Origin: Fodinicurvata sp. EGI_FJ10296
GTDB lineage: Bacteria; Pseudomonadota; Alphaproteobacteria; DSM-16000; Inquilinaceae
DNA: 64,000 nucleotides
Assembly: GCF_040712075.1 (NCBI RefSeq)
Contig: NZ_JBFCVL010000009.1
Span: 124,001-188,000 of the forward strand
Reading direction: 5' to 3'
Under the pieces are notes generated by a model that made no database searches, had not been told where the DNA came from, and was given only the letters and a program-made list of their open reading frames with translations. How positions within the stretch are numbered: position 1 is the stretch's first letter; each line of letters starts with the position of its first letter. Position numbers and translations under genes: made by a program. Positions 1 to 64,000 of the stretch are shown here, piece after piece.

Positions 1-226
1 ACAGATCCGTGGTCTGCACGGCCTCGATCCGGCCGACGAACCGGCGGATATCGGGGGCAATGCCGTTAGAGGCGCTTTCGATGCGTGCCGGACGCGCCGT
101 GTCCTCGTCACCCTCGTTCGAGGCCGTGGTCTCGATGCACGCGGACAGGATCAGGGCGGCGGCCAGCGCCACTGCCGGGCCGGCGCCGGGCACCATGCGG
201 CGCGATATCGGGTTGGAGCGCGGCAT
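1..226 (-). CDS. RND efflux periplasmic adaptor (HlyD/AcrA-like), N-terminal part
   Basis: Only the first 75 residues are in the window; the gene continues past the left edge. The start is the ATG at 226. A hydrophobic segment ends in a lipobox, LSAC at residues 27-30, so this is probably a lipoprotein anchored in the periplasm. The text around residue 62 (RRFVGRIEAVQTTDL) resembles the opening beta strand of AcrA/MexA-type membrane fusion proteins, which link an inner-membrane RND pump to an outer-membrane channel. The gene starts 4 bp after a TetR repressor gene on the same strand, the usual layout of a locally regulated efflux operon. The substrate cannot be told from this fragment. Confidence 0.75.
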   Translation of the reverse strand, partial: MPRSNPISRRMVPGAGPAVALAAALILSACIETTASNEGDEDTARPARIESASNGIAPDIRRFVGRIEAVQTTDL

Positions 227-230
227 CGCC

Positions 231-779
231 TTATCCTTCCACTTGCCGGAGCAGATATCGGCGCAGATTTTCCCGTTCCTCGCCGTCGAGCGGACAGACG
301 TTCAGCATCGATGTGAAGACGATGCCCTCCATCGCGAACCACACCATCAAATCGCGGTCGAGATCGGTGGACTCCGCCCTGATCCGGTCCAGCCACTTGC
401 GATAGACGCGACGGATCGGGTCAAGCAGTTCCGGCTTTTCCGCCCCGGCGGCGAGCACCGCCATCTTGACCTGCGGATCGACGCATTCCTTGAGATCGAC
501 CGCCCGCAGCAGGGTTTTGACCATGGCGTTGCGGTCATCGCGGTGGGTCTCGAGATAGCTTTCGAGCTCGTGGTCGATGCGGTCGACCATGCGTTCGAGC
601 ATGGCGACCAGCAACGCTTCCTTGTTCGGGAAATTGTAGAGCAGCCCGCCCTTGCTGACCCCGGCTTCGCGGGCGACGGCATCAAGCGTGACGTGTCCGG
701 CGCCGTCGCGGACGGCGACGCGTTGGGCGGCGTCGAGAATGGCGCTGCGTGCATTGGCGCGTTCGGGTGCGGCGGGCAT
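231..779 (-). CDS. TetR/AcrR family transcriptional repressor
   Basis: A 182-residue protein with an N-terminal TetR helix-turn-helix at about residues 10-58 (AILDAAQRVAVRDG, then VAREAGVSKGGLLYNFPNKEALL) and a helical ligand-binding C-terminal half that I cannot assign to a ligand. It precedes the efflux adaptor by 4 bp, so both are probably co-transcribed and it likely represses its own operon. A perfect 6-2-6 palindrome lies 17 bp upstream of its start and is the obvious operator candidate. The ATG at 779 is preceded by AGGA at suitable spacing. Confidence 0.9.
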   Translation of the reverse strand: MPAAPERANARSAILDAAQRVAVRDGAGHVTLDAVAREAGVSKGGLLYNFPNKEALLVAMLERMVDRIDHELESYLETHRDDRNAMVKTLLRAVDLKECVDPQVKMAVLAAGAEKPELLDPIRRVYRKWLDRIRAESTDLDRDLMVWFAMEGIVFTSMLNVCPLDGEERENLRRYLLRQVEG

Positions 780-795
780 CGTTTATCCTGACTGT

Positions 796-809
796 ACCGT
801 CTGGACGGT
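796..809. promoter_or_regulatory. Candidate TetR operator palindrome
   Basis: ACCGTC-TG-GACGGT is a perfect inverted repeat just upstream of the TetR gene start at 779, where a promoter would be expected. Position and symmetry fit autoregulation. No binding evidence is available from sequence alone. Confidence 0.5.
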
Positions 810-885
810 TTGCAAGATGCAACATGTGCGCGATGGTGCACTGCGTCAAGCAATGATTGGAATGAGGGCCCGGAAAATGGAGCCG

Positions 886-1791
886 TCAGCGGGCGGGCAG
901 CCCGTCGGCAAGCAGTGCGTGAATAACCGCCTGGATCCCGTCGCGGCCGCGGCCCTGAGCGGCCAGGGCGGCGTGACAGCGTTCGGCGGCTGTCAATCCG
1001 GGCAGCGAAAGCGACAGCTTGGCGGCCTCGTCCAGCGCGATCCGCAGGTCCTTGACGAAATGATCAATGAAGAAACCGGGCGCCATGTCGCCCTCGACCA
1101 TCTTGCGGCCGTGGATTCGCATCAGGAAGCTGTCGGCGGTGCCGGCCGCGAGCGACTCGACCAGGGCTTTCGCGTTCAGCCCGCCCGCCACGCCAAAGGC
1201 GAGCGCTTCGGCCACCCCCTGCAAAGTCGACGCAACGGCGATCTGGTTGGCGATCTTGGCCCTCGAACCGCTGCCGGGCGCGCCGAAATGATGGATGGCC
1301 GACGAGAAATGCGCGAGAACGGGGCGCGCGCGCTCCAGCTCGGCGTCGTGAGCGCCGACCAGCAGTGTCAGCGTTCCCTTCTGCGCCCCGCCCTGACCGC
1401 CGGTCATCGGGGCGTCGATGAATCCGACACCCCGCTCGGCCAGCCGGGCGGCAATGGCTTCCGCCAGAGCGGGCGACGAGGTGGTCAGGTCGACGGCCAG
1501 CGTGCCCGTCGCCATGGCGCCGGCCAGATTATCGCTGTTCGAACGTTCGCCCGGTCCGTTGCCGAGGTAAACCTGCTCGACCTCGGCCGGGGTGCCGAGA
1601 CAGGTGAACACGATGTCCGCGTCGAGGGCGGCAGCGGCCAGGCTGTCGGCGACCCGCGCCCCAGCGGCGGCGAGTTCGTCGACCACGGGCTTGTTTGTCC
1701 GCGTCGCTATGGTGACGGGATGGCCGGCGCGGACGAGGTGCCCAGCCACCGGGGCGCCCATGATTCCAAGTCCGACGAACGCGATTCTCAT
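886..1791 (-). CDS. NAD(P)-dependent 3-hydroxyisobutyrate dehydrogenase family oxidoreductase
   Basis: The 301-residue protein has the family layout: a Rossmann nucleotide site at the N-terminus (GLGIMG at residues 7-12), a DLTTSSP segment near residue 100, the substrate loop DAPMTGGQGGAQKGTL, and the catalytic-lysine motif GSGSRAKIANQI before an all-helical C-terminal domain. Members oxidise or reduce beta-hydroxy acids such as 3-hydroxyisobutyrate, tartronate semialdehyde or succinic semialdehyde; the exact substrate is not evident. I chose ATG 1791 because MRIAFVGLGIMG is the normal family start and GGGAG lies about 8 bp before it. Neighbours give no pathway clue. Confidence 0.88.
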   Translation of the reverse strand: MRIAFVGLGIMGAPVAGHLVRAGHPVTIATRTNKPVVDELAAAGARVADSLAAAALDADIVFTCLGTPAEVEQVYLGNGPGERSNSDNLAGAMATGTLAVDLTTSSPALAEAIAARLAERGVGFIDAPMTGGQGGAQKGTLTLLVGAHDAELERARPVLAHFSSAIHHFGAPGSGSRAKIANQIAVASTLQGVAEALAFGVAGGLNAKALVESLAAGTADSFLMRIHGRKMVEGDMAPGFFIDHFVKDLRIALDEAAKLSLSLPGLTAAERCHAALAAQGRGRDGIQAVIHALLADGLPAR

Positions 1792-1902
1792 CGATCGGCT
1801 CCCGCTTGCCGTGGCGGCGCCAATCGACATCGGCGCCGGAACTGCAATCGTTCTACCGCCCGGATCGATAACGAGACAATCGCATTCTGGCGACCTGTGG
1901 CC

Positions 1903-2184
1903 TCAGACCAGCCTGTTGACGTTCGCCGGCCGGCTAACGGCGTGAGCGGCATCTTCCGGCGTACGGAATTGCTTCAGTGCTTCCGGTCCCTGGACGACCA
2001 CGGTTTCGATCAGGCCACGCGTCAGGCCGATGTCTTCCAACTGCCGGTCGGACAGGTTCATCAACTCCTGATACGTCACCTCCTGGCTCGTACTCAGACC
2101 GCTGAAGCCAAAGAAGCGGGCGCCAGCGCTTACGGTCGTGGTCAAGGCACCGGCGATCTGTGCAACGATGGGTCCGGTGATCAT
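1903..2184 (-). CDS. DUF1127 domain protein
   Basis: A 93-residue protein with a DUF1127 core (LMNLSDRQLEDIGLTRGLI, about residues 41-59). In several alphaproteobacteria such arginine-containing small proteins bind RNA or act in stress and nutrient responses; here the domain sits between a hydrophobic N-terminus and a 30-residue tail. Start at ATG 2184 is supported by AAGGA 9 bp upstream; longer readings have no ribosome site. It is divergent from the thiamine-diphosphate enzyme gene. Confidence 0.78.
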   Translation of the reverse strand: MITGPIVAQIAGALTTTVSAGARFFGFSGLSTSQEVTYQELMNLSDRQLEDIGLTRGLIETVVVQGPEALKQFRTPEDAAHAVSRPANVNRLV

Positions 2185-2482
2185 GCTCTCGTATCCTTCA
2201 TTTGAACGGACAGAACCCGGCACTCGGGCCGATCCCGCTTTCAATAATGTGCGCACTGATCATATCATCGCAAACGAAGAATTGTGCAGCGCAGCATCCT
2301 GTTTTTCTCATGACGGCCGACACAAATTAGTAACCGGACCTATGATCCGAAGGCGTCCGGCTGTCCGTACCCCGCGCCTTGACCTGTTGTGAATGCGATC
2401 ACACTATGCGACGGGGGCATCGTTCGGGCTGTTCGGCGGCTGGTGGTTGTGCCCGTGGAACAGTCGAACGAGCAGGACGACC

Positions 2483-4156
2483 ATGAAAGTTGCCGACTAT
2501 CTCGTTGCATTTCTGGCGGCATGCGGTGTTCGCCATATCTACGGTTATCCCGGATCGCCTCTGGTACCGCTGCTGGGCGCCCTGCAACGCCAGGACACGG
2601 TCCAATGGGTGCTAATGCGGCACGAGAATGCCGCCGCCCTCGCGGCCGCCGCCGAGGCAAAACTGACCGGGCGGCTGGCCGTCTGTATGGCGACGTCGGG
2701 ACCGGGGGCATTGCAGGCGGTGTGCGGCGTGGTCGAAGCGCAGCTGGACCGGGCGCCACTGCTGGCGCTGACCGGCGTCGTATCGCGTGACCAGCAGGGC
2801 CACTGGGATTTTCAGGATGTCGATCAGACCAGTCTTTACAATGCGATCCTGCCGCGCAGCGTGACCTGCGCGTCGTCGTCTCAACTGGTCGCGCTGTTGC
2901 GCAATCTGATCGGATTCGCCATCCAGAATCAGGGGGCCGCCCATCTGGCGCTGCCGGTCGATATTCTGGACGAGGATGTCACGCCGGGGGACCGTCTGTT
3001 CGATCTGTCGTCAATCAGCCCGCCCTGCGTTCCAGTGGCCCCGGGTCCGGATCGGGCAACCTTCGGGCGGGCCGCGGCCATGGCAGAGACCGGCCGGTCC
3101 GTCATTGTCGTCGGCCGGCGGGCGGGCGGTGCCGGCGCCAGCATCGAGGCCCTGGCCGAAGCGCTGGGCGTGGCGGTCGTGTCATCCTTTGACGGCAAGG
3201 GAATCGTCGACGAAAGTCATCCCCATTATCTGGGTGTCCTGGGTATTTTCGGGTATCCGGCGATCGCGGCGACCAAGCGGGTGGTGGAGGCCGCGGACAC
3301 CGTCATCGCCTTTGGCGTCGACAATCTGAAACCGTTTCTGGCGGACGGGCGCAACATGCAGTGCCGCCGGCTGATTCAGTGTTCGATGGACAGCACCACG
3401 GCATCGCTGGACTATGCGGCCGAGATGATGCTGCTGGGGCCGCTGGCCGATACCGCCGACGGAATCGCGGCGCATCTGTCGCCACGGCCGCCATCGGATA
3501 TCATCGAACGGCTGGCTGGTGAGCGGCTGGAAACCATGGACGGCATTCTCGACTCGCTGGCGGCGCATGACGACCTCAGCTTCATCAATCCGCTCGATTT
3601 CCTGTTCCAACTGAACGGATATCTCGATCAGCGCCACAGCGTGGTCGTGGATACAGGCTCGCACACACTCTGGGTGGCGCTGTTCCTGCGCCTCAAACAC
3701 CGCCAGCCATTCTTGGTCAGTTCACGGTTGGGCACGATGGGATTCAGTCTTCCGGCCCTGATCGCCGCCCAACTGAGCGACCCGTCGCGGCAGGCCGTCG
3801 GAATCTGCGGCGATGGCGGCTTCGGCATGGTCGGCATGGAACTGGCCACCGTCGTGCAACACCGCCTGCCGATCGTGCTGATCATCGTCAATAACGGCGT
3901 GCTGCAGAATGTCTATGCCCAGCAGGCGGAACCCTATGGCACCACGATCCATAACCCGGACTTTGTTGCCATGGCCGCCGCGTTCGGAGCCGACGGCGCG
4001 GTGATCGACGGGATGGCGGATGTCGATGCGGTTCTGAATCGGGCCTTCGCCGTCACCGATCGGCCTTTCGTCATCGATCTTCGATGCTCGCCGGCCCTGT
4101 TGGCACCGCTCAGCAAATGGGAAACGGCAATGGCACAGGACGATGATGCCGATTGA
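2483..4156 (+). CDS. Thiamine-diphosphate-dependent enzyme, acetolactate-synthase-like
   Basis: A 557-residue protein with the three-domain layout of the ALS/pyruvate-oxidase superfamily: an N-terminal pyrimidine-binding domain with the conserved activating glutamate at about residue 48 (RHENA), a central domain, and a C-terminal diphosphate-binding domain with the GDGGFGMVGME...NNGV motif at about residues 442-470. The family performs decarboxylation or carboligation of 2-keto acids; substrate is unknown, and no ilvN-type regulatory subunit lies next to it, so it is unlikely to be the main acetolactate synthase. Start at ATG 2483 matches the family N-terminus (MKVADYLVAFL). It ends 4 bp from the convergent GlxA-type regulator. 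Confidence 0.88.
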   Translation: MKVADYLVAFLAACGVRHIYGYPGSPLVPLLGALQRQDTVQWVLMRHENAAALAAAAEAKLTGRLAVCMATSGPGALQAVCGVVEAQLDRAPLLALTGVVSRDQQGHWDFQDVDQTSLYNAILPRSVTCASSSQLVALLRNLIGFAIQNQGAAHLALPVDILDEDVTPGDRLFDLSSISPPCVPVAPGPDRATFGRAAAMAETGRSVIVVGRRAGGAGASIEALAEALGVAVVSSFDGKGIVDESHPHYLGVLGIFGYPAIAATKRVVEAADTVIAFGVDNLKPFLADGRNMQCRRLIQCSMDSTTASLDYAAEMMLLGPLADTADGIAAHLSPRPPSDIIERLAGERLETMDGILDSLAAHDDLSFINPLDFLFQLNGYLDQRHSVVVDTGSHTLWVALFLRLKHRQPFLVSSRLGTMGFSLPALIAAQLSDPSRQAVGICGDGGFGMVGMELATVVQHRLPIVLIIVNNGVLQNVYAQQAEPYGTTIHNPDFVAMAAAFGADGAVIDGMADVDAVLNRAFAVTDRPFVIDLRCSPALLAPLSKWETAMAQDDDAD

Positions 4157-4160
4157 CCGG

Positions 4161-5213
4161 TCACGCTACGGGCGTTGAACGCCCCCGCGTGCTGGCTGCG
4201 CGTTCCGGGGACGCCGTCCGAAGCCGATAGCGCTCGCGGTATGCAGCCGGGGCCATGCCGCAGTAGCGCCTGAAGACCCGGCGGAAAAACGAAACGTCTT
4301 CGTACCCGACCGAGGTCGCAACCCGCTCGATCGACGTCGCGCCGTCTTCGAGCATCTGCCGGGCCGCCGCGACGCGGACCATCTGAAGATACGCCCCCGG
4401 CAGGCAGCCGGTCGCCGCCTTGAAACGCCGCATTAGTGTGCGCACACTCATTCCCGCCACGCCAGCCAGCTCTTCAGCGGTCACATTCCGCCTGAAACCG
4501 GCGTGAAGGTATTCTTCCAGGGCTCGCATCTTCGCGTCCGAATGCGGTCGCGATATCGGCAGGATTGCATAGCCGGACTGGTGCAGGCGGGGCATGTCGA
4601 GAAGCAGCGCCTTGGAACACTCGATCGCCGTCTCCCGTCCGCACAGCCGTTCAACCAGATAAAGGCTGAGGTCGGTCGCTGCGTTGACGCCACCGCCGCA
4701 GAACAGTCCGGCATCCTCCGTAATCAGCATGTCGGTCTGCCAATCCACCGTTGGATAGCGGCGCTGGAACTCCTCAGCCACGCCCCAATGGGTGGTCGCC
4801 CGGCGTCCGGAAAGCAGGCCGGCTTCTGCAAGGAACGCCACGCCCGAGCACACGCCGGCCAACAGGGTTCCCTGGCGTTCGTATCGTTCGACCAGCCAGG
4901 GAAGCAGGGTGGCGTGGCGCTGCATCCATTCCGAGGGCAGAGGGCCTGAGGCCGAGATGAATATCAGATCGGAAGGCCCGACCTCGTCGATGCTCTTGTC
5001 CGGCGCGATGCGCAGACCGTAGGCGCTCTCGACCGGTGCCCCGTCGATCGAGGCCATCGTGACCCGGAAGCGGGGCCGGACAGCGACGCCGCTCATCTCG
5101 TTCCACATCTTCCCGGCCGCCGTGAACACTTCGATCGGTCCGACCGCGGTGGACGCATATCCCTCGCTGACGAGGATGATCGTCGCATTCAGCATATCTG
5201 CGTCTTCAGCCAT
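4161..5213 (-). CDS. GlxA-family AraC transcriptional regulator (DJ-1/PfpI plus HTH)
   Basis: The 350-residue protein joins an N-terminal DJ-1/PfpI-like domain (about residues 8-190, with LLAGVCSGVAFLAEAGLL around the nucleophile-elbow region) to a C-terminal AraC helix-turn-helix domain (about 225-325, with VAGMSVRTLMRRFKAATG and VATSVGYEDVSFFRRVFRR). Related regulators (ArgR, GbdR, CdhR of Pseudomonas) control amino-acid or choline-type catabolism. It is divergent from the DUF4242 gene and next to davB; control of either is an inference. ATG 5213 is preceded by a G-rich ribosome site. Confidence 0.88.
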   Translation of the reverse strand: MAEDADMLNATIILVSEGYASTAVGPIEVFTAAGKMWNEMSGVAVRPRFRVTMASIDGAPVESAYGLRIAPDKSIDEVGPSDLIFISASGPLPSEWMQRHATLLPWLVERYERQGTLLAGVCSGVAFLAEAGLLSGRRATTHWGVAEEFQRRYPTVDWQTDMLITEDAGLFCGGGVNAATDLSLYLVERLCGRETAIECSKALLLDMPRLHQSGYAILPISRPHSDAKMRALEEYLHAGFRRNVTAEELAGVAGMSVRTLMRRFKAATGCLPGAYLQMVRVAAARQMLEDGATSIERVATSVGYEDVSFFRRVFRRYCGMAPAAYRERYRLRTASPERAASTRGRSTPVA

Positions 5214-5379
5214 GAATGCCCCCAATCGTCATGGACATTATTCCGAAGGTCGCGCGCGGGTTCCAGGGTCCGAACCCGAACTGGCAGTTTCATCTGCTGT
5301 TGTTGTCACGATCGCCGGCTTCGATCGAATGGCCTTCTGGCGCATCATTCAAGCGTAACCGATAACGAAGGAGGACGTC

Positions 5380-5718
5380 ATGGATTTGTATGTGATTCGC
5401 CGTCGTGGTGCCTGGGCCAATCAGGAAGAACTCGAAGCTGCCGGTGCGGTGTCGGCACGAGTCGGCGAGGAAATGGCCGATCGTGTTCGGTGGATTCGCA
5501 GCTACGCCGTCTCGGAGCCGGACGGTCGTGTCGGATCGGTGTGCATCTACGAGGCACGCGATCCGGAGTCGATCCGTGAGCACGGCCGGCGCGTGGGCGC
5601 GCCGAGCGAGGATTTCCAGATCGTTCGCGGCACTGTCGTCAGGAACCCCGATCCCGGCGTGCCCGGCCTGCCGGAAGCCGAGGCTGAAGAGGGCGCCATT
5701 CGGTCCTCCCCGGCATGA
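5380..5718 (+). CDS. DUF4242 family small protein (SCO4226-like)
   Basis: A 112-residue protein starting MDLYVIRRRGAW, with a ferredoxin-like pattern ending in the stretch VRWIRSYAVSEPDGRVGSVCIYEARDPESIREHGRRVG. This matches the DUF4242 family; a Streptomyces member, SCO4226, binds nickel, but function in general is unknown. A strong ribosome site (GAAGGAGG) precedes ATG 5380. The last 25 residues are acidic and probably disordered. It is divergent from the GlxA-type regulator, which may control it. Confidence 0.75.
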   Translation: MDLYVIRRRGAWANQEELEAAGAVSARVGEEMADRVRWIRSYAVSEPDGRVGSVCIYEARDPESIREHGRRVGAPSEDFQIVRGTVVRNPDPGVPGLPEAEAEEGAIRSSPA

Positions 5719-5742
5719 CAATCTCAGGGGTGGGGGGCTATT

Positions 5743-7398
5743 CTATTCGCCCAGCGTGATCGGCCCGTGCCAGGGATAGGCGTCGCCCGGGCCCGGATTG
5801 GCCGCCGGGCTGTGGCCGCCCAGATGGGCGGTCACGCCCCACACCGCATTCAGGGCCGTTTGCACCGCGCCCTCGACCCAGGCCGGTGTCCAGCTGATGC
5901 CGTCGCCGGCCAGGAACAGGCCGCGCTGTTCCGGCGGCATGCCGTCCTGGTGGAAATGGCCGAACATTCGGTGGTTGTAACGATAGTGGCCGGGCAGCGC
6001 GCCCTTGAACGCGCCGAGGAAATTCTCGTCGGCCTCCCAGCTTACCGAGATCGGGTCGCCGATAATATGCACGCGTATGTCGAGGCCGGGGTAGATTTTT
6101 TCCAGCGCCGAAAGCGTCAATTCGACCCGTCGTTCAACCGGTTGCGGCATCATCTTCAGGGCGTCCGACATCCACGAATAGCTGAGGCAGATGACACCGG
6201 GCTTGCCGGGACCGTTGTCGAACAGATAGGTGCCGCGCGACAGCCGGTCGGTCAGCGTCATCGACATCAGATCGCGGCCGGTTTCGGGATCCTTGTCCTT
6301 CCAGAACGGCCGGTCGACCATGACGAAGGTCTTGGATGACTGCATATAGCGGGTGCGGTCCATCGCCATCCAGGTTTTCTGGCTGATCAGGCGCTCCTCG
6401 GTCTCGATCGCCGTGGTCAGCAGCCAGCTCTGACAGGTGGCGATAACAGCGTCGAAGGATTCCGTGCGTCCCCAGCGGTCGGTCACGGTCAGGCGATCGT
6501 CGTCGGCGCGAAAGATGCGCCGGACGCCGGGACGCGGCGCGCCGCCGTTCAGCCCCGCCAGGGTCGTTCCCGTCGGCCAGTAGACGGCATCGTCCGGGGC
6601 CCGGCGCCACAATCCCTGGGGCACCTGCTCGACGCCGCCAACGATCAGGTGCTGGTCCTCGTCGCATTCGGTGGCGTTGACGCGCAGGATCTCCAGCATG
6701 CTGTTGGGAAAATCGGAATCCCAGCCGCCGGTGCCGAACCCGACCTGGCCGAAAACCTCGCGGTGGCGGAAGCTCAGCGCCTGAAAGGCATCCGACGATG
6801 CCACGAAATCATAGAAGGTCCGCTCGTCCCAGTCGCGCACGATCGGATTCCAGATCTCCTTGACCCGGTCGGCGTCGCGGTCGCGGATGGCTGCCTTCAG
6901 ATCCGAGAATCGCGCGCCCTCCTCAAGCGCCGCGTCATAGGCGTGGGCGACCTCGCGGAACAGCGGCGGCAGGTCTTCCAGCGTTTCGGCATAGTGCGTC
7001 TCGCCCTCCAGATCGATCACCGTCGACCCCGCCGCCGGCGTGAGCGGATTGGGGAACGGCGCGGATTCCAGCCCGAGCATATCAACATAGTGATAGAAGG
7101 CCCGTGACGACCGCGGAAAGCGCATGCCGCCCAGTTCGGCCACGATTCCGTCGGTGCCCTCGAACGGCTGCGAGCGAAGGCGGCCGCCGAGTTCGCCGGA
7201 TTCGAACAGGATCGGGCGCAGCCCCAGACGCATCAACTCGTAGCCGGCGACGATGCCCGCGATGCCGGCGCCGATCACCGCGACACGGCTGCCGTGCCTT
7301 TCCGCCGGAATTTGGCCCAGCCCCGCCGGATTGGTCAGCCAGTCGTCATAGGCGAAAGTGAAGTCGGGGCCGAAGACGGAGAACGGCTTTTCGGTCAT
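5743..7398 (-). CDS. davB: L-lysine 2-monooxygenase (FAD-dependent)
   Basis: A 551-residue flavoprotein of the amine-oxidase fold. It converts L-lysine with O2 to 5-aminovaleramide, CO2 and water, the first step of the aminovalerate route. The FAD site VIGAGIAG is at residues 41-48, followed by FESGELGGRLRS and LGGMRFP. The N-terminus (FGPDFTFAYDDWL) and internal blocks such as GFGTGGWDSDFPNSMLE and DRTRYMQSSKTFVMVDR agree closely with my recollection of Pseudomonas putida DavB, as does the length. It lies 58 bp downstream of davA on the same strand. Phenylalanine or tryptophan 2-monooxygenase is the main alternative, but the partner amidase favours lysine. Confidence 0.88.
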   Translation of the reverse strand: MTEKPFSVFGPDFTFAYDDWLTNPAGLGQIPAERHGSRVAVIGAGIAGIVAGYELMRLGLRPILFESGELGGRLRSQPFEGTDGIVAELGGMRFPRSSRAFYHYVDMLGLESAPFPNPLTPAAGSTVIDLEGETHYAETLEDLPPLFREVAHAYDAALEEGARFSDLKAAIRDRDADRVKEIWNPIVRDWDERTFYDFVASSDAFQALSFRHREVFGQVGFGTGGWDSDFPNSMLEILRVNATECDEDQHLIVGGVEQVPQGLWRRAPDDAVYWPTGTTLAGLNGGAPRPGVRRIFRADDDRLTVTDRWGRTESFDAVIATCQSWLLTTAIETEERLISQKTWMAMDRTRYMQSSKTFVMVDRPFWKDKDPETGRDLMSMTLTDRLSRGTYLFDNGPGKPGVICLSYSWMSDALKMMPQPVERRVELTLSALEKIYPGLDIRVHIIGDPISVSWEADENFLGAFKGALPGHYRYNHRMFGHFHQDGMPPEQRGLFLAGDGISWTPAWVEGAVQTALNAVWGVTAHLGGHSPAANPGPGDAYPWHGPITLGE

Positions 7399-7456
7399 TC
7401 AGGTGGTCTCCGGGAAGCATGAAGGGGTGGCGAATAAGGTTGGGCGGGATGCGGCG

Positions 7457-8236
7457 TCAGCGATAAAGGTCCGGACGCCGGTCGGCAAGATGCGTGGACA
7501 TCGACCGCACTTCGGCCAGTGTCGATTTCGAGAGATCGGCGACGATCAGCGCCGGATCGTTGGCGGCCCGTGCCAGATCGTTGCCATCGGGGCCGCAGAT
7601 GCACGACAGGCCGCAATAGTCGAAGCGGCCTTCGGGGCCGCAATAATTGGCGTAGGCAACATAGACGGCATTCTCCTCGGCCCGGACGGGGACGACCCGG
7701 TTGGCGATGCTGACAAAGGGCAGCATGTTCGCCGTCGGCACCAGGATCGCCTCGACTCCCTGAAGCGCGAAATGGCGCGCCACTTCGGGAAACTCGATAT
7801 CGTAACAGATCGCCAGCGACACCCGCCAGCCGTTCAGGTCGACCGGTTGGGCCAGCGCATCTCCGGGTGTGAATTGTGACCGGTCGACATCGCCGAACAG
7901 ATGGGTTTTCCGGCAGACGCTCAGACAGTGCCCGCCGGCATCGATCAGGGCGGCGGCGTTGTACGGCTTGCCCCGGCCGGCACATTCGGGGAAGCCGGCG
8001 ACGATGGCGATGGCGTGCCGCCGGGCGATCGACGCGACGGCCGTCATTATCGGGCCGTTTACGGCTTCGGCGCGTTCCGCCACCTTGGCCGGGCCGATGT
8101 CATAGCCGGTCATGCCCATTTCCGGCGTCACCAACAGCGCAGCGCCAGCCGATTTCGCCTGGGCGGCAAGGGCGTCGAGCCGGGCGAGCGGGTCGGCGTC
8201 ACCGGGCGGCGTCTGCTGGGCGAGGGCAATGCGCAT
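7457..8236 (-). CDS. davA: 5-aminovaleramide amidase (carbon-nitrogen hydrolase)
   Basis: A 259-residue nitrilase-superfamily hydrolase with the Glu-Lys-Cys triad: Glu in TPEMGMTGYDIG, Lys in CRKTHLFGDVDRSQFTPG, and Cys in ICYDIEFPE. It hydrolyses 5-aminovaleramide to 5-aminovalerate and ammonia, taking over the product of DavB, whose gene follows 58 bp downstream. Motif text and length are very near Pseudomonas DavA. The davT and davD genes that finish the path to glutarate are not in the window. A sugar kinase gene ends 47 bp upstream on the same strand, so the three could share a transcript. Confidence 0.87.
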   Translation of the reverse strand: MRIALAQQTPPGDADPLARLDALAAQAKSAGAALLVTPEMGMTGYDIGPAKVAERAEAVNGPIMTAVASIARRHAIAIVAGFPECAGRGKPYNAAALIDAGGHCLSVCRKTHLFGDVDRSQFTPGDALAQPVDLNGWRVSLAICYDIEFPEVARHFALQGVEAILVPTANMLPFVSIANRVVPVRAEENAVYVAYANYCGPEGRFDYCGLSCICGPDGNDLARAANDPALIVADLSKSTLAEVRSMSTHLADRRPDLYR

Positions 8237-8283
8237 GTCGGTCTCTGGTGGTTGCAGTCGGGGCGCGCGATCAGGGGGCGCAA

Positions 8284-9168
8284 TCAGGAGCGGCCGACTA
8301 TGCGGTGGGCGAGAATGAGGGCGCCGTCGACGCCATCGCCGAGGGCCGGGGCCAGTGTGCCTTGAATGGCCGCTGGAAGAAACGGAGTCAATGGATCCGC
8401 AAGGCCGCCGACGATCGACAGCCGTTCGGCACCCGCCGATACCAGCCGGCTGGCCATGAGACCCAGCATGCGGCCGCTGTCCCGCAACAGGGCTTTCGCG
8501 GATGGATCGCCCGCGGCGGCGGCATCGACGACCATTGGTGCCATGGTCGCATAATCGCCGGGGCCTGCCCGGCTGCGGAAAGCCACCACGGCCTCTGGAT
8601 CGCCGCGAAATCGGCCCATGACCGCCCGCGCCAGCGTACCCTCCGGCCGCAGCCCGTCATGGGCCAGAAGTCCTTCGCGCACGGCTTCCAGCCCCAGCCA
8701 TGCCCCGGACCCGTGATCGGAAATCGGAAAGCCCCAGCCGCCGATCCGCGTCGTGCGTCCGCCAACCATGGCCACGGCGATGCTGCCGGTGCCGGCAATT
8801 ACAATACCGCCATCGCCGCCGTTATGGGCGCCCAGGCAGGCGGCTTCGGCATCGCTGGCGAGCGCGCGCGACCGGAACGGATGGGCCAGCGTTTCGGCGC
8901 GGCGCCGTTCCCGGCTTTGGCCCAGACCGGCCAGCGCGATACCGGCGACGGTACGGTCCAGCGTTTCCCGCGACAGGCCAGCCTGCTGCAGCGCGTCGTC
9001 GCACAGACCCATCACGGCGCCCCAGGCGGCGACGGCGTCCGTTGCCATATTGGCCGGCCTCCCGGTCGCGGTGCCGAGCAGCCGGCCCGATCCGTCGACG
9101 AGGCGCGCGCGCGAGCCGCTGCCGCCGCCGTCGATGCCGATATAGATCCGGCGATCACTGTTGGTCAT
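8284..9168 (-). CDS. BadF/BadG-type amino-sugar kinase (GlcNAc/GlcN/MurNAc kinase-like)
   Basis: The 294-residue protein is an ASKHA-fold ATPase of the BadF/BadG/BcrA family: phosphate-1 motif IGIDGGGSGSRARL at residues 9-22, a VIAGTGSIAVAM phosphate-2 segment, the GGWGFPISDHGSGAWLG block typical of glucosamine and N-acetylglucosamine kinases, and a C-terminal adenosine motif (SIVGGLADPL). Clostridial MurK of this family phosphorylates both MurNAc and GlcNAc, so a role in feeding MurQ (about 7 kb away) is plausible but inferred. Start ATG 9168 gives the family-typical N-terminus; the ribosome site is weak. Confidence 0.8.
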   Translation of the reverse strand: MTNSDRRIYIGIDGGGSGSRARLVDGSGRLLGTATGRPANMATDAVAAWGAVMGLCDDALQQAGLSRETLDRTVAGIALAGLGQSRERRRAETLAHPFRSRALASDAEAACLGAHNGGDGGIVIAGTGSIAVAMVGGRTTRIGGWGFPISDHGSGAWLGLEAVREGLLAHDGLRPEGTLARAVMGRFRGDPEAVVAFRSRAGPGDYATMAPMVVDAAAAGDPSAKALLRDSGRMLGLMASRLVSAGAERLSIVGGLADPLTPFLPAAIQGTLAPALGDGVDGALILAHRIVGRS

Positions 9169-9284
9169 GCCGTTGCGCCATTCTCGTCGCCGACCCGCCC
9201 GGGCGACGGGCCGGGTTAAGGATAGGCTCGACCCCGAACAGCGTAAATACCGGTTTGGCGGACGCTGAGGTTTCGTTGTCGGAA

Positions 9285-12200
9285 TCACAGATCGATATCG
9301 GCTTCCTCGGCTTCCCCGGGTTCGTCAGGTGCGGCCGTGCGCTGGATCTCGGCAAGCTTGCGGTCGAATAGCCAGACGACGAGCGCGGGCCCCTCCTGGT
9401 CGCGGTCGACGATTGTCGCAGTCACTACGGGGCCACACCGATCGGGATCCTGCATCTGGTATGATGGAAGTCCGTTTCGGTCTTTCGGCCAGCCGAGTTC
9501 GTACCAGAATCCGGGCCGAAGCGCCCTGCTGTCGCGCTCAAGCCGCTCGATATCCGAGGGGCTCAGCCGGGGCGCGTCCCTGCTGCTGTCGCTGCTGACC
9601 GTCGACATGCCGCCACAGAAGTCACCCTGATCCTCGCCCGGGGGCAGCAGGCCCCACAACATGTAGCGATCTTCTTCATCCAGCGAGGGCGGGCCGTATT
9701 TGGATTCCAGCGATCTGCGCAGACCTGCCGGCGTCGCCTGTTCCGGCGTCAGGTCCAGCCGCCGCATGATCCCGATGATCGGCTGCGCGTCGATCCCTGC
9801 GGCATAAACTCCCACGATGGCCTCGTTGGTGTCGGGCTGCAAAAGGCCGACGGCGGTGCCGAACAGCCCCTCAGCCGGTCTTTCGGGTTCGAACAGAACC
9901 GCACCGGGCAGTCTTTCGCGGACTGTGGCGAGAAAGTCTTCAAGCGGCATGCCCAATGTCAGGCCCACCACATCGAGCGCCTGCGGCGGGGTTGCTACGG
10001 GAACCGCCCAGTCTTCCGGCTCCAGCCGGTCGAAGTACCTGACTTCGTCGGAATTCTCCCGCTGGTGGCCCGTCGCCGCGATCGGGGTTGTTGACAGCGT
10101 CACCACGCCAACGAGGCCGGCGCCGTCTCTTTCCGCCGGGGTGATGGGGGAAAAGGCCGCCGATTCGATCTCGGCGATATAGGTCGCGCTCGTGAACCGC
10201 ACGCTGGGTTGCAGCGTCGGCTGCGCCCTGATTCTCACAAGTGCGTCCGCATAGCCCGCATTGCTCAACTCGGTGATAATTCTTCGCGGTTCAGCCTGAC
10301 GGGGTACGTAGCCGCACGTAGCAGGCGTCCCGATGCTTGGCCGTCCTTGGGATATCCACACACGGTCTGGTCCGGCGCGCGGTGGCCAGTTGCCGCCGAA
10401 GCGGAGTGCCTCGTCGGGTATGGCCGCGTCTGCCATGAGGCTTGTGACATTGTCATAGGCGGCGACGCGGCGGCTACCGATCGCGTTCGAGATGATTTGC
10501 GACAATCCGTGGCATCCGGTTTCGGGATGCATGAACTGCCCGAAACCGAGCGGGATCGCGACTTGCGATGGCAGATTGGCCGCGCGGGCGCGTGTCCAGT
10601 CCCGGAAAACCGGCAGAAGGCGCGCTAATTCCGGCTCGGTCAGGGGCAGAGACGGATTATCGAAAAACCGCCCCCACTCCACCGAAACCGGAAGCTCCGC
10701 ATTCTCCGGCTCGCCTGCAAGACTGCGCTCCTTGAGCAGACGCTCCACAAGCATCCGCGTGTAGGCGGTATCGTCATGGGCCTCGGGCGCGAGACTGACC
10801 GCGAGCAGGTCGAGGCCTTCGTGGTCGAGCATCAGGACATCCGGCGGCAGGATATCCGGTGTGGTACCGTTTGCCGGGCCCAGTTCCGGCGGTGCCGCGA
10901 TCATGAACCGGTCATCGTCGGTCAGCGGCCAACCGGAGCCTGTTGTCGTGCCGAGCATGAGTTCGATCGGGGCGGATATCACCAGAACCGGCTCGTGATC
11001 ATCCTCTGCGGCCGCCACGGGGCGGACGCGCGCATGGCTTGCCAACTCCATCCCGTCCCGCGAAGCCGCGCTTTCAAGGTCGAGATAGGCCTCGAACGTG
11101 TCTCGCTCAGCCGGATCGATTCTGACGACCTCGTATCCGAAGGATTGTTCGCCAACCAGCAGGGGAGCACGGATCCCGGAAATGTCCTGGTTGTGCGCCA
11201 CCGGGTCGAACGACACGGATTTGACCGGATAGCCCCCTGCGGCCTCGTCATATGCCTCCAATTGCCACCATGCCCCGACCCAGTAGTCGTCCCGCGCAGA
11301 CGCGATCACCTCGTCCGTGAGCGACGCGTTAAGCCGGGCGCGCTGACCTTCCGGCGCGCGGGCAACCTCGCGCAGATCGCCGACGACTTCGGACACGAGG
11401 TCGCGGCCGCCGGGGAGCCGGCCCATGGCGCCAAGCAGCGACTTGCCTGTCGTGGCGTAAAGCTCTTCCGGCAAGAGATTCGGACCCGCTTCGTCTTCCG
11501 CGGCGGGTTCGACCACAACGGCAATCGGGACCGTCATTTCCGGATCGGCGAAAACCGTAACGCCGTCAATCCTTGAGATGAGGCGGACGAACCCGAGTTC
11601 TTCAGGGAGGATTGGCCCGCTTCCCCTTGCGCGGACCGCAGCGTCCGTCAGGGTATAGTCGATCGCGACGAACAGTGTTCGCGCCATCTCGGTGCGGCGC
11701 TCCAGTTGGGACAGGAGTTCGATTGCCTCGGTCTCGGACATAGGAAGAAACGCGGGGACCAGACCTTCGACCTCGCGACCGGTCAGTGGGTCCCGGGGCA
11801 TCCAGCTTCCATTCTGTCCGCGAAGCGGGAAACCCTGGAGCGTGAAATCGTAGTCGAGAAGGGTTGCCCGGGCCACATCGCGCACGGGTAGTGGCAGCAC
11901 CGGCATCCGTGCGGAAACGACCGCGCGCAATCCCGGCTGTGCGTCGGCGAGGACGGATCGGCGTTCGAGTTCATTCATGTTGTCCGGCTCGGTCAGAAAT
12001 TCGACCGGGAACAGCTCATAGGTCTCGCGTTCGGTGAGAACATGCCGTCGCATGATCTGTGCCGCCTCGGGGCTGAACGGGCGCTCTTGTCCGGCGGCGA
12101 GAATAGCCCCGAAGCCAAGTGCGGTCTCGATCGTTCGCGTCAGGGAGCCCGTGCCGAGCAGCCCTGTCGACGCGCCGACCGCCCGCCCCTGAAAGGAATT

Positions 12201-13550
12201 GACGTCCCATTCGGGCACATAGCGGCCCGCACTGATTCCGCCGCCGAAAACCGAAACCATGCCCTCGGGGCCCGTCGGCCCCGGCCCGCCGGACGGGATG
12301 GCGCTGTCCTCAGCGCCGGACCAGCTGGCCAGTATTCGATCCGGCTCGGGCACGAATTGCCCGTCGACACGGCGTTCGGTCCGCCTTGCGAGTGTGGCGG
12401 ATTCGATCTGCCCATCTGCCGAAATCCCGCGAAGAGCGCCGCCCCGCACATCGGCGATGGGGTTCGACATCGTCAGCAGGACACGGACGACCAGCCTGTC
12501 CCTGACGGCGTTTCCGCGCTCCAGGTCCGGCCTTGAAAACTGGTCAGGCAACGGAAGGAAGAACGGACGGCTGCTCATCCATCGGAAATTGGCGCCCATG
12601 CGGTTCCAGTTCAGATTGATCGCAGTCAGCGCATGCACGCCGTCAATTTTTGTGCCCACGGTCGATAGCACCAGTCCGCGACCCTCAGACGAATACAGCG
12701 AAGCGGGAAACTCCAGCGCGATCCGCGACGGTGCCGGCAGGTCTCGGTAATGGTCCGATATCGCCCTCAAAAATGCTTCATATTCGGGGCCGCTACCGGG
12801 CCTTTCCGGCGCCTGCGGCGCGTCAGGCGCAAAGTCGATCTGCCACGAGTTCCAATGGTAGCGCTGACTTGAAGCAAGTTCCGGAAACTGGCCGAGCGCC
12901 CACCCGAAAAGCGCCGCCTGCACGGCCTCATTCCCTTCCACCACCGCCGTAGCATTCTCATTTCCGACCGTCACGTCCGTGCCCGTGTTATTTCCAACCG
13001 TCACGTCCGTGCCCGTGTTATTTCCAACCGTCACGTCCGTGCCCGTGTTATTTCCAACCGTCACGTCCGTGACGGGGGCCTGAACCGCGCCGCCCGGCAA
13101 TTGCGGCTGCGCTTCCGTCAAAAGTTGCGGTGGCTGGTCCCGTGGTGACTGCTGATCTGAGGCTATGGAGATGCGCAGCGATGTCGCGCGCCCAGAGGTC
13201 CCGAAAACCTCCACGAGGATGGGTATTTCCCGCTCACCAAGAATGGCCCGCACCGCCGCAGGATCGGCAGAACCGTTCGCAAGCAGCCCCGCCAGTTGCG
13301 CGCGATCCTGTGGTGTGGCGAAGGTCCGGTCTTGTGTGTCTCCCGATTGCCGGATGCCGAACCGGTGAAAATTTGCCCGGTCCTGTGTCAGGATCTGCGC
13401 CGGCTCGCCAAGAGCCACCCCCGAAGAATTGAAACGGTCCTGCTGTCCGATAACAGCTACGTAGCTGTCAAGAAGGTCCTGTGCCGCCACCGGAGAAGAG
13501 ATGGCAACAGCCAGACAGAGAATGCCGAAAAATCTGTAGGTGATTGCCAT
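9285..13550 (-). CDS. Unrecognised 1421-residue exported protein with DVTVGNNTGT repeats
   Basis: A very long protein with a clear signal peptide (MAITYRFFGILCLAVAISS, cleavage probably after PVAAQ). ATG 13550 is chosen because GAGGA lies 7 bp before it; an ATG 6 bp further up is too close to that site. A linker near residues 160-197 carries the ten-residue unit DVTVGNNTGT in tandem. The rest is proline-, glutamate- and arginine-rich with many short beta-like stretches, no transmembrane segment after the signal, and few cysteines. A C-terminal block (GLTLGMPLEDFLATVRERLPG ... ESKYGPPS) looks like a separate small module. I recognise no catalytic motif. It starts 23 bp after the M15 peptidase gene, so both are likely one transcript and both products exported. 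Confidence 0.8.
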   Translation of the reverse strand: MAITYRFFGILCLAVAISSPVAAQDLLDSYVAVIGQQDRFNSSGVALGEPAQILTQDRANFHRFGIRQSGDTQDRTFATPQDRAQLAGLLANGSADPAAVRAILGEREIPILVEVFGTSGRATSLRISIASDQQSPRDQPPQLLTEAQPQLPGGAVQAPVTDVTVGNNTGTDVTVGNNTGTDVTVGNNTGTDVTVGNENATAVVEGNEAVQAALFGWALGQFPELASSQRYHWNSWQIDFAPDAPQAPERPGSGPEYEAFLRAISDHYRDLPAPSRIALEFPASLYSSEGRGLVLSTVGTKIDGVHALTAINLNWNRMGANFRWMSSRPFFLPLPDQFSRPDLERGNAVRDRLVVRVLLTMSNPIADVRGGALRGISADGQIESATLARRTERRVDGQFVPEPDRILASWSGAEDSAIPSGGPGPTGPEGMVSVFGGGISAGRYVPEWDVNSFQGRAVGASTGLLGTGSLTRTIETALGFGAILAAGQERPFSPEAAQIMRRHVLTERETYELFPVEFLTEPDNMNELERRSVLADAQPGLRAVVSARMPVLPLPVRDVARATLLDYDFTLQGFPLRGQNGSWMPRDPLTGREVEGLVPAFLPMSETEAIELLSQLERRTEMARTLFVAIDYTLTDAAVRARGSGPILPEELGFVRLISRIDGVTVFADPEMTVPIAVVVEPAAEDEAGPNLLPEELYATTGKSLLGAMGRLPGGRDLVSEVVGDLREVARAPEGQRARLNASLTDEVIASARDDYWVGAWWQLEAYDEAAGGYPVKSVSFDPVAHNQDISGIRAPLLVGEQSFGYEVVRIDPAERDTFEAYLDLESAASRDGMELASHARVRPVAAAEDDHEPVLVISAPIELMLGTTTGSGWPLTDDDRFMIAAPPELGPANGTTPDILPPDVLMLDHEGLDLLAVSLAPEAHDDTAYTRMLVERLLKERSLAGEPENAELPVSVEWGRFFDNPSLPLTEPELARLLPVFRDWTRARAANLPSQVAIPLGFGQFMHPETGCHGLSQIISNAIGSRRVAAYDNVTSLMADAAIPDEALRFGGNWPPRAGPDRVWISQGRPSIGTPATCGYVPRQAEPRRIITELSNAGYADALVRIRAQPTLQPSVRFTSATYIAEIESAAFSPITPAERDGAGLVGVVTLSTTPIAATGHQRENSDEVRYFDRLEPEDWAVPVATPPQALDVVGLTLGMPLEDFLATVRERLPGAVLFEPERPAEGLFGTAVGLLQPDTNEAIVGVYAAGIDAQPIIGIMRRLDLTPEQATPAGLRRSLESKYGPPSLDEEDRYMLWGLLPPGEDQGDFCGGMSTVSSDSSRDAPRLSPSDIERLERDSRALRPGFWYELGWPKDRNGLPSYQMQDPDRCGPVVTATIVDRDQEGPALVVWLFDRKLAEIQRTAAPDEPGEAEEADIDL
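12961..13072. repeat. 30-bp coding tandem repeat
   Basis: Three full 30-bp units and a 22-bp partial unit, almost identical apart from one base in the first, run in frame inside the giant exported protein and encode the DVTVGNNTGT units. The near identity of the copies points to recent slippage expansion; copy number may differ between strains. Confidence 0.95.
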
Positions 13551-13573
13551 GTTCATTTCCTCTTGGGCGACAG

Positions 13574-14440
13574 TCAATCACGATCTAGGTTAGTAACAAT
13601 TCGGCTATATAGAATCAGTTCAGGTCGATACTCGAAATGCATTCCGTCGAAATGGTGCCATTTCCCGCCCCAGATAAATCCGTAACGCTCCATCGTCCTG
13701 ACCAGTGCCTGGGGAATTTCATTGTTGTAAGTGGGAACGGCTCCTTGCCTCGCGCCCGTCCATTGCCAGTACTTGCCGATGTCGGCATTGACGTCTATGG
13801 CGATTCCGAAGCTGTGGGTGCTTAGCCTTGATGTCCCGCTTATCACGCGCCAGTTGAACCCGCCTCCGGCGCCCCGGAACACGGCGCGGTAATCTTCGCC
13901 CGATGCCGCCAATTCCGCGAGCGCCGCCCTGAATTGGCAGGAGACGTTTCTTTTTCGGGTAACCTGGAAGGGCCGATCGGATAAAGCGGGTTCGAGCACG
14001 TCGTCCAGACTTGCGCGCGCAGCGTTCTCGTCGGCGAAATAGAGAGCATTGAAGAACGGTCCGTTGCGCAGACGACCCGGATCGAAAAATGGTTCTTCGC
14101 GAAGCGACAGATCGAAGTCCAGGGGGTAGCGATATTTGAATTGCTCGCGGATTGTCGGATCGCGCAGCGCCGCATCGGCAGGGATATCGCGAATTTCGCC
14201 TAAATCGAACCAATTCTGCCCGTCGAATGAGACTGCCGTGCCGCCGGGCGATACAACGATGTCTGTATAGGCAAGCCGCAGTGCGTCAAGCTCCGCCACT
14301 TCGCTTTCCCGCGGCGTTTCGATGGCGAGATAATCCGTTACCTGGCACGCTTCAGCTTGCAGGCTGGCGAAGCAGACAAGTGTTATTGTTTGCAGAAATA
14401 AGTTGGTATTTGTCAGAGACGGCATGAAGAGATTGTCCAT
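13574..14440 (-). CDS. Exported M15-family peptidase (VanY-like D-Ala-D-Ala carboxypeptidase fold)
   Basis: The 288-residue protein carries a signal-peptide-like N-terminus (hydrophobic stretch LFLQTITLVCFASLQAEA) and the zinc-ligand motifs of M15 peptidases near the C-terminus: STHSFGIAIDVN (SxHxxGxAxD) and KWHHFDGMHFEYRPE (final His ligand and catalytic acid). Such enzymes cut peptidoglycan stem peptides or similar D-amino-acid bonds. The N-terminal 130 residues do not resemble the minimal catalytic domain. Two starts are possible, ATG 14440 or ATG 14425; neither has a strong ribosome site. It lies just upstream of the giant exported protein gene and directly after an AT-rich stretch, suggesting a shared, perhaps acquired, unit. 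Confidence 0.82.
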   Translation of the reverse strand: MDNLFMPSLTNTNLFLQTITLVCFASLQAEACQVTDYLAIETPRESEVAELDALRLAYTDIVVSPGGTAVSFDGQNWFDLGEIRDIPADAALRDPTIREQFKYRYPLDFDLSLREEPFFDPGRLRNGPFFNALYFADENAARASLDDVLEPALSDRPFQVTRKRNVSCQFRAALAELAASGEDYRAVFRGAGGGFNWRVISGTSRLSTHSFGIAIDVNADIGKYWQWTGARQGAVPTYNNEIPQALVRTMERYGFIWGGKWHHFDGMHFEYRPELILYSRIVTNLDRD

Positions 14441-14706
14441 TCTAATTTTCGCGGGCCATCAATTGAAAATTAAGGACAGAAAACTAACAATATTTTCATA
14501 AATATGCGAATTTTAGTGCGGAAATAGAGATTCTTACTATATATCTAAAGTTATTATGCTGGCCCGAATGATCGATAATCAATTGATAATATGGGCAAAA
14601 AATATACCCCATTTGGATATGGGTGATGGGACGGTTGCCGCATTTTTTGATTGCCGGGATGCGATCGCCGATGTCGGCGGCGTCCCGATTATGTCAGGAA
14701 CTGCCG
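14441..14706. other. AT-rich intergenic stretch
   Basis: This 266-bp gap, especially 14450-14650, is visibly much richer in A and T than its surroundings. It must hold the promoter of the M15 peptidase gene, although I cannot fix -35 and -10 boxes. ATCAATTGA occurs twice (14458 and 14578). Composition suggests a boundary of acquired DNA or an H-NS-like target, but no mobile element is visible. Confidence 0.6.
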
Positions 14707-15882
14707 TCAGGGCGGCGCTTCATCGTCGGGATAAAGCAGTATCGCGGTCCGGTGTCGGCGGAAATCGGTGGCCTGAATGCGCCAGGTTTCCAGGACCTCG
14801 TCGGGATCGGCGCCGTGCAGGAGAATCCGGCGCGCGTCGTCGCCACCGCTGAGCCGCTCAAGGAACGCCGAGGCCGTGACGTCGTCCGGCGCCAGCCGGG
14901 CGATCGCCGCGAAAAGCCTGACGACGAGCGCAATCGGATCGGCCCGCCGCCGATCGGCGATGTGCAGCGCGATGCCGCCGCACAGGACACCCTGATGTTT
15001 GAAGAACGCCGGACGAAACGTGATCGGCCAATGATCGATGCCAACGAGAGGCGTTTGCGCAAGTTTGTCGTTCAGCGCCTCGCCGGACAGAAATGGCGCT
15101 CCGACGGTCAGAAACGGGCGCGTGGTGCCGCGCCCCTCGCTGATATTCGTGCCTTCGAAAAGGACGGTCCCGGCATACCCGAACGCCGTTTCACTGGTCG
15201 GCAGGCCGGGCGAGGGCGGCATCCAGATGGCGTCGGCGGGGCACGGATTGCCCTGCCAGTCGCAGCGTATTACGGTCGGTGGCGCATAGTCGCGCTCGCG
15301 GGCATCGCGCATGGCCATTTCGCCCATGGTCAGGCCGTGGCGTAGCGGGACGTTCATCGGCGCGACAAAGGCGGTTCGTTCATCGGCGAGGCCCGGCCCG
15401 GCGGCTGTTCGGCCAAGTGGGTTGGGGCGGTCGAGGACGATCGCCGGTACGCCTGCTTCCGCGGCGGCGGCCGCGACACCAAGCATGGTTGCAGAAAAGG
15501 TATAGGCCCGGCATCCGGCATCGGGCAGATCGATCACGACCGCATCCAGATCGGCCAGATGCCGCTGCTCCGGGCGGCGGCGGGGGCCATAGAGGGATAT
15601 GACAGGCACGCCGTCATCACCGGCGCTGTCGCCGCCCGATTCGCCGGGATCGAGCGTTCCTTCCAGCCCGTGTTCCGGCGAGAACAATCGCGCCACGGTC
15701 GCCCCGGCCTCTGCCAGCACCGTGTCGGTGCGGCGCCCGAGCGCCGGCCGCTTTCCGGGTCCTGTGCCGGAGCCTTCGAGGCTGCGCGAAGCTGCGGTCG
15801 TCACGACCCCGATCCGGCGACCGGTGACGAGATCGCCCCAGGCGTCGGGCCGGTCCAGCGCGGCATGGGCCCAGTCCGCCAT
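14707..15882 (-). CDS. namZ: NamZ-like exo-beta-N-acetylmuramidase (DUF1343)
   Basis: A 391-residue DUF1343 protein with the family blocks RLFSPEHGLEG, DLPDAGCRAYTF, LDRPNPLG, PMNVPLRHGLTMGEMA, WMPPSPGLPTSETA and FEGTNISEGRGTTRPF. The founding member, Bacillus subtilis NamZ (YbbC), removes MurNAc from the non-reducing end of peptidoglycan fragments. ATG 15882 follows a good ribosome site (GGGAGAGG). No signal peptide is seen at this or the longer start, so it may act in the cytoplasm on imported fragments, unlike the exported Bacillus enzyme. It is divergent from murQ by 167 bp, giving a compact recycling locus. Confidence 0.85.
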   Translation of the reverse strand: MADWAHAALDRPDAWGDLVTGRRIGVVTTAASRSLEGSGTGPGKRPALGRRTDTVLAEAGATVARLFSPEHGLEGTLDPGESGGDSAGDDGVPVISLYGPRRRPEQRHLADLDAVVIDLPDAGCRAYTFSATMLGVAAAAAEAGVPAIVLDRPNPLGRTAAGPGLADERTAFVAPMNVPLRHGLTMGEMAMRDARERDYAPPTVIRCDWQGNPCPADAIWMPPSPGLPTSETAFGYAGTVLFEGTNISEGRGTTRPFLTVGAPFLSGEALNDKLAQTPLVGIDHWPITFRPAFFKHQGVLCGGIALHIADRRRADPIALVVRLFAAIARLAPDDVTASAFLERLSGGDDARRILLHGADPDEVLETWRIQATDFRRHRTAILLYPDDEAPP

Positions 15883-16049
15883 AATGCCTCTCCCAATCCA
15901 GATCCCTGCAACCGTCTGCTGTGCAGCAAAAACGATAGACCGCATTGCGGGGATACGTAAACACGTTGCGCGCGGTGGCGAACTGCGCTTCCCTCTGGGC
16001 TTGCAACCGGGTTCTACCCCGAATCTCTTCCGCGACAGGACGTTACACC

Positions 16050-16955
16050 ATGGCCGATATCAGAACCGAAAGGCAAAGTCGGCGCGCTGCCGGCCTCGAT
16101 ACCTGGCCGGCGGAGGATGTGGTCGAGGCATTACTCGACGGTCAGCTGGCCGCCGCGGCCGCGGCTCATGGCACCGCCGCGGCCATGACGGCTGCGGTCG
16201 AGACCGTCGCGGCGCGCCTGGCCGAAGGGGGGCGTCTTGCCTATGTCGGCGCGGGCACCTCCGGCCGATTGGCGGTGCTGGACGGGGTCGAGTTGGTGCC
16301 CACATTCGGCTGGCCGCGCGACCGGCTGGTTTATCTGCTGGCGGGCGGCGACCGGGCGATGTTCAACGCCGTCGAGGGGGCCGAGGACGACGCGGAAGAC
16401 GGCCGTGTCCGGGTCGGTGCGGCCGGTCTCGGCCCGGCGGATGTGCTGGTCGGGGTTGCGGCGTCGGGGCATACGCCGTTCACCGTCGCCGCCGTCGCGG
16501 CAGGGCGCGAAGCCGGCGTGCTGACCGTGGGGATCTGCAGCGATGCCGCCAGTCCGCTCGCGGCCGCGGCCGACCATCCGATCGTTGTCGACAGCGGGGC
16601 GGAACTGATCGCCGGCTCGACGCGGATGCGCGCCGGTACCGCGCAGAAGGCGCTGCTGAACACACTCAGCACGGGGGTCATGATCCGGCTCGGCCATGTT
16701 CATGACGGCTATATGATTGCGGTACAGCCGACCAACCGAAAGCTGCGGGTGCGGGCCGCCGGCATCATTGCGGAAATCGCCGGTTGCGATCACGCCGCCG
16801 CTGAGGCGGCGCTGGCGGCGGCCGGCGGATCGGTCGCCGCAGGCGTGCTGATTGCGGCGGGTGCCGAGCCGGACCGCGCGCGGCGTCTGCTTGACGATGC
16901 CGGCGGGCATCTACGCCCAGCCCTTGCCCGTCTGAAAGGCCGGGAGCAGTGCTGA
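16050..16955 (+). CDS. murQ: N-acetylmuramic acid 6-phosphate etherase
   Basis: A 301-residue SIS-domain lyase that splits MurNAc-6-phosphate into GlcNAc-6-phosphate and D-lactate in the cytoplasm. Family signatures include LAYVGAGTSGRLAVLDGVELVPTFG, the acidic EGAEDDAEDG segment holding the catalytic glutamate, VGVAASGHTPFT, and the strongly conserved GAELIAGSTRMRAGTAQK with LNTLSTGVMIRLG. ATG 16050 gives the usual N-terminus (TERQSRRAAGLD). Its 3' end overlaps the convergent serine hydrolase gene by 45 bp. AnmK and perhaps the BadF-type kinase supply its substrate. Confidence 0.95.
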   Translation: MADIRTERQSRRAAGLDTWPAEDVVEALLDGQLAAAAAAHGTAAAMTAAVETVAARLAEGGRLAYVGAGTSGRLAVLDGVELVPTFGWPRDRLVYLLAGGDRAMFNAVEGAEDDAEDGRVRVGAAGLGPADVLVGVAASGHTPFTVAAVAAGREAGVLTVGICSDAASPLAAAADHPIVVDSGAELIAGSTRMRAGTAQKALLNTLSTGVMIRLGHVHDGYMIAVQPTNRKLRVRAAGIIAEIAGCDHAAAEAALAAAGGSVAAGVLIAAGAEPDRARRLLDDAGGHLRPALARLKGREQC

Positions 16956-17972
16956 TTGGCCGATCAGGGCGGCCAGCCGGTTGGCCACTGCCCGGCGCAG
17001 CGGCATGATGCCGGTGTCCCTGTGCCGCGTTGGGTGTACGCGATTGGTCAGCAGCGTCCAGGCATAGCCACGGTCGAAATCGATCCATAGCCCCGTGCCG
17101 GTGAAGCCGTTATGGCCCAGCGTGCCGGTGCTGCACAGGCTGCCGCCGGTCCAGAGCGGATAGGGTCGTTCCCATCCCAGCGCCCGCCGGTCGGTCTGGG
17201 GCGTCCGCATGGCGGCGAGCGCGGCGGGGTTCATACCCGTGCCGTCCATCATGCCGAGGGCGAAGGCCAGAACGCCGTCGACCGTGCCGAACAGCCCGGC
17301 ATGGCCGGCCGCCCCGCCCAATGCCCAGGCATTCTCGTCGTGAACCTCGCCCTGCAGGGTGCGGCCGCGCCAGTTGCAGACCTCGCTCGCGGCCGTCTCT
17401 GCGGCGGGCGGCGAGAATGTCAGCCCCGGTCCAACCGGCAGCGACCGGAACAGCCCGCCGGTCAAGCGTTCAATCATCAGACCCAGCAGGATATAGCCAA
17501 TATCGCTATAGGCCGGCGCGCCGGGCGACCAGTCGTGCTGCAGTATGGCCTGGCGCAAGGTTGCCCCGGCCGCCCAGGTATAGAGCGGTTCGACCGGCGC
17601 CAGGCCGGATTGGTGGGTCAGCAGCGCCCGCACAGTCAGCGCCCGAACCGGCGCGTCCGGACGGGTCTGGTTGAGTGTCGGCAAATGGCGGGCGATGGGG
17701 TCGTCCAGGTCGATCCGGCCCTCTGAGACCAGCCGTAACACGGCAGGCACGGTGACCATGACCTTGGTCAGACTGGCGAGATCGAACCATGTCGCGGTGC
17801 TGACGGCGGTGGCGCTGGTATCGATGGTATGGCGCCCGAAGCTGACGCTGGCGGACGTGCCGTCGCGCGTGATTATGCCCAGCGTGCCGCCGGGAATGCG
17901 GCCCTGATCAACCGCATCGCGAAGGGGGGCCGCCGCGTCGGCGGCGATCTCGGCGCAGGACGGCGTCGTCAT
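16911..17972 (-). CDS. Serine hydrolase of the beta-lactamase/AmpH (AmiE-like) family
   Basis: The 353-residue protein has class C beta-lactamase-type motifs: SLTK at about residue 67 (SxxK nucleophile), YSD (YxN position) at about 154, and a third-box equivalent GHNGFTGTG. No signal peptide is apparent, so a cytoplasmic place is likely. In Bacillus subtilis a similar protein (AmiE/YbbE) is encoded with namZ and murQ and acts in muropeptide recovery; the same gene company here supports stem-peptide or muropeptide trimming. It follows anmK by 42 bp on the same strand and converges on murQ with a 45-bp overlap. Confidence 0.85.
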   Translation of the reverse strand: MTTPSCAEIAADAAAPLRDAVDQGRIPGGTLGIITRDGTSASVSFGRHTIDTSATAVSTATWFDLASLTKVMVTVPAVLRLVSEGRIDLDDPIARHLPTLNQTRPDAPVRALTVRALLTHQSGLAPVEPLYTWAAGATLRQAILQHDWSPGAPAYSDIGYILLGLMIERLTGGLFRSLPVGPGLTFSPPAAETAASEVCNWRGRTLQGEVHDENAWALGGAAGHAGLFGTVDGVLAFALGMMDGTGMNPAALAAMRTPQTDRRALGWERPYPLWTGGSLCSTGTLGHNGFTGTGLWIDFDRGYAWTLLTNRVHPTRHRDTGIMPLRRAVANRLAALIGQSALLPAFQTGKGWA

Positions 17973-18014
17973 CGTGCCCTGCCGATCATGCCCCCGCCCT
18001 TCATGACCGGCCCA

Positions 18015-19277
18015 TCACGCGTTCTGCCGGTTCGGTGCGCGGTGGTAGATCGCGCCCGTCATCGGCTTGGGCACGCCGGTCGTGCCCGGGAACGAGAGCG
18101 GCAGGCAGCGGGCGGCCCGGACGGCCAGGTACCCGAAGGCCTGGGCTTCCAGTGCATCGCCGTCCCAATCGACGGCCTCGACCGGTTGAACCAGCGCATT
18201 CGTCGACACCTGCAGGCCGTCCATCATGACGGGATTATGCCGTCCGCCGCCGGTGACCAGCCAGCGGGACGGCGGGCGCGGCAAATGCGCGATCGCGGCC
18301 TGGGCGGCGGCAATCGTGAACGCTGTCAGCGTGGCGGCGCCGTCCTGGACGGACAGAGCGTCGAGCCCCACGAACGTAAAGGCGTTGCGATCCAGGCTTT
18401 TCGGTGGCTTCTTCGCAAAGTAGGGTTCAGCCAGCCAGGTCTCGATCATGTCGTGGTGAACCCGGCCACTGGCGGCCGTGCGGCCGTCGCGGTCGCACGG
18501 CGTGCCGGTGTGGCGCAGCATCCAGTCATCCAGCATGGCATTGCCCGGTCCGGTATCGAACGCCAGCAGGCTGTCGCCGTCGATATAGGTGACGTTCGCG
18601 ACCCCGCCGATGTTCAGGATGGCGACCGGGTGCGGCAGACCGGTCGCGAGCGCCCGGTGATAGGCCGGCGCGAGCGGCGCCCCCTGGCCGCCGGCGGCGA
18701 CATCGGCGGCGCGGAAATCGCTGACGACGTCGATACCCGTCCAGGCAGCCAGGCGATAGCCGTCACCGATCTGATAGGTCATTCCGGCGGCGGGATCGTG
18801 AAATATGGTATGACCGTGAAAGCCGATCAGGTCGATCCTGTCGCGGTCGAATCCGGTGTGATCCAGAAACGCTGAAATCGCCGCGCCATGGGCGTCGGTC
18901 ACATCCTGAGCCAGTTCGGCCAGGGAGTCGGCAGGCATGCGCCCACGCTTTGCGACCGCTTCGGCGAGCCGTTTGCGAAGGGACGGGTCATAGGCGACGG
19001 TCGTGAAGGGACCTGTCTCGACGGCGGATCGTCCGTCGGTGGACAACTGGGCGACGTCGATACCATCCATCGAAGTGCCGCTCATCAGCCCGATTACAGT
19101 CAGCTGCGCGGTTTGCGTGCCCGACGTTCGGTCACCGGATTCGATCGTGGCGGCGCCCGACGCCGGCCGCCCGGCCACTGTCGGCCCGAGCAGAATGGGG
19201 TCGGTTACCGATCGATGATGCGAACGGTCAGCGGCCGAGGAGCCCGGCTGCGAAGCGCTTGTCGGCGGAGCCCTCAT
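18015..19277 (-). CDS. anmK: Anhydro-N-acetylmuramic acid kinase
   Basis: A sugar kinase that opens 1,6-anhydro-MurNAc with ATP to form MurNAc-6-phosphate, the substrate of MurQ. The diagnostic blocks are IGLMSGTSMDGID at about residues 62-74, GFHGHTIFHDP, FDTGPGNAMLDDW and LVTGGGRHNP. The first ATG at 19277 makes 420 residues, about 50 more than typical; the extra N-terminus is low-complexity and a start nearer the MSGTSMDG motif (for example the GTG at residue 24) is possible. It leads the serine hydrolase gene and is oriented toward murQ. Confidence 0.93.
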   Translation of the reverse strand: MRAPPTSASQPGSSAADRSHHRSVTDPILLGPTVAGRPASGAATIESGDRTSGTQTAQLTVIGLMSGTSMDGIDVAQLSTDGRSAVETGPFTTVAYDPSLRKRLAEAVAKRGRMPADSLAELAQDVTDAHGAAISAFLDHTGFDRDRIDLIGFHGHTIFHDPAAGMTYQIGDGYRLAAWTGIDVVSDFRAADVAAGGQGAPLAPAYHRALATGLPHPVAILNIGGVANVTYIDGDSLLAFDTGPGNAMLDDWMLRHTGTPCDRDGRTAASGRVHHDMIETWLAEPYFAKKPPKSLDRNAFTFVGLDALSVQDGAATLTAFTIAAAQAAIAHLPRPPSRWLVTGGGRHNPVMMDGLQVSTNALVQPVEAVDWDGDALEAQAFGYLAVRAARCLPLSFPGTTGVPKPMTGAIYHRAPNRQNA

Positions 19278-19300
19278 CGCGGTTGCCCCCGGCTTTCACC

Positions 19301-19381
19301 CTATCGGTCCCCGGACTGGAATTCCGCGTGCACATACATGACGATCAGGACAAAGGCGACGATAATGACGTCAATAGGCAT
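19301..19381 (-). CDS. Possible 26-residue single-span membrane peptide
   Basis: An ATG-to-stop frame encodes a short hydrophobic peptide (MPIDVIIVAFVLIVMY, then a polar tail). The segment could be one membrane span. There is no good ribosome site and no recognisable family, so it may be chance. Confidence 0.25.
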   Translation of the reverse strand: MPIDVIIVAFVLIVMYVHAEFQSGDR

Positions 19382-19409
19382 GGCGCACCAATTTTCAAAG
19401 TCTATGAAA

Positions 19410-19429
19410 CGGCCCGCAGGAACGGGCCG
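19410..19429. terminator. GC-rich hairpin downstream of the 19523 gene
   Basis: CGGCCCG and CGGGCCG form a perfect 7-bp stem around a 6-base loop. On the minus strand it follows the hypothetical gene ending at 19523 and is succeeded by a short T-containing run, so it may be a weak terminator. Confidence 0.4.
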
Positions 19430-19522
19430 GCAAGTGTTGGGAACATGGCATCGCCAGTGTAATTCGTCCAGTTCGATGTTTGCACAGGGCCGAGCGCGGG
19501 CGGCCTGTCGAGGCCGCGAGGG

Positions 19523-20278
19523 TCAGCGCAGTTTCTCAAGGCTCTGCGTATCGGAACCATAGCTCCAGCTGCTTTGTGTGCAGAGGCTGCGCACATATTT
19601 CCGTGCCGCATTCGTGTTGAGACCCTTGCGCTCCGCGGTTGCCATCAAGCTCATGAAAGTCTGTTTTTCCGGCCAATAGCCCAGACTGATGGTCAGATTG
19701 TCACTCGTGCCGGAAATCGCGCAGGCGCCATGCGTCAGGCCTTCGCCGAGGGCAAAGGCGAATTCAGAGCGTGTTCCCAATGCGCCTTCCCACATGCCCG
19801 CCCGCCATGCGGAGTTGAGCTGGTTGTAGATGCCGCTGGAGACGGTCGATCTTGCTTCGCTGGAAAAAGTGCTTACGGCCATACCGCCGGCCTTCTTGGC
19901 ATTGCCGACATTCGTCTTTACCTGGTTGATCTGCTGAACGGTTGATCCGAACTGTCCGGCACTTGCCATGCTGCCGAATGCGCCGCCGAGATGCGCCATG
20001 ACGACCCCCTTGGCTTCCTTGATGATGATATCCCGGGTCGTCGTTGGTTTATTGATTATGACCCAGAAGCAAACGAAGCTGTCGTCCCAGCCGTCGGACG
20101 CCGGCACGAACCCGCCATTGTCATTGGAGAGAATGACCTTTTTCTTGTTGATCGCGCTGACGGACAGACCGTGAATCCGGCGCCACAGTTTGCCGTGACC
20201 CTGGGACTTCAGGCGCTGTTTCATTTCGTTGGCGATGATGAAGCGGATGATGCCGGCGGCAAGTTCTGGCGTCACAGT
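19523..20278 (-). CDS. Hypothetical protein, unrecognised
   Basis: About 251 residues if it starts at GTG 20278, which has AGGGA 8 bp upstream; an ATG at 20308 is the alternative but has no ribosome site. The N-terminal half mixes helical and beta text (TPELAAGIIRFIIANEMKQR, SDGWDDSFVCFWVIINK); the middle is glycine- and serine-rich (AHLGGAFGSMASAGQFGS), followed by an alanine-rich helix and a C-terminal part with SLCTQSSWSYGSD. There is no signal peptide. I recognise no family. It is divergent from choX and close to a class 3 lipase gene; any link is speculative. Confidence 0.6.
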   Translation of the reverse strand, partial: TVTPELAAGIIRFIIANEMKQRLKSQGHGKLWRRIHGLSVSAINKKKVILSNDNGGFVPASDGWDDSFVCFWVIINKPTTTRDIIIKEAKGVVMAHLGGAFGSMASAGQFGSTVQQINQVKTNVGNAKKAGGMAVSTFSSEARSTVSSGIYNQLNSAWRAGMWEGALGTRSEFAFALGEGLTHGACAISGTSDNLTISLGYWPEKQTFMSLMATAERKGLNTNAARKYVRSLCTQSSWSYGSDTQSLEKLR

Positions 20279-20566
20279 GGTTTCCCTGGTTGCGCGCGCG
20301 CGCGACATCCGATGCAGCGGGCGCGCTTGGCCGATATCCTGATGATAAGGATAAAAAGATGCAACCGCAACAGAAATACAACTTATGCGGAATATCCCGA
20401 TTCTGTCGCGGAAGGCGGAGGGTGGAAGCAATAGCGGCGGCTGGCAGATTTGCGCCGCGCGGTTGTCTTGGCGGCCGATTGTGCCAAACTGTATGTCCGG
20501 AGCGCGGGGCGTTGTTCCAATGCCGCGACCGCAACGACAACGACGAGACAACAAGGGATTTGCATC

Positions 20567-21532
20567 ATGCTGCGCAATACAGCCACGAGAGCCTGTCTAC
20601 TGGCCGGTGCCGCGACGGTCGTCATGGCCGCTGCTGTTGGTTCCGCAAACGCCGAAGGCGACCCGGAATCCTGCGAAAGCGTCGAGATCGCCAATGTCGG
20701 CTGGACCGATATCACGGCGACAACCGGCGTTGCCGAGGTCCTTCTGGCGGGGCTGGGATACCAACCGGAAGTGACGGTTGCCTCGGTGCCGATCACCTTC
20801 GAAGGGCTGGCGCGCGGCGATATCGATTTCTTCCTCGGCCTCTGGATGCCGACCATGGACGGTATGATCGAGCAGCATCTGGAGGCCGAGCGCATCGAAC
20901 AGATGGGCGCCAATCTGGAGGGTGCGAAATACACGCTGGCGGTGACGCAAGGCGCCTATGAGGCCGGTCTGACGAGCTTTGGCGACATTGCCGATCACGC
21001 CGACCTCGTCGGGGAGCAGATCTTCGGCATCGAACCTGGCAATGACGGCAATCTGCTGATCGAAGGAATGATCGCGGAAGACGCGTTCGGGCTGTCCGAC
21101 TTTACCCTCGTCGAATCCAGCGAGCAGGGTATGCTGATCGAGGTCCAGCGCCGGGCCGATCGAGGCGAAGAGTCGGTCTTTCTGGGGTGGGAGCCCCATC
21201 CGATGAACCGTACGCTGGACATGGAATACCTTACCGGCGGTGAAGACTGGTTCGGCCCCGACCTCGGCGGCGCCACCATTTACACGCTTGCTCGCACCGG
21301 TCTGGCCGATGACTGCCCGAACATTTACCGGTTGCTCGAAAATCTTCAGTTCACGCTCGAAATGGAAAACGAGCTGATGGCCTATATCCTCGATGACGGT
21401 ATGGAAGGCGACGAGGCAGCGGAGCTGATGCTGACGAACGATGCGTCGCCGCTTGAGGGCTGGCTCGATGGTGTGACGACGATTGACGGCGGCGACGGCG
21501 AGGCAGCCGTGCGCGACCATCTGGGCCTCTGA
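20567..21532 (+). CDS. choX: Choline ABC transporter substrate-binding protein
   Basis: A 321-residue periplasmic binding protein with a signal peptide (cleavage after SANA, about residue 29). It aligns with Sinorhizobium ChoX at a constant offset of three: ligand-box residues Trp46 and Asp48 (GWTD), Trp93 (LWMPTM), Tyr122, Asn159 and Trp208 (GWEPHP) correspond to known choline contacts Trp43, Asp45, Trp90, Tyr119, Asn156 and Trp205. That points to choline rather than proline betaine. ATG 20567 has AAGGGA upstream. The permease and ATPase genes are not adjacent, so it is an orphan binding protein here; betB lies 1.3 kb downstream. Confidence 0.88.
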   Translation: MLRNTATRACLLAGAATVVMAAAVGSANAEGDPESCESVEIANVGWTDITATTGVAEVLLAGLGYQPEVTVASVPITFEGLARGDIDFFLGLWMPTMDGMIEQHLEAERIEQMGANLEGAKYTLAVTQGAYEAGLTSFGDIADHADLVGEQIFGIEPGNDGNLLIEGMIAEDAFGLSDFTLVESSEQGMLIEVQRRADRGEESVFLGWEPHPMNRTLDMEYLTGGEDWFGPDLGGATIYTLARTGLADDCPNIYRLLENLQFTLEMENELMAYILDDGMEGDEAAELMLTNDASPLEGWLDGVTTIDGGDGEAAVRDHLGL

Positions 21533-21553
21533 CCCTGATTCCGGGATACTGAT

Positions 21554-21581
21554 GCCGGTCGGGACCGCGTTCCCGACCGGC
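21554..21581. terminator. Bidirectional hairpin between choX and the lipase gene
   Basis: GCCGGTCGGGA and TCCCGACCGGC form a perfect 11-bp stem with a 6-base loop, placed between two convergent stop codons. There is no U-run on either side, but position and strength fit a shared terminator. Confidence 0.7.
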
Positions 21582-21606
21582 TCCGGATGGTTCCGGGGCA
21601 GCCCGA

Positions 21607-22332
21607 TCAGGCAGCCTGAAGTGCCTGATCGAAGGTGCGGGCGCCCCAGTTCGTCTTGCGAAGCGCGTTGATGACGCGGTCCTGCGAGTGCTGACCGAAC
21701 AGGTTGAAGCCGTCGCGCGGCAGCTTCACGACTTTGCCGACGGCGCGGCTGCTCTTGCTGACCGGATCGAACGCCATGTTGAAATTGATGATCGCGTTTT
21801 CGGCCCGGTCCAGGCTGTCGGCGGTCACGTTGACGGTGGGGCCGTGGATCATCCCGCCCCTGAGCATCTTGTGAACGGATGGGGCGTTGAAAACACAGGC
21901 CGGCAAGCCGTGACTGACGCCGGCGATGACGGCAAGGGCCCCGCCAAGGCTATGGCCGGTTAGCAGGATCGACTTGCCGCCGCCGATTTCGCGGGCCTGC
22001 GCTATGATCGTGTCGACATGCGGCAGGCTGGCCGGCGCGCCTTCGACGGCCCAGAGTGCGACATCGGTCTTGAGATTCTGGCCGCCGACCATGCGCCCCT
22101 CCTGCCCCTCGTTGGCGACGGTACCGCGCAGAGCCACGACGAGGGTGGAATCGTTCGGGCGTTCGTATATGGCACCAAGGAATCCGGCTTCGATCGCTTC
22201 CCAGGCGAGGACGGTCTGATAACCATTCGGCGCGGTCTGGTGGCCTTGCGTTGCTGGTGTCGAGCCTCTTGTCCGATAGAGGTTGTAGACAACATTTGAC
22301 GACACCGCGAGGTCCATGATTGTTGCCGGCAT
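21607..22332 (-). CDS. Class 3 lipase-like alpha/beta hydrolase
   Basis: A 241-residue protein with the nucleophile elbow GHSLGG (LLTGHSLGGALAVIAG) and an upstream LVVALRGTVA segment typical of the oxyanion region of Lipase_3 enzymes. The C-terminal part (NINFNMAFDPVSKSSRAVG, GFNLFGQHSQDRVINAL) probably carries the Asp and His of the triad. No signal peptide is seen, so it is likely intracellular. Substrate is unknown. It converges with choX across a strong hairpin. Confidence 0.82.
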   Translation of the reverse strand: MPATIMDLAVSSNVVYNLYRTRGSTPATQGHQTAPNGYQTVLAWEAIEAGFLGAIYERPNDSTLVVALRGTVANEGQEGRMVGGQNLKTDVALWAVEGAPASLPHVDTIIAQAREIGGGKSILLTGHSLGGALAVIAGVSHGLPACVFNAPSVHKMLRGGMIHGPTVNVTADSLDRAENAIINFNMAFDPVSKSSRAVGKVVKLPRDGFNLFGQHSQDRVINALRKTNWGARTFDQALQAA

Positions 22333-22786
22333 TTGATCTTTCTGCTCCCACCTTTGTTACCTATGTTGGACTATGACATCCGTGTGAAGAAGTTCAACAT
22401 TCGGGGCGGATTTCGCAGAAATTTTCAGTACAGTCCCCACAGCGCATAGTCAGTCTCGGGGCAATGTCTCTGCGAAACGGTAAACGGACAATTGTCGGTC
22501 GTGCCGGACCGTCTTGGGCGTCTGCCCTTGGGCGCTTGGCGGTTCAGCTCCATATGGTGAAGCTGTTGATTACGGAGTCGAGGAGCGCTCAAGCCTTGGC
22601 AGTGCCGATGGCGCTTGAACGTGAGACGATGGCCCGCTAAGACCGGACCAACATGTCCGGCGTCGATTGGCGCAGCGCGTTGCGATGCCCACCGAAATTC
22701 CTCCTTTGGAGTACCCCACTGGAGCACCCCGATCTGAGCATATTGGGGAACGGGAATCGGGCGCAGGACCTTGTATTGGAGGATGT
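22333..22786. other. 454-bp intergenic region upstream of betB
   Basis: No frame here has both a ribosome site and recognisable family text. The stretch lies between divergent lipase and betB starts and should contain both promoters. A strong ribosome site (GGAGG at 22778-22782) serves betB. I see no convincing operator or small RNA. Confidence 0.5.
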
Positions 22787-24253
22787 ATGACCGAGATCCC
22801 AAAACGTGGCCACTTCATCGGCGGCCAGGAGCGCGTTCCGGACGGCGCGCAGACATTCGAAACCCGGAATCCGGCGACCGGCGCGGTGTTGGCCACCGTG
22901 ACCGAAGCCGACGGCGCGATCGTCGATCAGGCCGTGGCCGATGCCCAACGGGGCTTTCTGGAATGGTCGGCGCTTTCCGGCGCCGAGCGCGGGCGGCGGT
23001 TGTGGCAAGCGTCACGGATTGTCAGGGACCGGCGCGACAAGTTGGCCCGGCTCGAAGTTCAGGATACCGGCAAGCCGATCGCCGAAGCCCCCGAGGCCGA
23101 TATCGACAGCTGCGCGGATTGCATCGAATATTTCGCCGGGGCGGCCAGCAAGATCGAAGGCCGGCATATGGATCTGGGCGGCGACTTCGCCTATACGCGC
23201 CGGGAACCGCTAGGCGTTTGCGCGGGCATCGGGGCCTGGAACTATCCGATCCAGATCGCCGGCTGGAAATCGGCGCCGGCTCTCGCGGCCGGCAATGCGA
23301 TGGTCTACAAGCCGTCGGAAATGACGCCGCTGACCACTCTGGAGCTGGCGAATATCTACATTGAGGCGGGCGTGCCGGCCGGTGTGTTCAACGTCGTACA
23401 GGGGACTGGCGCTGTCGGCAGTGCCCTAGCCAGCCATCCTGGAATCGCCAAGGTTTCGTTCACCGGATCGGTCCCAACCGGCCGGCGCGTCATGGCGGAT
23501 GCCGCAGAAACGCTCAAGGACGTGACGATGGAACTGGGCGGCAAATCGCCGCTGATCGTCTTCGACGATGCCTCGATCGAGGATGCCGTCAACGCGTCGA
23601 TGCTGGCGAATTTCTATACCCAGGGTGAAATCTGCACCAACGGGACCCGCGTCTTCCTTCAGGAGGGCATCGCCGACGCCTTCCTGGAACGGCTGCTGGA
23701 AAAGACCGCGCGCCTCAGGATAGGCGATCCCGGCGACCCGGAAACCGACATCGGGTCGCTTATCAGCCCGACGCATATGGGCAAGGTGCTCGATTTCATC
23801 AATGGCGGTGTCGCGGCGGGCGCAAAGCTTCTCTGCGGCGGCAAACAGGTGACGACGCCGCCGCTCGACAAGGGCAGCTTTGTCGAGCCGACCGTGTTCG
23901 ACGGCTGCACCGACGACATGCATCTGGTCCGCGAGGAAATATTCGGGCCGGTCATGTCGGTGCTGCGCTTTTCCGACGAAGCCGAGGTCGTGCGGCGCGC
24001 CAACGGTACCGATTTCGGTCTGGCGGCCGGGGTCTTCACGGCGAACATCCAGCGTGGCCATCGCATGGCTGCCGCACTCAAGACCGGGACCTGCTGGATC
24101 AACAGCTACAATCTGACACCGATCGAGATGCCGGTGGGCGGGGTGAAGCAATCCGGGATCGGCCGCGAGAATTCGATGGTCGCGATCGACCACTATACAC
24201 AGCTCAAAAGCGTCTATGTCGCTATGGGGCCGGTCGAGACACCGTATCGCTAA
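22787..24253 (+). CDS. betB: Betaine aldehyde dehydrogenase
   Basis: A 488-residue NAD-dependent aldehyde dehydrogenase that oxidises betaine aldehyde to glycine betaine. Visible motifs: active-site cysteine in TQGEICTNGTRVF, general-base glutamate in VTMELGGKSP, and the nucleotide-site text FTGSVPTGRRVM. The EICTNGTR version and the C-terminal INSYNLTPIEMPVGGVKQSGIGRENS are characteristic of BetB. ATG 22787 has GGAGG 4 bp upstream. Neighbouring choX supports choline use or osmoprotection; no betA or betI is present in the window. The ALDH7 gene follows 57 bp downstream. Confidence 0.9.
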   Translation: MTEIPKRGHFIGGQERVPDGAQTFETRNPATGAVLATVTEADGAIVDQAVADAQRGFLEWSALSGAERGRRLWQASRIVRDRRDKLARLEVQDTGKPIAEAPEADIDSCADCIEYFAGAASKIEGRHMDLGGDFAYTRREPLGVCAGIGAWNYPIQIAGWKSAPALAAGNAMVYKPSEMTPLTTLELANIYIEAGVPAGVFNVVQGTGAVGSALASHPGIAKVSFTGSVPTGRRVMADAAETLKDVTMELGGKSPLIVFDDASIEDAVNASMLANFYTQGEICTNGTRVFLQEGIADAFLERLLEKTARLRIGDPGDPETDIGSLISPTHMGKVLDFINGGVAAGAKLLCGGKQVTTPPLDKGSFVEPTVFDGCTDDMHLVREEIFGPVMSVLRFSDEAEVVRRANGTDFGLAAGVFTANIQRGHRMAAALKTGTCWINSYNLTPIEMPVGGVKQSGIGRENSMVAIDHYTQLKSVYVAMGPVETPYR

Positions 24254-24310
24254 CCCGCATATCGGGCACCGACAAGAAACGCCGAGTGAAGAACAGGGGA
24301 CAGGCAGAAG

Positions 24311-25825
24311 ATGGGAATCGAGCGTATATTGACGTCATTGGGCGTGGACGTTGCCACGCGCCGCGCCGCGCCGGGTTCGGCGGCACCGGTCACGGTCCGG
24401 TCGCCGATCGACGGATCGGAACTGGCGACCCTGGCAGGGCAGACAACCGCCGACTGCGACCGCGCCATCGCCAATGCCGTTACGGCCTTTTCATCCTGGC
24501 GCGCGGTTCCCGCTCCCCGGCGTGGCGAACTGGTGCGCCTTCTCGGCCAGGAACTGCGTGACCACAAGGAAGAACTGGGCACGCTCGTCACCTACGAGAA
24601 CGGAAAGATCTATCAGGAAGGGCTGGGCGAAGTTCAGGAGATGATCGACATCTGCGACTTCGCTGTCGGTCTGTCACGCCAGCTCTACGGTCTGACCATC
24701 GCATCCGAACGGCCCGGCCATTCGATGCGCGAGACATGGCATCCCCTCGGCCCGATCGGCATCATCACGGCGTTCAATTTTCCGGTTGCCGTCTGGTCGT
24801 GGAACACGGCCATCGCGCTCGTCTGCGGCGATCCGGTCGTCTGGAAGCCGTCGGAGAAGACACCGCTGACAGCGCTGGCCTGCGAGGCGCTGCTGCGCCG
24901 CGCCATGATGCGCCTGGGCGGCGATGCGCCCGACGGTTTGCTGAGCGTCCTGATTGGCGGCGCCGATCTGGGCGAACGACTGGCTGACAGCCCGGCACTG
25001 CCGCTGATCTCCGCAACCGGTTCGACCCGCATGGGCCGGGCGGTGGCGCCGCGCGTCGCCGGTCGTCTGGGCCGCACGGTGCTGGAACTCGGTGGCAACA
25101 ACGCCATGATCGTTACGCCCAGCGCGGATATCGACATGGCCGTGCGGGGTATCGTGTTCGGTGCGGTCGGCACCGCCGGCCAGCGCTGTACGTCGCTCAG
25201 ACGCCTGATCGTTCACGACGATGTTTATGACGTCCTGTTGCCAAAACTGATTGCTGCCTATCGGTCCATCCGGATCGGCGATCCGCGGATGGCCGAGACG
25301 CTGGTCGGGCCGCTGATCGACCAGTCGGCCGCCGATGCCATGGACAAGGCGTTGCAGCAGGCGGCGGCCGAGGGCGGGGTCGTGCACGGCGGCGGGCCGG
25401 CCGACGACGTTCCGGCCGGTGGCGTCTATCGCCGCCCCGCTCTGGTCGAAATGCCGGAACAGAACGCTCTTGTCCGCGACGAGACCTTTGCCCCGATCCT
25501 TTATGTACTGCGTTATCGCGATTGGGAAACTGCGCTTCATCTGCAGAACGACGTGCCCCAGGGGCTGTCGTCCTGCGTGTTCACCACGGATGTGCGGGAA
25601 GCCGAATCCTTCCTTTCACCGACCGGCAGCGACACCGGGCTGGCGAATGTGAATATCGGTCCGTCCGGCGCCGAGATCGGCGGCGCATTCGGCGGCGAGA
25701 AGGACACCGGCGGCGGCCGCGAAAGTGGCTCGGACGCCTGGAAGGCCTATATGCGCCGCCAGACCGCAACCATCAATTACAGCCGGGAACTGCCCTTGGC
25801 CCAGGGTGTGCGGTTCGACTTCTGA
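24311..25825 (+). CDS. ALDH7-family semialdehyde dehydrogenase (AmaB/antiquitin-like)
   Basis: The 504-residue protein carries ALDH7 hallmarks: ENGKIYQEGLGEVQEMIDICDFAVGLSRQLYG, catalytic cysteine in GTAGQRCTSLRRL, glutamate in VLELGGNNAMI, and the C-terminal GGAFGGEKDTGGGRESGSDAWKAYMRRQT. Members oxidise 2-aminoadipate 6-semialdehyde in lysine catabolism and can also act on betaine aldehyde. The gene company fits either: davAB lies in the window, and betB sits 57 bp upstream. ATG 24311 is preceded by AGGCAGAAG. Confidence 0.87.
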   Translation: MGIERILTSLGVDVATRRAAPGSAAPVTVRSPIDGSELATLAGQTTADCDRAIANAVTAFSSWRAVPAPRRGELVRLLGQELRDHKEELGTLVTYENGKIYQEGLGEVQEMIDICDFAVGLSRQLYGLTIASERPGHSMRETWHPLGPIGIITAFNFPVAVWSWNTAIALVCGDPVVWKPSEKTPLTALACEALLRRAMMRLGGDAPDGLLSVLIGGADLGERLADSPALPLISATGSTRMGRAVAPRVAGRLGRTVLELGGNNAMIVTPSADIDMAVRGIVFGAVGTAGQRCTSLRRLIVHDDVYDVLLPKLIAAYRSIRIGDPRMAETLVGPLIDQSAADAMDKALQQAAAEGGVVHGGGPADDVPAGGVYRRPALVEMPEQNALVRDETFAPILYVLRYRDWETALHLQNDVPQGLSSCVFTTDVREAESFLSPTGSDTGLANVNIGPSGAEIGGAFGGEKDTGGGRESGSDAWKAYMRRQTATINYSRELPLAQGVRFDF

Positions 25826-26040
25826 GGCGGGCCGACGCACTGTCAACGCTCTACCGGAACGTGTATATCCCGGACGGCGCCTCCGCGCCTCCGGGGCCGG
25901 GTTGAAGGATTGACGTTGCCGCCGATCGTGGTTCGGGATCGACCGTTGCCTTGCACTTTAACTGGCAGAGTCGCACAGTCTCCTGCGCCTTCGCCCCTGC
26001 GGTGCCGGCACCGCATCTTCGCTATAGCCTCGGAGGGGTC

Positions 26041-26637
26041 ATGACCGGGACGACTGTATTCCTGCCCAAGCATATCATGCGACTCTGCGCGATCGGAACG
26101 CTTCTGCAGGAGGGCCAAATGACCTATCGCGCGCTTGCGGAATCCGTGCGCGATTTCTCGGCCCATCTGGTGGGGCCGTCGCTTGATCTGATGGGGTCGT
26201 CGATGGAGGTCCTGCGCTACGAGGGGCTGATTGCCACCGTCGGCCAGACGGATCTGCAATCGCCGTCCAATGCGGAGTCCCTGCTGCATGTGACCGCTCA
26301 TGGCACGGATGAGTTCGTCAACCTGATGACGACGCCGACCGAATTGACGGTCGGTGATCAGACCAAGCTCGTGATTACGCTGAAAGTACGTTTCCTTCAT
26401 CTGCTGCCGCCGGAAACCCGGAGCCGGCAGGCCGAGGAACTGGCTGACCACTACGAGGGCGCGCTGACGCGCCTCAGAACACTGAACGGTCTGTACGAGC
26501 GGGAGCCGGGTCACCTTTCGGATTGGCTGGCGCATGATATCGCGCAGATGGAACGGCGGCTGGACTGGTTCCGGGCGTTGGCCGACAGCGTGGCGGGCGA
26601 CAGGTCAGCAGCCGCCACGGATCGCGACGGTTCATGA
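26041..26637 (+). CDS. PadR-like winged-helix transcriptional regulator (tentative)
   Basis: About 198 residues from ATG 26041, which has GGAGGGG upstream. The N-terminal 90 residues read like a winged helix (HIMRLCAIGTLLQEGQMTYRALAESVRDF ... SSMEVLRYEGLIATVG), and the C-terminal half has a helical PadR/Vir_act_alpha_C-like region (DHYEGALTRLRTLNGLYEREPGHLSDWLAHDIAQMERRLDWF). The C-terminal pattern is the stronger support. Four bases separate its stop from a 45-residue membrane protein gene, suggesting coupling. Confidence 0.65.
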   Translation: MTGTTVFLPKHIMRLCAIGTLLQEGQMTYRALAESVRDFSAHLVGPSLDLMGSSMEVLRYEGLIATVGQTDLQSPSNAESLLHVTAHGTDEFVNLMTTPTELTVGDQTKLVITLKVRFLHLLPPETRSRQAEELADHYEGALTRLRTLNGLYEREPGHLSDWLAHDIAQMERRLDWFRALADSVAGDRSAAATDRDGS

Positions 26638-26641
26638 CGTC

Positions 26642-26779
26642 ATGATCCTCCAGATCGTCCTGATCGTGGCGCTGATCGCCGTCCTGTTCCCGAAATTCCG
26701 GCGCCGGTTGAAGGGCTTTACCGGTCTGGTCTTCGCCGCCGTGCTGCTTTTCATCTTTGTGGCCACGCTCGCGCAATAA
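26642..26779 (+). CDS. 45-residue two-span membrane protein
   Basis: Almost wholly hydrophobic: one span (ILQIVLIVALIAVLF), a basic loop (KFRRRLKG), then a second span (LVFAAVLLFIFVATLA). It begins 4 bp after the winged-helix gene stop, so translation is probably coupled. Family unknown. Confidence 0.6.
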   Translation: MILQIVLIVALIAVLFPKFRRRLKGFTGLVFAAVLLFIFVATLAQ

Positions 26780-26923
26780 GGCGCCCCGTTCCCGTTCCCG
26801 TCAGCCGCCGCGCGGGCGATGGACTCAAGAATCCAAATGCGTTAGGTTGTCTCCCATTAATACAACTTAAACGAACGGAAACCATGATAGCGGTTGGCTC
26901 AGCCATCCCTGAAAGGAGATTCT

Positions 26924-27388
26924 ATGTTCAGTACCACACGTTTTGCGACCATGTCCCTTGCTGCAGTGCTCGCTTTTGGAATCGGGGCGCCGGCCAGCGC
27001 CGGTACCGATTTCGGCAGCCATGAAGACGTCATGGAAATCCTGCCGGATCTCGTCGCCTTTACCCAGGAGAACGGATCCGACGCCGCGATCGCGGCAATG
27101 GACGACCCCGATCACCGCTTTGGCGCCACCTCTGTCGGCCTCATGATCTGGGTGGATGGCAGCATGGGGATGCACAACAAGTACCCCGACCTCGCAGGTA
27201 TCGATTTCAGTCAGTTGCAGGACCTGAGAGGCAACTATGTGATCGAGGAATTTACTGCAGCCGCTGAAGCTGGCGGTGAATACTCGCTAAATTACTGGCC
27301 GCATTACGACGATGAAACGGAATATGAGTATCACTGCTATTCAACGTGGGTCGAAGAGCCGGACATCCTGGCGACAGGCTGCCGTTGA
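26924..27388 (+). CDS. Secreted single Cache-like domain protein
   Basis: A 154-residue protein with a good signal peptide (FATMSLAAVLAFGIGAPASA) and a strong ribosome site (AAAGGAG). The mature part has Cache-type text: VGLMIWVDGSMGMHNKYPDLAGIDFSQLQDLRGNYVIEEF, then AGGEYSLNYWPHYDDETEYEYHCYSTWVEEPDILATG. Cache domains bind small ligands and usually sit in chemoreceptors or kinases; a free one could present a ligand to a membrane sensor. The cysteines near the end (Cys in YHCYS and GCR) might form a disulphide. A strong hairpin follows downstream. Confidence 0.72.
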   Translation: MFSTTRFATMSLAAVLAFGIGAPASAGTDFGSHEDVMEILPDLVAFTQENGSDAAIAAMDDPDHRFGATSVGLMIWVDGSMGMHNKYPDLAGIDFSQLQDLRGNYVIEEFTAAAEAGGEYSLNYWPHYDDETEYEYHCYSTWVEEPDILATGCR

Positions 27389-27477
27389 TTGGTTGGTATG
27401 CCGCCGTTTCGGAGGTGACCTCCGGCCGGCACACCACCAGGACCTGGTGATCATCTGAATCAGCTTGTCACAATATG

Positions 27478-27507
27478 CGGCGGATCCCCTTTTATGGGGA
27501 TCCGCCG
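27478..27507 (+). terminator. Rho-independent-type terminator after the Cache-like gene
   Basis: CGGCGGATCCCC and GGGGATCCGCCG form a perfect 12-bp stem with loop TTTTAT, followed by TTTCGTT. It lies 90 bp after the Cache-like stop and before the convergent amine oxidase gene, so it may serve both. Confidence 0.8.
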
Positions 27508-27562
27508 TTTCGTTATCTTGCGGTCCGTCGTGGCGGCGGTTTCATCGTCGATCCGCCGCATC

Positions 27563-29128
27563 TCAGGCCTTCATGGGCAGCCAGCCCGTCGCCGGAAGCC
27601 CCAGCTTTTTGACCAGCACCTCTTCCGTCGTCTGCAAAGCGCCTTCGACCCATCCCTGCTGATTTGAATAGGCCTCACCGCAAACATAGACGGGCATATC
27701 GTCGAACGGCTTAAGCATACCGGCTTTTACTTCCCAGGACCGTGCACCGATATTCCAGCTGTTCCAGCCGCCGCCGAACGGCTCGGCCGACCAGTTCGCA
27801 TAGGCCGCGACATAGGGTTCGGGTATGTAGTTGATAGCGTGGATGCTGCGCAACTGATCCTGGACGGTGCGGACCATGTTGGTGATCGAAAGGTCCTCGT
27901 GATTGCGCAGGTCGATGATGCCCGCCAGGCTTCCGTGCCTGTTTCCGGTCAGTGGAACCCAGAAGTTTTTCTCCCGACCATCACAATAGCTGGCCATCAT
28001 CAGAGAGTTCTGGTCGTCGTTGGTTATCCCGCCGGTGGACTCCGGCGTATCATTGAAGAAGCCGTCATAGTTCGACCCCCAATAGTAGATCTGCCGCAGC
28101 GACAGATCGGTAACGGTCTGACCGGCCTTCATACCGAGCTGGCGCCACCAGGGATACGGATAGCCCATGAACAGTTTGAACATCGGCAGCGAGGTTACCG
28201 ATGTCGTCATTGAGACGAAGTGGCTGGTCCGGGGCATGGACAGGCGGTCGAGAGACCGTTTCGGCATGGCCAGTACGAGATGTTCAGCGGTGAGCGACTC
28301 TTCGTCGGCTAGATTGAGTCTGACGCCGGCGTAAGGTGAATCCAGCGGCTCCCAGCCTTTGACCTCCTGTTGCCGGAACGTTATGCCCTTGTCGATCGCC
28401 TCCTTCAGCAATCGTTTGGGCAGAGCGTCGAAACCTGCTCTGATCGAAGTAAAAGCCGCGCCCGCGCAGAAATCCGCGACGAACCAGGGAATCGCATCGG
28501 CGGCATTCCAGTTGCCCACAGTCGTATTATAGCCACAGGCAGTATGGACAAATCGATAGGCCTCGGGCGAAAGAACCCGTTCCAACAGATTCCACAGCCC
28601 TAATGTGTAAAGTGGTTGTCCGTCGACCATGAAGGTCCGCTTGATTTCTTCCCATTCGTCCTCTGATTTATAGACTGCGTCGGGAACGATGCAGTTGAGG
28701 GCATGGGTCAGCAGGGATAGCGGGTCGCGCCCACGCTCCAGGGGGGCAAGATCGTAAGGTACCTTGGACTCGTCCTTCAGATCGGGCGTTCGCAGATACT
28801 TGTTGCGGACATAGGCCATGTTGTTTCTCGAGTCGACCGCAAAGGGGACCGTCTCGAAATTGACCGGATCGCGTTGCTGCAGATCCAGCACCAGGTTGGT
28901 CACCATCGGCTGGGATGTCAGATATCGCATGCCGCCCAGTTCCGCGCGGCGGACACCGCCAAGGCCCGGAAGGGCTACCGATTTCAGGCGCCCACCGATT
29001 TCAGGCAACATTTCGAACAGGGCGATCCGCGATGGGTCGACGGCGCCGGACATGGCCAGACGCCAGGCGGCGAACGTACCGGCGACACCGCCGCCCACTA
29101 CGACATGAGAAAAATCGGTCCGATTCAT
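27563..29128 (-). CDS. FAD-dependent amine oxidase-like flavoprotein
   Basis: A 521-residue protein of the flavin amine-oxidase fold: dinucleotide site VVVGGGVAGTFAAWRLA at about residues 9-25, FEMLPEIGGRLKS, ELGGMRYL, and a C-terminal FAD segment MPVYVCGEAYSNQQGWVEGALQT. Unlike DavB it lacks the lysine-monooxygenase blocks, and the mid-part (YNTTVGNWNAADAIPWFVADF, DLSLRQIYYWGSNYDGFFND) does not match any oxidase I can name. No signal peptide. ATG 29128 is preceded by AAGGA at 7 bp. It lies 163 bp downstream of an unknown gene on the same strand, and two microduplications occupy the gap. Confidence 0.83.
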   Translation of the reverse strand: MNRTDFSHVVVGGGVAGTFAAWRLAMSGAVDPSRIALFEMLPEIGGRLKSVALPGLGGVRRAELGGMRYLTSQPMVTNLVLDLQQRDPVNFETVPFAVDSRNNMAYVRNKYLRTPDLKDESKVPYDLAPLERGRDPLSLLTHALNCIVPDAVYKSEDEWEEIKRTFMVDGQPLYTLGLWNLLERVLSPEAYRFVHTACGYNTTVGNWNAADAIPWFVADFCAGAAFTSIRAGFDALPKRLLKEAIDKGITFRQQEVKGWEPLDSPYAGVRLNLADEESLTAEHLVLAMPKRSLDRLSMPRTSHFVSMTTSVTSLPMFKLFMGYPYPWWRQLGMKAGQTVTDLSLRQIYYWGSNYDGFFNDTPESTGGITNDDQNSLMMASYCDGREKNFWVPLTGNRHGSLAGIIDLRNHEDLSITNMVRTVQDQLRSIHAINYIPEPYVAAYANWSAEPFGGGWNSWNIGARSWEVKAGMLKPFDDMPVYVCGEAYSNQQGWVEGALQTTEEVLVKKLGLPATGWLPMKA

Positions 29129-29142
29129 GTATGTGTCCTTGC

Positions 29143-29178
29143 ATGTGTTCAGAAAGGGCCATGCGTTCAGAAAGGGCC
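29143..29178. repeat. 18-bp tandem duplication
   Basis: Two adjacent 18-bp copies with one mismatch, each containing GTTCAGAAAGGGCC, lie just upstream of the amine oxidase start. Confidence 0.9.
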
Positions 29179-29264
29179 TGTTGGTGTTGGATGCCGGTTC
29201 CACCGGGAAAAAGGCTTTTCCGCCTCATGCGGGCGCGCCAACACCTTTCGCGGCTTTATCCGGG

Positions 29265-29290
29265 CTCACGACCCAGGCTCTCGACCCAGG
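29265..29290. repeat. 13-bp tandem duplication
   Basis: CTCACGACCCAGG is followed directly by CTCTCGACCCAGG. The pair abuts the stop of the upstream gene at 29292. Confidence 0.85.
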
Positions 29291-29291
29291 C

Positions 29292-30062
29292 TCATGGATT
29301 CCGCTGAGCGGCGAACACGGCCGCCTCGACGAGTGTCGCGCCGAGCATTGGCGTTACGCCCAGCCGCCCGAAGCCGTTGGCGCCAAACCATTCGGCATAA
29401 GCCATAACCATCGCGCGATCCTGGAGCCCCGCATCATCGAATCGCGTCGTCTGCACAACCTGAACGCTGTCGATCTCGCTCGATTGGGTGACGTAGAATG
29501 GCGTTGTGTCGACCAGTTGCAGTTCCTGGCGTTTGGCAGCTGCACGCTCCAGGTTCCGGCCGAGATCCGCATACCAGGTTTGGGTAAGCTCGCCGATGAG
29601 CAACCATCCGAACGGGCTGTGCCGGAATTGCGGATCGGCTGGCGGGTGGACGAAGGAAGCGATCGTTTGCGGCGCATCGTCGACCGTCAGCACGGGGATC
29701 GGACTGAACGATGACCATTCCTGGCCGGCCATCCACAAGGAATAGGCGACGATGGTCTGCGTGCTGCCCAGACTGTGGTCGCCGGCGGCGCCAGTCCATT
29801 CCTTGGGCGGCGGCGTGCTGAGGAATTGGGTAAAGCTGTACTGGGCCTGAGAAAAATAGAGCCCGAGGTCCGTTTCGCCCGCCAGACCGGGCAGAATCGG
29901 TCGGATGCCGAGTTGCTGGAATTTTACCCGCATGTCGTTGAGGTTCTGGCGGAAACATCGGTCCCAGCCAGGGGTGAGCTTCCCGGGAATGAACCAGCCT
30001 CTGTGGGTATAGCCCATTCCGGCTTCCCGCCCGTCAGCGCCAGATTGAGAATCGATCCGCAT
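29292..30062 (-). CDS. Hypothetical protein upstream of the amine oxidase
   Basis: About 256 residues from ATG 30062 (AGGGGGG upstream) or 241 from ATG 30017 (GGGAAG upstream); both are credible. No signal peptide or membrane span is seen. The text is rich in Trp, Gln and Thr (GWFIPGKLTPGWDRCF, QAQYSFTQFLSTPPPKEWTGAAG, STQTIVAYSLWMAGQEWSSF) and ends in a small alanine-rich helix. I recognise no family. Its place 5' of the flavoprotein on the same strand suggests a partner, substrate or maturation factor. Confidence 0.65.
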   Translation of the reverse strand: MRIDSQSGADGREAGMGYTHRGWFIPGKLTPGWDRCFRQNLNDMRVKFQQLGIRPILPGLAGETDLGLYFSQAQYSFTQFLSTPPPKEWTGAAGDHSLGSTQTIVAYSLWMAGQEWSSFSPIPVLTVDDAPQTIASFVHPPADPQFRHSPFGWLLIGELTQTWYADLGRNLERAAAKRQELQLVDTTPFYVTQSSEIDSVQVVQTTRFDDAGLQDRAMVMAYAEWFGANGFGRLGVTPMLGATLVEAAVFAAQRNP

Positions 30063-30399
30063 GCCGCCCCCCTGCCATATTTCCGATAGGTCAACGCATC
30101 ATCTGATGTGCGATATACAACCTAAAGTAGCTATAAATCATTAAAAAGCAACTAATAGGAAAGATAATTTTCTCCCATATGAATGTGACGTTTTGTCCAT
30201 CCGGCCGTTGGGCCCGACAACGTTTGCGTCGAACTCATCCAGCGGCGTGAGAAGGGTGCCGGTGTTTCGCAGTCACAGCTCTTACGGAGGGATGAATTCG
30301 GAGGCCCCGGTTCTATGTCATGAGAATTATGCCGGGGGCGTAGGGTCGGTGGACAGTGCGCCGACAGGATCATGGCAACAGCAGAAGGGAGAGTCCGCA
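30063..30399. other. 337-bp divergent intergenic region
   Basis: AT-rich between about 30085 and 30185 and GC-rich after that. It should hold promoters for the unknown gene on the left and the sugar dehydrogenase on the right. CATCA-TC-TGATG near 30097 is a small palindrome of uncertain meaning. I see no gene. Confidence 0.5.
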
Positions 30400-31542
30400 A
30401 TGTCGACACGGTTCACCATCGCGCATGGAGTAGCGGCCGCTGCTGTCCTCGCGCTTCATAGCGGGGCCGCTGCGGCCGACGCGGCCCGGACTTTCAGCGC
30501 GGGAGATTATGAGGTTAGGGCGGTGACGGTGGTTGACGGGCTTGAACACCCGTGGAGCATGGCTTTCCTGCCCGACGGCGCTGTTCTCGTCACCGAAAGG
30601 CCCGGCCGCCTCAGGATCGTGCGCGACGGCAGACTTGCCCCGGAGCCCCTTTCGGGCGTCCCCGAGGTCGTTGCGTCGGGGCAGGGCGGGCTTCTCGATG
30701 TCGTTCTTCACCCCGATTTCGAGGCCAATTCGCTGGTATATCTGAGCTACGCGGCCCAGGGACCCGGTGGAGCGACAACCGCCATTGCCCGCGGGCGGTT
30801 CGACGGCGAGGCGCTGGTCGATACGTCAACGATCTTCATGGCAGAGGCCGAAGGGGCAACAGGCCGTCATTTCGGCGGCCGCATGGTGTTCGATCCCGAC
30901 GGGTACCTCTACCTCACTATTGGCGACAGGGGGGAAATGGACCGCGCCCAGGACACGGGCGATCATGCGGGCACCACATTGCGCCTTCGCGACGACGGTA
31001 GTGTTCCGGAGCAAAATCCGTTCGTTGATGACGAGGCTGCGCTGCCGGAGATATTCACCTTTGGCAATCGCAATGGACAGGGGCTGGCCGTTCATCCTGA
31101 CACCGGGGCCGTCTGGCAGCACGAGCATGGCCCCCGGGGCGGTGACGAGATCAACGTCCTGCGCGCCGGATTGAACTATGGTTGGCCCGAGGTGACGTAT
31201 GGCATCGGCTATAGCGGCGGGCAGATTGCTGAATCGGCGACCGGGCCGGGATTCGAGCCGCCGCTCAAGCACTGGACACCGTCAATCGCGCCGTCGGGCA
31301 TGGCCTTTTACACCGGCGACGTTTTCCCGGTGTGGCAGGGCGATATCTTCGTCGGTGCTCTTGCCGGCCAGCATCTGGCGCGCGTGTCCTTCGACGGAAC
31401 GCAGGAAGTCGGGGAAGAGCAGATGATGACCGATTTCGGCTGGCGGATCCGGGCGGTCACCCAGGGGCCGGACGGTCACCTTTATCTGCTTGTCGATGCC
31501 GCCGACGCACCGATGGTTCGCCTGGAGCGGGCCGATCCCTGA
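30400..31542 (+). CDS. PQQ-dependent aldose sugar dehydrogenase family protein
   Basis: A 380-residue periplasmic beta-propeller protein of the soluble glucose/sorbosone dehydrogenase family (YliI/Asd-like). It has a signal peptide (VAAAAVLALHSGAAAADA), then EHPWSMAFLPDGAVLVTERPGRLRIV, GQGGLLDVVLHPDF with the likely catalytic histidine, FTFGNRNGQGLAVHP and WQHEHGPRGGDEINVL, which fit PQQ- and calcium-site regions. Such enzymes oxidise aldoses and pass electrons to periplasmic acceptors. No PQQ synthesis genes are in the window. ATG 30400 has AAGGGAGAG upstream. Confidence 0.87.
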   Translation: MSTRFTIAHGVAAAAVLALHSGAAAADAARTFSAGDYEVRAVTVVDGLEHPWSMAFLPDGAVLVTERPGRLRIVRDGRLAPEPLSGVPEVVASGQGGLLDVVLHPDFEANSLVYLSYAAQGPGGATTAIARGRFDGEALVDTSTIFMAEAEGATGRHFGGRMVFDPDGYLYLTIGDRGEMDRAQDTGDHAGTTLRLRDDGSVPEQNPFVDDEAALPEIFTFGNRNGQGLAVHPDTGAVWQHEHGPRGGDEINVLRAGLNYGWPEVTYGIGYSGGQIAESATGPGFEPPLKHWTPSIAPSGMAFYTGDVFPVWQGDIFVGALAGQHLARVSFDGTQEVGEEQMMTDFGWRIRAVTQGPDGHLYLLVDAADAPMVRLERADP

Positions 31543-31560
31543 TCAAGGTCTCACCGGCGA

Positions 31561-32313
31561 TCAGTACAGGTGCTGTCCGCCGGTGACGAAGATCTCGGTA
31601 CCGGTGACATAGGCGCTGTCGCTCGTGCACAGCCAATAGATCACCGACGCGACGTCCTGGGGCACACCCAGCCGATTCAACGGTATCCGGGGCAGCAGCA
31701 TGGCGGTTTCAGGCGACAGCATGGCGGTTTCAATCTCGCCCGGCGCGACAGCGTTCACCCGGACGCCGATCTCGCCGAGTTCGACGGCCATCTCGCGGGT
31801 CAGGGCGGACAGCGCCGCCTTGGACGTCGAATAGGCGGAACCGGCGAACGGATGGCTTGCGTGGCCGGCGATCGAGGTGACATTGACGATCGCGCCGGGT
31901 CCTTTGGCCAGAGCCGAAGCGAATCCTCGTGCCAGTTCGATCGGTGTGAAGAAATTCAGCTCGAAGACCCGCCGCCATTCGTCGATGTCGCCATTCAGGC
32001 ACCCCAGGCGTTCCTTGTACGGCGTTTTGGGCGACATACCGGCATTGTTGATCAACGCACCCAAAGCCCCGTCATCCAGCAGCGTCGTCGCGCGTTTGAT
32101 GAACGACGCACGGCTTTCCGCGTCGCCGAGATCGGCCGTGATGTGGTGGGTCCAGTTGGGGTCGCGCTGACATTCCGCCGGGACGTCTTCGCGGCTTGCG
32201 GTAATGATTCGCCAGCCAGCATCGGAAAACCGCTTGACGGTGGTATGACCGATCCCGCGGCTGGCGCCGGTGAGGATAACGGTCGGTCGGGTATTGCTGC
32301 GATCGCTTGTCAT
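31561..32313 (-). CDS. Short-chain dehydrogenase/reductase
   Basis: A 250-residue SDR enzyme: TGASRGIG cofactor motif at about residues 14-21, NNAG, catalytic Ser in NVTSIAG and YSTSK (Tyr-x-x-x-Lys), plus the C-terminal TGTEIFVTGGQHLY. Substrate is unknown. ATG 32313 fits the family; an ATG at 32349 would add 12 residues, and neither has a good ribosome site. A 21-bp in-frame duplication at 31696-31737 repeats ETAML-P near residue 200, in the flexible substrate loop. It converges with the sugar dehydrogenase gene. Confidence 0.88.
   Translation of the reverse strand: MTSDRSNTRPTVILTGASRGIGHTTVKRFSDAGWRIITASREDVPAECQRDPNWTHHITADLGDAESRASFIKRATTLLDDGALGALINNAGMSPKTPYKERLGCLNGDIDEWRRVFELNFFTPIELARGFASALAKGPGAIVNVTSIAGHASHPFAGSAYSTSKAALSALTREMAVELGEIGVRVNAVAPGEIETAMLSPETAMLLPRIPLNRLGVPQDVASVIYWLCTSDSAYVTGTEIFVTGGQHLY
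31696..31737. repeat. 21-bp in-frame tandem duplication in the SDR gene
   Basis: CAGCATGGCGGTTTCA recurs at a 21-bp interval, giving ETAMLSP-ETAMLLP in the protein. Confidence 0.9.
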
Positions 32314-32434
32314 GCGTGGAAGATAGGCGTTCGCATTGCTGACGGCCATAGGGCCAATAGTCTCGCGGGTCAGAAATGTTCAAGCTTCCGCGGCCGGCGG
32401 CGCATCAAGCCGCGCGGCCGCTGGTTCTGGCGGT

Positions 32435-32827
32435 TTATTTTTTTCTCAGAGCGGCGGGCGCAATGGTCGATACGCGCGTGATCCGAAATGGCAACTGCTC
32501 TTCATCATGTTCAGTGATGGTTATGTAGTCGCCTTCAACGAGGATGTGACGGTCGAGCGCGAAGATCGGCTCGTCGATATCCTCCTCCATGCCATCATAA
32601 TGGAACACCCATCGGCCGCCGCGGGTGCGGCGAAGATGCCCGTGCTGATCGTCTTCGCCCGGCCAGAAGCGGCGCACCGTGCAATAGGGCGCATCGTCGG
32701 CCCAGGAACTGCTGTCGAGATGGCCATCCTCGGTCAACGGTGCCACGAAATCATAGCCGCGATCCTGACTGCCGTTGGGAAAGTCATGAGTGCGCGCCAG
32801 TTCGAGTCTGATCCGCTTCAGCGGCAT
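32435..32827 (-). CDS. Conserved-looking hypothetical protein, 130 residues
   Basis: Start ATG 32827 has AAAGGA 9 bp upstream. The protein opens MPLKRIRLELARTHDFP and is acidic and aromatic, with CTVRRFWPGEDDQHGHLRRTRGGRWVFHYDG, then EPIFALDRHILVEGDYITITEHDEEQLPFRI. The layout suggests a small soluble beta protein. No signal or membrane segment. It lies 50 bp downstream of the UspA-type gene, probably in one transcript and so perhaps part of the same stress or low-oxygen response. I cannot name its family. Confidence 0.7.
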   Translation of the reverse strand: MPLKRIRLELARTHDFPNGSQDRGYDFVAPLTEDGHLDSSSWADDAPYCTVRRFWPGEDDQHGHLRRTRGGRWVFHYDGMEEDIDEPIFALDRHILVEGDYITITEHDEEQLPFRITRVSTIAPAALRKK

Positions 32828-32877
32828 GACGTGGTCCTTTCCCGGTTTCCGATCGGCCCAGTGTACGCGGTCTGGTC

Positions 32878-33756
32878 TTAATGCGCTATCAGCACGGGTA
32901 TGGTGGCGTTGGAGAGGACATGATTGGTGACGCCGCCCAGGATCATCTGGCGCCACCGGCTGTGGCCGTAGCCGCCCATGATCAGAATACCGGCACCCAG
33001 ATCCGTCGCGCGTGACAGTAGGGCAGCGCCAACCGCCCGCCCGCCGGCGTCGACGCTCTGGCTCTGTGCTTCGATGCCGTGCCGTGCCAGATTGTCGACG
33101 ATGCGCTCGCCTGCGTCGGCCGCCGTCTTGTCCGTGCCGGCCGTCAGGATGTGAACGGCTTCCGCACCCGTCAGCAGCGGCATACCGCCGGCCAGGGCGT
33201 GAGCGGCCTGCGGTGTGGGGCTCCATGCAACCGCAAGGGACCCGTTCAGTCTGTCGGGAACGGTCGATGGAACGATCAGAAGTGGACGGCCCGTCCCGAT
33301 CAGCGCTTCTTCGATGGTCAGTAGAGGCTGCGGACTGTCCTTTTCCCCGGCGCGATCCAGCACGATTACATCGGCGGTGATGCCCGCCCTGACGACGACG
33401 TCGTCCTCGCGCCCTTCCATTTCCCGAAACTGGTAGCTGGGTTTGCCCGGACCTGGTGCGGCGTCGTGCGCGATCAGGCCGATATCCTGCACCATCGCCA
33501 TAGCGGATTCTTCGGCAACAGATTTACGGCGGTCGGTTTCCGACCGTGCCGCGGAGACCAGGTGTTCGATGACGCTGGCGGATACACCCTCGCCGGTCGT
33601 CGGGACGAGATCGATGGCCCGCGGCCGGGCGAAAACGATATCCACATGACCGTTGAAAAGCACGGCCAACGCGCCCGCAGCCTTGAGCGTCGGGGCATCG
33701 CCATCGTCGCCAGAAACCAGGGCGAGTATTGATTTATATGCCGGTGAATGCGTCAT
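32878..33756 (-). CDS. Tandem universal stress protein (UspA family)
   Basis: A 292-residue cytoplasmic protein made of two Usp folds. The N-terminal half is degenerate (KSILALVSGDDGDAPTLKAAGALA); the C-terminal half ends with the ATP-binding signature GGYGHSRWRQMILGGVTNHVL and SNATIPVLIAH. Such proteins act in survival under starvation or oxygen limitation. ATG 33756 has GAGGAGG upstream. A perfect 12-2-12 palindrome centred 145 bp upstream contains a FNR/FixK-type core, so control by oxygen status is likely. The gene for the 130-residue hypothetical follows. Confidence 0.88.
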   Translation of the reverse strand: MTHSPAYKSILALVSGDDGDAPTLKAAGALAVLFNGHVDIVFARPRAIDLVPTTGEGVSASVIEHLVSAARSETDRRKSVAEESAMAMVQDIGLIAHDAAPGPGKPSYQFREMEGREDDVVVRAGITADVIVLDRAGEKDSPQPLLTIEEALIGTGRPLLIVPSTVPDRLNGSLAVAWSPTPQAAHALAGGMPLLTGAEAVHILTAGTDKTAADAGERIVDNLARHGIEAQSQSVDAGGRAVGAALLSRATDLGAGILIMGGYGHSRWRQMILGGVTNHVLSNATIPVLIAH

Positions 33757-33863
33757 AGCGGCTGTCCTCCTCTTGCGGCGGCGAAAAGCACGACCGGAAT
33801 CATGCCCGCCGTGACGGCGTTCCCGTCTTCGACCTAGACCCCATCTTCGATGAAATCTGTTGA

Positions 33864-33914
33864 ATTATCGTACCCATAGTAGAGCGCTGGTGCATTGACA
33901 TGTGTCAATGCACC
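33864..33914 (-). promoter_or_regulatory. Candidate FNR/FixK-type activator site and promoter of uspA
   Basis: GGTGCATTGACA-TG-TGTCAATGCACC at 33889-33914 is perfectly symmetrical. Its core TTGAC-ATGT-GTCAA fits the CRP/FNR-family pattern TTGA-N6-TCAA. On the minus strand TACGAT (33872-33867) or GATAAT (33869-33864) could be the -10 box; with the first, the start point near 33860 would place the site at about -41.5, the class II activation position. The alternative is a terminator of the upstream kinase gene, but no T-run follows. Confidence 0.62.
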
Positions 33915-33944
33915 ATCCGGGGATCGGCAAGCCGCGCAGTCCGA

Positions 33945-35600
33945 CTATTTATCATCAGCCGTATTGCCGTGCCGCACGATCGCCAGGGCGCGATCGGCGA
34001 CGGTCTCCAGCGGATTGTCCGCCGCCACGACATTCCATGCGATGTCGCCGAGATCGTACTGCGTCTGCCGTTCGACGACCGCTGCCGTCGCATCCGAGGC
34101 ATCCCCCTTTCGTGAGGTGACGCGCGTTTTGAGCAAGTCGGCGTCGGCCGTCAGCCAGATACCCACGAATCGCCGTGGGCCGGATGCCTGCTCGAACTGT
34201 GCACGCTCTTCGGGCTTCGCGGCGACGGCGTCCAGGATCACGCTGTGGCCTGCTTCTGAAATCCTTGCTGCCGTCGCTGCCATTTCATCATAGATACGTG
34301 TGCTGACGTCCGGCGTGTACCACGAAGGGTCGAGCGGCTGCGTCTCGGCAACACCGGCAAGGCGCTTTCGGATGACGTCCGAGCGCAGGACGACCGCGCC
34401 GGGGACCGCCCCGATATAAGGTGCGATCGCATTGGCGACCGATGTCTTGCCGGTACCGGACAAGCCGCCAACAGCGATCATGACCGGCTCGGGCGGCTGC
34501 AGATATGTGACGGCCCGGCGAAGATAGTCGGCCGCTTCGACGCGTTTCCGCTTGGCGGCGCCGGCGTCGGTTTGCGCGTCGGCGGCGCTGATGCCGATTT
34601 TTGCCCGTACGGCGGCGCGCATGGAAAGAAACAGCGCCAGCGGCTGGACGGCGCCGTAATCGCCCGACAGATCCAGAACGCGGTTCAGAAAGACGTTGGC
34701 ACCGCCGAGCAGGCCGAACCGGTCGAGGTCCATTAATAGAAATGCGTTGTCATAGGCGGTGTCTATGGTGGCGAGATCATCATCGAATTCCAGCGCGTCG
34801 AACAACAGTGGGCCGTCATCTGTGGCGACGACGTTCCCCAGATGCAGGTCGCCGTGACAACGGCGCACATGGCCCTCGGCCGCGCGGCGTTCCAGGTGAT
34901 CCTCAAGGCGCTCAAGGTGGTCGCGGGACAGGATGGCCAATTGGCTGCGTTGCTCGGCGTCCAAAGTATCGCACCCGGCCAGTTCATCGATATTGCCATC
35001 GATCACCGAGCGGACGGCGTCGTATTGGCGTGTTCGTGCTGGAGGTTCGCTGTCGTGAAAGCTGTGGACCCGGTCGGCCAGTTGCTTCAGCAATGCCGGC
35101 GCCAATTCGCCGTTCGCCGCCAGTCGGGAGAGCAGGCGGGACTCGTCGAACCGGGACATGACGACAACCCACTCGACGCAGTCCGTACGAGCGGAGTCGC
35201 CGTTCGGCTCAATAGGCCCGTTCTGGCCCACTTCCGTCTGGAGATCGCCGAGGCGCAAGCCGTCGGCATCCTCCAGGACCGGCATCAAACCCCGGTAGAT
35301 TTCCGGCGCTGTGCGGCGATTGAGTCGTATTTCTGCGGCTGCGGCGCGGGCCCTGGCCCCAAGGGTGGAAAAATCCATATAGGGGAATGCTATGCGCCGC
35401 TTGATCTTGAAGACCGTCTTGCGCCCGAGCAGGACCAGTGCGCCATGGGTGTCGATCCGCTCCGGCTCGCCCCCCTCTGTCGCGAGCACCGACGTTAGCA
35501 GGTCGACGACGCGCGGATCGACATCTTCACCGGCGTCGGTGTCCGGCTCCGGGGCGCGGCGATTCGAACCGGCCCCGCCATTGGGCCACGACTGGCTCAT
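33945..35600 (-). CDS. APH-like kinase fused to a P-loop (AAA_33/zeta-like) kinase
   Basis: A 551-residue two-domain protein. Residues about 30-340 resemble the aminoglycoside-phosphotransferase fold, with catalytic loop HGDLHLGNV and the metal motif LFDALEFDDDLATIDTAYD. Residues about 365-540 are a P-loop kinase with Walker A GGLSGTGKTS and LRSDVIRKRLAG. This fusion is common in proteobacteria beside stress genes, but its substrate is unknown and antibiotic resistance should not be assumed. ATG 35600 follows GGAGGA. uspA lies downstream on the same strand. Confidence 0.88.
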   Translation of the reverse strand: MSQSWPNGGAGSNRRAPEPDTDAGEDVDPRVVDLLTSVLATEGGEPERIDTHGALVLLGRKTVFKIKRRIAFPYMDFSTLGARARAAAAEIRLNRRTAPEIYRGLMPVLEDADGLRLGDLQTEVGQNGPIEPNGDSARTDCVEWVVVMSRFDESRLLSRLAANGELAPALLKQLADRVHSFHDSEPPARTRQYDAVRSVIDGNIDELAGCDTLDAEQRSQLAILSRDHLERLEDHLERRAAEGHVRRCHGDLHLGNVVATDDGPLLFDALEFDDDLATIDTAYDNAFLLMDLDRFGLLGGANVFLNRVLDLSGDYGAVQPLALFLSMRAAVRAKIGISAADAQTDAGAAKRKRVEAADYLRRAVTYLQPPEPVMIAVGGLSGTGKTSVANAIAPYIGAVPGAVVLRSDVIRKRLAGVAETQPLDPSWYTPDVSTRIYDEMAATAARISEAGHSVILDAVAAKPEERAQFEQASGPRRFVGIWLTADADLLKTRVTSRKGDASDATAAVVERQTQYDLGDIAWNVVAADNPLETVADRALAIVRHGNTADDK

Positions 35601-35632
35601 ACTGGTGTCCTCCGGTGTTGGTCCAGCGATGC

Positions 35633-35866
35633 TCAGTTCCGGGACGGCGGCAAATCCATTTCCATAATGGCCATGTGGAAGTCGTAGGAGACCTCGTCGT
35701 CCTCGTCGTCCTTGAACACAACACCGATGAACTCTTCGCCGATCATCACTTCTGCGCTGTCATCCTTGGTGTTGCGCATCACCACGGATAGCTGCGGCAC
35801 GTTGAATTTCGAGCGTAAGTAATCTTGTATTCGGACGACCTCGTTCTGGGTCACGGCGCTCTCCAT
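35633..35866 (-). CDS. DUF3126 family protein
   Basis: A 77-residue acidic protein with the DUF3126 pattern (VVRIQDYLRSKFNVPQLSV, SAEVMIGEEFIGVVFKDDEDDEVSYDFHMAI). The family is found mainly in alphaproteobacteria and has no known role. The gene is 32 bp upstream of the kinase fusion on the same strand, so they are probably co-transcribed. No membrane or signal segment. Confidence 0.82.
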   Translation of the reverse strand: MESAVTQNEVVRIQDYLRSKFNVPQLSVVMRNTKDDSAEVMIGEEFIGVVFKDDEDDEVSYDFHMAIMEMDLPPSRN

Positions 35867-36157
35867 CTATCGTTTTCGAGTGGTGAATATTCAAGTAGTG
35901 AACAGTCGTCATGTCGTTCGTCTGTCTCCGACAGCCATGCGGTGTTCCGATGGCCGATCGGATGGGCCGTGCGATCCCGCCATTTGAGATTGGTATCCTC
36001 GTAACGGAACGCAAGCGAAAGCCGCTTCGTGGCGCCGACGGCACGAAGGGCGGCATAAGGGCGCAGCCATAGCAGCGGGCGAACGGCCGGTCAAACCGGG
36101 CGGCAACTGCCGGTCCGATTATTTCCGGATCACACGCAGGGCGTTACACGCCGGGAA

Positions 36158-36595
36158 TCACACAAGCGAATCGAGTGTCTGGCGGACGATCTGCACGATC
36201 TCGTTCTCGAATCGGTTGTCCAGAGCGGGCGAGGGATCGCCGGGGACGGCGCCGGCATTGAGGACGGTCCGCAGCTCGATGACGGTTGTCGGCACGTACC
36301 GGGCGACACGGGTGACAGCGTCATCAGACATCACCATGGCCGGCTTGACGCCGAGATTGCGTGCGACCTCTGCGCGCCAGCCACGCAATTCGCCGGCAAC
36401 GGTGCTTTCGATCTGCGCGGACTCTTCTTCTGCGCGCGTGTCGCTATAGAGCACCAGAATACGCCACCCGCCACCGTCATAGGCGGTATCGATGCGATCG
36501 GCGTTCACCGACCGCAGAAAATCGGAAACCGTCGCTTCGTCGCGGTGCGCGGCATCACCGTCACTGATCCTGAAGGTTCGGATTCGGGTCGACAT
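36158..36595 (-). CDS. HRDC domain protein
   Basis: A 145-residue protein. The C-terminal half (ELRGWRAEVARNLGVKPAMVMSDDAVTRVARYVPTTVIELRTVLNAG ... ENEIVQIVRQTL) matches the HRDC helical domain found at the ends of RecQ helicases and RNase D, which binds nucleic acid. The N-terminal half (ATVSDFLRSVNADRIDTAYDGGGWRILVLYSD) is a small alpha-beta module. With no helicase or nuclease attached its task is unclear. ATG 36595 has GGGAGA upstream. Confidence 0.8.
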   Translation of the reverse strand: MSTRIRTFRISDGDAAHRDEATVSDFLRSVNADRIDTAYDGGGWRILVLYSDTRAEEESAQIESTVAGELRGWRAEVARNLGVKPAMVMSDDAVTRVARYVPTTVIELRTVLNAGAVPGDPSPALDNRFENEIVQIVRQTLDSLV

Positions 36596-36736
36596 GGCCG
36601 GCTCTCCCTTGGGCGTAGGGTCGGCATGGTGCCGGTGCGACCGTTAACAAACGGTGACGGCGTCGGAGTCCCGAGCGAGCCAGGAGAAGATGGTGCCAGA
36701 GGAGCGCGCGAAAGAGATGCCAAACCCCGAAACGAA

Positions 36737-37369
36737 TCAGGGGTAAAGGCGTTCCACGGTCCAGCCGCCGGGTCCGGCTTCGAACACGGCCCGGTCGTGC
36801 AGGCGGTATTGCCGGTCCTGCCAGAACTCGATCCGTTTCGGCGTCAGCCGGAAGCCCGACCAGAATTCCGGTCGCGGTACGTCAGACCCTTCGAAGCGAG
36901 CCTCGGTCTGGGTAACCCGCTGTTCCAGTTCGCTGCGGCCGTTCCTGAGCGGGCGGGATTGCTGCGACGCCCAGGCGCCGATCTGCGATCCACGCGGCCG
37001 CGTGGCAAAATAGGCATCGGCCTCGGCGTCGGAAACCAGGGCGACGCTGCCTTCGATGCGAATCTGCCGTCGCACGGATTTCCAATGAAACAGCATTGCC
37101 GCGTGATGCGTCGCCTGAAGTTCGCGTGCCTTGCGGCTTTCGAGATTAGTGTAGAAAATGAAACCCCGTGGCTCGGAATCGGCCGAATCAACGCCCTTCA
37201 GCAGGACGGTTCGGACCGATGGCCAGCCATCCGGGGCTACCGTTGCCAGGGCCATGGCGTTGGCGTCGTTGACCTCTGATTCCGTGGCGGCCTCCATCCA
37301 GGAATCGAAGATGGCGAACGGATCGGTTGTCGCCAGTGGAGTATCGTTCGCGAGATAGTCTATGCTCAT
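36737..37369 (-). CDS. pdxH: Pyridoxamine 5'-phosphate oxidase
   Basis: A 210-residue FMN enzyme that oxidises pyridoxine or pyridoxamine phosphate to pyridoxal phosphate, the final step of vitamin B6 supply. Conserved text includes [39 protein letters not shown], the FMN contact region [31 protein letters not shown], and the C-terminal [15 protein letters not shown]...WTVERLYP. Length and motif order are complete. It stands alone on the minus strand, 277 bp from the divergent lipoprotein gene. Confidence 0.96.
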
Positions 37370-37646
37370 CCGTGATTCACCGCTTGAAGGCCATAGTTGT
37401 GTCTCAATGTCTACATAGGGTACGCTGCGTACGACGAAAAGGAATACCCTAAAAGAGTCAGGGGTGATCCTTGCCGGGTGTGGGGCCGTTCGACGGAACT
37501 CGTCGCGGAGTACCGTGTTTATTACAAAATGGGGCAGCTTCGGCTGCGCCGGGCTGCTTGTGGTAGCCGATCATCGCACGGTCCGGCATTGCCGGATCAA
37601 AAACAAAGCCCGTCCGTAACGGGGACCGTGTCAGGAGGATATTGTT

Positions 37647-38108
37647 ATGAGAGTAAGATTCGCCATCGTAGCCGGAGCTGGTCTTGCACTGGCCGCATGT
37701 CAAGCGGGTCCCGGTCAAATGGGCGGCGGTATCGTCGGCGCCGGTCTGGGTGGTCTGGCCGGATCGCAGATCGGAAGCGGCAGCGGGACCATGGTCGCCG
37801 TCGGTATCGGCAGTGCCCTTGGCGGCCTGATCGGCAGCGAGCTCGGCCGTATGCTGGACGAGCGGGATCAGCAGCAGCATGCGCAAACCTATCAGCGCGC
37901 GATGGAGCAGGCGCCGGCTGGTCAGGCCCGTTCCTGGAGCAACCCGGACACCGGCAATCGTGGCGAAATTACGCCCGTACGGACCTATACCCGTGATGGC
38001 CGGAATTGCCGTGACTTTACCCAGACGATCTATGTCGACGGACGAGCCGAAACCGGTCGTGGCACGGCATGCCGGGCCGCCGACGGCACATGGCAGGTGG
38101 TCAGCTGA
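37647..38108 (+). CDS. Glycine-zipper outer-membrane lipoprotein (17 kDa antigen-like)
   Basis: A 153-residue protein with a lipobox LAAC at about residues 15-18, a Gly-rich double segment (GGGIVGAGLGGLAGSQIG and VGIGSALGGLIGSELG) typical of glycine-zipper 2TM proteins, then a soluble tail that resembles the Rickettsia 17 kDa surface antigen (SWSNPDTGNRGEITPVRTYTRDGRNCRDFTQ ... GRGTACRAADGTWQVV). It likely stabilises the outer membrane. ATG 37647 has AGGAGG upstream. Confidence 0.87.
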   Translation: MRVRFAIVAGAGLALAACQAGPGQMGGGIVGAGLGGLAGSQIGSGSGTMVAVGIGSALGGLIGSELGRMLDERDQQQHAQTYQRAMEQAPAGQARSWSNPDTGNRGEITPVRTYTRDGRNCRDFTQTIYVDGRAETGRGTACRAADGTWQVVS

Positions 38109-38372
38109 TCATCCTGCGCTTGTCTTCATAGGCCAATCGGGGCGCCGGCCATTCCCTCTGTTTCGGCTTCGGGAACGGTGTTTTGCGCCCCGCGATTAAC
38201 GACACTGTAACAATGCGCCTGCACTCTGGCTCCGACGGATTTCTTCCGAGGGGGTCGGGGGCGGGCGTTTTTGTTTGCGACATTGTCGGGCCGCCGCGAC
38301 CTCGGCACGGAATTCGACGCCCCGCTCGGCAACGTGACCAGCCTTTCAAAGCAATCGGACGCAGCGACGGCC

Positions 38373-39368
38373 ATGCGCGACCCTTATCGGATACTGGGAC
38401 TGACCCGCAACGCTGCGCCGGACGAGGTCAAGCAAGCCTATCGCCGGCTGGTCAAGGAGGTTCATCCCGACCTTCATCCGGGCGATCCGTCGATGGAACG
38501 ACGCTTCAAGGAGGTCGCCGGGGCCTATGCCCTGCTTGGCGACCCTGACAAGCGGTCCCGGTACGACCGGGGTCTCATTGATGCCGAGGGGCGGCCGTTG
38601 ACGCGCGGATGGCGATCCTGGCGCGGTCCGGGACCGCACACGCGTACCACGGGAGGGTCGCCCGAGGCCGCCCGGCGCAGCGCGAACGACTCCGGCAGCG
38701 GCGATCGAACCGCAAAGGAGACGGGCACCAATGATCCCGGGGCGGGCAGTCAGAAGTCAGGACGACAGAGCAGCGATCAGGGGACGGCCGGTGGGGCCCG
38801 GCGATCTTTCAGCGACCTGTTCCGCCGAATGGCCGGCAAGGACGTGCAGTACGATCTGGTCGTGCCATTCGTGGATGCGGCTGCCGGTGGCAAACAAAGG
38901 CTGACCCTGTCGGATGGCCGCACGATCACCGTCGCGATCCCGGCGGGTGCCACGACCGATCAGGTTTTGCGGCTCAAGGGGCAGGGGCTGAAAGGCATGG
39001 GCGGCGGCACGCCCGGCGACGCGCTGGTTACCTTGACGGTGGCGCCGCACAGCCATTTCCGGCGCGACGGGTCGACAATCCATCTGCTGCTGCCGATAAC
39101 GCTGAAGGAAGCCATCCTCGGCGGGACGGTGGACACGCCGACCGTCCATGGCCGGGTTGCGCTGAAGGTGCCTACCGGATCGTCGAGCGGCCGCGTATTG
39201 CGACTTCGCGGCAAGGGGGTCATGGATCGTGTGACGGGCGAATGGGGGGACCAGCTCGTGACGCTCGAATTGATCCTGCCGGACCCGCCGGATCCGGCCC
39301 TGAAGGCGCTGATCGAAGGGTGGAATCCGCCGAAGAACTACGATCCGCGCGGTGATGCGGGTTTCTGA
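38373..39368 (+). CDS. CbpA-like DnaJ co-chaperone
   Basis: A 331-residue class II J-protein. The J domain (residues 1-70) has the HPD motif in KEVHPDLHPGD; a linker of about 85 residues rich in Gly, Ser and Thr follows; then two C-terminal substrate-binding domains (VPFVDAAAGGKQRLTL ... PDPPDPALKALIEGW). It lacks the zinc-finger of DnaJ. It delivers clients to DnaK. ATG 38373 begins MRDPYRILGL as expected. The 3' end overlaps the convergent YihY gene by 31 bp. Confidence 0.9.
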   Translation: MRDPYRILGLTRNAAPDEVKQAYRRLVKEVHPDLHPGDPSMERRFKEVAGAYALLGDPDKRSRYDRGLIDAEGRPLTRGWRSWRGPGPHTRTTGGSPEAARRSANDSGSGDRTAKETGTNDPGAGSQKSGRQSSDQGTAGGARRSFSDLFRRMAGKDVQYDLVVPFVDAAAGGKQRLTLSDGRTITVAIPAGATTDQVLRLKGQGLKGMGGGTPGDALVTLTVAPHSHFRRDGSTIHLLLPITLKEAILGGTVDTPTVHGRVALKVPTGSSSGRVLRLRGKGVMDRVTGEWGDQLVTLELILPDPPDPALKALIEGWNPPKNYDPRGDAGF

Positions 39369-40732
39369 TCGGCGCTGTCAGACACCAGATCGACCAGCGG
39401 GACCGATAGAATCCGCTGACCCTGCTCGCGCGAGCTTTCGATCAGGGTCGCGACCCTGCGGGCCTGATCCGGATCCGGGTTGGCCTCCAGTGTCGCTTCA
39501 TAGCCATAGCCGAGGGCTTCCATAAGCGTCCATAATGTCGCCTCGCGGATATCGCGCGACAAGACCCATTGGCCGTCATCCGTCTGAACGGCGAAACAGG
39601 CGTCGCGCAAAGCGTCAAGAACCTGATCGATTTCGGACGTGTTCATGTGCAGGATGCGGCGGAGGAGTCGCGGGTGGGCGAGATGTCCGGTCAGGCTGGC
39701 GCGGTGCAGGACCCCGAGCACCGAGACGCAGGCCGAGAGGCTGCGGAACCGCTTTTCCGGTTCGTCCATGGCGGCTGACAGCCGACCGGCCCGCCAATCG
39801 GGCAATGCCGCGGCCACCAGCGCCGACACCAGGACCGTCGACCAGACGAGATAGATCCAGATCAGAAAAATGGGCACCGTTGCCAGGGCGCCGTAGACGG
39901 TCTCGTAGGTCGCTGCGCCGACATAGATGCCGAACACCCAGCGCGCGAGCTCCAGCAGTGCCGTGCCGACGGCGGCGCCAATGGCGGAATCGCCGTAATT
40001 GACCTGGGTGTTGGGAATGATCATGAACAGCAGCATCAGCAGGGCGAATTCGACGACCGGCGCGATCATCGTCCGCAGGAAGCCGCCAATGAGCGTCGCT
40101 TCGCCCCCTACTGGCCCGCTGGAAAACAGTTGAACCGTCACCGAGATGCCGAATGCGACCAGGATCGGGCTGAAGGTCAGGATAGCCCAGAAGGATAGAA
40201 ATCGCGTCATCAGGGGGCGGCTGATCTTGACCCGCCAGAGGTTGTTGAACGCCGATTCGATGGTGGCCAGAAGCAGAAACGCCGTCACTATGACGCCGAT
40301 CAGACCGAATGCCGTCAGTCCGCCGGTGTTCTCTGCCAGAACGACCAGCTGATCGAGTACGGCATCCCCGACTTCGGGCACCACCGCCTGAAAGACGAGG
40401 GACTGAACCTCGTCCTGAAACTGGGTAAAGGCGGGAAACGCAGAAAGAATGGCGATGACGATGGCCGCGAGCGGCACCAGCGACAACAACGTGGTATAGG
40501 TCAGCGCCGCAGCGGCCAGGAACAGATTGTCCTCGCCGAAACGCCGCCCGGCATATCTGAGGAACGCCAGAAGGCTGTTCGCCGGCTGCCGGGCCATTTC
40601 CGCTTTCGCGGCGAGGGCCGCCGGAAACCCGCCCCGCTCGGATACCGACGCCAGCCAGCGCCCGACCCGCCCGTGATCGGGTGTTGCATCACCGGCCGTT
40701 TCATGGCGGCCGATAGAGGTCGCATCGTCCAT
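39338..40732 (-). CDS. YihY/BrkB family inner-membrane protein
   Basis: A 464-residue protein with a six-helix YihY core: helix starts near FGEDNLFLAAAALTYTTLLSLVPLAAIVIAI, then LTAFGLIGVIVTAFLLLATIESAFNNLW, FLSFWAILTFSPILVAFGI, MIAPVVEFALLMLLFMIIPN, and ATVPIFLIWIYLVWSTVLVSALVAAALP. The cytoplasmic C-terminal domain of about 120 residues looks regulatory (winged-helix-like). Function is not settled; early claims that it is RNase BN are wrong. ATG 40732 has AGGTGG upstream; a GTG 42 bp earlier is possible. Confidence 0.87.
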   Translation of the reverse strand: MDDATSIGRHETAGDATPDHGRVGRWLASVSERGGFPAALAAKAEMARQPANSLLAFLRYAGRRFGEDNLFLAAAALTYTTLLSLVPLAAIVIAILSAFPAFTQFQDEVQSLVFQAVVPEVGDAVLDQLVVLAENTGGLTAFGLIGVIVTAFLLLATIESAFNNLWRVKISRPLMTRFLSFWAILTFSPILVAFGISVTVQLFSSGPVGGEATLIGGFLRTMIAPVVEFALLMLLFMIIPNTQVNYGDSAIGAAVGTALLELARWVFGIYVGAATYETVYGALATVPIFLIWIYLVWSTVLVSALVAAALPDWRAGRLSAAMDEPEKRFRSLSACVSVLGVLHRASLTGHLAHPRLLRRILHMNTSEIDQVLDALRDACFAVQTDDGQWVLSRDIREATLWTLMEALGYGYEATLEANPDPDQARRVATLIESSREQGQRILSVPLVDLVSDSADQKPASPRGS

Positions 40733-40873
40733 TTGGACCACCTGGGTTTGTCCCACTTCGGGCAGGGCTATCACCGGCTTCGTGCGCCGGAAAACCTTGC
40801 GCGCGCGCCGGTAGAATGAGACTAGACCATCATATCGACCGATCGAGAGGTCAAATGCAAGTCGCGGGCAGGT

Positions 40874-40901
40874 TTGACCGCAATGGCCTTTCGTGTAGGA
40901 T
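40874..40901 (+). promoter_or_regulatory. Candidate sigma-70-type promoter of fabI
   Basis: TTGACC (-35) and TAGGAT (-10) are spaced by 16 bp in the gap upstream of fabI. The leader to ATG 41045 would be about 135 bases. Confidence 0.45.
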
Positions 40902-41044
40902 CACAAATTTCGAGGCGATCGGTACGCCGTCCGTTCATGGGTCTGCTTCTGACACATGGGCGCCGGGCCGGCCGGCGCACGCCGAAGGCAGGCCCATCAT
41001 TGCGGCCGGCCATGACCGTTCAGCAAGGTGGATGAGGCCCGTTT

Positions 41045-41893
41045 ATGTCCGTACAAACTCCGCTCATGGCCGGAAAGCGCGGCCTGATCATGGGTGTGGC
41101 CAACGATCGCTCGATCGCCTGGGGGATTGCCTCGGCTTGCGCCGCTCATGGGGCGGAACTGGCCTTTACCTATCAGGGTGAAGCGCTGGCCAAACGCGTA
41201 CGGCCGCTGGCCGCGCAGGCCGGGTCGGACCTGATCATTCCCTGCGACGTTACGGATGACGCCAGTATCGATAACGTGTTCGAGATTCTGGGTGAGAAAT
41301 GGGGATCCATTGATTTCGTCGTTCATGCGGTCGCCTATTCCGACAAGTCGGAACTCGACGGTTACTATTTGAAGACCTCGCGCGACAATTTTCTGCGGAC
41401 GATGGATATCTCCTGCTACAGCTTTACGGCCGTAGCGCAGCGTGCGGTGCCGATGATGAACGAGGGCGGCTCGCTGCTGACCCTGACCTATTACGGCGCC
41501 GAGCGAGTCATGCCGCACTATAACGTCATGGGGGTCGCCAAGGCGGCGCTCGAAGCAAGTGTCCGCTATCTCGCAACCGATGTCGGAGGGCGGAACATCC
41601 GCGTCAACGCGGTTTCGGCAGGGCCGATCCGCACTCTGGCCGCCAGCGGCATCGGGGATTTCCGCTATATCCTCAAATGGAATCAATATAACGCGCCGCT
41701 GAAGCGCAACGTCACCATCAACGAGGTCGGCAACGCCGGGGTATACCTGTTGTCCGATCTGGGCAGCGGTGTCACAGGCGAGGTCCATCACGTGGATTGC
41801 GGCTATCATACCGTCGGCATGGTCGCGGAAGACATGGCGGCTGAGTCGGCGGAATTGCTGCGGTCGCTGAGCGTACAGCGCGAGCAGGAATAG
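41045..41893 (+). CDS. fabI: Enoyl-[acyl-carrier-protein] reductase (NADH)
   Basis: A 282-residue divergent SDR that reduces trans-2-enoyl-ACP in the last step of each fatty-acid elongation cycle. Diagnostic text: [17 protein letters not shown] cofactor site at about residues 13-29, [13 protein letters not shown], and the [21 protein letters not shown] region with the Tyr-x6-Lys catalytic pair. The FabI-type catalytic spacing rules out ordinary SDR reductases. It leads aroC by 67 bp on the same strand. Confidence 0.96.
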
Positions 41894-41960
41894 ACCGCCG
41901 GGCAGCAGCCGAGACCCTCACAGGCCGCTTGAGCCAACGACACCACGAAAGACTGATGGC

Positions 41961-43043
41961 ATGGCCGGTAACAGCTTCGGCACCTTGTTCCGCTTCACGA
42001 CCTGGGGCGAAAGCCACGGGCCGGCGCTTGGCGTGGTTGTCGATGGCTGCCCGCCCGGAATCGAATTGGGCGAAGCCGACATTCAGCACTTTCTGGACCG
42101 GCGGCGTCCTGGGCAATCCAAATACACGACCCAGCGGCGCGAACCCGATGCGGTGCGTATCCTGTCCGGCGTATTCGAGGGGCGGACGACGGGGACGCCG
42201 ATTTCGCTGATGATCGAGAACACCGATCAGCGCAGCAAGGACTATGGCACTATCGCGCAGACCTACCGGCCCGGTCATGCAGACTACACCTACGACCGCA
42301 AATACGGCATCCGCGATCATCGCGGGGGCGGTCGGTCGTCGGCGCGCGAGACGGCGGCCAGGGTCGCTGCGGGCGCGATCGCCCGCAAGGTCTTGTCGGG
42401 TGTCTCGATCCGGGGCGCGCTGGTGGCCATCGGCGACAGCGGCGTTGACCGGTCGCGTTGGGACTGGTCGGCGGTCGACGCCAACGATTTCTTCTGTCCG
42501 GATCCGGAAACGGTGCCGGTATGGGACGCCCGGCTTGGGGAAATCCGCAAGGCGGGCAGCAGTATCGGCGCCGTGATCGAAGTCGTCGCCAGTGGCGTCC
42601 CGGCCGGCCTCGGCGAGCCGATCTATGACAAACTCGACGGCGATCTGGCGCGCGCAATGATGACAATCAACGCCGTCAAGGGCGTGGAGATCGGCGACGG
42701 CTTCGCTGCCGCAGCATTGCGGGGCGAGGAAAACGCCGACGAGATGCGCCTCGGCGCCGGCGGCGAGACGGTCTTCGGCTCGAACCATGCCGGAGGTGTG
42801 CTCGGCGGGATTTCCTCTGGCCAGGATGTCGTCTGCCGGTTCGCCGTCAAGCCGACCAGTTCGATCCTTGTGCCGCGGCGAAGCATCACCTCCGACGGCC
42901 AGGAGACCGATGTGCAGACGCGCGGCCGCCATGACCCCTGTGTCGGGATCCGCGCCGTGCCGGTCGGCGAAGCCATGATGGCTTTGGTGCTGGCCGATCA
43001 CTGGATGAGACAGCGTGCCTTGCGGCCGGATCAGGGGCTGTAG
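41961..43043 (+). CDS. aroC: Chorismate synthase
   Basis: A 360-residue FMN-dependent enzyme that makes chorismate from EPSP at the end of the shikimate path. Signatures are the N-terminal [22 protein letters not shown], the [17 protein letters not shown] segment, [38 protein letters not shown], and the C-terminal [17 protein letters not shown]. All three family signatures are present. It sits between fabI and the folD-like gene on the same strand. Confidence 0.97.
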
Positions 43044-43119
43044 CAATCGATCAGATTCGGTCTCCGGCGGCCGGACCGCCGCCACCAACGACGATGCCAT
43101 CAACGAACAGGGGGAAGAC

Positions 43120-44016
43120 ATGAGCAACCGGGATCTGCGCGGACGCGCGGTCGCCGACGAAATTCTGGCGGGCGTTGCCGCCGAGGTCGAGGCGCTCAAG
43201 AAGACGTCCTGGAGTCCCAAGCTCATGTCGATCACGGTGGGCGATGTCACCGCCGTCGATGTCTATGTCCGCAACCAGCGCCGTATCGCCGAACGAATCG
43301 GCATCGTGTTTGAAGAGCGGAACTTTCCGGAGAATGTCGGCCAGCAGGAACTGCTCGCGGCGATCAGGGCGATGAACGTCGATCCCACCGTGACCGGGAT
43401 TATCATCCAGCGCCCCGTCCCCCGGCACATATCGGTCAAGGCGCTGCAAATTGCCGTCCATCCGCTGAAGGACGTGGAGGGAATGCACCCGACATCGATC
43501 GGAAACATCGTCTACAATGAACTCGATCTTGCCCCTTGCACGGCCATGGCGTCGGTCGAAATGCTGAAACGGACCAATCTGGAGCTCAAGGGGCTTGAGG
43601 TCGTCGTGGTCGGCCATTCCGAGATCGTCGGCAAGCCGATCGCCTTTCTGCTGATGGCCGAGGGGGCGACTGTCACCGTCTGCCATCATATGACGCGCAA
43701 TCTGCAGATCCACACCCGTCGAGCCGATGCCGTCTTCGTCGCGGTGGGACGGCCCCGGCTGCTGACCGGCGAGATGGTCAAGCCGGGAGCGGCGATCATC
43801 GATATCGGCATCAACGAGGTCGATGGGCCTGACGGGCGCAAGATCGTCGTCGGCGATGTGGACTACGATAGCTGCGTCGAGCACGCCGGCTGGATCACGC
43901 CGGTCCCTGGCGGTGTCGGGCCTGTCACCGTTTCGGTTCTGATGCGCAATACGATGATCGCCATGCGCCGGCTGAAAGCGCATTATGAAGCCGAGTTCGG
44001 CGCCGGCGATCTCTAG
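43120..44016 (+). CDS. Divergent FolD-like methylenetetrahydrofolate dehydrogenase lacking the catalytic lysine
   Basis: A 298-residue FolD homologue. It keeps VGDVTAVDVYV, the glutamine of IIIQRPVPRH, the KDVEGMHP aspartate, the NADP site VVVVGHSEIVGKPIAFLL and TPVPGGVGPVTVSVLMRNT. Residue 53, however, is Gln in YVRNQRR where E. coli FolD has catalytic Lys54 in YVASKRK; the usual PCTP motif also reads PCTAM. In human FolD homologues loss of this lysine removes cyclohydrolase activity and a Gln can leave dehydrogenase activity. It may therefore be a dehydrogenase only, perhaps linked to one-carbon oxidation of choline-derived methyl groups (inference). ATG 43120 follows GGGGGAAG. Confidence 0.85.
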   Translation: MSNRDLRGRAVADEILAGVAAEVEALKKTSWSPKLMSITVGDVTAVDVYVRNQRRIAERIGIVFEERNFPENVGQQELLAAIRAMNVDPTVTGIIIQRPVPRHISVKALQIAVHPLKDVEGMHPTSIGNIVYNELDLAPCTAMASVEMLKRTNLELKGLEVVVVGHSEIVGKPIAFLLMAEGATVTVCHHMTRNLQIHTRRADAVFVAVGRPRLLTGEMVKPGAAIIDIGINEVDGPDGRKIVVGDVDYDSCVEHAGWITPVPGGVGPVTVSVLMRNTMIAMRRLKAHYEAEFGAGDL

Positions 44017-44068
44017 GCGTCCAGCGAGCGAACCCCGGATCGGAAAAAGCCGCGAAAGGAATTTCTCC

Positions 44069-44641
44069 ATGCCGCAGCCGGATCACGTCATGGCATTGCC
44101 GGTTCCCGACCCGTCCACACTGGACGAGGATTTACAGGAATATTTCAACGTCTGCGTCGAAAAACTGGGTTTCGTGCCCAATGTACTTCGCGCCTATGCC
44201 AGCAGGCCGGCAAAATTGCGGACTTTTATCGCCACCTATAATGAACTGATGCTGGGTGACAGTCCGCTGACCAAGCTGGAGCGCGAGATGGTTGCCGTCG
44301 TCGTCTCGTCGGCCAATCGCTGCTATTATTGTCAGGTGGCTCATGGCCAGGCTGTTCGCCGGTTGTCGGGAGACCCGCAACTCGGTGAGATGATGGTGAT
44401 GAACCACCGGGTGGCGGAACTGCCCGAGCGCCAGCGCGCCATGTGCGACTTTGCCTGGAAGCTGACCGTCGATCCTTCCGCCGTCACGGCCACGGATCGC
44501 GATCAACTGGCGGCTGTCGGCATCGTCGGCGATGCCTTTTTCGACCTCTGCGACGTGATCGGCTTCTTCAATATGTCCAACAGGGTTGCGACCGGGGTGG
44601 ATATGATCCCGAATTCCGAGTATCACGCCCTGAATCGCTAG
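44069..44641 (+). CDS. AhpD-like peroxidase-related protein
   Basis: A 190-residue all-helical protein of the alkylhydroperoxidase D-like group. It has the redox motif CYYCQVAHG at about residues 90-98 preceded by LTKLEREMVAVVVSSANR, the standard AhpD core, and a C-terminal extension (ITGFFNMSNRVATGVDMIPN-like text) seen in peroxidase-related enzymes. Likely a peroxide or thiol-stress enzyme; the electron donor is unknown. A good ribosome site (GAAAGGA) precedes ATG 44069, 52 bp after the folD-like gene. Confidence 0.84.
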   Translation: MPQPDHVMALPVPDPSTLDEDLQEYFNVCVEKLGFVPNVLRAYASRPAKLRTFIATYNELMLGDSPLTKLEREMVAVVVSSANRCYYCQVAHGQAVRRLSGDPQLGEMMVMNHRVAELPERQRAMCDFAWKLTVDPSAVTATDRDQLAAVGIVGDAFFDLCDVIGFFNMSNRVATGVDMIPNSEYHALNR

Positions 44642-44722
44642 CTGGTTTGTTGCCATCCGCGGAGCCGGCCCGAACCCTTCAAGCCCTGATCTTCTTCTGC
44701 CTCTGCCCGGATAGGATGTAGA

Positions 44723-46573
44723 ATGTGGCGTTTTATCGTTCGATTGTTTGCCGTCATCGGACTCCTGTTTCTCGTCGGCGCGCTGGGCGGCGGAATCGCT
44801 GCATACCACATCTTTCTGGCCGATAGCCGTCCACCGCCACCGGACCGGATCGTGCTCAGTCTCGATCTGCGGGATGCCCCGGTCGATGTCCGGCCGAACG
44901 GTGGCGGAATAGAGGCGTTGCTGGGCGGGCAACCGCTGACGTTGTACGAGCTGGAAAGCGCGCTGGAAAGGGCGGCGAACGATCCCCGCGTCCTGGGGGT
45001 TAGCGCCCGATTTGGCGGCGACGTCTTCGGTCTTTCGATGGCCAGTGAAATCGAGGCGGCGATCGAGCGATTCCAGGAAAGCGACAAGCCCACGGTGGCC
45101 TTTGCGGACTCGTTCGGCGCTCCGGGGCCGGCCAATGCGTCCTATATGGTTGCCAGCGCGTTCGACCGGATCATCCTGCGCCCGATCGGCGCGCTGGGGC
45201 TTACCGGGTTGGCGGCGCAGCCCATCTTTGCCGGTGAGGCTCTCGACGATCTTGGCGTATCGGTCCAGTTCGTGCGCAGCGGTCCTTACAAGACCTTCCC
45301 TGAAACCCTGACGGGAAACGCGCTGAGCGAAGAACATCGGGAAATGCTCGACTCCATTCTTGAGGCGTCGTTCGCTGTCCTGACCAACACCATCGCGGAA
45401 AATCGCGGCATCGGCGCTCGGGACGTCGCGGCCCTGATTGACGCTGGCCCGCTGCCTGCGGCCGCTGCGCAGTCAGGCGGGCTGGTGGATACGCTGGGCG
45501 GCGACCGGGCGCTTGCCGATCGGATGGAAGCGTGGTTCGGCGCCGATATGGTCGAAATGACCGCGAAGGATTACCTTTCGCTGCCCGTGGCGGATGGCGA
45601 GAACGGGATTGACCCGGCGGATGCTGGCCGTGAATCGGATGAGGTATCCGGACCAATCCGCGTCGCGCTGATCCATGCCGATGGCATGATTCTGGAACGC
45701 GAAGCCGATCAGGCACCTGGCGGCCTTTTCGATACCATGTCCGCGACATCGGTGGCGGAAACGATCGACGACGTCATCTCGGCCGACGAATTCGACGCAG
45801 TGCTTTTGCGGCTGGACACCGGTGGCGGGTCGGCGATCGGATCGGAACTGATCGCCAACGCCCTGTCCCGGGCGCGCGACAGCGGTCTGGCCACCGTGGT
45901 CTCCATGGGCGCGTCGGCGGCGTCGGGCGGGTACTGGGTCGCCGTTCATGCCGATCGGATCGTGGCGACGCCCACCACGCTGACGGGATCCATCGGTGTA
46001 TTCAGCGGCAAGGTCACGCTCGGACCGTTGGCTGAACGCCTGGGCGTGACGGTCGAAACGATCCGCGAGGGCCGCAACGCCGACATGTGGTCGTTCGCGA
46101 CGCCGTTCTCGCCGGAACAGCTGGAGATTCTTCAGGCTTCGGTCGATGACCTTCATGCCGCGTTTCTCGACCGAGTGGCCAGCGGCCGCGACATGCCGCA
46201 CGCCCGGGTCGCCGATCTGGCAGGTGGCCGCGTCTGGACCGGGCTGCAGGCCGCCGATCTGGGCCTCGTCGACAGCCTTGGTGGTCTGCACCGGGCTCGG
46301 GACGAAATCCGCGATCTGCTCTCGGTCGGTGCTGATGAGCCGATGACGATGCGGCTGTTGCCAGAGGAACCGGACTTTCTGGACGACCTGATGGCCTCCG
46401 TGACCGAACGTCTTTCCTTCGGAGCGCGGTCGAGCGCGCCCACGGCGTCGTTGTACGAGCGCCTGGGGCTTGAGGTTCTGGGGCCTATGGGGCGGCCTTA
46501 TGCGCCTATACTGCCGATGCTGCGTTACCCGGAGGCGATGACCCTGCATATGCCGTTCGCGCCGGCGCTTTAG
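44723..46573 (+). CDS. sppA: Signal peptide peptidase SppA, long (67 kDa) form
   Basis: A 616-residue inner-membrane serine protease with a Lys/Ser dyad that digests cleaved signal peptides. One N-terminal span (RLFAVIGLLFLVGALGGGIAAYHI) anchors it; the catalytic domains follow in the periplasm. Lys190 (SGPYKTF) and Ser401 (GASAASGGYW) match E. coli Lys209 and Ser409. Two tandem S49 domains give the long bacterial form. ATG 44723 has AGGAT upstream. It converges with the zinc peptidase gene. Confidence 0.94.
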   Translation: MWRFIVRLFAVIGLLFLVGALGGGIAAYHIFLADSRPPPPDRIVLSLDLRDAPVDVRPNGGGIEALLGGQPLTLYELESALERAANDPRVLGVSARFGGDVFGLSMASEIEAAIERFQESDKPTVAFADSFGAPGPANASYMVASAFDRIILRPIGALGLTGLAAQPIFAGEALDDLGVSVQFVRSGPYKTFPETLTGNALSEEHREMLDSILEASFAVLTNTIAENRGIGARDVAALIDAGPLPAAAAQSGGLVDTLGGDRALADRMEAWFGADMVEMTAKDYLSLPVADGENGIDPADAGRESDEVSGPIRVALIHADGMILEREADQAPGGLFDTMSATSVAETIDDVISADEFDAVLLRLDTGGGSAIGSELIANALSRARDSGLATVVSMGASAASGGYWVAVHADRIVATPTTLTGSIGVFSGKVTLGPLAERLGVTVETIREGRNADMWSFATPFSPEQLEILQASVDDLHAAFLDRVASGRDMPHARVADLAGGRVWTGLQAADLGLVDSLGGLHRARDEIRDLLSVGADEPMTMRLLPEEPDFLDDLMASVTERLSFGARSSAPTASLYERLGLEVLGPMGRPYAPILPMLRYPEAMTLHMPFAPAL

Positions 46574-46597
46574 CCGGCAGCGCAGGGCATTATCCAG

Positions 46598-47278
46598 TCA
46601 GAAGCGCAGACCGCCACGGCCGGCAAAGATGATCTGAACGGCGGCGTTGGCTACATAAGAGAACGCCGCTGCGCGCAGGACGGCGGAAGCTGCCTGGATG
46701 TCGCGCTCGTCCAGATAGCCGCCCTCGCGCAGAATGGGCAGCGCCTTCTGGAAACTGGCGTCGAACTCGCTCGGCAAAGCGGCCAGGGCCGCCAGGACCG
46801 CTGACCCGCGTATCAGGACACCGACGACGAGCGGCAGGGCTGCGGCCACCGGCGAACCGGCGACGGCACCGAAAACTGGTGCCAGCACCATGACCGCCAG
46901 CCCCACGCGTTGCATGGTCCGAGCCGAAGACAACACTGTGTTGCGGTATCGAAGCGGTGCGAAACCGTCGCGGTCCTGGATGGCATGCCCAACCTCGTGC
47001 GCGGCCACCGCTACGGCGGTGACGGAACGTCCACCCATAACGCGCGGTGTCAGCCGCACGGCCTTTGCATCCGTGTCGTAATGATCACCGGTAGTGGCAT
47101 CTTCGAGGACGACGTTCTGCAGATCGGCTTCGTCCAACAGGTGGCGGGCGAGTTCCCCGCCGGTGCCGGGAAAGTCATTGCGCGTGCGGTCGTGACGGCT
47201 GAGAACGCGACGGACCCACAGCGACGGCCCGAAAACCAGCCCCAGAACCAGACCGCCGAGCAGCAGCCAGAGGGTCAC
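46598..47278 (-). CDS. YugP-type zinc metallopeptidase
   Basis: A 226-residue membrane protease of the Zn_peptidase_2 family: an N-terminal span (LWLLLGGLVLGLVFGPSLWV), a LARHLLDEADLQNVVLEDATTGDHYDTDAKAVRLTP region, the zinc motif HEVGHAIQ at about residue 94, then two C-terminal spans and a LPSEFDASFQKALPIL segment with the third ligand region. I chose GTG 47278 because it overlaps the tlyA stop as GTGA, a coupled arrangement, and GGGAG lies about 10 bp upstream. Substrate unknown. Confidence 0.87.
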   Translation of the reverse strand: MTLWLLLGGLVLGLVFGPSLWVRRVLSRHDRTRNDFPGTGGELARHLLDEADLQNVVLEDATTGDHYDTDAKAVRLTPRVMGGRSVTAVAVAAHEVGHAIQDRDGFAPLRYRNTVLSSARTMQRVGLAVMVLAPVFGAVAGSPVAAALPLVVGVLIRGSAVLAALAALPSEFDASFQKALPILREGGYLDERDIQAASAVLRAAAFSYVANAAVQIIFAGRGGLRF

Positions 47279-48099
47279 CGGTCGGCTACTCCCGATTCGC
47301 CGTCGCCTGATGGGTGGCGCCCTTCGGCGTAGTGGCCGCCGATCAGAAACTCGACATTGCCTTCGGGGCCTGTGATCGGGCTTTCGACAACGCCGAGGCT
47401 GGCCCAGCCGGGCGTCGCCGTCAGCCATGCCTCGATGCCTGCGCATACTTCGGTATGCAAGGCGGGATCGCGCACCACACCGCCCTTGCCGACCCGGCCT
47501 CTGCCGACTTCGAATTGCGGTTTGATGAGGGCGATGAGTTTGGCGTCCGGCGCCGCCAGCGCCATCGCCGCCGGCAACACGACTTTCAGTCCGATGAAAC
47601 TGGCATCGCAAACGATCAGATCGACCGGTTCTGGCACTTCGGCGGTCGACAGGAATCGGGCGTTCGTGCGCTCCAGGACGGTGACCCGCTCGTCCTGGCG
47701 AATACGCCAGGCCAGTTGCCCGTGGCCGACATCCACGGCATAGACGTGATGGGCGCCGCGGCTCAGCAGCACGTCGGTAAACCCGCCGGTCGACGCCCCG
47801 ACATCGATGGCAGTGGCATCGCTCGGGTCGATGTCGAATGCGCTCAGCGCCTTTTCCAGCTTCAGGCCGCCACGGCTGACCCAGGGATGATCGCGCCCCT
47901 TGAGCGATAGTGGAGCGTCACCGGCAAGCCGCGACCCCGGCTTGTCGATCCGGGTCGTCTCGCTGAAGACCAGGCCCGCCATGATCAGTGCCTGAGCGCG
48001 GCTGCGGCTGTCGGCCAACCCCCGGTCGACGAGCAGCTGGTCGGCGCGTTCGCGCGGTGCTGACCGGGATCCTGCCCGGACTCCTGAATGGGGGGGCAT
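47275..48099 (-). CDS. tlyA: TlyA family rRNA 2'-O-methyltransferase
   Basis: A 274-residue protein with an N-terminal S4 RNA-binding domain (RADQLLVDRGLADSRSRAQALIMAGLV) and an FtsJ/RrmJ-type methyltransferase domain: SAM motif DVGASTGGFTDVLLSRGA at about residues 99-116, and catalytic K-D-K text (RGGLKL, VCDASFIGL, LIKPQFEVGRG). It probably methylates cytidines in rRNA; haemolysin claims for the family are doubtful. Seven bases separate it from dxs upstream, and its stop overlaps the next start. Confidence 0.93.
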   Translation of the reverse strand: MPPHSGVRAGSRSAPRERADQLLVDRGLADSRSRAQALIMAGLVFSETTRIDKPGSRLAGDAPLSLKGRDHPWVSRGGLKLEKALSAFDIDPSDATAIDVGASTGGFTDVLLSRGAHHVYAVDVGHGQLAWRIRQDERVTVLERTNARFLSTAEVPEPVDLIVCDASFIGLKVVLPAAMALAAPDAKLIALIKPQFEVGRGRVGKGGVVRDPALHTEVCAGIEAWLTATPGWASLGVVESPITGPEGNVEFLIGGHYAEGRHPSGDGESGVADR

Positions 48100-48106
48100 G
48101 GTGTGC

Positions 48107-50020
48107 CTATGCCCGGATCGAGGCGCTCGAACTGCCGTGTTCGAGCGTTGCCAGGGCCGTGGCGACGATATCGCGCGCTGTCAGCCCGGCCTGCTGGTAC
48201 TGCGCCTCGGGCTTGTCATGGTCGATGAATCGATCCGGCAGGACCATGGGACGCAGCTTGACACCGCCGTCCAGCAGCCCGTCCAGTGCCATGAAATGCA
48301 GAACCTGGGAACCGAAGCCGCCGATCGATCCTTCTTCGATGGTGATCATGACTTCGTGTTCACGGGTGAGGCGGCGGATCAGATCGTGATCCAGCGGCTT
48401 TGCGAAGCGCGCATCGGCCACCGTGGTGCTGAGGCCGCGGGCACCCAGTTCTTCCGCCGCGGTCAGACATTCGCCGAGCCGGCCGCCATAGCTCAGCAGC
48501 GCAATTTTGGTTCCTTCGGCCAGAACCCGCCCCCGGCCGATCTCTATCGCCGTGCCGGTCTCGGGAAGGTCGACGCCCCGGCCTTCTCCGCGGGGATAGC
48601 GCAGGGCCGACGGTCGATCGTCGATGCCGATCTGGGTTGCCACCATGTGGCGCAGCTCGGCCTCGTCGGCGGCCGCCATCAGCACGAAACCGGGCAAGCA
48701 TCCCAGATAGGCGACGTCGAAACTCCCGGCATGGGTTTGGCCGTCGGCGCCAACCAGTCCCGCCCGGTCGATCGCGAAACGGACCGGCAGCGACTGGATG
48801 GCGACATCGTGCACGATCTGGTCGTAGGCCCGCTGCAGGAAGGTCGAGTAGATGCAGGCGAAGGGGCGCATTCCCTCGGACGCAAGGCCGGCCGCGAAGG
48901 TGACGCCGTGCTGCTCGGCTATACCGACATCGAAACAGCGGGAGGGAAAGCGTTCCTGGAAAAGATTGAGACCCGTTCCCGAGGGCATGGCCGCGGTGAT
49001 CGCCACGACCCGTTCGTCGCGCTCGGCCTCGCTGATCAGACTGTCGGCAAAGACGCGTGTATAGGCAGGGGCATTGGCCTTGGTCTTGGCTTGTGTGCCG
49101 GTGACGACGTCGAAGCGCGAGACCCCGTGGTACTTGTCGGCCGCATTTTCCGCGTGGCTGTACCCTTTGCCCTTCTGCGTGACGACATGGACCAGAACCG
49201 GCCCGTCGCGGGAGTCCCGGACATTTTCGAGTACGGGCAGCAGATGGTCGATGTTGTGACCGTCGATCGGCCCGACATAGTAAAAGCCCAACTCTTCGAA
49301 CAGGGTACCGCCGGTGACCATACCGCGCGCGTATTCCTCGGCCCGGCGGGCGGCCGTTTGTATCGGCCGGGGAAACTTCTCGGCCAGATCCTTCATGATG
49401 GCGCGCAGCGACCGGTAGCGGCGCGACGAAACCAGTCGCGACAGATAGCCGCTCATGGCGCCGACGGGCGGGGCAATGGACATATCGTTGTCGTTAAGGA
49501 TGACGATGAGGCGGCTGTCCATCGCCCCGGCGTTATTCATGGCCTCGTACGCCATGCCGGCGGTCATCGCGCCGTCGCCGATAACACAGACGACGTTGTT
49601 ATCGCGCCCGGAAAGATCGCGGGCCACAGCCATGCCGAGTCCGGCCGATATCGAGGTCGAACTGTGGGCGGCGCCGAAGGGGTCGTAGTTGCTTTCCGAG
49701 CGCTTGGTAAAGCCGCTCAGCCCGCCCCCCTTGCGCAGCGTGCGGATGCGGTCGCGCCGGCCGGTCAGGATCTTGTGCGGGTAACACTGATGGCCGACAT
49801 CCCAAATGATCCGGTCGTCAGGCGTCTCGAACAGATAATGCAGCGCGACCGTGAGTTCCACGACGCCGAGCCCTGCGCCCAGATGCCCCCCCGTTACCGA
49901 GACGGCGTCGATCGTCTCCGCCCGCAGTTCTTCCGCCACCTGACCAAGTTGCCGCGAGGACAGCAGACGCAATTCGCGCGGTGAGAGAATCTTGTCCAGA
50001 AGGGGGGTGGCAGGGGCCAT
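48107..50020 (-). CDS. dxs: 1-deoxy-D-xylulose-5-phosphate synthase
   Basis: A 637-residue TPP enzyme that joins pyruvate and glyceraldehyde 3-phosphate, the first step of the MEP isoprenoid path. Key text: [37 protein letters not shown] (TPP site), [36 protein letters not shown], and [19 protein letters not shown] 50020 has AGGAGAAG upstream. It lies 66 bp after ispA in a five-gene run, feeding precursors toward the squalene genes hpnCDE in the same window. Confidence 0.97.
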
Positions 50021-50086
50021 GGTCGATCTTCTCCTAGCCGGGTCCGAGCTGCCGCGCCGATGCGCGACCGGTGCGGCGCCCGTTGG

Positions 50087-51001
50087 TCAATTGCGGCGAT
50101 TGACGACGAAGCGGGCGATTTCCCTGAACACATTGGCACGATCGTCGAAGACATCCAGATGGCGGATGGCCTGTTCGGCCAGTATTCCCGCCTGATGGCG
50201 CGCGCGCTCGGTGCCGAGTTCCGATACGAAGGTCGCTTTGCCGGCGTTTGCATCCTTGCCGACCGCCTTGCCGGCTTGCTCTGCCGTGCTCTCGACATCC
50301 AGCAGATCGTCGGCAATCTGAAATGCCAATCCGACATCATGCGCATAGGCGTGCATGGCGTGGCGCCGGTTTTCGTCGGCACGGCCCATGATGGCGCCGC
50401 TTTCACAGGAAAACGCGAAGAGTTCGCCGGTCTTGAGCCGCTGCAGCCGCGTGATCGCTCCGATATCGAATGCCTCGTTCTCTGCGGCGAGGTCCATCAT
50501 CTGGCCGCCGACCATGCCTCCGGCTCCGGCGGCGTGCGCCAGTGCGGCGATCAGCCGGCAGCGCACGGTCGGATCCTCGTGGGTGTCGGAATGGGCCAGG
50601 ATCTCGAAGGCTAGGGCCTGCAGCGCATCGCCGGCAAGTATTGCCGTGGCGTCGTCGTATTCGATGTGCAGCGTCGGCTTGCCGCGCCGCAGGTCGTCAT
50701 CGTCCATCGCAGGCAGGTCGTCATGAACCAGTGAATAGCAGTGGATGCATTCGATGGCAGCGGCAACGCGCAGGGCACAGCCATGGGCAACACCGAAAAG
50801 ATCCGCACTGGACAGCACGAGGAACGGCCGTAACCGTTTGCCGCCCCCCAGCACCGCATAGCGCATGGCATCGGAAAGGCGTGCTTCGGGGCCGCGCAGC
50901 CGGGGCAACAGGCGATTGAGGACGACTTCCACCTGTTCGGCAGCGTCGGCCATCAGGCTCTGGACCTCGTCGCCGGCCTTCGGGGTATGGTTTGATGTCA
51001 T
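50087..51001 (-). CDS. ispA: Farnesyl diphosphate synthase
   Basis: A 304-residue trans-prenyltransferase that condenses IPP and DMAPP to farnesyl diphosphate. The first Asp-rich motif is LVHDDLPAMDDDDLRRGKPT at about residues 85-104 and the second is AFQIADDLLDVES; GGGKRLRPFL is the allylic-substrate loop. ATG 51001 overlaps the xseB stop as ATGA, showing tight coupling. The chain-length region fits C15 products. Its product is the substrate of HpnC and HpnD. Confidence 0.95.
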   Translation of the reverse strand: MTSNHTPKAGDEVQSLMADAAEQVEVVLNRLLPRLRGPEARLSDAMRYAVLGGGKRLRPFLVLSSADLFGVAHGCALRVAAAIECIHCYSLVHDDLPAMDDDDLRRGKPTLHIEYDDATAILAGDALQALAFEILAHSDTHEDPTVRCRLIAALAHAAGAGGMVGGQMMDLAAENEAFDIGAITRLQRLKTGELFAFSCESGAIMGRADENRRHAMHAYAHDVGLAFQIADDLLDVESTAEQAGKAVGKDANAGKATFVSELGTERARHQAGILAEQAIRHLDVFDDRANVFREIARFVVNRRN

Positions 51002-51252
51002 TGGATGTCGGCGCTTTCGGCCGTGACGGTACCGTCGGAGTCGCGCGTGATTTTCTCGACCTTGGCCTGTGCTTCCCGCAGTTTGGCTTCGCAATGGGCA
51101 CGCAACGATGCGCCGCGCTCGTAAGCGGCGATCGCGTCGTCGAGCTTCACCTCTCCACTTTCGAGTCGGCGCACGATGGCTTCCAATTCGGCCAGGGCGT
51201 CTTCGAAACTCATCTTGTCGATCTTTGGCGGCTGAGTGGATTGCCCGGCCAT
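50998..51252 (-). CDS. xseB: Exodeoxyribonuclease VII small subunit
   Basis: An 84-residue helical protein with the family core FEDALAELEAIVRRLESGEVKLDDAIAAYERGASLRAHCEAKLREAQAKVEKI. It partners XseA in a single-strand exonuclease used in mismatch repair. GGGAG lies before ATG 51252, and its TGA overlaps the ispA start. This xseB-ispA-dxs order is well conserved in proteobacteria. Confidence 0.95.
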   Translation of the reverse strand: MAGQSTQPPKIDKMSFEDALAELEAIVRRLESGEVKLDDAIAAYERGASLRAHCEAKLREAQAKVEKITRDSDGTVTAESADIQ

Positions 51253-51393
51253 GGATACTCCCGACGAAAAAAGCGACGTTCCTGAACATCATCGCAGCCC
51301 GCCGGCCATCCGGCGGCTGCGGTCCGGCCACACTCTAGGCAAGGCACGCGGTCGTAGCAAGCGGTGCGACGTTAACACTGCCGCGCCGCGGGA

Positions 51394-52323
51394 TCATGCC
51401 TCCATCAGAAGGCGCAAATGCCGGGCGACGCTGTGGGCAAGGGCGTCGAGATGATAGCCCCCTTCCAGGACCGAAACCAGGCGGCTGCCGCAAAGTTCAT
51501 CGGCCGCCGTCATGATCCGCCGCGTGACGGCCTCGTAGTCGTCTTCGGTCCATGCGAGCCCTGCCAACGGGTCGAGCCGATGTGCGTCGAATCCGGCCGA
51601 AATGATGATCAATTCCGGATGGAACGTCCGAAGCGCCGGCAGGATGCGCTCGTCGAAGGCGGCCAGCATCGCAGCACCGTTGGAGCCCATAGGCAGTGGT
51701 GCATTGACGATGGTATTGTGGTCGCCCCGCTCGTCGGCGCGGCCGGTGCCGGGAAAGATGTGCTCTTGATGGGTCGAGCCGTAGAACAGATCCGGGCGTT
51801 TCCAGAAAATTTCCTGTGTTCCGTTCCCGTGGTGAACGTCGAAATCCAGGACCGCCACCCGCTCCATGCCATGGTGATGGACGGCATGATGCGCCGCGAT
51901 TGCGGCATTGTTGAAAAAGCAGAACCCCATTGCCCGGTCGCTTTCGGCATGGTGACCGGGCGGACGAACGGCGCAGAACGCGTTGCGCAGGGTTCCGGCC
52001 GCGACGCCGTCCACGGCGGCGCAGGCGGCGCCGACGGCATGCAGTGCGGAGGTGAGTGTTGTCGGGCAGGCAACGGTGTCGCCGGTGATCATCGCAAGCC
52101 CCGATTCCGGCATCGCCGCCTGAACCCGCTGCAGATGGTGTGCCGCGTGGACGCCGAGTATCTGGTCTTCGGTTCCGGCGGGCGCCTCGATCCGTTCGAG
52201 CAAGGCAAAGGCCTCGTCCTCCAGCACGCGGTGAACCGCCGTCATCCGTTCCGGCCGTTCCGGATGGCCGGCGCCGGTATCGTGACCGAGGAAGCTTTGA
52301 TGCTGAAATAAAGCCGTCTGCAT
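51394..52323 (-). CDS. Histone-deacetylase-like zinc hydrolase
   Basis: A 309-residue protein of the class II HDAC/acetylpolyamine amidohydrolase superfamily. It has HPERPERMTAV, the tunnel motif RPPGHHAESDRAMGFCFFNN, the zinc motif LDFDVHHGNGTQ (Asp and His ligands), and SAGFDAHRLDPLAG (third ligand), ending VLEGGYHLDALA. In bacteria substrates include acetylated polyamines, acetoin-related or protein lysines; which one is open. ATG 52323 is used; the earlier TTG adds two residues. It follows the TusA-like gene by 57 bp. Confidence 0.9.
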   Translation of the reverse strand: MQTALFQHQSFLGHDTGAGHPERPERMTAVHRVLEDEAFALLERIEAPAGTEDQILGVHAAHHLQRVQAAMPESGLAMITGDTVACPTTLTSALHAVGAACAAVDGVAAGTLRNAFCAVRPPGHHAESDRAMGFCFFNNAAIAAHHAVHHHGMERVAVLDFDVHHGNGTQEIFWKRPDLFYGSTHQEHIFPGTGRADERGDHNTIVNAPLPMGSNGAAMLAAFDERILPALRTFHPELIIISAGFDAHRLDPLAGLAWTEDDYEAVTRRIMTAADELCGSRLVSVLEGGYHLDALAHSVARHLRLLMEA

Positions 52324-52380
52324 TACCAACCTGTTGTGTTCGTGACCTGTTTCGCTGACATCGATCGCGGGAGCATCGCG

Positions 52381-52620
52381 TCAGGAGCCTTTCGAGCCCT
52401 TTACGATACTGAGTGTGATGGTGCCATCGGTGGCTGTGTCCATAGAGTCGAGCCGATGGCCGGCGGCGTCGCAGAATTCCGGGAAATCCCGTCTGGCTGC
52501 CGGATCGCTCGCGGTCACCAGCAGCCGGTCGCCGGGCTGGGCGGATTCAAGGGCCCGCCGTGCCTTCAGGACGGGCAGCGGGCATTTCAGTCCCCGGGCA
52601 TCGAGGCGGTGCTGCGACAT
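52381..52620 (-). CDS. TusA-like sulfur-carrier protein
   Basis: A 79-residue protein with the TusA core LDARGLKCPLPVLKARRAL (Cys in CPLP carries the persulfide), then RLLVTASDPAARRDFPEFCDAAGH. TusA family members relay sulfur in tRNA thiolation or sulfur oxidation. It is divergent from an ArsR-type gene and upstream of the HDAC-like gene. A second cysteine in FPEFC is common to this subgroup. Confidence 0.9.
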   Translation of the reverse strand: MSQHRLDARGLKCPLPVLKARRALESAQPGDRLLVTASDPAARRDFPEFCDAAGHRLDSMDTATDGTITLSIVKGSKGS

Positions 52621-52836
52621 GCGATTTACGACTCGTTGTCAATGGTGCCGACCGGCAAAACAGCAGTGCTGCGATCTTAATGGATAATAGGGCGAAGCGG
52701 CGCAAAGAAAAATGCAAGCAGTGAAGGAACTTCGCGCCGACACTGTTGTTCATATACGAAGCCGTATCACATTGAGCCGTGAGCGAGCCGGGCAAGCAAC
52801 GGGTCGTGTGCGGACGTACAGCAGCGGGGAAACCGG

Positions 52837-53295
52837 ATGGGACCGATGCAGCCATTTCAGGATGTGCCGCGCCAGGGTCAAAACGTGCCATTCCAGGAAT
52901 TGTGCGAAAACGCCGGCCACGCGTCGACGCTCCTGAAGGCGATCGGCAATGAGCGACGACTCCGCATCCTTTGTCATCTCTCTCGCGGGGAGCACGCGGT
53001 TGGCGAATTGGAGCCGTTGGTCGGGTTGAGTCAGTCGGCCCTGTCCCAGCATCTGGCGCGCCTGCGCGAGGATGGACTGGTTGCGACCCGCCGTTGCGCT
53101 CAGACGGTATTCTACGGATTGAAGGGGGATGCGGCGGTCACGGTCATGAAAGCGCTGGAGTCGCTTTTCGAAGACGGCTATGGCCCCGAACCGGTTCCGG
53201 AATCGGGAGGTCGTCGTTCGCCGGTCGATCGCCACGTTGATCGGACCGATGGGCGCGAGCTTTTGGCCGGCACGGCAATGGATCGAACGCCATAG
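52837..53295 (+). CDS. ArsR-family regulator with SqrR/BigR-like core
   Basis: A 152-residue winged-helix protein: ALSQHLARLREDGLVATRR is the recognition region at about residues 68-86. The text LRILCHLSRGEHAVGEL with Cys46 resembles the persulfide sensors SqrR and BigR, but the second sensing cysteine expected in the last helix is not there (ALESLFEDGY); Cys23 and Cys87 are elsewhere. Nearness to the TusA-like gene (divergent) hints at sulfur control, an inference. The C-terminal 40 residues lie opposite the DUF423 gene, which overlaps by 118 bp. Confidence 0.85.
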   Translation: MGPMQPFQDVPRQGQNVPFQELCENAGHASTLLKAIGNERRLRILCHLSRGEHAVGELEPLVGLSQSALSQHLARLREDGLVATRRCAQTVFYGLKGDAAVTVMKALESLFEDGYGPEPVPESGGRRSPVDRHVDRTDGRELLAGTAMDRTP

Positions 53296-53666
53296 GCCAG
53301 CAACAGGCACCAACCCGCAATCATGGCCAGTCCGCCGAACGGGGCGGCACCGGCGACGGCCGTGCCGAACGCCGAAGCATACAGAGCGACGGCGAATACG
53401 GCGGCGCCCGGGCCGATCAGCCAGACAGCCCCCGATAGCAGCACGCGGCCTCGTCCAATGGACGGAGTCCGGTCGGCCAGCGCCGCGAGTCCGACCAGCG
53501 CACCGGCATGAGCCAGCTGAAATGTGCTGCCTGTTGTGATTGACGTGGCGGAGTGTTCGCCCGATCCGCCATGGGCGCCGATGGCGCCCATGGCGACGGC
53601 CAGCAGTCCGTTGATTGCCGCCATTACGGTGCCGGCGGCGACGGTCGTACCCATTTTTGTCCCCAT
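53178..53666 (-). CDS. DUF423 membrane protein
   Basis: A 162-residue protein with four hydrophobic helices in the DUF423 order (GTVMAAINGLLAVAMGAIGAHG, LAHAGALVGLAALADR, VLLSGAVWLIGPGAAVFAVALYA, PFGGLAMIAGWCLLLAYGVRSI). Function unknown. The domain ends near residue 132; the rest is a basic, low-complexity tail encoded opposite the ArsR gene. A stop inside that tail would not harm the fold. ATG 53666 or 53654 are both possible. Confidence 0.82.
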   Translation of the reverse strand: MGTKMGTTVAAGTVMAAINGLLAVAMGAIGAHGGSGEHSATSITTGSTFQLAHAGALVGLAALADRTPSIGRGRVLLSGAVWLIGPGAAVFAVALYASAFGTAVAGAAPFGGLAMIAGWCLLLAYGVRSIAVPAKSSRPSVRSTWRSTGERRPPDSGTGSGP

Positions 53667-53815
53667 TTCCGCACCATCCGCCGTCCGGTATCGATAAGGA
53701 TTTGCATTTGGCTTTGACGCTCATAGCATCCGGCCTGTAGCGGTGCCGCGCCCGGCATCAATTTGTCGCATCAGAGAATCGCAGCAGTGAATCGTTTCCG
53801 AGAGGGTGCAGAACC

Positions 53816-54469
53816 ATGACGGCCTTGGAAGACCTTTTGTCGCGAAACCGGGAATGGTCGGCACGCAAAACTGAACAGGATCCCGATTTCTTTGCCAGGC
53901 TCGCCCGGCAACAGACACCGGATTACTTATGGATCGGGTGTTCGGACGCGCGGGTTCCTGCGAATCAGATCATTGGCATGGATCCGGGTGAACTGTTCGT
54001 TCACCGCAATATCGCCAATCAGGTCCATCCGATCGATTCCAATCTTTTGGCAGTGCTGCAATTTGCGGTCCGGGCGCTTGGCGTCCACCACATTATCGTT
54101 TGCGGCCACTACGGCTGTGGCGGCGTGCGCGCCTCGCTGGACCGCGTGGCCTTCAACATGGTCGACAACTGGCTGCAGCCGATCCGGGATATCCAGCGCC
54201 TGCATCATCAGGAGCTGGCGGCACTGCCGTCCGACAATGCGCGGATGGATCGGCTGGCCGAGTTGAACGTCCGCCATCAGGTGATCAATGTCTGTCGTAC
54301 CCGGACCGTCCAGTCGTCCTGGGCGCGTGGCCACGCGCTGAGCGTCCACGGTATGATCTATTCACTTGAAAACGGCCACATCCACGACATCGACTGCAGC
54401 ATCGACGGACCTGACGCGCTCGAACCCATTTTTCAGTTCGACCACGCCGGCGGGCAGTCACCGTTCTAG
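53816..54469 (+). CDS. can: Beta-class carbonic anhydrase
   Basis: A 217-residue zinc enzyme that interconverts CO2 and bicarbonate. Zinc ligands are Cys42, His98 and Cys101, with the regulatory Asp44-Arg46 pair in CSDARVPANQI, all at E. coli Can numbering. CGHYGCGGVRASL is the second metal motif. The full length and type II (Can-like) form fit a housekeeping role in bicarbonate supply for fatty-acid and nucleotide synthesis. The gene stands alone. Confidence 0.95.
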   Translation: MTALEDLLSRNREWSARKTEQDPDFFARLARQQTPDYLWIGCSDARVPANQIIGMDPGELFVHRNIANQVHPIDSNLLAVLQFAVRALGVHHIIVCGHYGCGGVRASLDRVAFNMVDNWLQPIRDIQRLHHQELAALPSDNARMDRLAELNVRHQVINVCRTRTVQSSWARGHALSVHGMIYSLENGHIHDIDCSIDGPDALEPIFQFDHAGGQSPF

Positions 54470-54697
54470 CCCGCACTTCTCACATTCCCATCCGTCTGTA
54501 CCGCCGCAACGCGACCCTCCGGGCCCGTCCAAGCGCGCGACAGGGTGCGTCGGACGGCTCGCCCCCAGGTGCAGATCCCCAGGTGCAACCGGATCGGGGC
54601 CCTGATCAGGTCAGGGACGATCAGGTGGGGCGGTGCGTTCGCCATTTTTCCTTCCGATCGACGCCCCTTTGCCGGCATGACGGAGCAATGAATATTT

Positions 54698-56425
54698 CTA
54701 GTCGGCGCGCAGCCGGTTCAGGAATTCGCCGACCTGCGCGTCGAGATCCTGAGCGCGTTCGGCCAGGCCTTCGGCCTGATGGAGAACGTTGGTTGCGGCC
54801 TTGCCGGTCTCTCCCATCGCCCCTGATACGGAAGACACGTTTTCGGCAACCTGATCGGCGGTGTCGGACGCCTGCTGGACGTTTCCGGAGATTTCGCGCG
54901 TCACCGAGGTCTGCTGCGCGACAGCCGACGCAATGGCCGACGCCACCTCGCTGATGGACGTAATGGTTTTCGCGATGCTGCGAATGTCATTTACCGCGTT
55001 GTTGGTCACCGATTGCATGGTCGCGATCTGAGTGGCGATTTCAGTGGTGGCCTTGCCGGTCTGATTGGCCAGACTCTTGACCTCACTGGCGACGACTGAA
55101 AATCCTTTTCCGGCCTCGCCGGCGCGGGCGGCTTCGATCGTGGCGTTGAGGGCAAGCAGGTTGGTCTGCTTGGAAATGTCGTCGATGAGGGCAATCACCT
55201 CGTCGATCCGCTGGGCTGCTTCGCTGAGGCTGGCGACCGTGGCGTCCGTTGATTTTGCCTCTTCCACCGCGCGGTTGGCGATATCCATCGATTCCGACGC
55301 CCGGCTGCCCACTTCGTCGATCGAACTGCTGAGTTCCTCGATCGCCGCCGCCATCGCCGTGATCTTGTTGCTGGCATCGCGGGAACCCGTCGAGGCCGCA
55401 TCGGCCTGTGTGGTGGCATCGGCCACCCTTCGGGTCATCGTCTCGGTCTCGGCCGACATCTCCGACGAGGCCTTGGAAAGACCGTCAACGACCGTCTTGA
55501 CGTTCGACTCAAGTTCGTTGGCAAGGGCCAGAACTTCACTCCGGCGCTTCTCCTCCGCGGCCTTGGCTTCACGCTCGCGGGCGCGCTGAATTTCCTCATC
55601 GGTCAGATTCTGGACCTTGAGAGCGTTTTCCTTGAAGACCTGTAGTGAACGGTTGATCAATCCGATCTCGTCCCTTCGATCGGTATCCGTCACATCGACG
55701 GCAGTGTCGCCTTCGGCGAGACGTGACGTCACCACGACGCTGCGCCGAATAGCGCCTGCAATATGGCCGCCCATGAGCAGCGTCAGCAGTGCCGCAAGGA
55801 AGACGGCACCCGCGACAGCGGCCGTCAGATATCCGCTGATTTCGTCGATCGTCTCGGCACTGCGGTCGCGCTGCTGCCGGGCGCCTTCGACGGTTGCGTC
55901 ATATTCGGCTTCCAGCATCTGGCTGAGATTATCGTAGGATGTCGCCGCGCTGACGACGACGGCACTGGCCAGTGTCGGGTTCAGGCGCGCCATGTCCGCC
56001 CCGCGCGTCGCTGCCTGGATATAGTTGTGCAACTCCTCGACGATGGCATTGTCGGCCTCAACGTCGCCGGAGTCGTCCTCATCCTCGCTCAGCTCGGCAA
56101 ATTCGGGCCAGATCGTGCCGGCCAGTGTCGTGACGGCTTCAATCCGCTGGTCGATCGACCCCCGGATTGCGTCCAGTTCCTCGGCGTCGCGCTGAAGCCG
56201 TCCCCAGACCATGAGGCGGAAAATGTCGGATTGCGTTTCGCTGACAGTCTGAAGCAGGCGGGCGCTGTCATTGGCCGAGGCGAAGTTTTCGTTCACGACG
56301 GTGTCGAGTGCGGCCCCCTGCTGGACAAACCCATGACGGGCGCCGAGCCAGATACCGACCATCAGCAATGAAATAATGACGGGTGCAATGAACAGCTTGA
56401 CGCGAATTGGTACGTTCTTGAGCAT
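54698..56425 (-). CDS. Methyl-accepting chemotaxis protein
   Basis: A 575-residue receptor: N-terminal span ([20 protein letters not shown]), a periplasmic four-helix-type sensor of about 150 residues (including an acidic stretch [13 protein letters not shown]), a second span ([22 protein letters not shown]), a HAMP domain, and a long signalling coiled coil with the tip [39 protein letters not shown]. It relays to CheA/CheW; the ligand is unknown. ATG 56425 lies before [11 protein letters not shown]. Confidence 0.95.
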
Positions 56426-56673
56426 TTTTCGGTCCTTTGACCGCCGATTTCAAAAAGGGTAGCGGATTAACGGGCGCCAGTGCCGCGCCGTCGACCGGGT
56501 GGGCGGCAAGAATCGCCAATATGACGAAAATAATTCGGATATATGCCCGATATGCGGGTGTTCCCGGTCATGACGATGCACCTCCAGTATCGATGGCTAA
56601 GCGTTAACCCTATGCGGCAAAGGTTTCGGTTGCGTTAAGCGGGGCGATAAGCCCGCAAGACGGGTGTCGAGGC

Positions 56674-57513
56674 TCAGTATTTGCGGGCGAGACGCTGGAG
56701 CCGCGCTGCCTCCAGCAGCATTCCCCGGCGTTCGGCGTCAGGTCGGCAGGCGGCCTGACGTTTCAGTTCGCTTGTCGCCTCTTGAATGCGGGCCTTGAAC
56801 GCAAGACGCGTTTCCAGCGGCAATGATGATGGTTCCATTCCGGCGTTATCGGGTCCTGCGTTATCGGGTCCTGCATTATCGGGATTGACGCCGGCCGGTC
56901 CGGAGTCCTGGTGGCCGATGGCCCCGGCATTGTCGGCGCCGCCCCAGATGTCGGCGCAATGGATGTCCGCCGGCTCCGCGGCGACAATCATGGAGTCGAC
57001 CGTGGCGCCTGCATGCATGCGAATCGGCAGGCAAAGCCTGGCAACAGGCCTCTCTACGCTGTCCGATATCAGTGCCACGACCCTGAGGACCGGTTGGCCG
57101 TTCAGGATTCGGGGCCAGTCTTGCCGCATTTCATTGGCCTCCGCCGGGTGAAACGGGAGGAGGCCGGGTTCGGAATTGGCGGCATTCATGCTTGATGACG
57201 CCTCCAGCGACGGAAGCTGGTTCGCCGTCAGTACGTGAAAGCCGCCCGGTTCGTTGACGAGCTGACCATCCGGTACCACATGTGCGACGAATCGCGTCAG
57301 GCAGCCAAGATGACGCAGCTGGTCGATTTCCATCGCCGTTGCGCGCGGCGCGCGGTCGTTTCGTCCGCACATCCGCCAATGGCGCCAGAGCCTTATCAGC
57401 ATGGGCGGCAACGACAAGGCGCCGCTTTCGATGTGCTCTGTCGCCAGCGGTGCCGAAGATCGTCGGCACATTATGATCGGCAAACCGGCGTGATCGACCT
57501 TGCAGTGCTGCAT
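56674..57513 (-). CDS. PAS_5-like domain protein
   Basis: A 279-residue protein. Its first 150 residues fit the alphaproteobacterial PAS_5 pattern (LPPMLIRLWRHWRMCGRNDRAPRATAMEIDQLRHLG, then VVPDGQL) and may bind a ligand or cofactor. A PDNAG triplet repeat lies near residue 215 in a disordered linker, and the last 50 residues are helical and basic. ATG 57513 has GAGGG 5 bp upstream and beats the GTG at 57573. Role unknown; proteins of this kind often pair with c-di-GMP or envelope functions. Confidence 0.65.
   Translation of the reverse strand: MQHCKVDHAGLPIIMCRRSSAPLATEHIESGALSLPPMLIRLWRHWRMCGRNDRAPRATAMEIDQLRHLGCLTRFVAHVVPDGQLVNEPGGFHVLTANQLPSLEASSSMNAANSEPGLLPFHPAEANEMRQDWPRILNGQPVLRVVALISDSVERPVARLCLPIRMHAGATVDSMIVAAEPADIHCADIWGGADNAGAIGHQDSGPAGVNPDNAGPDNAGPDNAGMEPSSLPLETRLAFKARIQEATSELKRQAACRPDAERRGMLLEAARLQRLARKY
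56843..56887. repeat. 15-bp coding triplicate (PDNAG)
   Basis: GCGTTATCGGGTCCT occurs twice exactly and a third time with changes at the end, in frame in the PAS_5-like gene. Confidence 0.9.
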
Positions 57514-57934
57514 GAATGCCCTCGCATACTGGTCCGTCCGAGGGCCCCGCCGGAAAAAACCGACCGGATTCACCGAAGCGGAGCCTGAAGCCGTTTCATC
57601 GCCATCATCCTGTCATACCGTTTTCGAATTATGAATGATAGGCATCGAAGGAATCTATTGGTCAAAATTAAGGCGGCCTGAGAAATTGTTCGTTCGTGTG
57701 GTAGGGCTGTTGTCTTTATTAATGTCAAAGGGATCTTCGATAGCGAATAATAACGAAACTAAATTTTCCGGACAGGACAACGCCGTGTCTCAACGGGACT
57801 GTCGGCGGATCGTTTCCGCCTCAGGGTACTGCGAGCTGGTCGCAACGAGGCCAAATTCGTGTAGGATCGTTCGCAGTCGTGCAGTTGCCGCGACCTGAGT
57901 CGAGATCTGAAAATGCAATCATCAGGGAATTCAA
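57514..57934. other. 421-bp intergenic region
   Basis: AT-rich between about 57610 and 57780. It separates the PAS_5-like gene from the divergent DUF442 gene and should hold both promoters. A short frame starting at ATG 57723 has no ribosome site and no family text. I see no other gene or clear operator. Confidence 0.5.
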
Positions 57935-58378
57935 ATGACGACCAAACCGCTGGACCCGCCGTTTTCCGTCGCCGGACAGATTGATGCCGACGATCTTCGC
58001 AGCTTGAGCGAACAGGGAGTGACGACCATCATCAACAATCGGCCGGACGGCGAGGAGCCGGGGCAACTGTCATCGGCCGAAGCGTCCGCACTCGCCGCGC
58101 AGTATGGCATTGACTATCGCTATATTCCCGTAACCTCGGCGACGATGACCGACGATGCCGTTGCGGCCTTCGCCAAAGCCCTGGCCGACGGCCGGGCGCG
58201 CGAGGGCGGTGTCGTCGCCCATTGCCGCAGCGGCACCCGCTCGGCCTTTCTCTGGGCCATGGCCGAGGCCTCGGCAGGGCGTGACATCGATGACCTCGTC
58301 GCCCGAGCGGCGGCCGCCGGCTACGACATCACCCCCGCGCGCCCGCGCCTGGAGGCGCTTAAATCGTCCGCCCGCTGA
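57935..58378 (+). CDS. DUF442/TIGR01244 protein (phosphatase-like sulfur-related domain)
   Basis: A 147-residue protein of the dual-specificity phosphatase fold with the P-loop HCRSGTRSA (Cys-x5-Arg) at about residues 94-102. The opening (VAGQIDADDLRSLSEQGVTTIINNRPDGEEPGQ) is typical of the DUF442 domain that stands in front of persulfide dioxygenases in Blh proteins. Stand-alone forms occur with sulfide-oxidation genes; the substrate is unproved. ATG 57935 has CAGGGA upstream. Confidence 0.87.
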   Translation: MTTKPLDPPFSVAGQIDADDLRSLSEQGVTTIINNRPDGEEPGQLSSAEASALAAQYGIDYRYIPVTSATMTDDAVAAFAKALADGRAREGGVVAHCRSGTRSAFLWAMAEASAGRDIDDLVARAAAAGYDITPARPRLEALKSSAR

Positions 58379-58480
58379 CAGAGTCGACGCCGATGGGCGC
58401 CAGCGGTACTTTCGGCACGGCGACCGTGCCGGGTGCCGGGATGGCTGTTCGGTCCCGGGACCGTCAGTTTGCCGACATCG

Positions 58481-58525
58481 GAGGCCCGGACGGGGGAGGC
58501 CCGGACGGGGGAGGCCCGGACGGGA
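58481..58525. repeat. 15-bp tandem triplicate, intergenic
   Basis: GAGGCCCGGACGGGG occurs three times in a row (last base altered in the third). It lies between convergent genes, so it is outside coding sequence. Confidence 0.95.
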
Positions 58526-58536
58526 GACGGGTGGAG

Positions 58537-58779
58537 TCAGGTGAACGCATTGAAGGTCATGATCGTATAGGTATCGGCGACATTCGGCAGGGTCTGGATT
58601 TTCGCCGTGACGAAGCGGCCGATATCGGAGTTGGGGTCGAGATAGCATTTGATCAGCAGATCGTATTCGCCGGAGGTCGAATAGACTTCAGACACCTCCT
58701 CGATCGTGTCGACGGCCGTTGCGGCGACGTCATAGGCTTTGCCCAACTCGCATTTAACCTGGATAAAAATGGGTCGCAT
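58537..58779 (-). CDS. Stand-alone Lrp/AsnC sensor (RAM) domain protein
   Basis: An 80-residue protein that matches only the C-terminal alpha-beta sandwich of Lrp/AsnC regulators (FIQVKCELGKAYDVAATAVDTIEEVSEVYSTSGEYDLLIKCYLD ... TLPNVADTYTIMTFNAF), with no DNA-binding domain. Such proteins may bind amino acids and modulate Lrp partners by mixed oligomers. ATG 58779 has AGAGG upstream. Confidence 0.87.
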   Translation of the reverse strand: MRPIFIQVKCELGKAYDVAATAVDTIEEVSEVYSTSGEYDLLIKCYLDPNSDIGRFVTAKIQTLPNVADTYTIMTFNAFT

Positions 58780-58937
58780 CGTTACCTCTCTGTCGATGGC
58801 AGTGGCCATGTGCGCGCGTTCACGTTCGCCCCGGCCCGGGTTGCCGCCCCGGGAGCGACTCCGCGAAACGAGGCTGTTGAGCGGCAGGATGACACGGTGG
58901 TGGCCACAGTACCATCGGATTTCCCGGGCGGTCCGTC

Positions 58938-59891
58938 ATGACCGCCGGATGGCCCTCCAGCTCCGGACCGGCCGCCCCGGAGGATACGGCGAACGCTCGT
59001 GCCGCCAGACGGAAGTCGGACCGGGACGAGAGCTTTCCCGTCGCGTCGCGCCTGCTGGGGCGGGAGATACGCCCGGTGGTGCTGGCCTTCTACCGGTTTG
59101 CCCGCTCAGCCGATGATATCGCCGACGACCCGGCGCGCGATCGGCCGACGGCGCTGGCCGATCTGGGCCGAATCGAGCAGGCACTTCGGCCGGAATCAGA
59201 CAACGCCGGCCGGGGCGACGATGATCCGGTGGTTGCGGCGGGCGTCGCAGCAGCGCGGGATTTCAGCCGGTTGGCGGGGGAACGGGGGATAAGCGACCGG
59301 CACGCCCGCGATCTGCTGGTCGCGTTTCGGCGCGATATCGCCGGAATGAGCTATGAGACGTGGGACGATCTGATGGACTATTGCCGGTGGTCGGCGGTGC
59401 CGGTCGGCCGTTTTCTGCTCGACCTGCACGGCGAGGCGGACGGTGCAAACCGGGAGGCCGTCGACGGTCTCTGCGCGGCGCTGCAGATACTCAACCATGT
59501 CCAGGATTGTGCTGCCGATCTCAGGACCCTCGGGCGCGTTTATATTCCGATGGATTTGCTCTGTGCGCATGGCGCGGCAATCCCGGCACTGCGATCGGAC
59601 CGCTGTTCCGTCCCGCTGCGGATGGCGCTGAACGCCTGTCTCGACGGGGCGGCCGACCTCCTCGGTGGAGCCCGGAATGCGCCGTCACCGATCGCGCATC
59701 GTGGTCTCAATGCGCAGTATCGTGCGGCCATCGTTGCCGGGGACCGGCTTTGCCACAGATTGCGGCATGGCGATCCATTGGCGGCGCGGGTGGATTTGTC
59801 GGCCCTTGATCGGGTATGGATCGGCGCTGCGGGTTTAGCCGCGTTCGTTCAATCGTCCGCCAGGAAGGTGAGGGGTCATGTCCGACCATAG
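58938..59891 (+). CDS. hpnC: Hydroxysqualene pathway enzyme HpnC
   Basis: A 317-residue prenyl-diphosphate head-to-head condensing protein. It has the FARSADDIADD Asp-rich motif at about residues 55-64 and the second motif LQILNHVQDCAADLRTLGRVYIP. HpnC works with HpnD and HpnE to make squalene from farnesyl diphosphate for hopanoids; HpnC converts presqualene diphosphate to hydroxysqualene. The N-terminal 25 residues are unstructured. Its 3' end overlaps hpnD by 14 bp. Confidence 0.93.
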   Translation: MTAGWPSSSGPAAPEDTANARAARRKSDRDESFPVASRLLGREIRPVVLAFYRFARSADDIADDPARDRPTALADLGRIEQALRPESDNAGRGDDDPVVAAGVAAARDFSRLAGERGISDRHARDLLVAFRRDIAGMSYETWDDLMDYCRWSAVPVGRFLLDLHGEADGANREAVDGLCAALQILNHVQDCAADLRTLGRVYIPMDLLCAHGAAIPALRSDRCSVPLRMALNACLDGAADLLGGARNAPSPIAHRGLNAQYRAAIVAGDRLCHRLRHGDPLAARVDLSALDRVWIGAAGLAAFVQSSARKVRGHVRP

Positions 59892-60816
59892 CGCGGTCTC
59901 GTCGCCGAACGGCTCTGTTGCGCCGATTTCCGGCACCAGCGCCGTTGGTGCCCCATCGGCGGCCGCGCGTGCCCATGTCATCGACATCGTGCGCCGGTCG
60001 CGCTCGTCGTTCCAGACCGGCATGCGCCTGTTGCCGCCCCGCCGCAGGCTGGCGATGTATGCCGTCTATGCTTTCTGCCGGCTGGTCGATGATATCGCTG
60101 ACGGTGGCGAGGCGCGCGACAGGAAAGCCGAACGACTCAGCGACTGGTCGCAGGAAATCGACGCCGTTTACAGCGGCAAACCCACTCATCCGGTGGGGGA
60201 AGTGCTGTGCTGGGCTGCCGGTCGCTACGATCTTCCCAAGGCGGAGTTCGAGGCCGTGATCGCGGGGATGATGCACGATATCGAGGGTGAGACGGTTCTG
60301 GCCGACCGCGCGGCGCTGACGCTTTATGCCCGTCAGGTTGCCGGTGCTGTCGGAATCCTGTCCGTCCGGATTTTCGGCGTTCCGCACCCCGAATCGGAAC
60401 TGTTCGCGACGGAACTGGGCGAGGCGCTGCAGCTCGCCAATATTCTGCGCGACGTCGATGAAGATGCCGCCGTCGGGCGGGTCTATGTGCCGCAGTCCTG
60501 TTTGCGCCGACATGGCGTACCGGCGGCGGCGCCGGCGGTGGTTGTCGCCCATGACGGCTTTGTCGTCGCATGCGGCGAGCTGGCGACCGAGGCCGCGTCG
60601 AAATTCGCCGAAGCGCGGGCGATTGCCGGGCGCATCCGGTCGCCCAGGCTGGCCCCGGCGATGGTGATGATGGCGGTTTATGCCGATCTGCTGCGCAGTC
60701 TGAATGCGCGCGGCTGGACGGCACCGCGCCAGCCGGTTGTCCGGAGCAGCACCCGCAAGGCGGCCGTGGCGATAAGGGGGGCCGCGTTGGGCTGGCGATG
60801 GCCGTCGTTCACGTAG
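59878..60816 (+). CDS. hpnD: Presqualene diphosphate synthase HpnD
   Basis: A 312-residue enzyme that joins two farnesyl diphosphates to presqualene diphosphate. Conserved motifs: SSFQTGMRLLPPRRRLAMYAVYAFCRLVDDIADGGE and LQLANILRDVDEDAAVGRVYVP, both with Mg-binding aspartates. A strong ribosome site (AAGGTGAGGGG) lies within the end of hpnC. It overlaps hpnE by 19 bp, so the three are clearly one operon. No squalene-hopene cyclase is in the window. Confidence 0.94.
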   Translation: MSDHSAVSSPNGSVAPISGTSAVGAPSAAARAHVIDIVRRSRSSFQTGMRLLPPRRRLAMYAVYAFCRLVDDIADGGEARDRKAERLSDWSQEIDAVYSGKPTHPVGEVLCWAAGRYDLPKAEFEAVIAGMMHDIEGETVLADRAALTLYARQVAGAVGILSVRIFGVPHPESELFATELGEALQLANILRDVDEDAAVGRVYVPQSCLRRHGVPAAAPAVVVAHDGFVVACGELATEAASKFAEARAIAGRIRSPRLAPAMVMMAVYADLLRSLNARGWTAPRQPVVRSSTRKAAVAIRGAALGWRWPSFT

Positions 60817-62105
60817 TTGGCGGCGGTCTTGCTGGGCTGGCGGCGGCCGTCAAGGTGGTCGCCGATGGTGGCCGGGCCGTGGTCTATGAAATGGCGCCCA
60901 ATTGCGGCGGCCGGTGCCGGAGCCTCGACGACCCGTCGACAGGGCTAACCATCGACAACGGCAATCATCTGATGCTTTCGGGCAATCACGAACTGGTTGC
61001 GTATCTTGCCATGATCGGCGGGGCAGAGCACCTTCGCGGCAGTCGGCGCGCGGCTTTTCCCCTTGTCGATCTGGCTACGGGTGCGCGTGGCGCGCTCGAT
61101 CTCGGGATCGGGCGATGGCCGTGGCCGTTGCTCCGGCGCACCGGACGACCGCCTGGCGTTCGTCTGCGCGATCTCGTCCGGCTGGGGCGGATATTCGCCC
61201 GGCGGCCGGGCGAAACCGTGGCCGAGCGCGTGGGCCCGGGCTGCCCGCTGATGCGATCGGTGTGGGAACCGCTGACGGCCGCCATTCTCAATGAAACGCC
61301 GGACCATGGCGATGCCGATCTGCTGGCGGCGACTCTTCGCGAGACCGTCCTCAAGGGCGCCCCGGCATGCCGGCCACTGGTTCCGGCAGCGGGACTGAGC
61401 GACACTTTCATCGACCCGGCGCTCGATTTTCTGGCGGCGCGCGGCAGCATCGTCAGGACCGGCATTTCCGTGACGGGTCTGGAAACCGATGCCGGACCGG
61501 CGGCCATGGGCGATGCGCAATCGGCCGGACCGATCAGGGCGCTGAGGATCGGAAAGGCGCGTGACCGTGTTGCGATCGACCCCCAGGATTCGGTCGTTCT
61601 GGCGGTGCCGGCGGGACGTGCGGCCGACCTGCTGCCGGGGCTGCGCCATCCGCCGCCGGGCGAGACGATCGTGAACCTGCATTTCAGGCGCGATCAGCCC
61701 AATACAACGGCAGAGGAGCCGATTTTGATCGGCCTGCTGGGCGGTACGGCGCAATGGCTGTTTCCGCGGCCGACCATCTGGAGCGTCACCATAAGCGCGG
61801 CCGGTGAAGTGGCGGATCGGGACGCCTCCTCTCTGGCCGAGGCGGTCTGGTCGGAGATTGTCCCTGTGCTCGGAAATGAGGGCAGGAGGGCGTCAATACC
61901 GAGATTTCGGGTGATCAAGGAACGCCGGGCGACGGTCCGCCAGCGCCCGGACGATCAGGCCCTGCGCCCGCCGGCCCGGACGCCCTGGCCCAACCTGTGG
62001 CTTGCGGGCGATTGGACGGATACCGGGATACCGGCGACGATGGAGGGGGCGGTCCGCTCAGGGTTTCGGGCCGGGCTCGCCGCCCTTGGCGCCACGTCCG
62101 GATAG
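60798..62105 (+). CDS. hpnE: Hydroxysqualene dehydroxylase HpnE
   Basis: A 435-residue FAD enzyme that reduces hydroxysqualene to squalene. It has the dinucleotide motif HVVGGGLAGLAAAVKVVADGG at residues 5-25, NCGGRCRSLDD, DNGNHLMLSGN, and the C-terminal FAD segment NLWLAGDWTDTGIPATMEGAVRSG. ATG 60798 overlaps the hpnD 3' end. One base separates its stop from that of the convergent SPFH gene. Confidence 0.94.
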   Translation: MAVVHVVGGGLAGLAAAVKVVADGGRAVVYEMAPNCGGRCRSLDDPSTGLTIDNGNHLMLSGNHELVAYLAMIGGAEHLRGSRRAAFPLVDLATGARGALDLGIGRWPWPLLRRTGRPPGVRLRDLVRLGRIFARRPGETVAERVGPGCPLMRSVWEPLTAAILNETPDHGDADLLAATLRETVLKGAPACRPLVPAAGLSDTFIDPALDFLAARGSIVRTGISVTGLETDAGPAAMGDAQSAGPIRALRIGKARDRVAIDPQDSVVLAVPAGRAADLLPGLRHPPPGETIVNLHFRRDQPNTTAEEPILIGLLGGTAQWLFPRPTIWSVTISAAGEVADRDASSLAEAVWSEIVPVLGNEGRRASIPRFRVIKERRATVRQRPDDQALRPPARTPWPNLWLAGDWTDTGIPATMEGAVRSGFRAGLAALGATSG

Positions 62106-62106
62106 T

Positions 62107-63087
62107 TCAGGCGCGCTCGCCGGAGCCGCCCGCATTCACGCCACCCGCATTCACGCCACCCGCATTCACGCTAATCGTATCGGCGTCGATCGACCCGAAC
62201 AGCTTGATTGCCGTGGCCATGCGCTGAAGGTCCGCGGTCGCCCCGTCGGCGGCATAGGGAATGAGCAGCGTGTTGCCGGGGCTGGCCGAGGCATCGCGTA
62301 TGGCTTCGAGCTGGTTGGTCATCATCAGCATGGCGATGATGGTGTGTTCCGACATTTCCGGGGCGCTGCCGCGGATCTCGTCGATGCTCTCCTTGAAGCC
62401 GCGCGCGATCTCAAGGCGTTGCTGGGCGATACCTTCGCCTTGCAGGCGTTTGCTCTCGGCATTGGCCTTGGCCTCTGCGACCACCCGAATTCGAACGGCC
62501 TCACCTTCCATCCGGGCGGCATCCTGCTCCCGCCGGGCCGCGATCACGCGGTTGAACGCCTGAACGACCTCCTGGGTCGGCTGGGGCTCGTCGACCAGAA
62601 TCGCCCTGATGGTGAACCCGAAACCATCGAGTTTGGCGCCGAGCTGGGTTTCGATCGCCTGGGCGATCCGTTCCTTGTCGGAGTACAGATCGTCGAATTC
62701 CATCTGGTTCACCTCGGCGCGCAGGGTCGCCAGGATATAGCTTTCGATCTGTGCTTCGGGATTGTCCAGCTCGTACCATGCGCGCTGCACGTTGCGTTCG
62801 TCGACGACGAACTGAACCGCGACAGGGATCGACAGGAACACGTTGTCGGATGTTTTTACCGAAACCGTCGCGCTCAGCTCGCGCACCTTGAGGTTGACGG
62901 TACCGGCAACCTTGTCGATCGGAAACGGTGCCTTAACCCTGAGGCCGGCCTGCTTGATGGTGTAGTAGCGTCCGAACCGCTCGATGACCTTGGCGGATTT
63001 CTGGCTGACGACCAGGATCATTGTCGACAGCATGAAAGCCGCCAGCACGACGATGGCCAGGACGATGACTGGCAGTATCAGTTCCAT
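62107..63087 (-). CDS. SPFH/Band 7 stomatin-like membrane protein
   Basis: A 326-residue protein with an N-terminal span (LILPVIVLAIVVLAAFMLSTMILVV), an SPFH domain (QKSAKVIERFGRYYTIKQAGLRVKAPFPIDKV ... FGFTIRAILVDEPQP) and a coiled coil with AARREQDAARMEGEAVRIRVVAEAKANAESKRLQGEG. It probably organises membrane domains, like QmcA or HIR proteins. No NfeD partner is adjacent. The tail holds three VNAGG units encoded by a 15-bp repeat. Confidence 0.9.
   Translation of the reverse strand: MELILPVIVLAIVVLAAFMLSTMILVVSQKSAKVIERFGRYYTIKQAGLRVKAPFPIDKVAGTVNLKVRELSATVSVKTSDNVFLSIPVAVQFVVDERNVQRAWYELDNPEAQIESYILATLRAEVNQMEFDDLYSDKERIAQAIETQLGAKLDGFGFTIRAILVDEPQPTQEVVQAFNRVIAARREQDAARMEGEAVRIRVVAEAKANAESKRLQGEGIAQQRLEIARGFKESIDEIRGSAPEMSEHTIIAMLMMTNQLEAIRDASASPGNTLLIPYAADGATADLQRMATAIKLFGSIDADTISVNAGGVNAGGVNAGGSGERA
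62131..62175. repeat. 15-bp coding triplicate (VNAGG)
   Basis: CGCATTCACGCCACC occurs twice exactly and a third time with three end bases changed, in frame near the C-terminus of the SPFH protein. Confidence 0.95.
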
Positions 63088-63165
63088 GGTGAATGCGCCC
63101 CCGGGTTGTGTGCGATGCCAATAGCCGTTGGTACCCCGTGAGGGATGGCACGCGGGGGGCTGATG

Positions 63166-64000
63166 TCAACCCCGAAAGGGGAAATTATCATCCGTCGGCT
63201 GCCAGAATGCCGTAACAAGATTATGTTCAAGCAGATGCTCGGCCGTCATGTCTTCCGGCCGCAGGACGGCGGGCTGCAGATGCGACGGCAGGCCTGCTTT
63301 CCAGTCATGGTCGGCGACGGCAAGTTTGGCGGCGTCGGCGGCGGACACGAACCTGAATCGTAACCCGTCGCCCGGTCCCAACTGCGCAAGGCGCGGCAGA
63401 TCGGCCGAGACGACGGTGGCGATCTTGGGAAACCCTCCCGTCGTCTGGCGGTCGGCCAGAAGGATGATGGGCGTCCCGGCGCCAGGCACCTGAACGCTGC
63501 CGGTCGCGATCGCGTCCGATACGATGTTGTAGCCGTCGGCATGCGCAAGCGTCGGGCCGGTCAGCCGATAGCCCATTCGATCGGCGTCTTTCGAGATGAC
63601 GTAGACCGACCGCGTGAAGGTTTCGATCGCTTCCGGTGTGAAATGATCGTCCTGCGGTCCGGCCAGGACCCGGATCACGGTTGCAGGGCCGTCGCTGGTT
63701 ATTTCGCCCATGGCGTCGGTTGCCGTTTCCGGCGCCGCGACCGGCCTGCCGCCGATCCACGCATCGTCTGGAAACAGGCTGTCCGGACCGTCCGGCGGCG
63801 CGGCGCCGGAAACATCAAGGATATCGCCGGGCGCCAGTGCCCGACCGTCCAGGCCGCCGAAACCGGCCCGTAAATGCGTTGAATAGCTGCCCATGACCGG
63901 TGTCAGGCAGAACCGGCCGGCGACGGCAATGTAGCCGCGCTGCCCCTCGGACCGGGGCCCCGCCCGCAGCCGGTCGCCGGGCGCGAGGGTGAAACTGCGG
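63166..64000 (-). CDS. pxpC: 5-oxoprolinase subunit C / biotin-dependent carboxyltransferase-like (AHS2), partial
   Basis: The last 277 codons of a gene that runs past the right edge. The in-window part has RGYIAVAGRFCLTPVMGSYSTHLRAGFGGLDGRALAPGDIL, then RVLAGPQDDHFTPEAIETFTRSVYVISKDADRMGYRLTGP, VSDAIATGSVQVPGAGTPIILLADRQTTGGFPKIATVVSADLPRLAQ, all typical of KipA/PxpC and the AHS2 part of urea amidolyase. It forms a complex with PxpB and PxpA to open 5-oxoproline; those genes would lie beyond the window. The stop is at 63166. Confidence 0.9.
   Translation of the reverse strand, partial: RSFTLAPGDRLRAGPRSEGQRGYIAVAGRFCLTPVMGSYSTHLRAGFGGLDGRALAPGDILDVSGAAPPDGPDSLFPDDAWIGGRPVAAPETATDAMGEITSDGPATVIRVLAGPQDDHFTPEAIETFTRSVYVISKDADRMGYRLTGPTLAHADGYNIVSDAIATGSVQVPGAGTPIILLADRQTTGGFPKIATVVSADLPRLAQLGPGDGLRFRFVSAADAAKLAVADHDWKAGLPSHLQPAVLRPEDMTAEHLLEHNLVTAFWQPTDDNFPFRG

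Follow-up and report, generated by a model that had tools for sequence, protein, structure and literature searches.

An exported M15 peptidase of alphaproteobacteria is linked to either of two unrelated modules, one of which heads a giant exported protein

Introduction

The locus analyzed here raises the question of what a giant exported protein does beside a putative cell wall peptidase, and which part of it is tied to the enzyme. The locus lies in the window, i.e., the whole 64,000-nucleotide stretch of Fodinicurvata sp. EGI_FJ10296 DNA that was analyzed. The original prediction proposed that the giant might be an envelope partner or a substrate of the M15 peptidase encoded in front of it. 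Pairs of an envelope hydrolase with its activator or inhibitor are exemplified by EnvC with amidases and Ivy with lysozyme, respectively. A second domain will be relevant below, YARHG (PF13308), which the paper that described it termed "in search of a function". Its fold has been published as an all-helical bundle (PMC3848476), and peptidoglycan binding has been proposed for it in an article that also gives one example of a caspase-YARHG protein, from Bradyrhizobium (PMC3355149).

The gene pair and its surroundings

The M15 gene (13574..14440, minus strand, 288 aa) is followed on the same strand by the giant gene (9285..13550), which encodes 1421 aa from the ATG at 13550 to the stop at 9285; the longest open reading frame of the latter has a TTG start at 13577. 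The spacing between the M15 stop codon and the ATG of the giant is 23 bp, and the N-termini of both proteins read as Sec-type signal peptides, so that the gene order and the predicted export of both products hold as first described. A gene-neighbourhood check, which had been proposed at the outset, showed the two genes in the same order and on the same strand elsewhere, namely in Paracoccus seriniphilus and at loci L019-L024, L028, L036, L052-L054 and L057, and we therefore regard M15 and the giant as a unit. An envelope partner is the best view of the giant; nothing in the sequence or in the relatives was found in favour of its being a substrate.

The claim that the unit adjoins muropeptide-recycling genes was confirmed with Pfam. 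The cassette is located inside a MurNAc-recycling cluster with NamZ, a SIS-domain MurQ-like protein, a BadF-type kinase and AnmK. The flanks, outside the unit, are the NamZ exo-N-acetylmuramidase gene upstream (14707..15945, minus strand; NamZ_N and NamZ_C) and the BadF-type kinase gene downstream (8284..9168, minus strand; BcrAD_BadFG), whereas in the relative G009 NamZ abuts the kinase and the M15-giant pair is not between them. The gap between NamZ and M15 (14441..14706, minus strand) is AT-rich, with a GC content of 0.402 (40%) versus 0.636 for the window, and is likely the promoter region of the cassette; it contains a single sigma-70-like match on the minus strand, a count no higher than expected by chance.

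The M15 peptidase

Residues 202-271 of the M15 protein match Peptidase_M15_4 (PF13539; E 2.1e-20, 73.5 bits, where the curated cut-off is 25). In a 25-row alignment of relatives, H209, D216, D265 and H268 of this catalytic domain (limits approximate) are invariant; they belong to the M15_4 signatures SxHxxGxAxD and DxxH, which supply the zinc ligands and the catalytic acid. The catalytic region, with its invariant His, Asp and DxxH, resembles that of the Ply500 / CwlK-type L-Ala-D-Glu endopeptidases. Unlike these enzymes, the window protein carries a predicted signal peptide and an N-terminal part of about 175 residues, in which a DPGRxR motif is invariant in the same 25 rows, and its gene adjoins one that encodes a module described below. 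The enzyme is endolysin-like in that it matches PHROGs lysis families.

The original prediction left open whether the enzyme acts on cross-bridges or on stem peptides. The alignment with the Ply500-type structure 2vo9 is weak (E 0.7), but since the DxxH signature is common to both, stem peptides appear the likelier target of this putative peptidoglycan peptidase.

The giant protein is a chimera

No Pfam or NCBIfam family was matched at cut-off anywhere on the giant, in agreement with the earlier statement that it has no recognised domain; its N-terminus, however, is a compact domain in its own right that had been overlooked. We named it the QDRAN domain, which comprises the first ~110 mature residues (residues 24-135; 13146..13481, minus strand) and is the module linked to M15. 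It is followed by a linker encoded by an in-frame 30-bp repeat (12960..13071, minus strand), for which the predicted DVTVGNNTGT repeats were recovered (3.7 copies, 98% match). The body (approximate limits 10017..12938, minus strand) is mixed alpha/beta with recurring YDxxxxxFP-like motifs, and the C-terminal domain (9288..10016, minus strand) shows in a 13-row alignment two invariant Cys and a KYG motif, and it ends in ADIDL.

Homologues of QDRAN are standalone exported proteins and the heads of other giants, so that the domain exists independently of the window protein. No family of Pfam or NCBIfam reached its cut-off on the domain; the weaker Pfam hits on QDRAN proteins (DUF4179, 0.1; DUF632, 0.066; DUF4130 and RP-C, near 0.02) concern mutually unrelated families and were discarded. 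The predicted fold is confident (AF2 pLDDT 94.4, pTM 0.87) and alpha/beta, with an N-terminal strand (2-10) and a C-terminal hairpin (87-95 and 98-106). Comparison of the model with the PDB gave a best Foldseek E of 0.58 and a best VIA Z of 3.4 (rmsd 4.0 over 76 residues). It was tempting to consider QDRAN a diverged YARHG, since an R-N or R-A-N motif preceding a G is common to the two, but this idea was rejected: the hhalign probability is 0.4%, the modelled fold contains strands and does not match the all-helical bundle, and Pfam found no YARHG on the window giant or on the standalone and tandem QDRAN proteins scanned. A common job of the two modules is thus argued from context alone, because they have no sequence relation.

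The body was modelled less well (AF2 mean pLDDT 71.5, pTM 0.41); as read from the secondary-structure string and the motifs, it may be built of repeating units. The best Foldseek match of the body (E 0.07, probability 0.03) was too weak to use, and that of the C-terminal domain with 4ifa by VIA (Z 5.5, rmsd 4.2 over 114 residues) was not used either; such values are common, and therefore no fold is proposed. By sequence, the body is homologous to a protein of 1537 aa from Pseudooceanicola algae (27.7% over residues 491-1414 of the giant, E 4e-51), and the C-terminal motif is present in 16 of 18 giants. Body and C-terminal domain are homologous to a superfamily of giants headed by PG_binding_1 or LprI. 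These domains were above cut-off in seven of the 11 M15-linked giants scanned with Pfam. They are absent from the window giant, and no recognised peptidoglycan-binding domain was found in it, in L021, in L028 or, YARHG apart, in L040. The giant is probably a large, wall-associated periplasmic protein, where "wall-associated" rests on its other relatives because the window giant itself has no such domain.

An indispensable partnership between giant and peptidase was rejected. In the sample of 248 genomes introduced below, the giant's C-terminal domain was found without the M15 type in eight of the 10 carrier genomes, which is in part the finding that the original prediction had said would count against a system. 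The part linked to the peptidase is not the giant as such but its short N-terminal domain or, in its place, YARHG.

Linkage of the M15 type to QDRAN or YARHG

At alphaproteobacterial M15-type loci a module was located within 445 bp of the enzyme gene as follows: QDRAN at 29 of 61 loci, YARHG at 23, both at none and neither at nine. No QDRAN was found in the genome of one of these nine (L033). At loci from non-alphaproteobacterial groups, QDRAN or YARHG was found within the same distance in only 1/19. The match at L005, an open frame with two stops, was discarded as due to chance. In a 248-genome family sample, which overlaps the 80-locus set (e.g., G397 = L021, G400 = L055 and G404 = L048), 13 of the 15 M15 genes had a module within ~1.5 kb (nine QDRAN, four YARHG). 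Furthermore, QDRAN was present in 12/15 genomes having the M15 type versus 25/233 without it (Fisher p 7e-9, kinship not corrected). The modules replace each other, with at least nine changes between QDRAN and YARHG on the best M15 tree (32 QDRAN and 24 YARHG rows). The gene order is variable (upstream, downstream or convergent), and the adjacency is kept.

Adjacency could also reflect joint transfer on a mobile cassette and not joint function. The M15 type is patchily spread (15 of 248 genomes), an M15-giant pair is found on a plasmid, and the window cassette, whose M15 and giant genes are absent from all 16 same-family genomes searched, looks inserted between NamZ and the kinase with an AT-rich 5′ end. 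However, adjacency persists while arrangement and fusion partner change repeatedly, and co-occurrence holds at the genome level; in three of the 12 joint genomes (G400, G494 and G546) the two are separated by 223 kb or lie on separate contigs. We consider such hitch-hiking very improbable.

The carriers of the modules vary. YARHG, like QDRAN, is encoded beside M15 as a standalone small exported protein (L061) or as the head of a giant (L029, L040), and it also ends a caspase-like protein (PF00656). Caspase-like plus YARHG stretches lie directly upstream of M15 at 13 loci, in a single reading frame in 11 of them. The link of these exported proteins to an M15 gene is a feature of the loci described here: the main text of PMC3355149 nowhere contains the string "M15", and a pairing of M15 with QDRAN or YARHG was not among the literature matches listed on YARHG, M15, metacaspases and LD-endopeptidases.

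Among the giants, QDRAN or YARHG was present in 15/15 of those seen beside M15 and in 0/8 of those not seen beside it, and giants with only PG_binding_1 or LprI heads were not beside M15. This comparison bears on the possibility that QDRAN and YARHG bind peptidoglycan in parallel with M15, with no direct action on it. The partners often have other wall-linked modules, and the giant superfamily is found without M15, as such binders would predict; but the PG_binding_1 and LprI heads do not track M15, and the M15-specific presence of QDRAN or YARHG is unexpected of generic binders, which makes this explanation improbable.

An inhibitor or immunity function, in which the module blocks a periplasmically dangerous M15 until it is needed, should also be considered; fusion to a giant or a protease would then tether the inhibitor or make its removal depend on a further signal. 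At the loci seen, the module gene is separate from the M15 gene and never fused to it, as is the case for inhibitors, the standalone QDRAN proteins are small and apparently exported, and the enzyme is endolysin-like. On the other hand, 21 of the 30 QDRAN loci in the family sample have no M15 within ~1.5 kb (these include the contig-end loci L115, L120 and L126), three of the 15 M15-type genomes lack QDRAN, two of them having an adjacent YARHG, and an inhibitory YARHG would be unexpected at the end of a protease. We regard inhibition as rather unlikely. Whatever its role, QDRAN must also have some function that needs no neighbouring M15, since most of its loci in the family sample show none.

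Discussion

The reading that we prefer, tentatively and at slightly less than even confidence, is that M15 works with a partner module, QDRAN or YARHG, which acts in trans and is carried in the window on a giant scaffold. The exported M15 would cut peptidoglycan, probably in the stem peptide, and the giant would carry its partner module, the ~110-residue QDRAN domain; elsewhere the same M15 type would be accompanied by QDRAN or by the unrelated YARHG, whatever the carrier. The module might contact the enzyme and dock it, or bind the wall and present peptidoglycan to it, and would thereby set where or when M15 cuts. Its placement would differ, on a long scaffold in the window and elsewhere standalone or, for YARHG, often on a caspase-like protease. 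Against this reading stand the nine alphaproteobacterial loci with neither module and the majority of QDRAN loci in the family sample, at which no M15 was seen nearby. As in the EnvC-amidase and Ivy-lysozyme pairs, a wall hydrolase would have a separate exported partner, but the enzyme class is another and the module comes in two unrelated forms; we claim a likeness, not homology.

A stronger version, to which we give little credence, treats QDRAN and YARHG as unrelated but interchangeable keys to a single wall-cutting enzyme, so that whatever carries the key controls the same M15. If so, the key would be carried by a free small protein, a wall-associated giant, or an exported caspase-like or trypsin-like protease. 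The caspase form would then be a periplasmic switch from caspase to wall lysis and a candidate mechanism by which marine alphaproteobacteria undergo programmed lysis, and the giant form would exchange the switch for a mechanical or positional scaffold.

The linkage gives a functional context to QDRAN, a domain named in none of the libraries searched, and to YARHG as well. That one common enzyme is kept next to one or the other of two unrelated domains offers a direct, testable lead on the control of exported wall hydrolases in alphaproteobacteria, and likewise on the role of bacterial caspase-like proteins in the periplasm.

A phage origin of QDRAN was considered and dropped: the standalone protein of L026 (Pseudogemmobacter bohemicus) matches no record of the phage collection, PHROGs gave nothing for it or for the window giant, and viral structure matches were no better than E 0.39. 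The tandem QDRAN protein of L042 gave weak PHROGs rows (best E 6e-4), with no stretch passing alone. A known anti-phage defence system was likewise discarded, as PADLOC did not match the window M15, the giant, the L026 QDRAN protein or the L029 giant; it did recognize the caspase-like partners at L048 and L032, with a caspase model.

The M15 and giant genes fit an inserted cassette

As expected from the original prediction, the M15 peptidase gene (288 aa, minus strand, 13574-14440; M15_4 match, E 2.1e-20) is followed on the same strand by the gene of the 1421-aa giant (ATG at 13550, stop at 9285), whose start lies 23 bp after the M15 stop. The giant indeed matched neither Pfam nor NCBIfam families above cut-off, and its DVTVGNNTGT repeat is encoded by 3.7 tandem copies of a 30-bp unit. 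The pair is flanked by NamZ and a BadF-type kinase, within a MurNAc-recycling cluster; next after the kinase, and in the same orientation, come genes for a flavin amine oxidase and a carbon-nitrogen hydrolase (5743-8236). In G009, a genome of the same family as the window, NamZ directly abuts the kinase and M15 and the giant are absent between them, i.e., an apparent empty site (locus L170). NamZ had a match in one further genome of this family, G008, where the kinase was not seen within the locus. Neither M15 nor the giant was found in any of the 16 same-family genomes searched. The GC content was 55% in M15, 40% in the gap before it and 64% in the giant, versus 64% in the window. The pair fits an inserted cassette, so that its MurNAc-recycling surroundings by themselves demonstrate no recycling link.

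The head of the giant is a separate domain

A search of genomes matched giant residues 11-118 with a separate small exported protein of genome G020 (39% identity), which sits tail to tail with an M15 relative. A plasmid search with the giant gave 63 records, and 19 of the best 20 matched its N-terminal part only; standalone proteins of this domain were found on the examined plasmid records of Rhizobium, Sinorhizobium and Maritalea and, by a separate search, in Sulfitobacter. In Paracoccus seriniphilus the domain heads a 1273-aa protein directly after an M15 gene, whose product is 46.6% identical to the window M15. The remaining one of these 20 records carried a 1537-aa protein of Pseudooceanicola algae that matched giant residues 491-1414 (27.7%, E 4e-51), was devoid of the N-terminal domain and had no M15 adjoining. 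Since the N-terminal part and the body each occur separately in relatives, the giant is a chimera in which a small domain is followed by a repeat linker, a long body and then the C-terminal domain.

The N-terminal domain (residues 24-135) was named QDRAN after its most conserved stretch. An alignment of 34 rows had 14 invariant columns, including D15, N18, S19, Q33, R35, D48, D51 and R60, with D34, N37 and H39 nearly invariant (numbering of the 112-residue window row). The AlphaFold model was alpha/beta (pLDDT 94.4, pTM 0.87). The best hits were at E 0.58 with Foldseek against the PDB, E 0.39 against BFVD and E 0.14 in a profile search of PDB sequences, and VIA gave no match above Z 3.4; these misses are no proof of a new fold. 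The standalone and tandem QDRAN proteins scanned matched no Pfam family above cut-off, no NCBIfam row and no credible PHROG. When 385 genomes were sampled evenly across the class of the window, only 3 had QDRAN, the window's own counted, and hence it is rare outside a few groups.

QDRAN or YARHG is found beside M15

Genome contigs were scanned with a three-sequence M15 alignment, and partner domains were sought beside M15 by profile scans of six-frame translations. Among the best 80 of 357 M15 loci (L018-L097, all used), QDRAN was beside 29, YARHG (PF13308) beside 24, neither beside 27 and both beside none. By record titles, the 61 alphaproteobacterial loci accounted for 29 QDRAN, 23 YARHG and 9 with neither, and the 19 others for one YARHG and 18 with neither. 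The largest domain-to-domain distance between module and M15 was 445 bp in these 80 loci. Where QDRAN and M15 shared a strand, QDRAN lay downstream in 14 loci and upstream in 13; the remaining 2 were convergent. The nine alphaproteobacterial misses were L018, L033, L055, L059, L060, L069, L085, L092 and L096; when the whole genomes of the first five were searched, four held QDRAN elsewhere, and none was found anywhere in that of L033. Of the 23 loci in which YARHG is the partner, four had their whole genomes searched, and these likewise contained no QDRAN. A Deinococcus actinosclerus plasmid carries an M15 relative (L016, 36% identity) adjoined on the same strand by two small uncharacterised genes; no QDRAN match was found in this locus.

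The analysis also covered a single family, sampled by 248 genomes around that of L021, which was itself found via M15. QDRAN was present in 37, the M15 type in 15 (at E 1e-20 or below) and both in 12 (Fisher p 7e-9, kinship ignored). Several of the 15 M15 genomes overlap the 80 loci (e.g., G397 is L021, G400 is L055 and G404 is L048), and the proteins of L040 and L063, both already among the 80, are those of G546 and G494, respectively. Within about 1.5 kb of these 15 M15 genes, QDRAN was found in 9 cases, YARHG in 4 and neither in 2. Conversely, M15 was within about 1.5 kb in only 9 of the 30 QDRAN loci returned from the 37 genomes (3 others were cut by contig ends), which counts against strict pairing.

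QDRAN and YARHG are exchanged beside M15

QDRAN and YARHG show no sequence relation (hhalign probability 0.4%). In the M15 tree (IQ-TREE, 83 rows), the six partner classes required 18 changes versus 48 with shuffled labels, and QDRAN versus YARHG required at least 9 among 32 and 24 rows (parsimony on the best tree, some branches of which are weak). On starred branches, for instance, L026 and L027 (QDRAN) nested inside a caspase-YARHG group, the QDRAN locus L034 grouped with the YARHG giant of L029, and the QDRAN-bearing G020 with L097 (caspase-YARHG). QDRAN can be a protein of its own (about 135 aa), can be paired in tandem (L042, L045, L047, L058), or can lie at the start of a giant or close to it; in the giant of L020 it comes after a stretch that looks LprI-like by eye. 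YARHG can likewise stand alone (L061) or head a giant (L029, L040). It also forms the C-terminus of other proteins encoded upstream (Aurantimonadaceae; L089 of Mucilaginibacter) and of an exported protein, trypsin-like by eye, whose gene converges on M15 (L063, the same locus as L149), or it has a caspase-like stretch directly upstream of it. This last form was found in 13 loci, 11 of which have both stretches in a single frame, with the other two (L025 and L031) split over two frames; the partners of L025, L032 and L048 were checked with Pfam. Two or three successive caspase-like stretches lie upstream of M15 in L025, L041, L043, L048 and L049. A QDRAN gene is also present in the genome of L063 (G494), at a distance of about 223 kb.

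Because either domain suffices and each stays adjacent despite changed order, strand and fusion, we infer most strongly that QDRAN and YARHG would play equivalent roles for this M15. Wall hydrolases paired with a separate exported partner are already known. The module may dock or target M15, a reading that we hold at somewhat less than even odds; that it would instead inhibit M15 is less likely, and parallel wall binding slightly less likely again. The titles and abstract starts of the literature matches listed for YARHG, M15 peptidases and caspase-like proteins mentioned neither the QDRAN domain nor its replacement by YARHG, nor a link between M15 and caspase-like proteins.

Giants with and without M15

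Giants were counted only with a recognised body or C-terminal domain, and 15 such giants adjoin M15: those of 13 among the 80 loci, that of the window and that of P. seriniphilus. L019, which has QDRAN and in which neither of these parts was recognised, was left out. All 15 carried QDRAN (13) or YARHG (2), versus none of the 8 giants for which no M15 neighbour was seen (those of Pseudooceanicola and G219, and six more; Fisher p 2e-6); the contig of G219 shows only 340 bp upstream. In the family sample, the giant's C-terminal domain was found in 10 of 248 genomes, some by weak matches (E up to 9e-4; two of these, G471 and G626, judged from the match alone), and the M15 type was present in only two of these ten. 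The original prediction would fall if homologues of the giant were found widely without the peptidase; these M15-less carriers of the C-terminal domain count partly against it for the giant as a whole, but not for its head domain.

PG_binding_1 or LprI was above cut-off in 7 of the 11 M15-linked giants scanned with Pfam (L013, L019, L023, L029, L036, L053 and L057) and in none of the other four (the window, L021, L028 and L040).

The window giant (9288-9302) and other giants end in a hydrophobic-x-[L/F] tail, e.g., DIDL, DMDL, KIDF or EIKL, which we take to resemble a PDZ ligand or a processing signal. It was found in 16 of 18 giants, versus an interior pattern frequency of 3.6% in four giants; the misses were L019 and L057, whose frames seem to end early. 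Among the M15-less giants, the tail fits in L162-L165 and not in L167 (PKL), and L166 lies in two frames. In Rhizobium sp. SL86 a stretch that contains a transposase-like ORF of 367 aa, by eye of IS110 type, breaks up the giant (L020:11197-12300), and in L052 the giant is split over two frames. In L040, a 755-aa frame with DUF6636 and PG_binding_1 (2712-4976) lies just upstream of M15 and the YARHG-headed giant.
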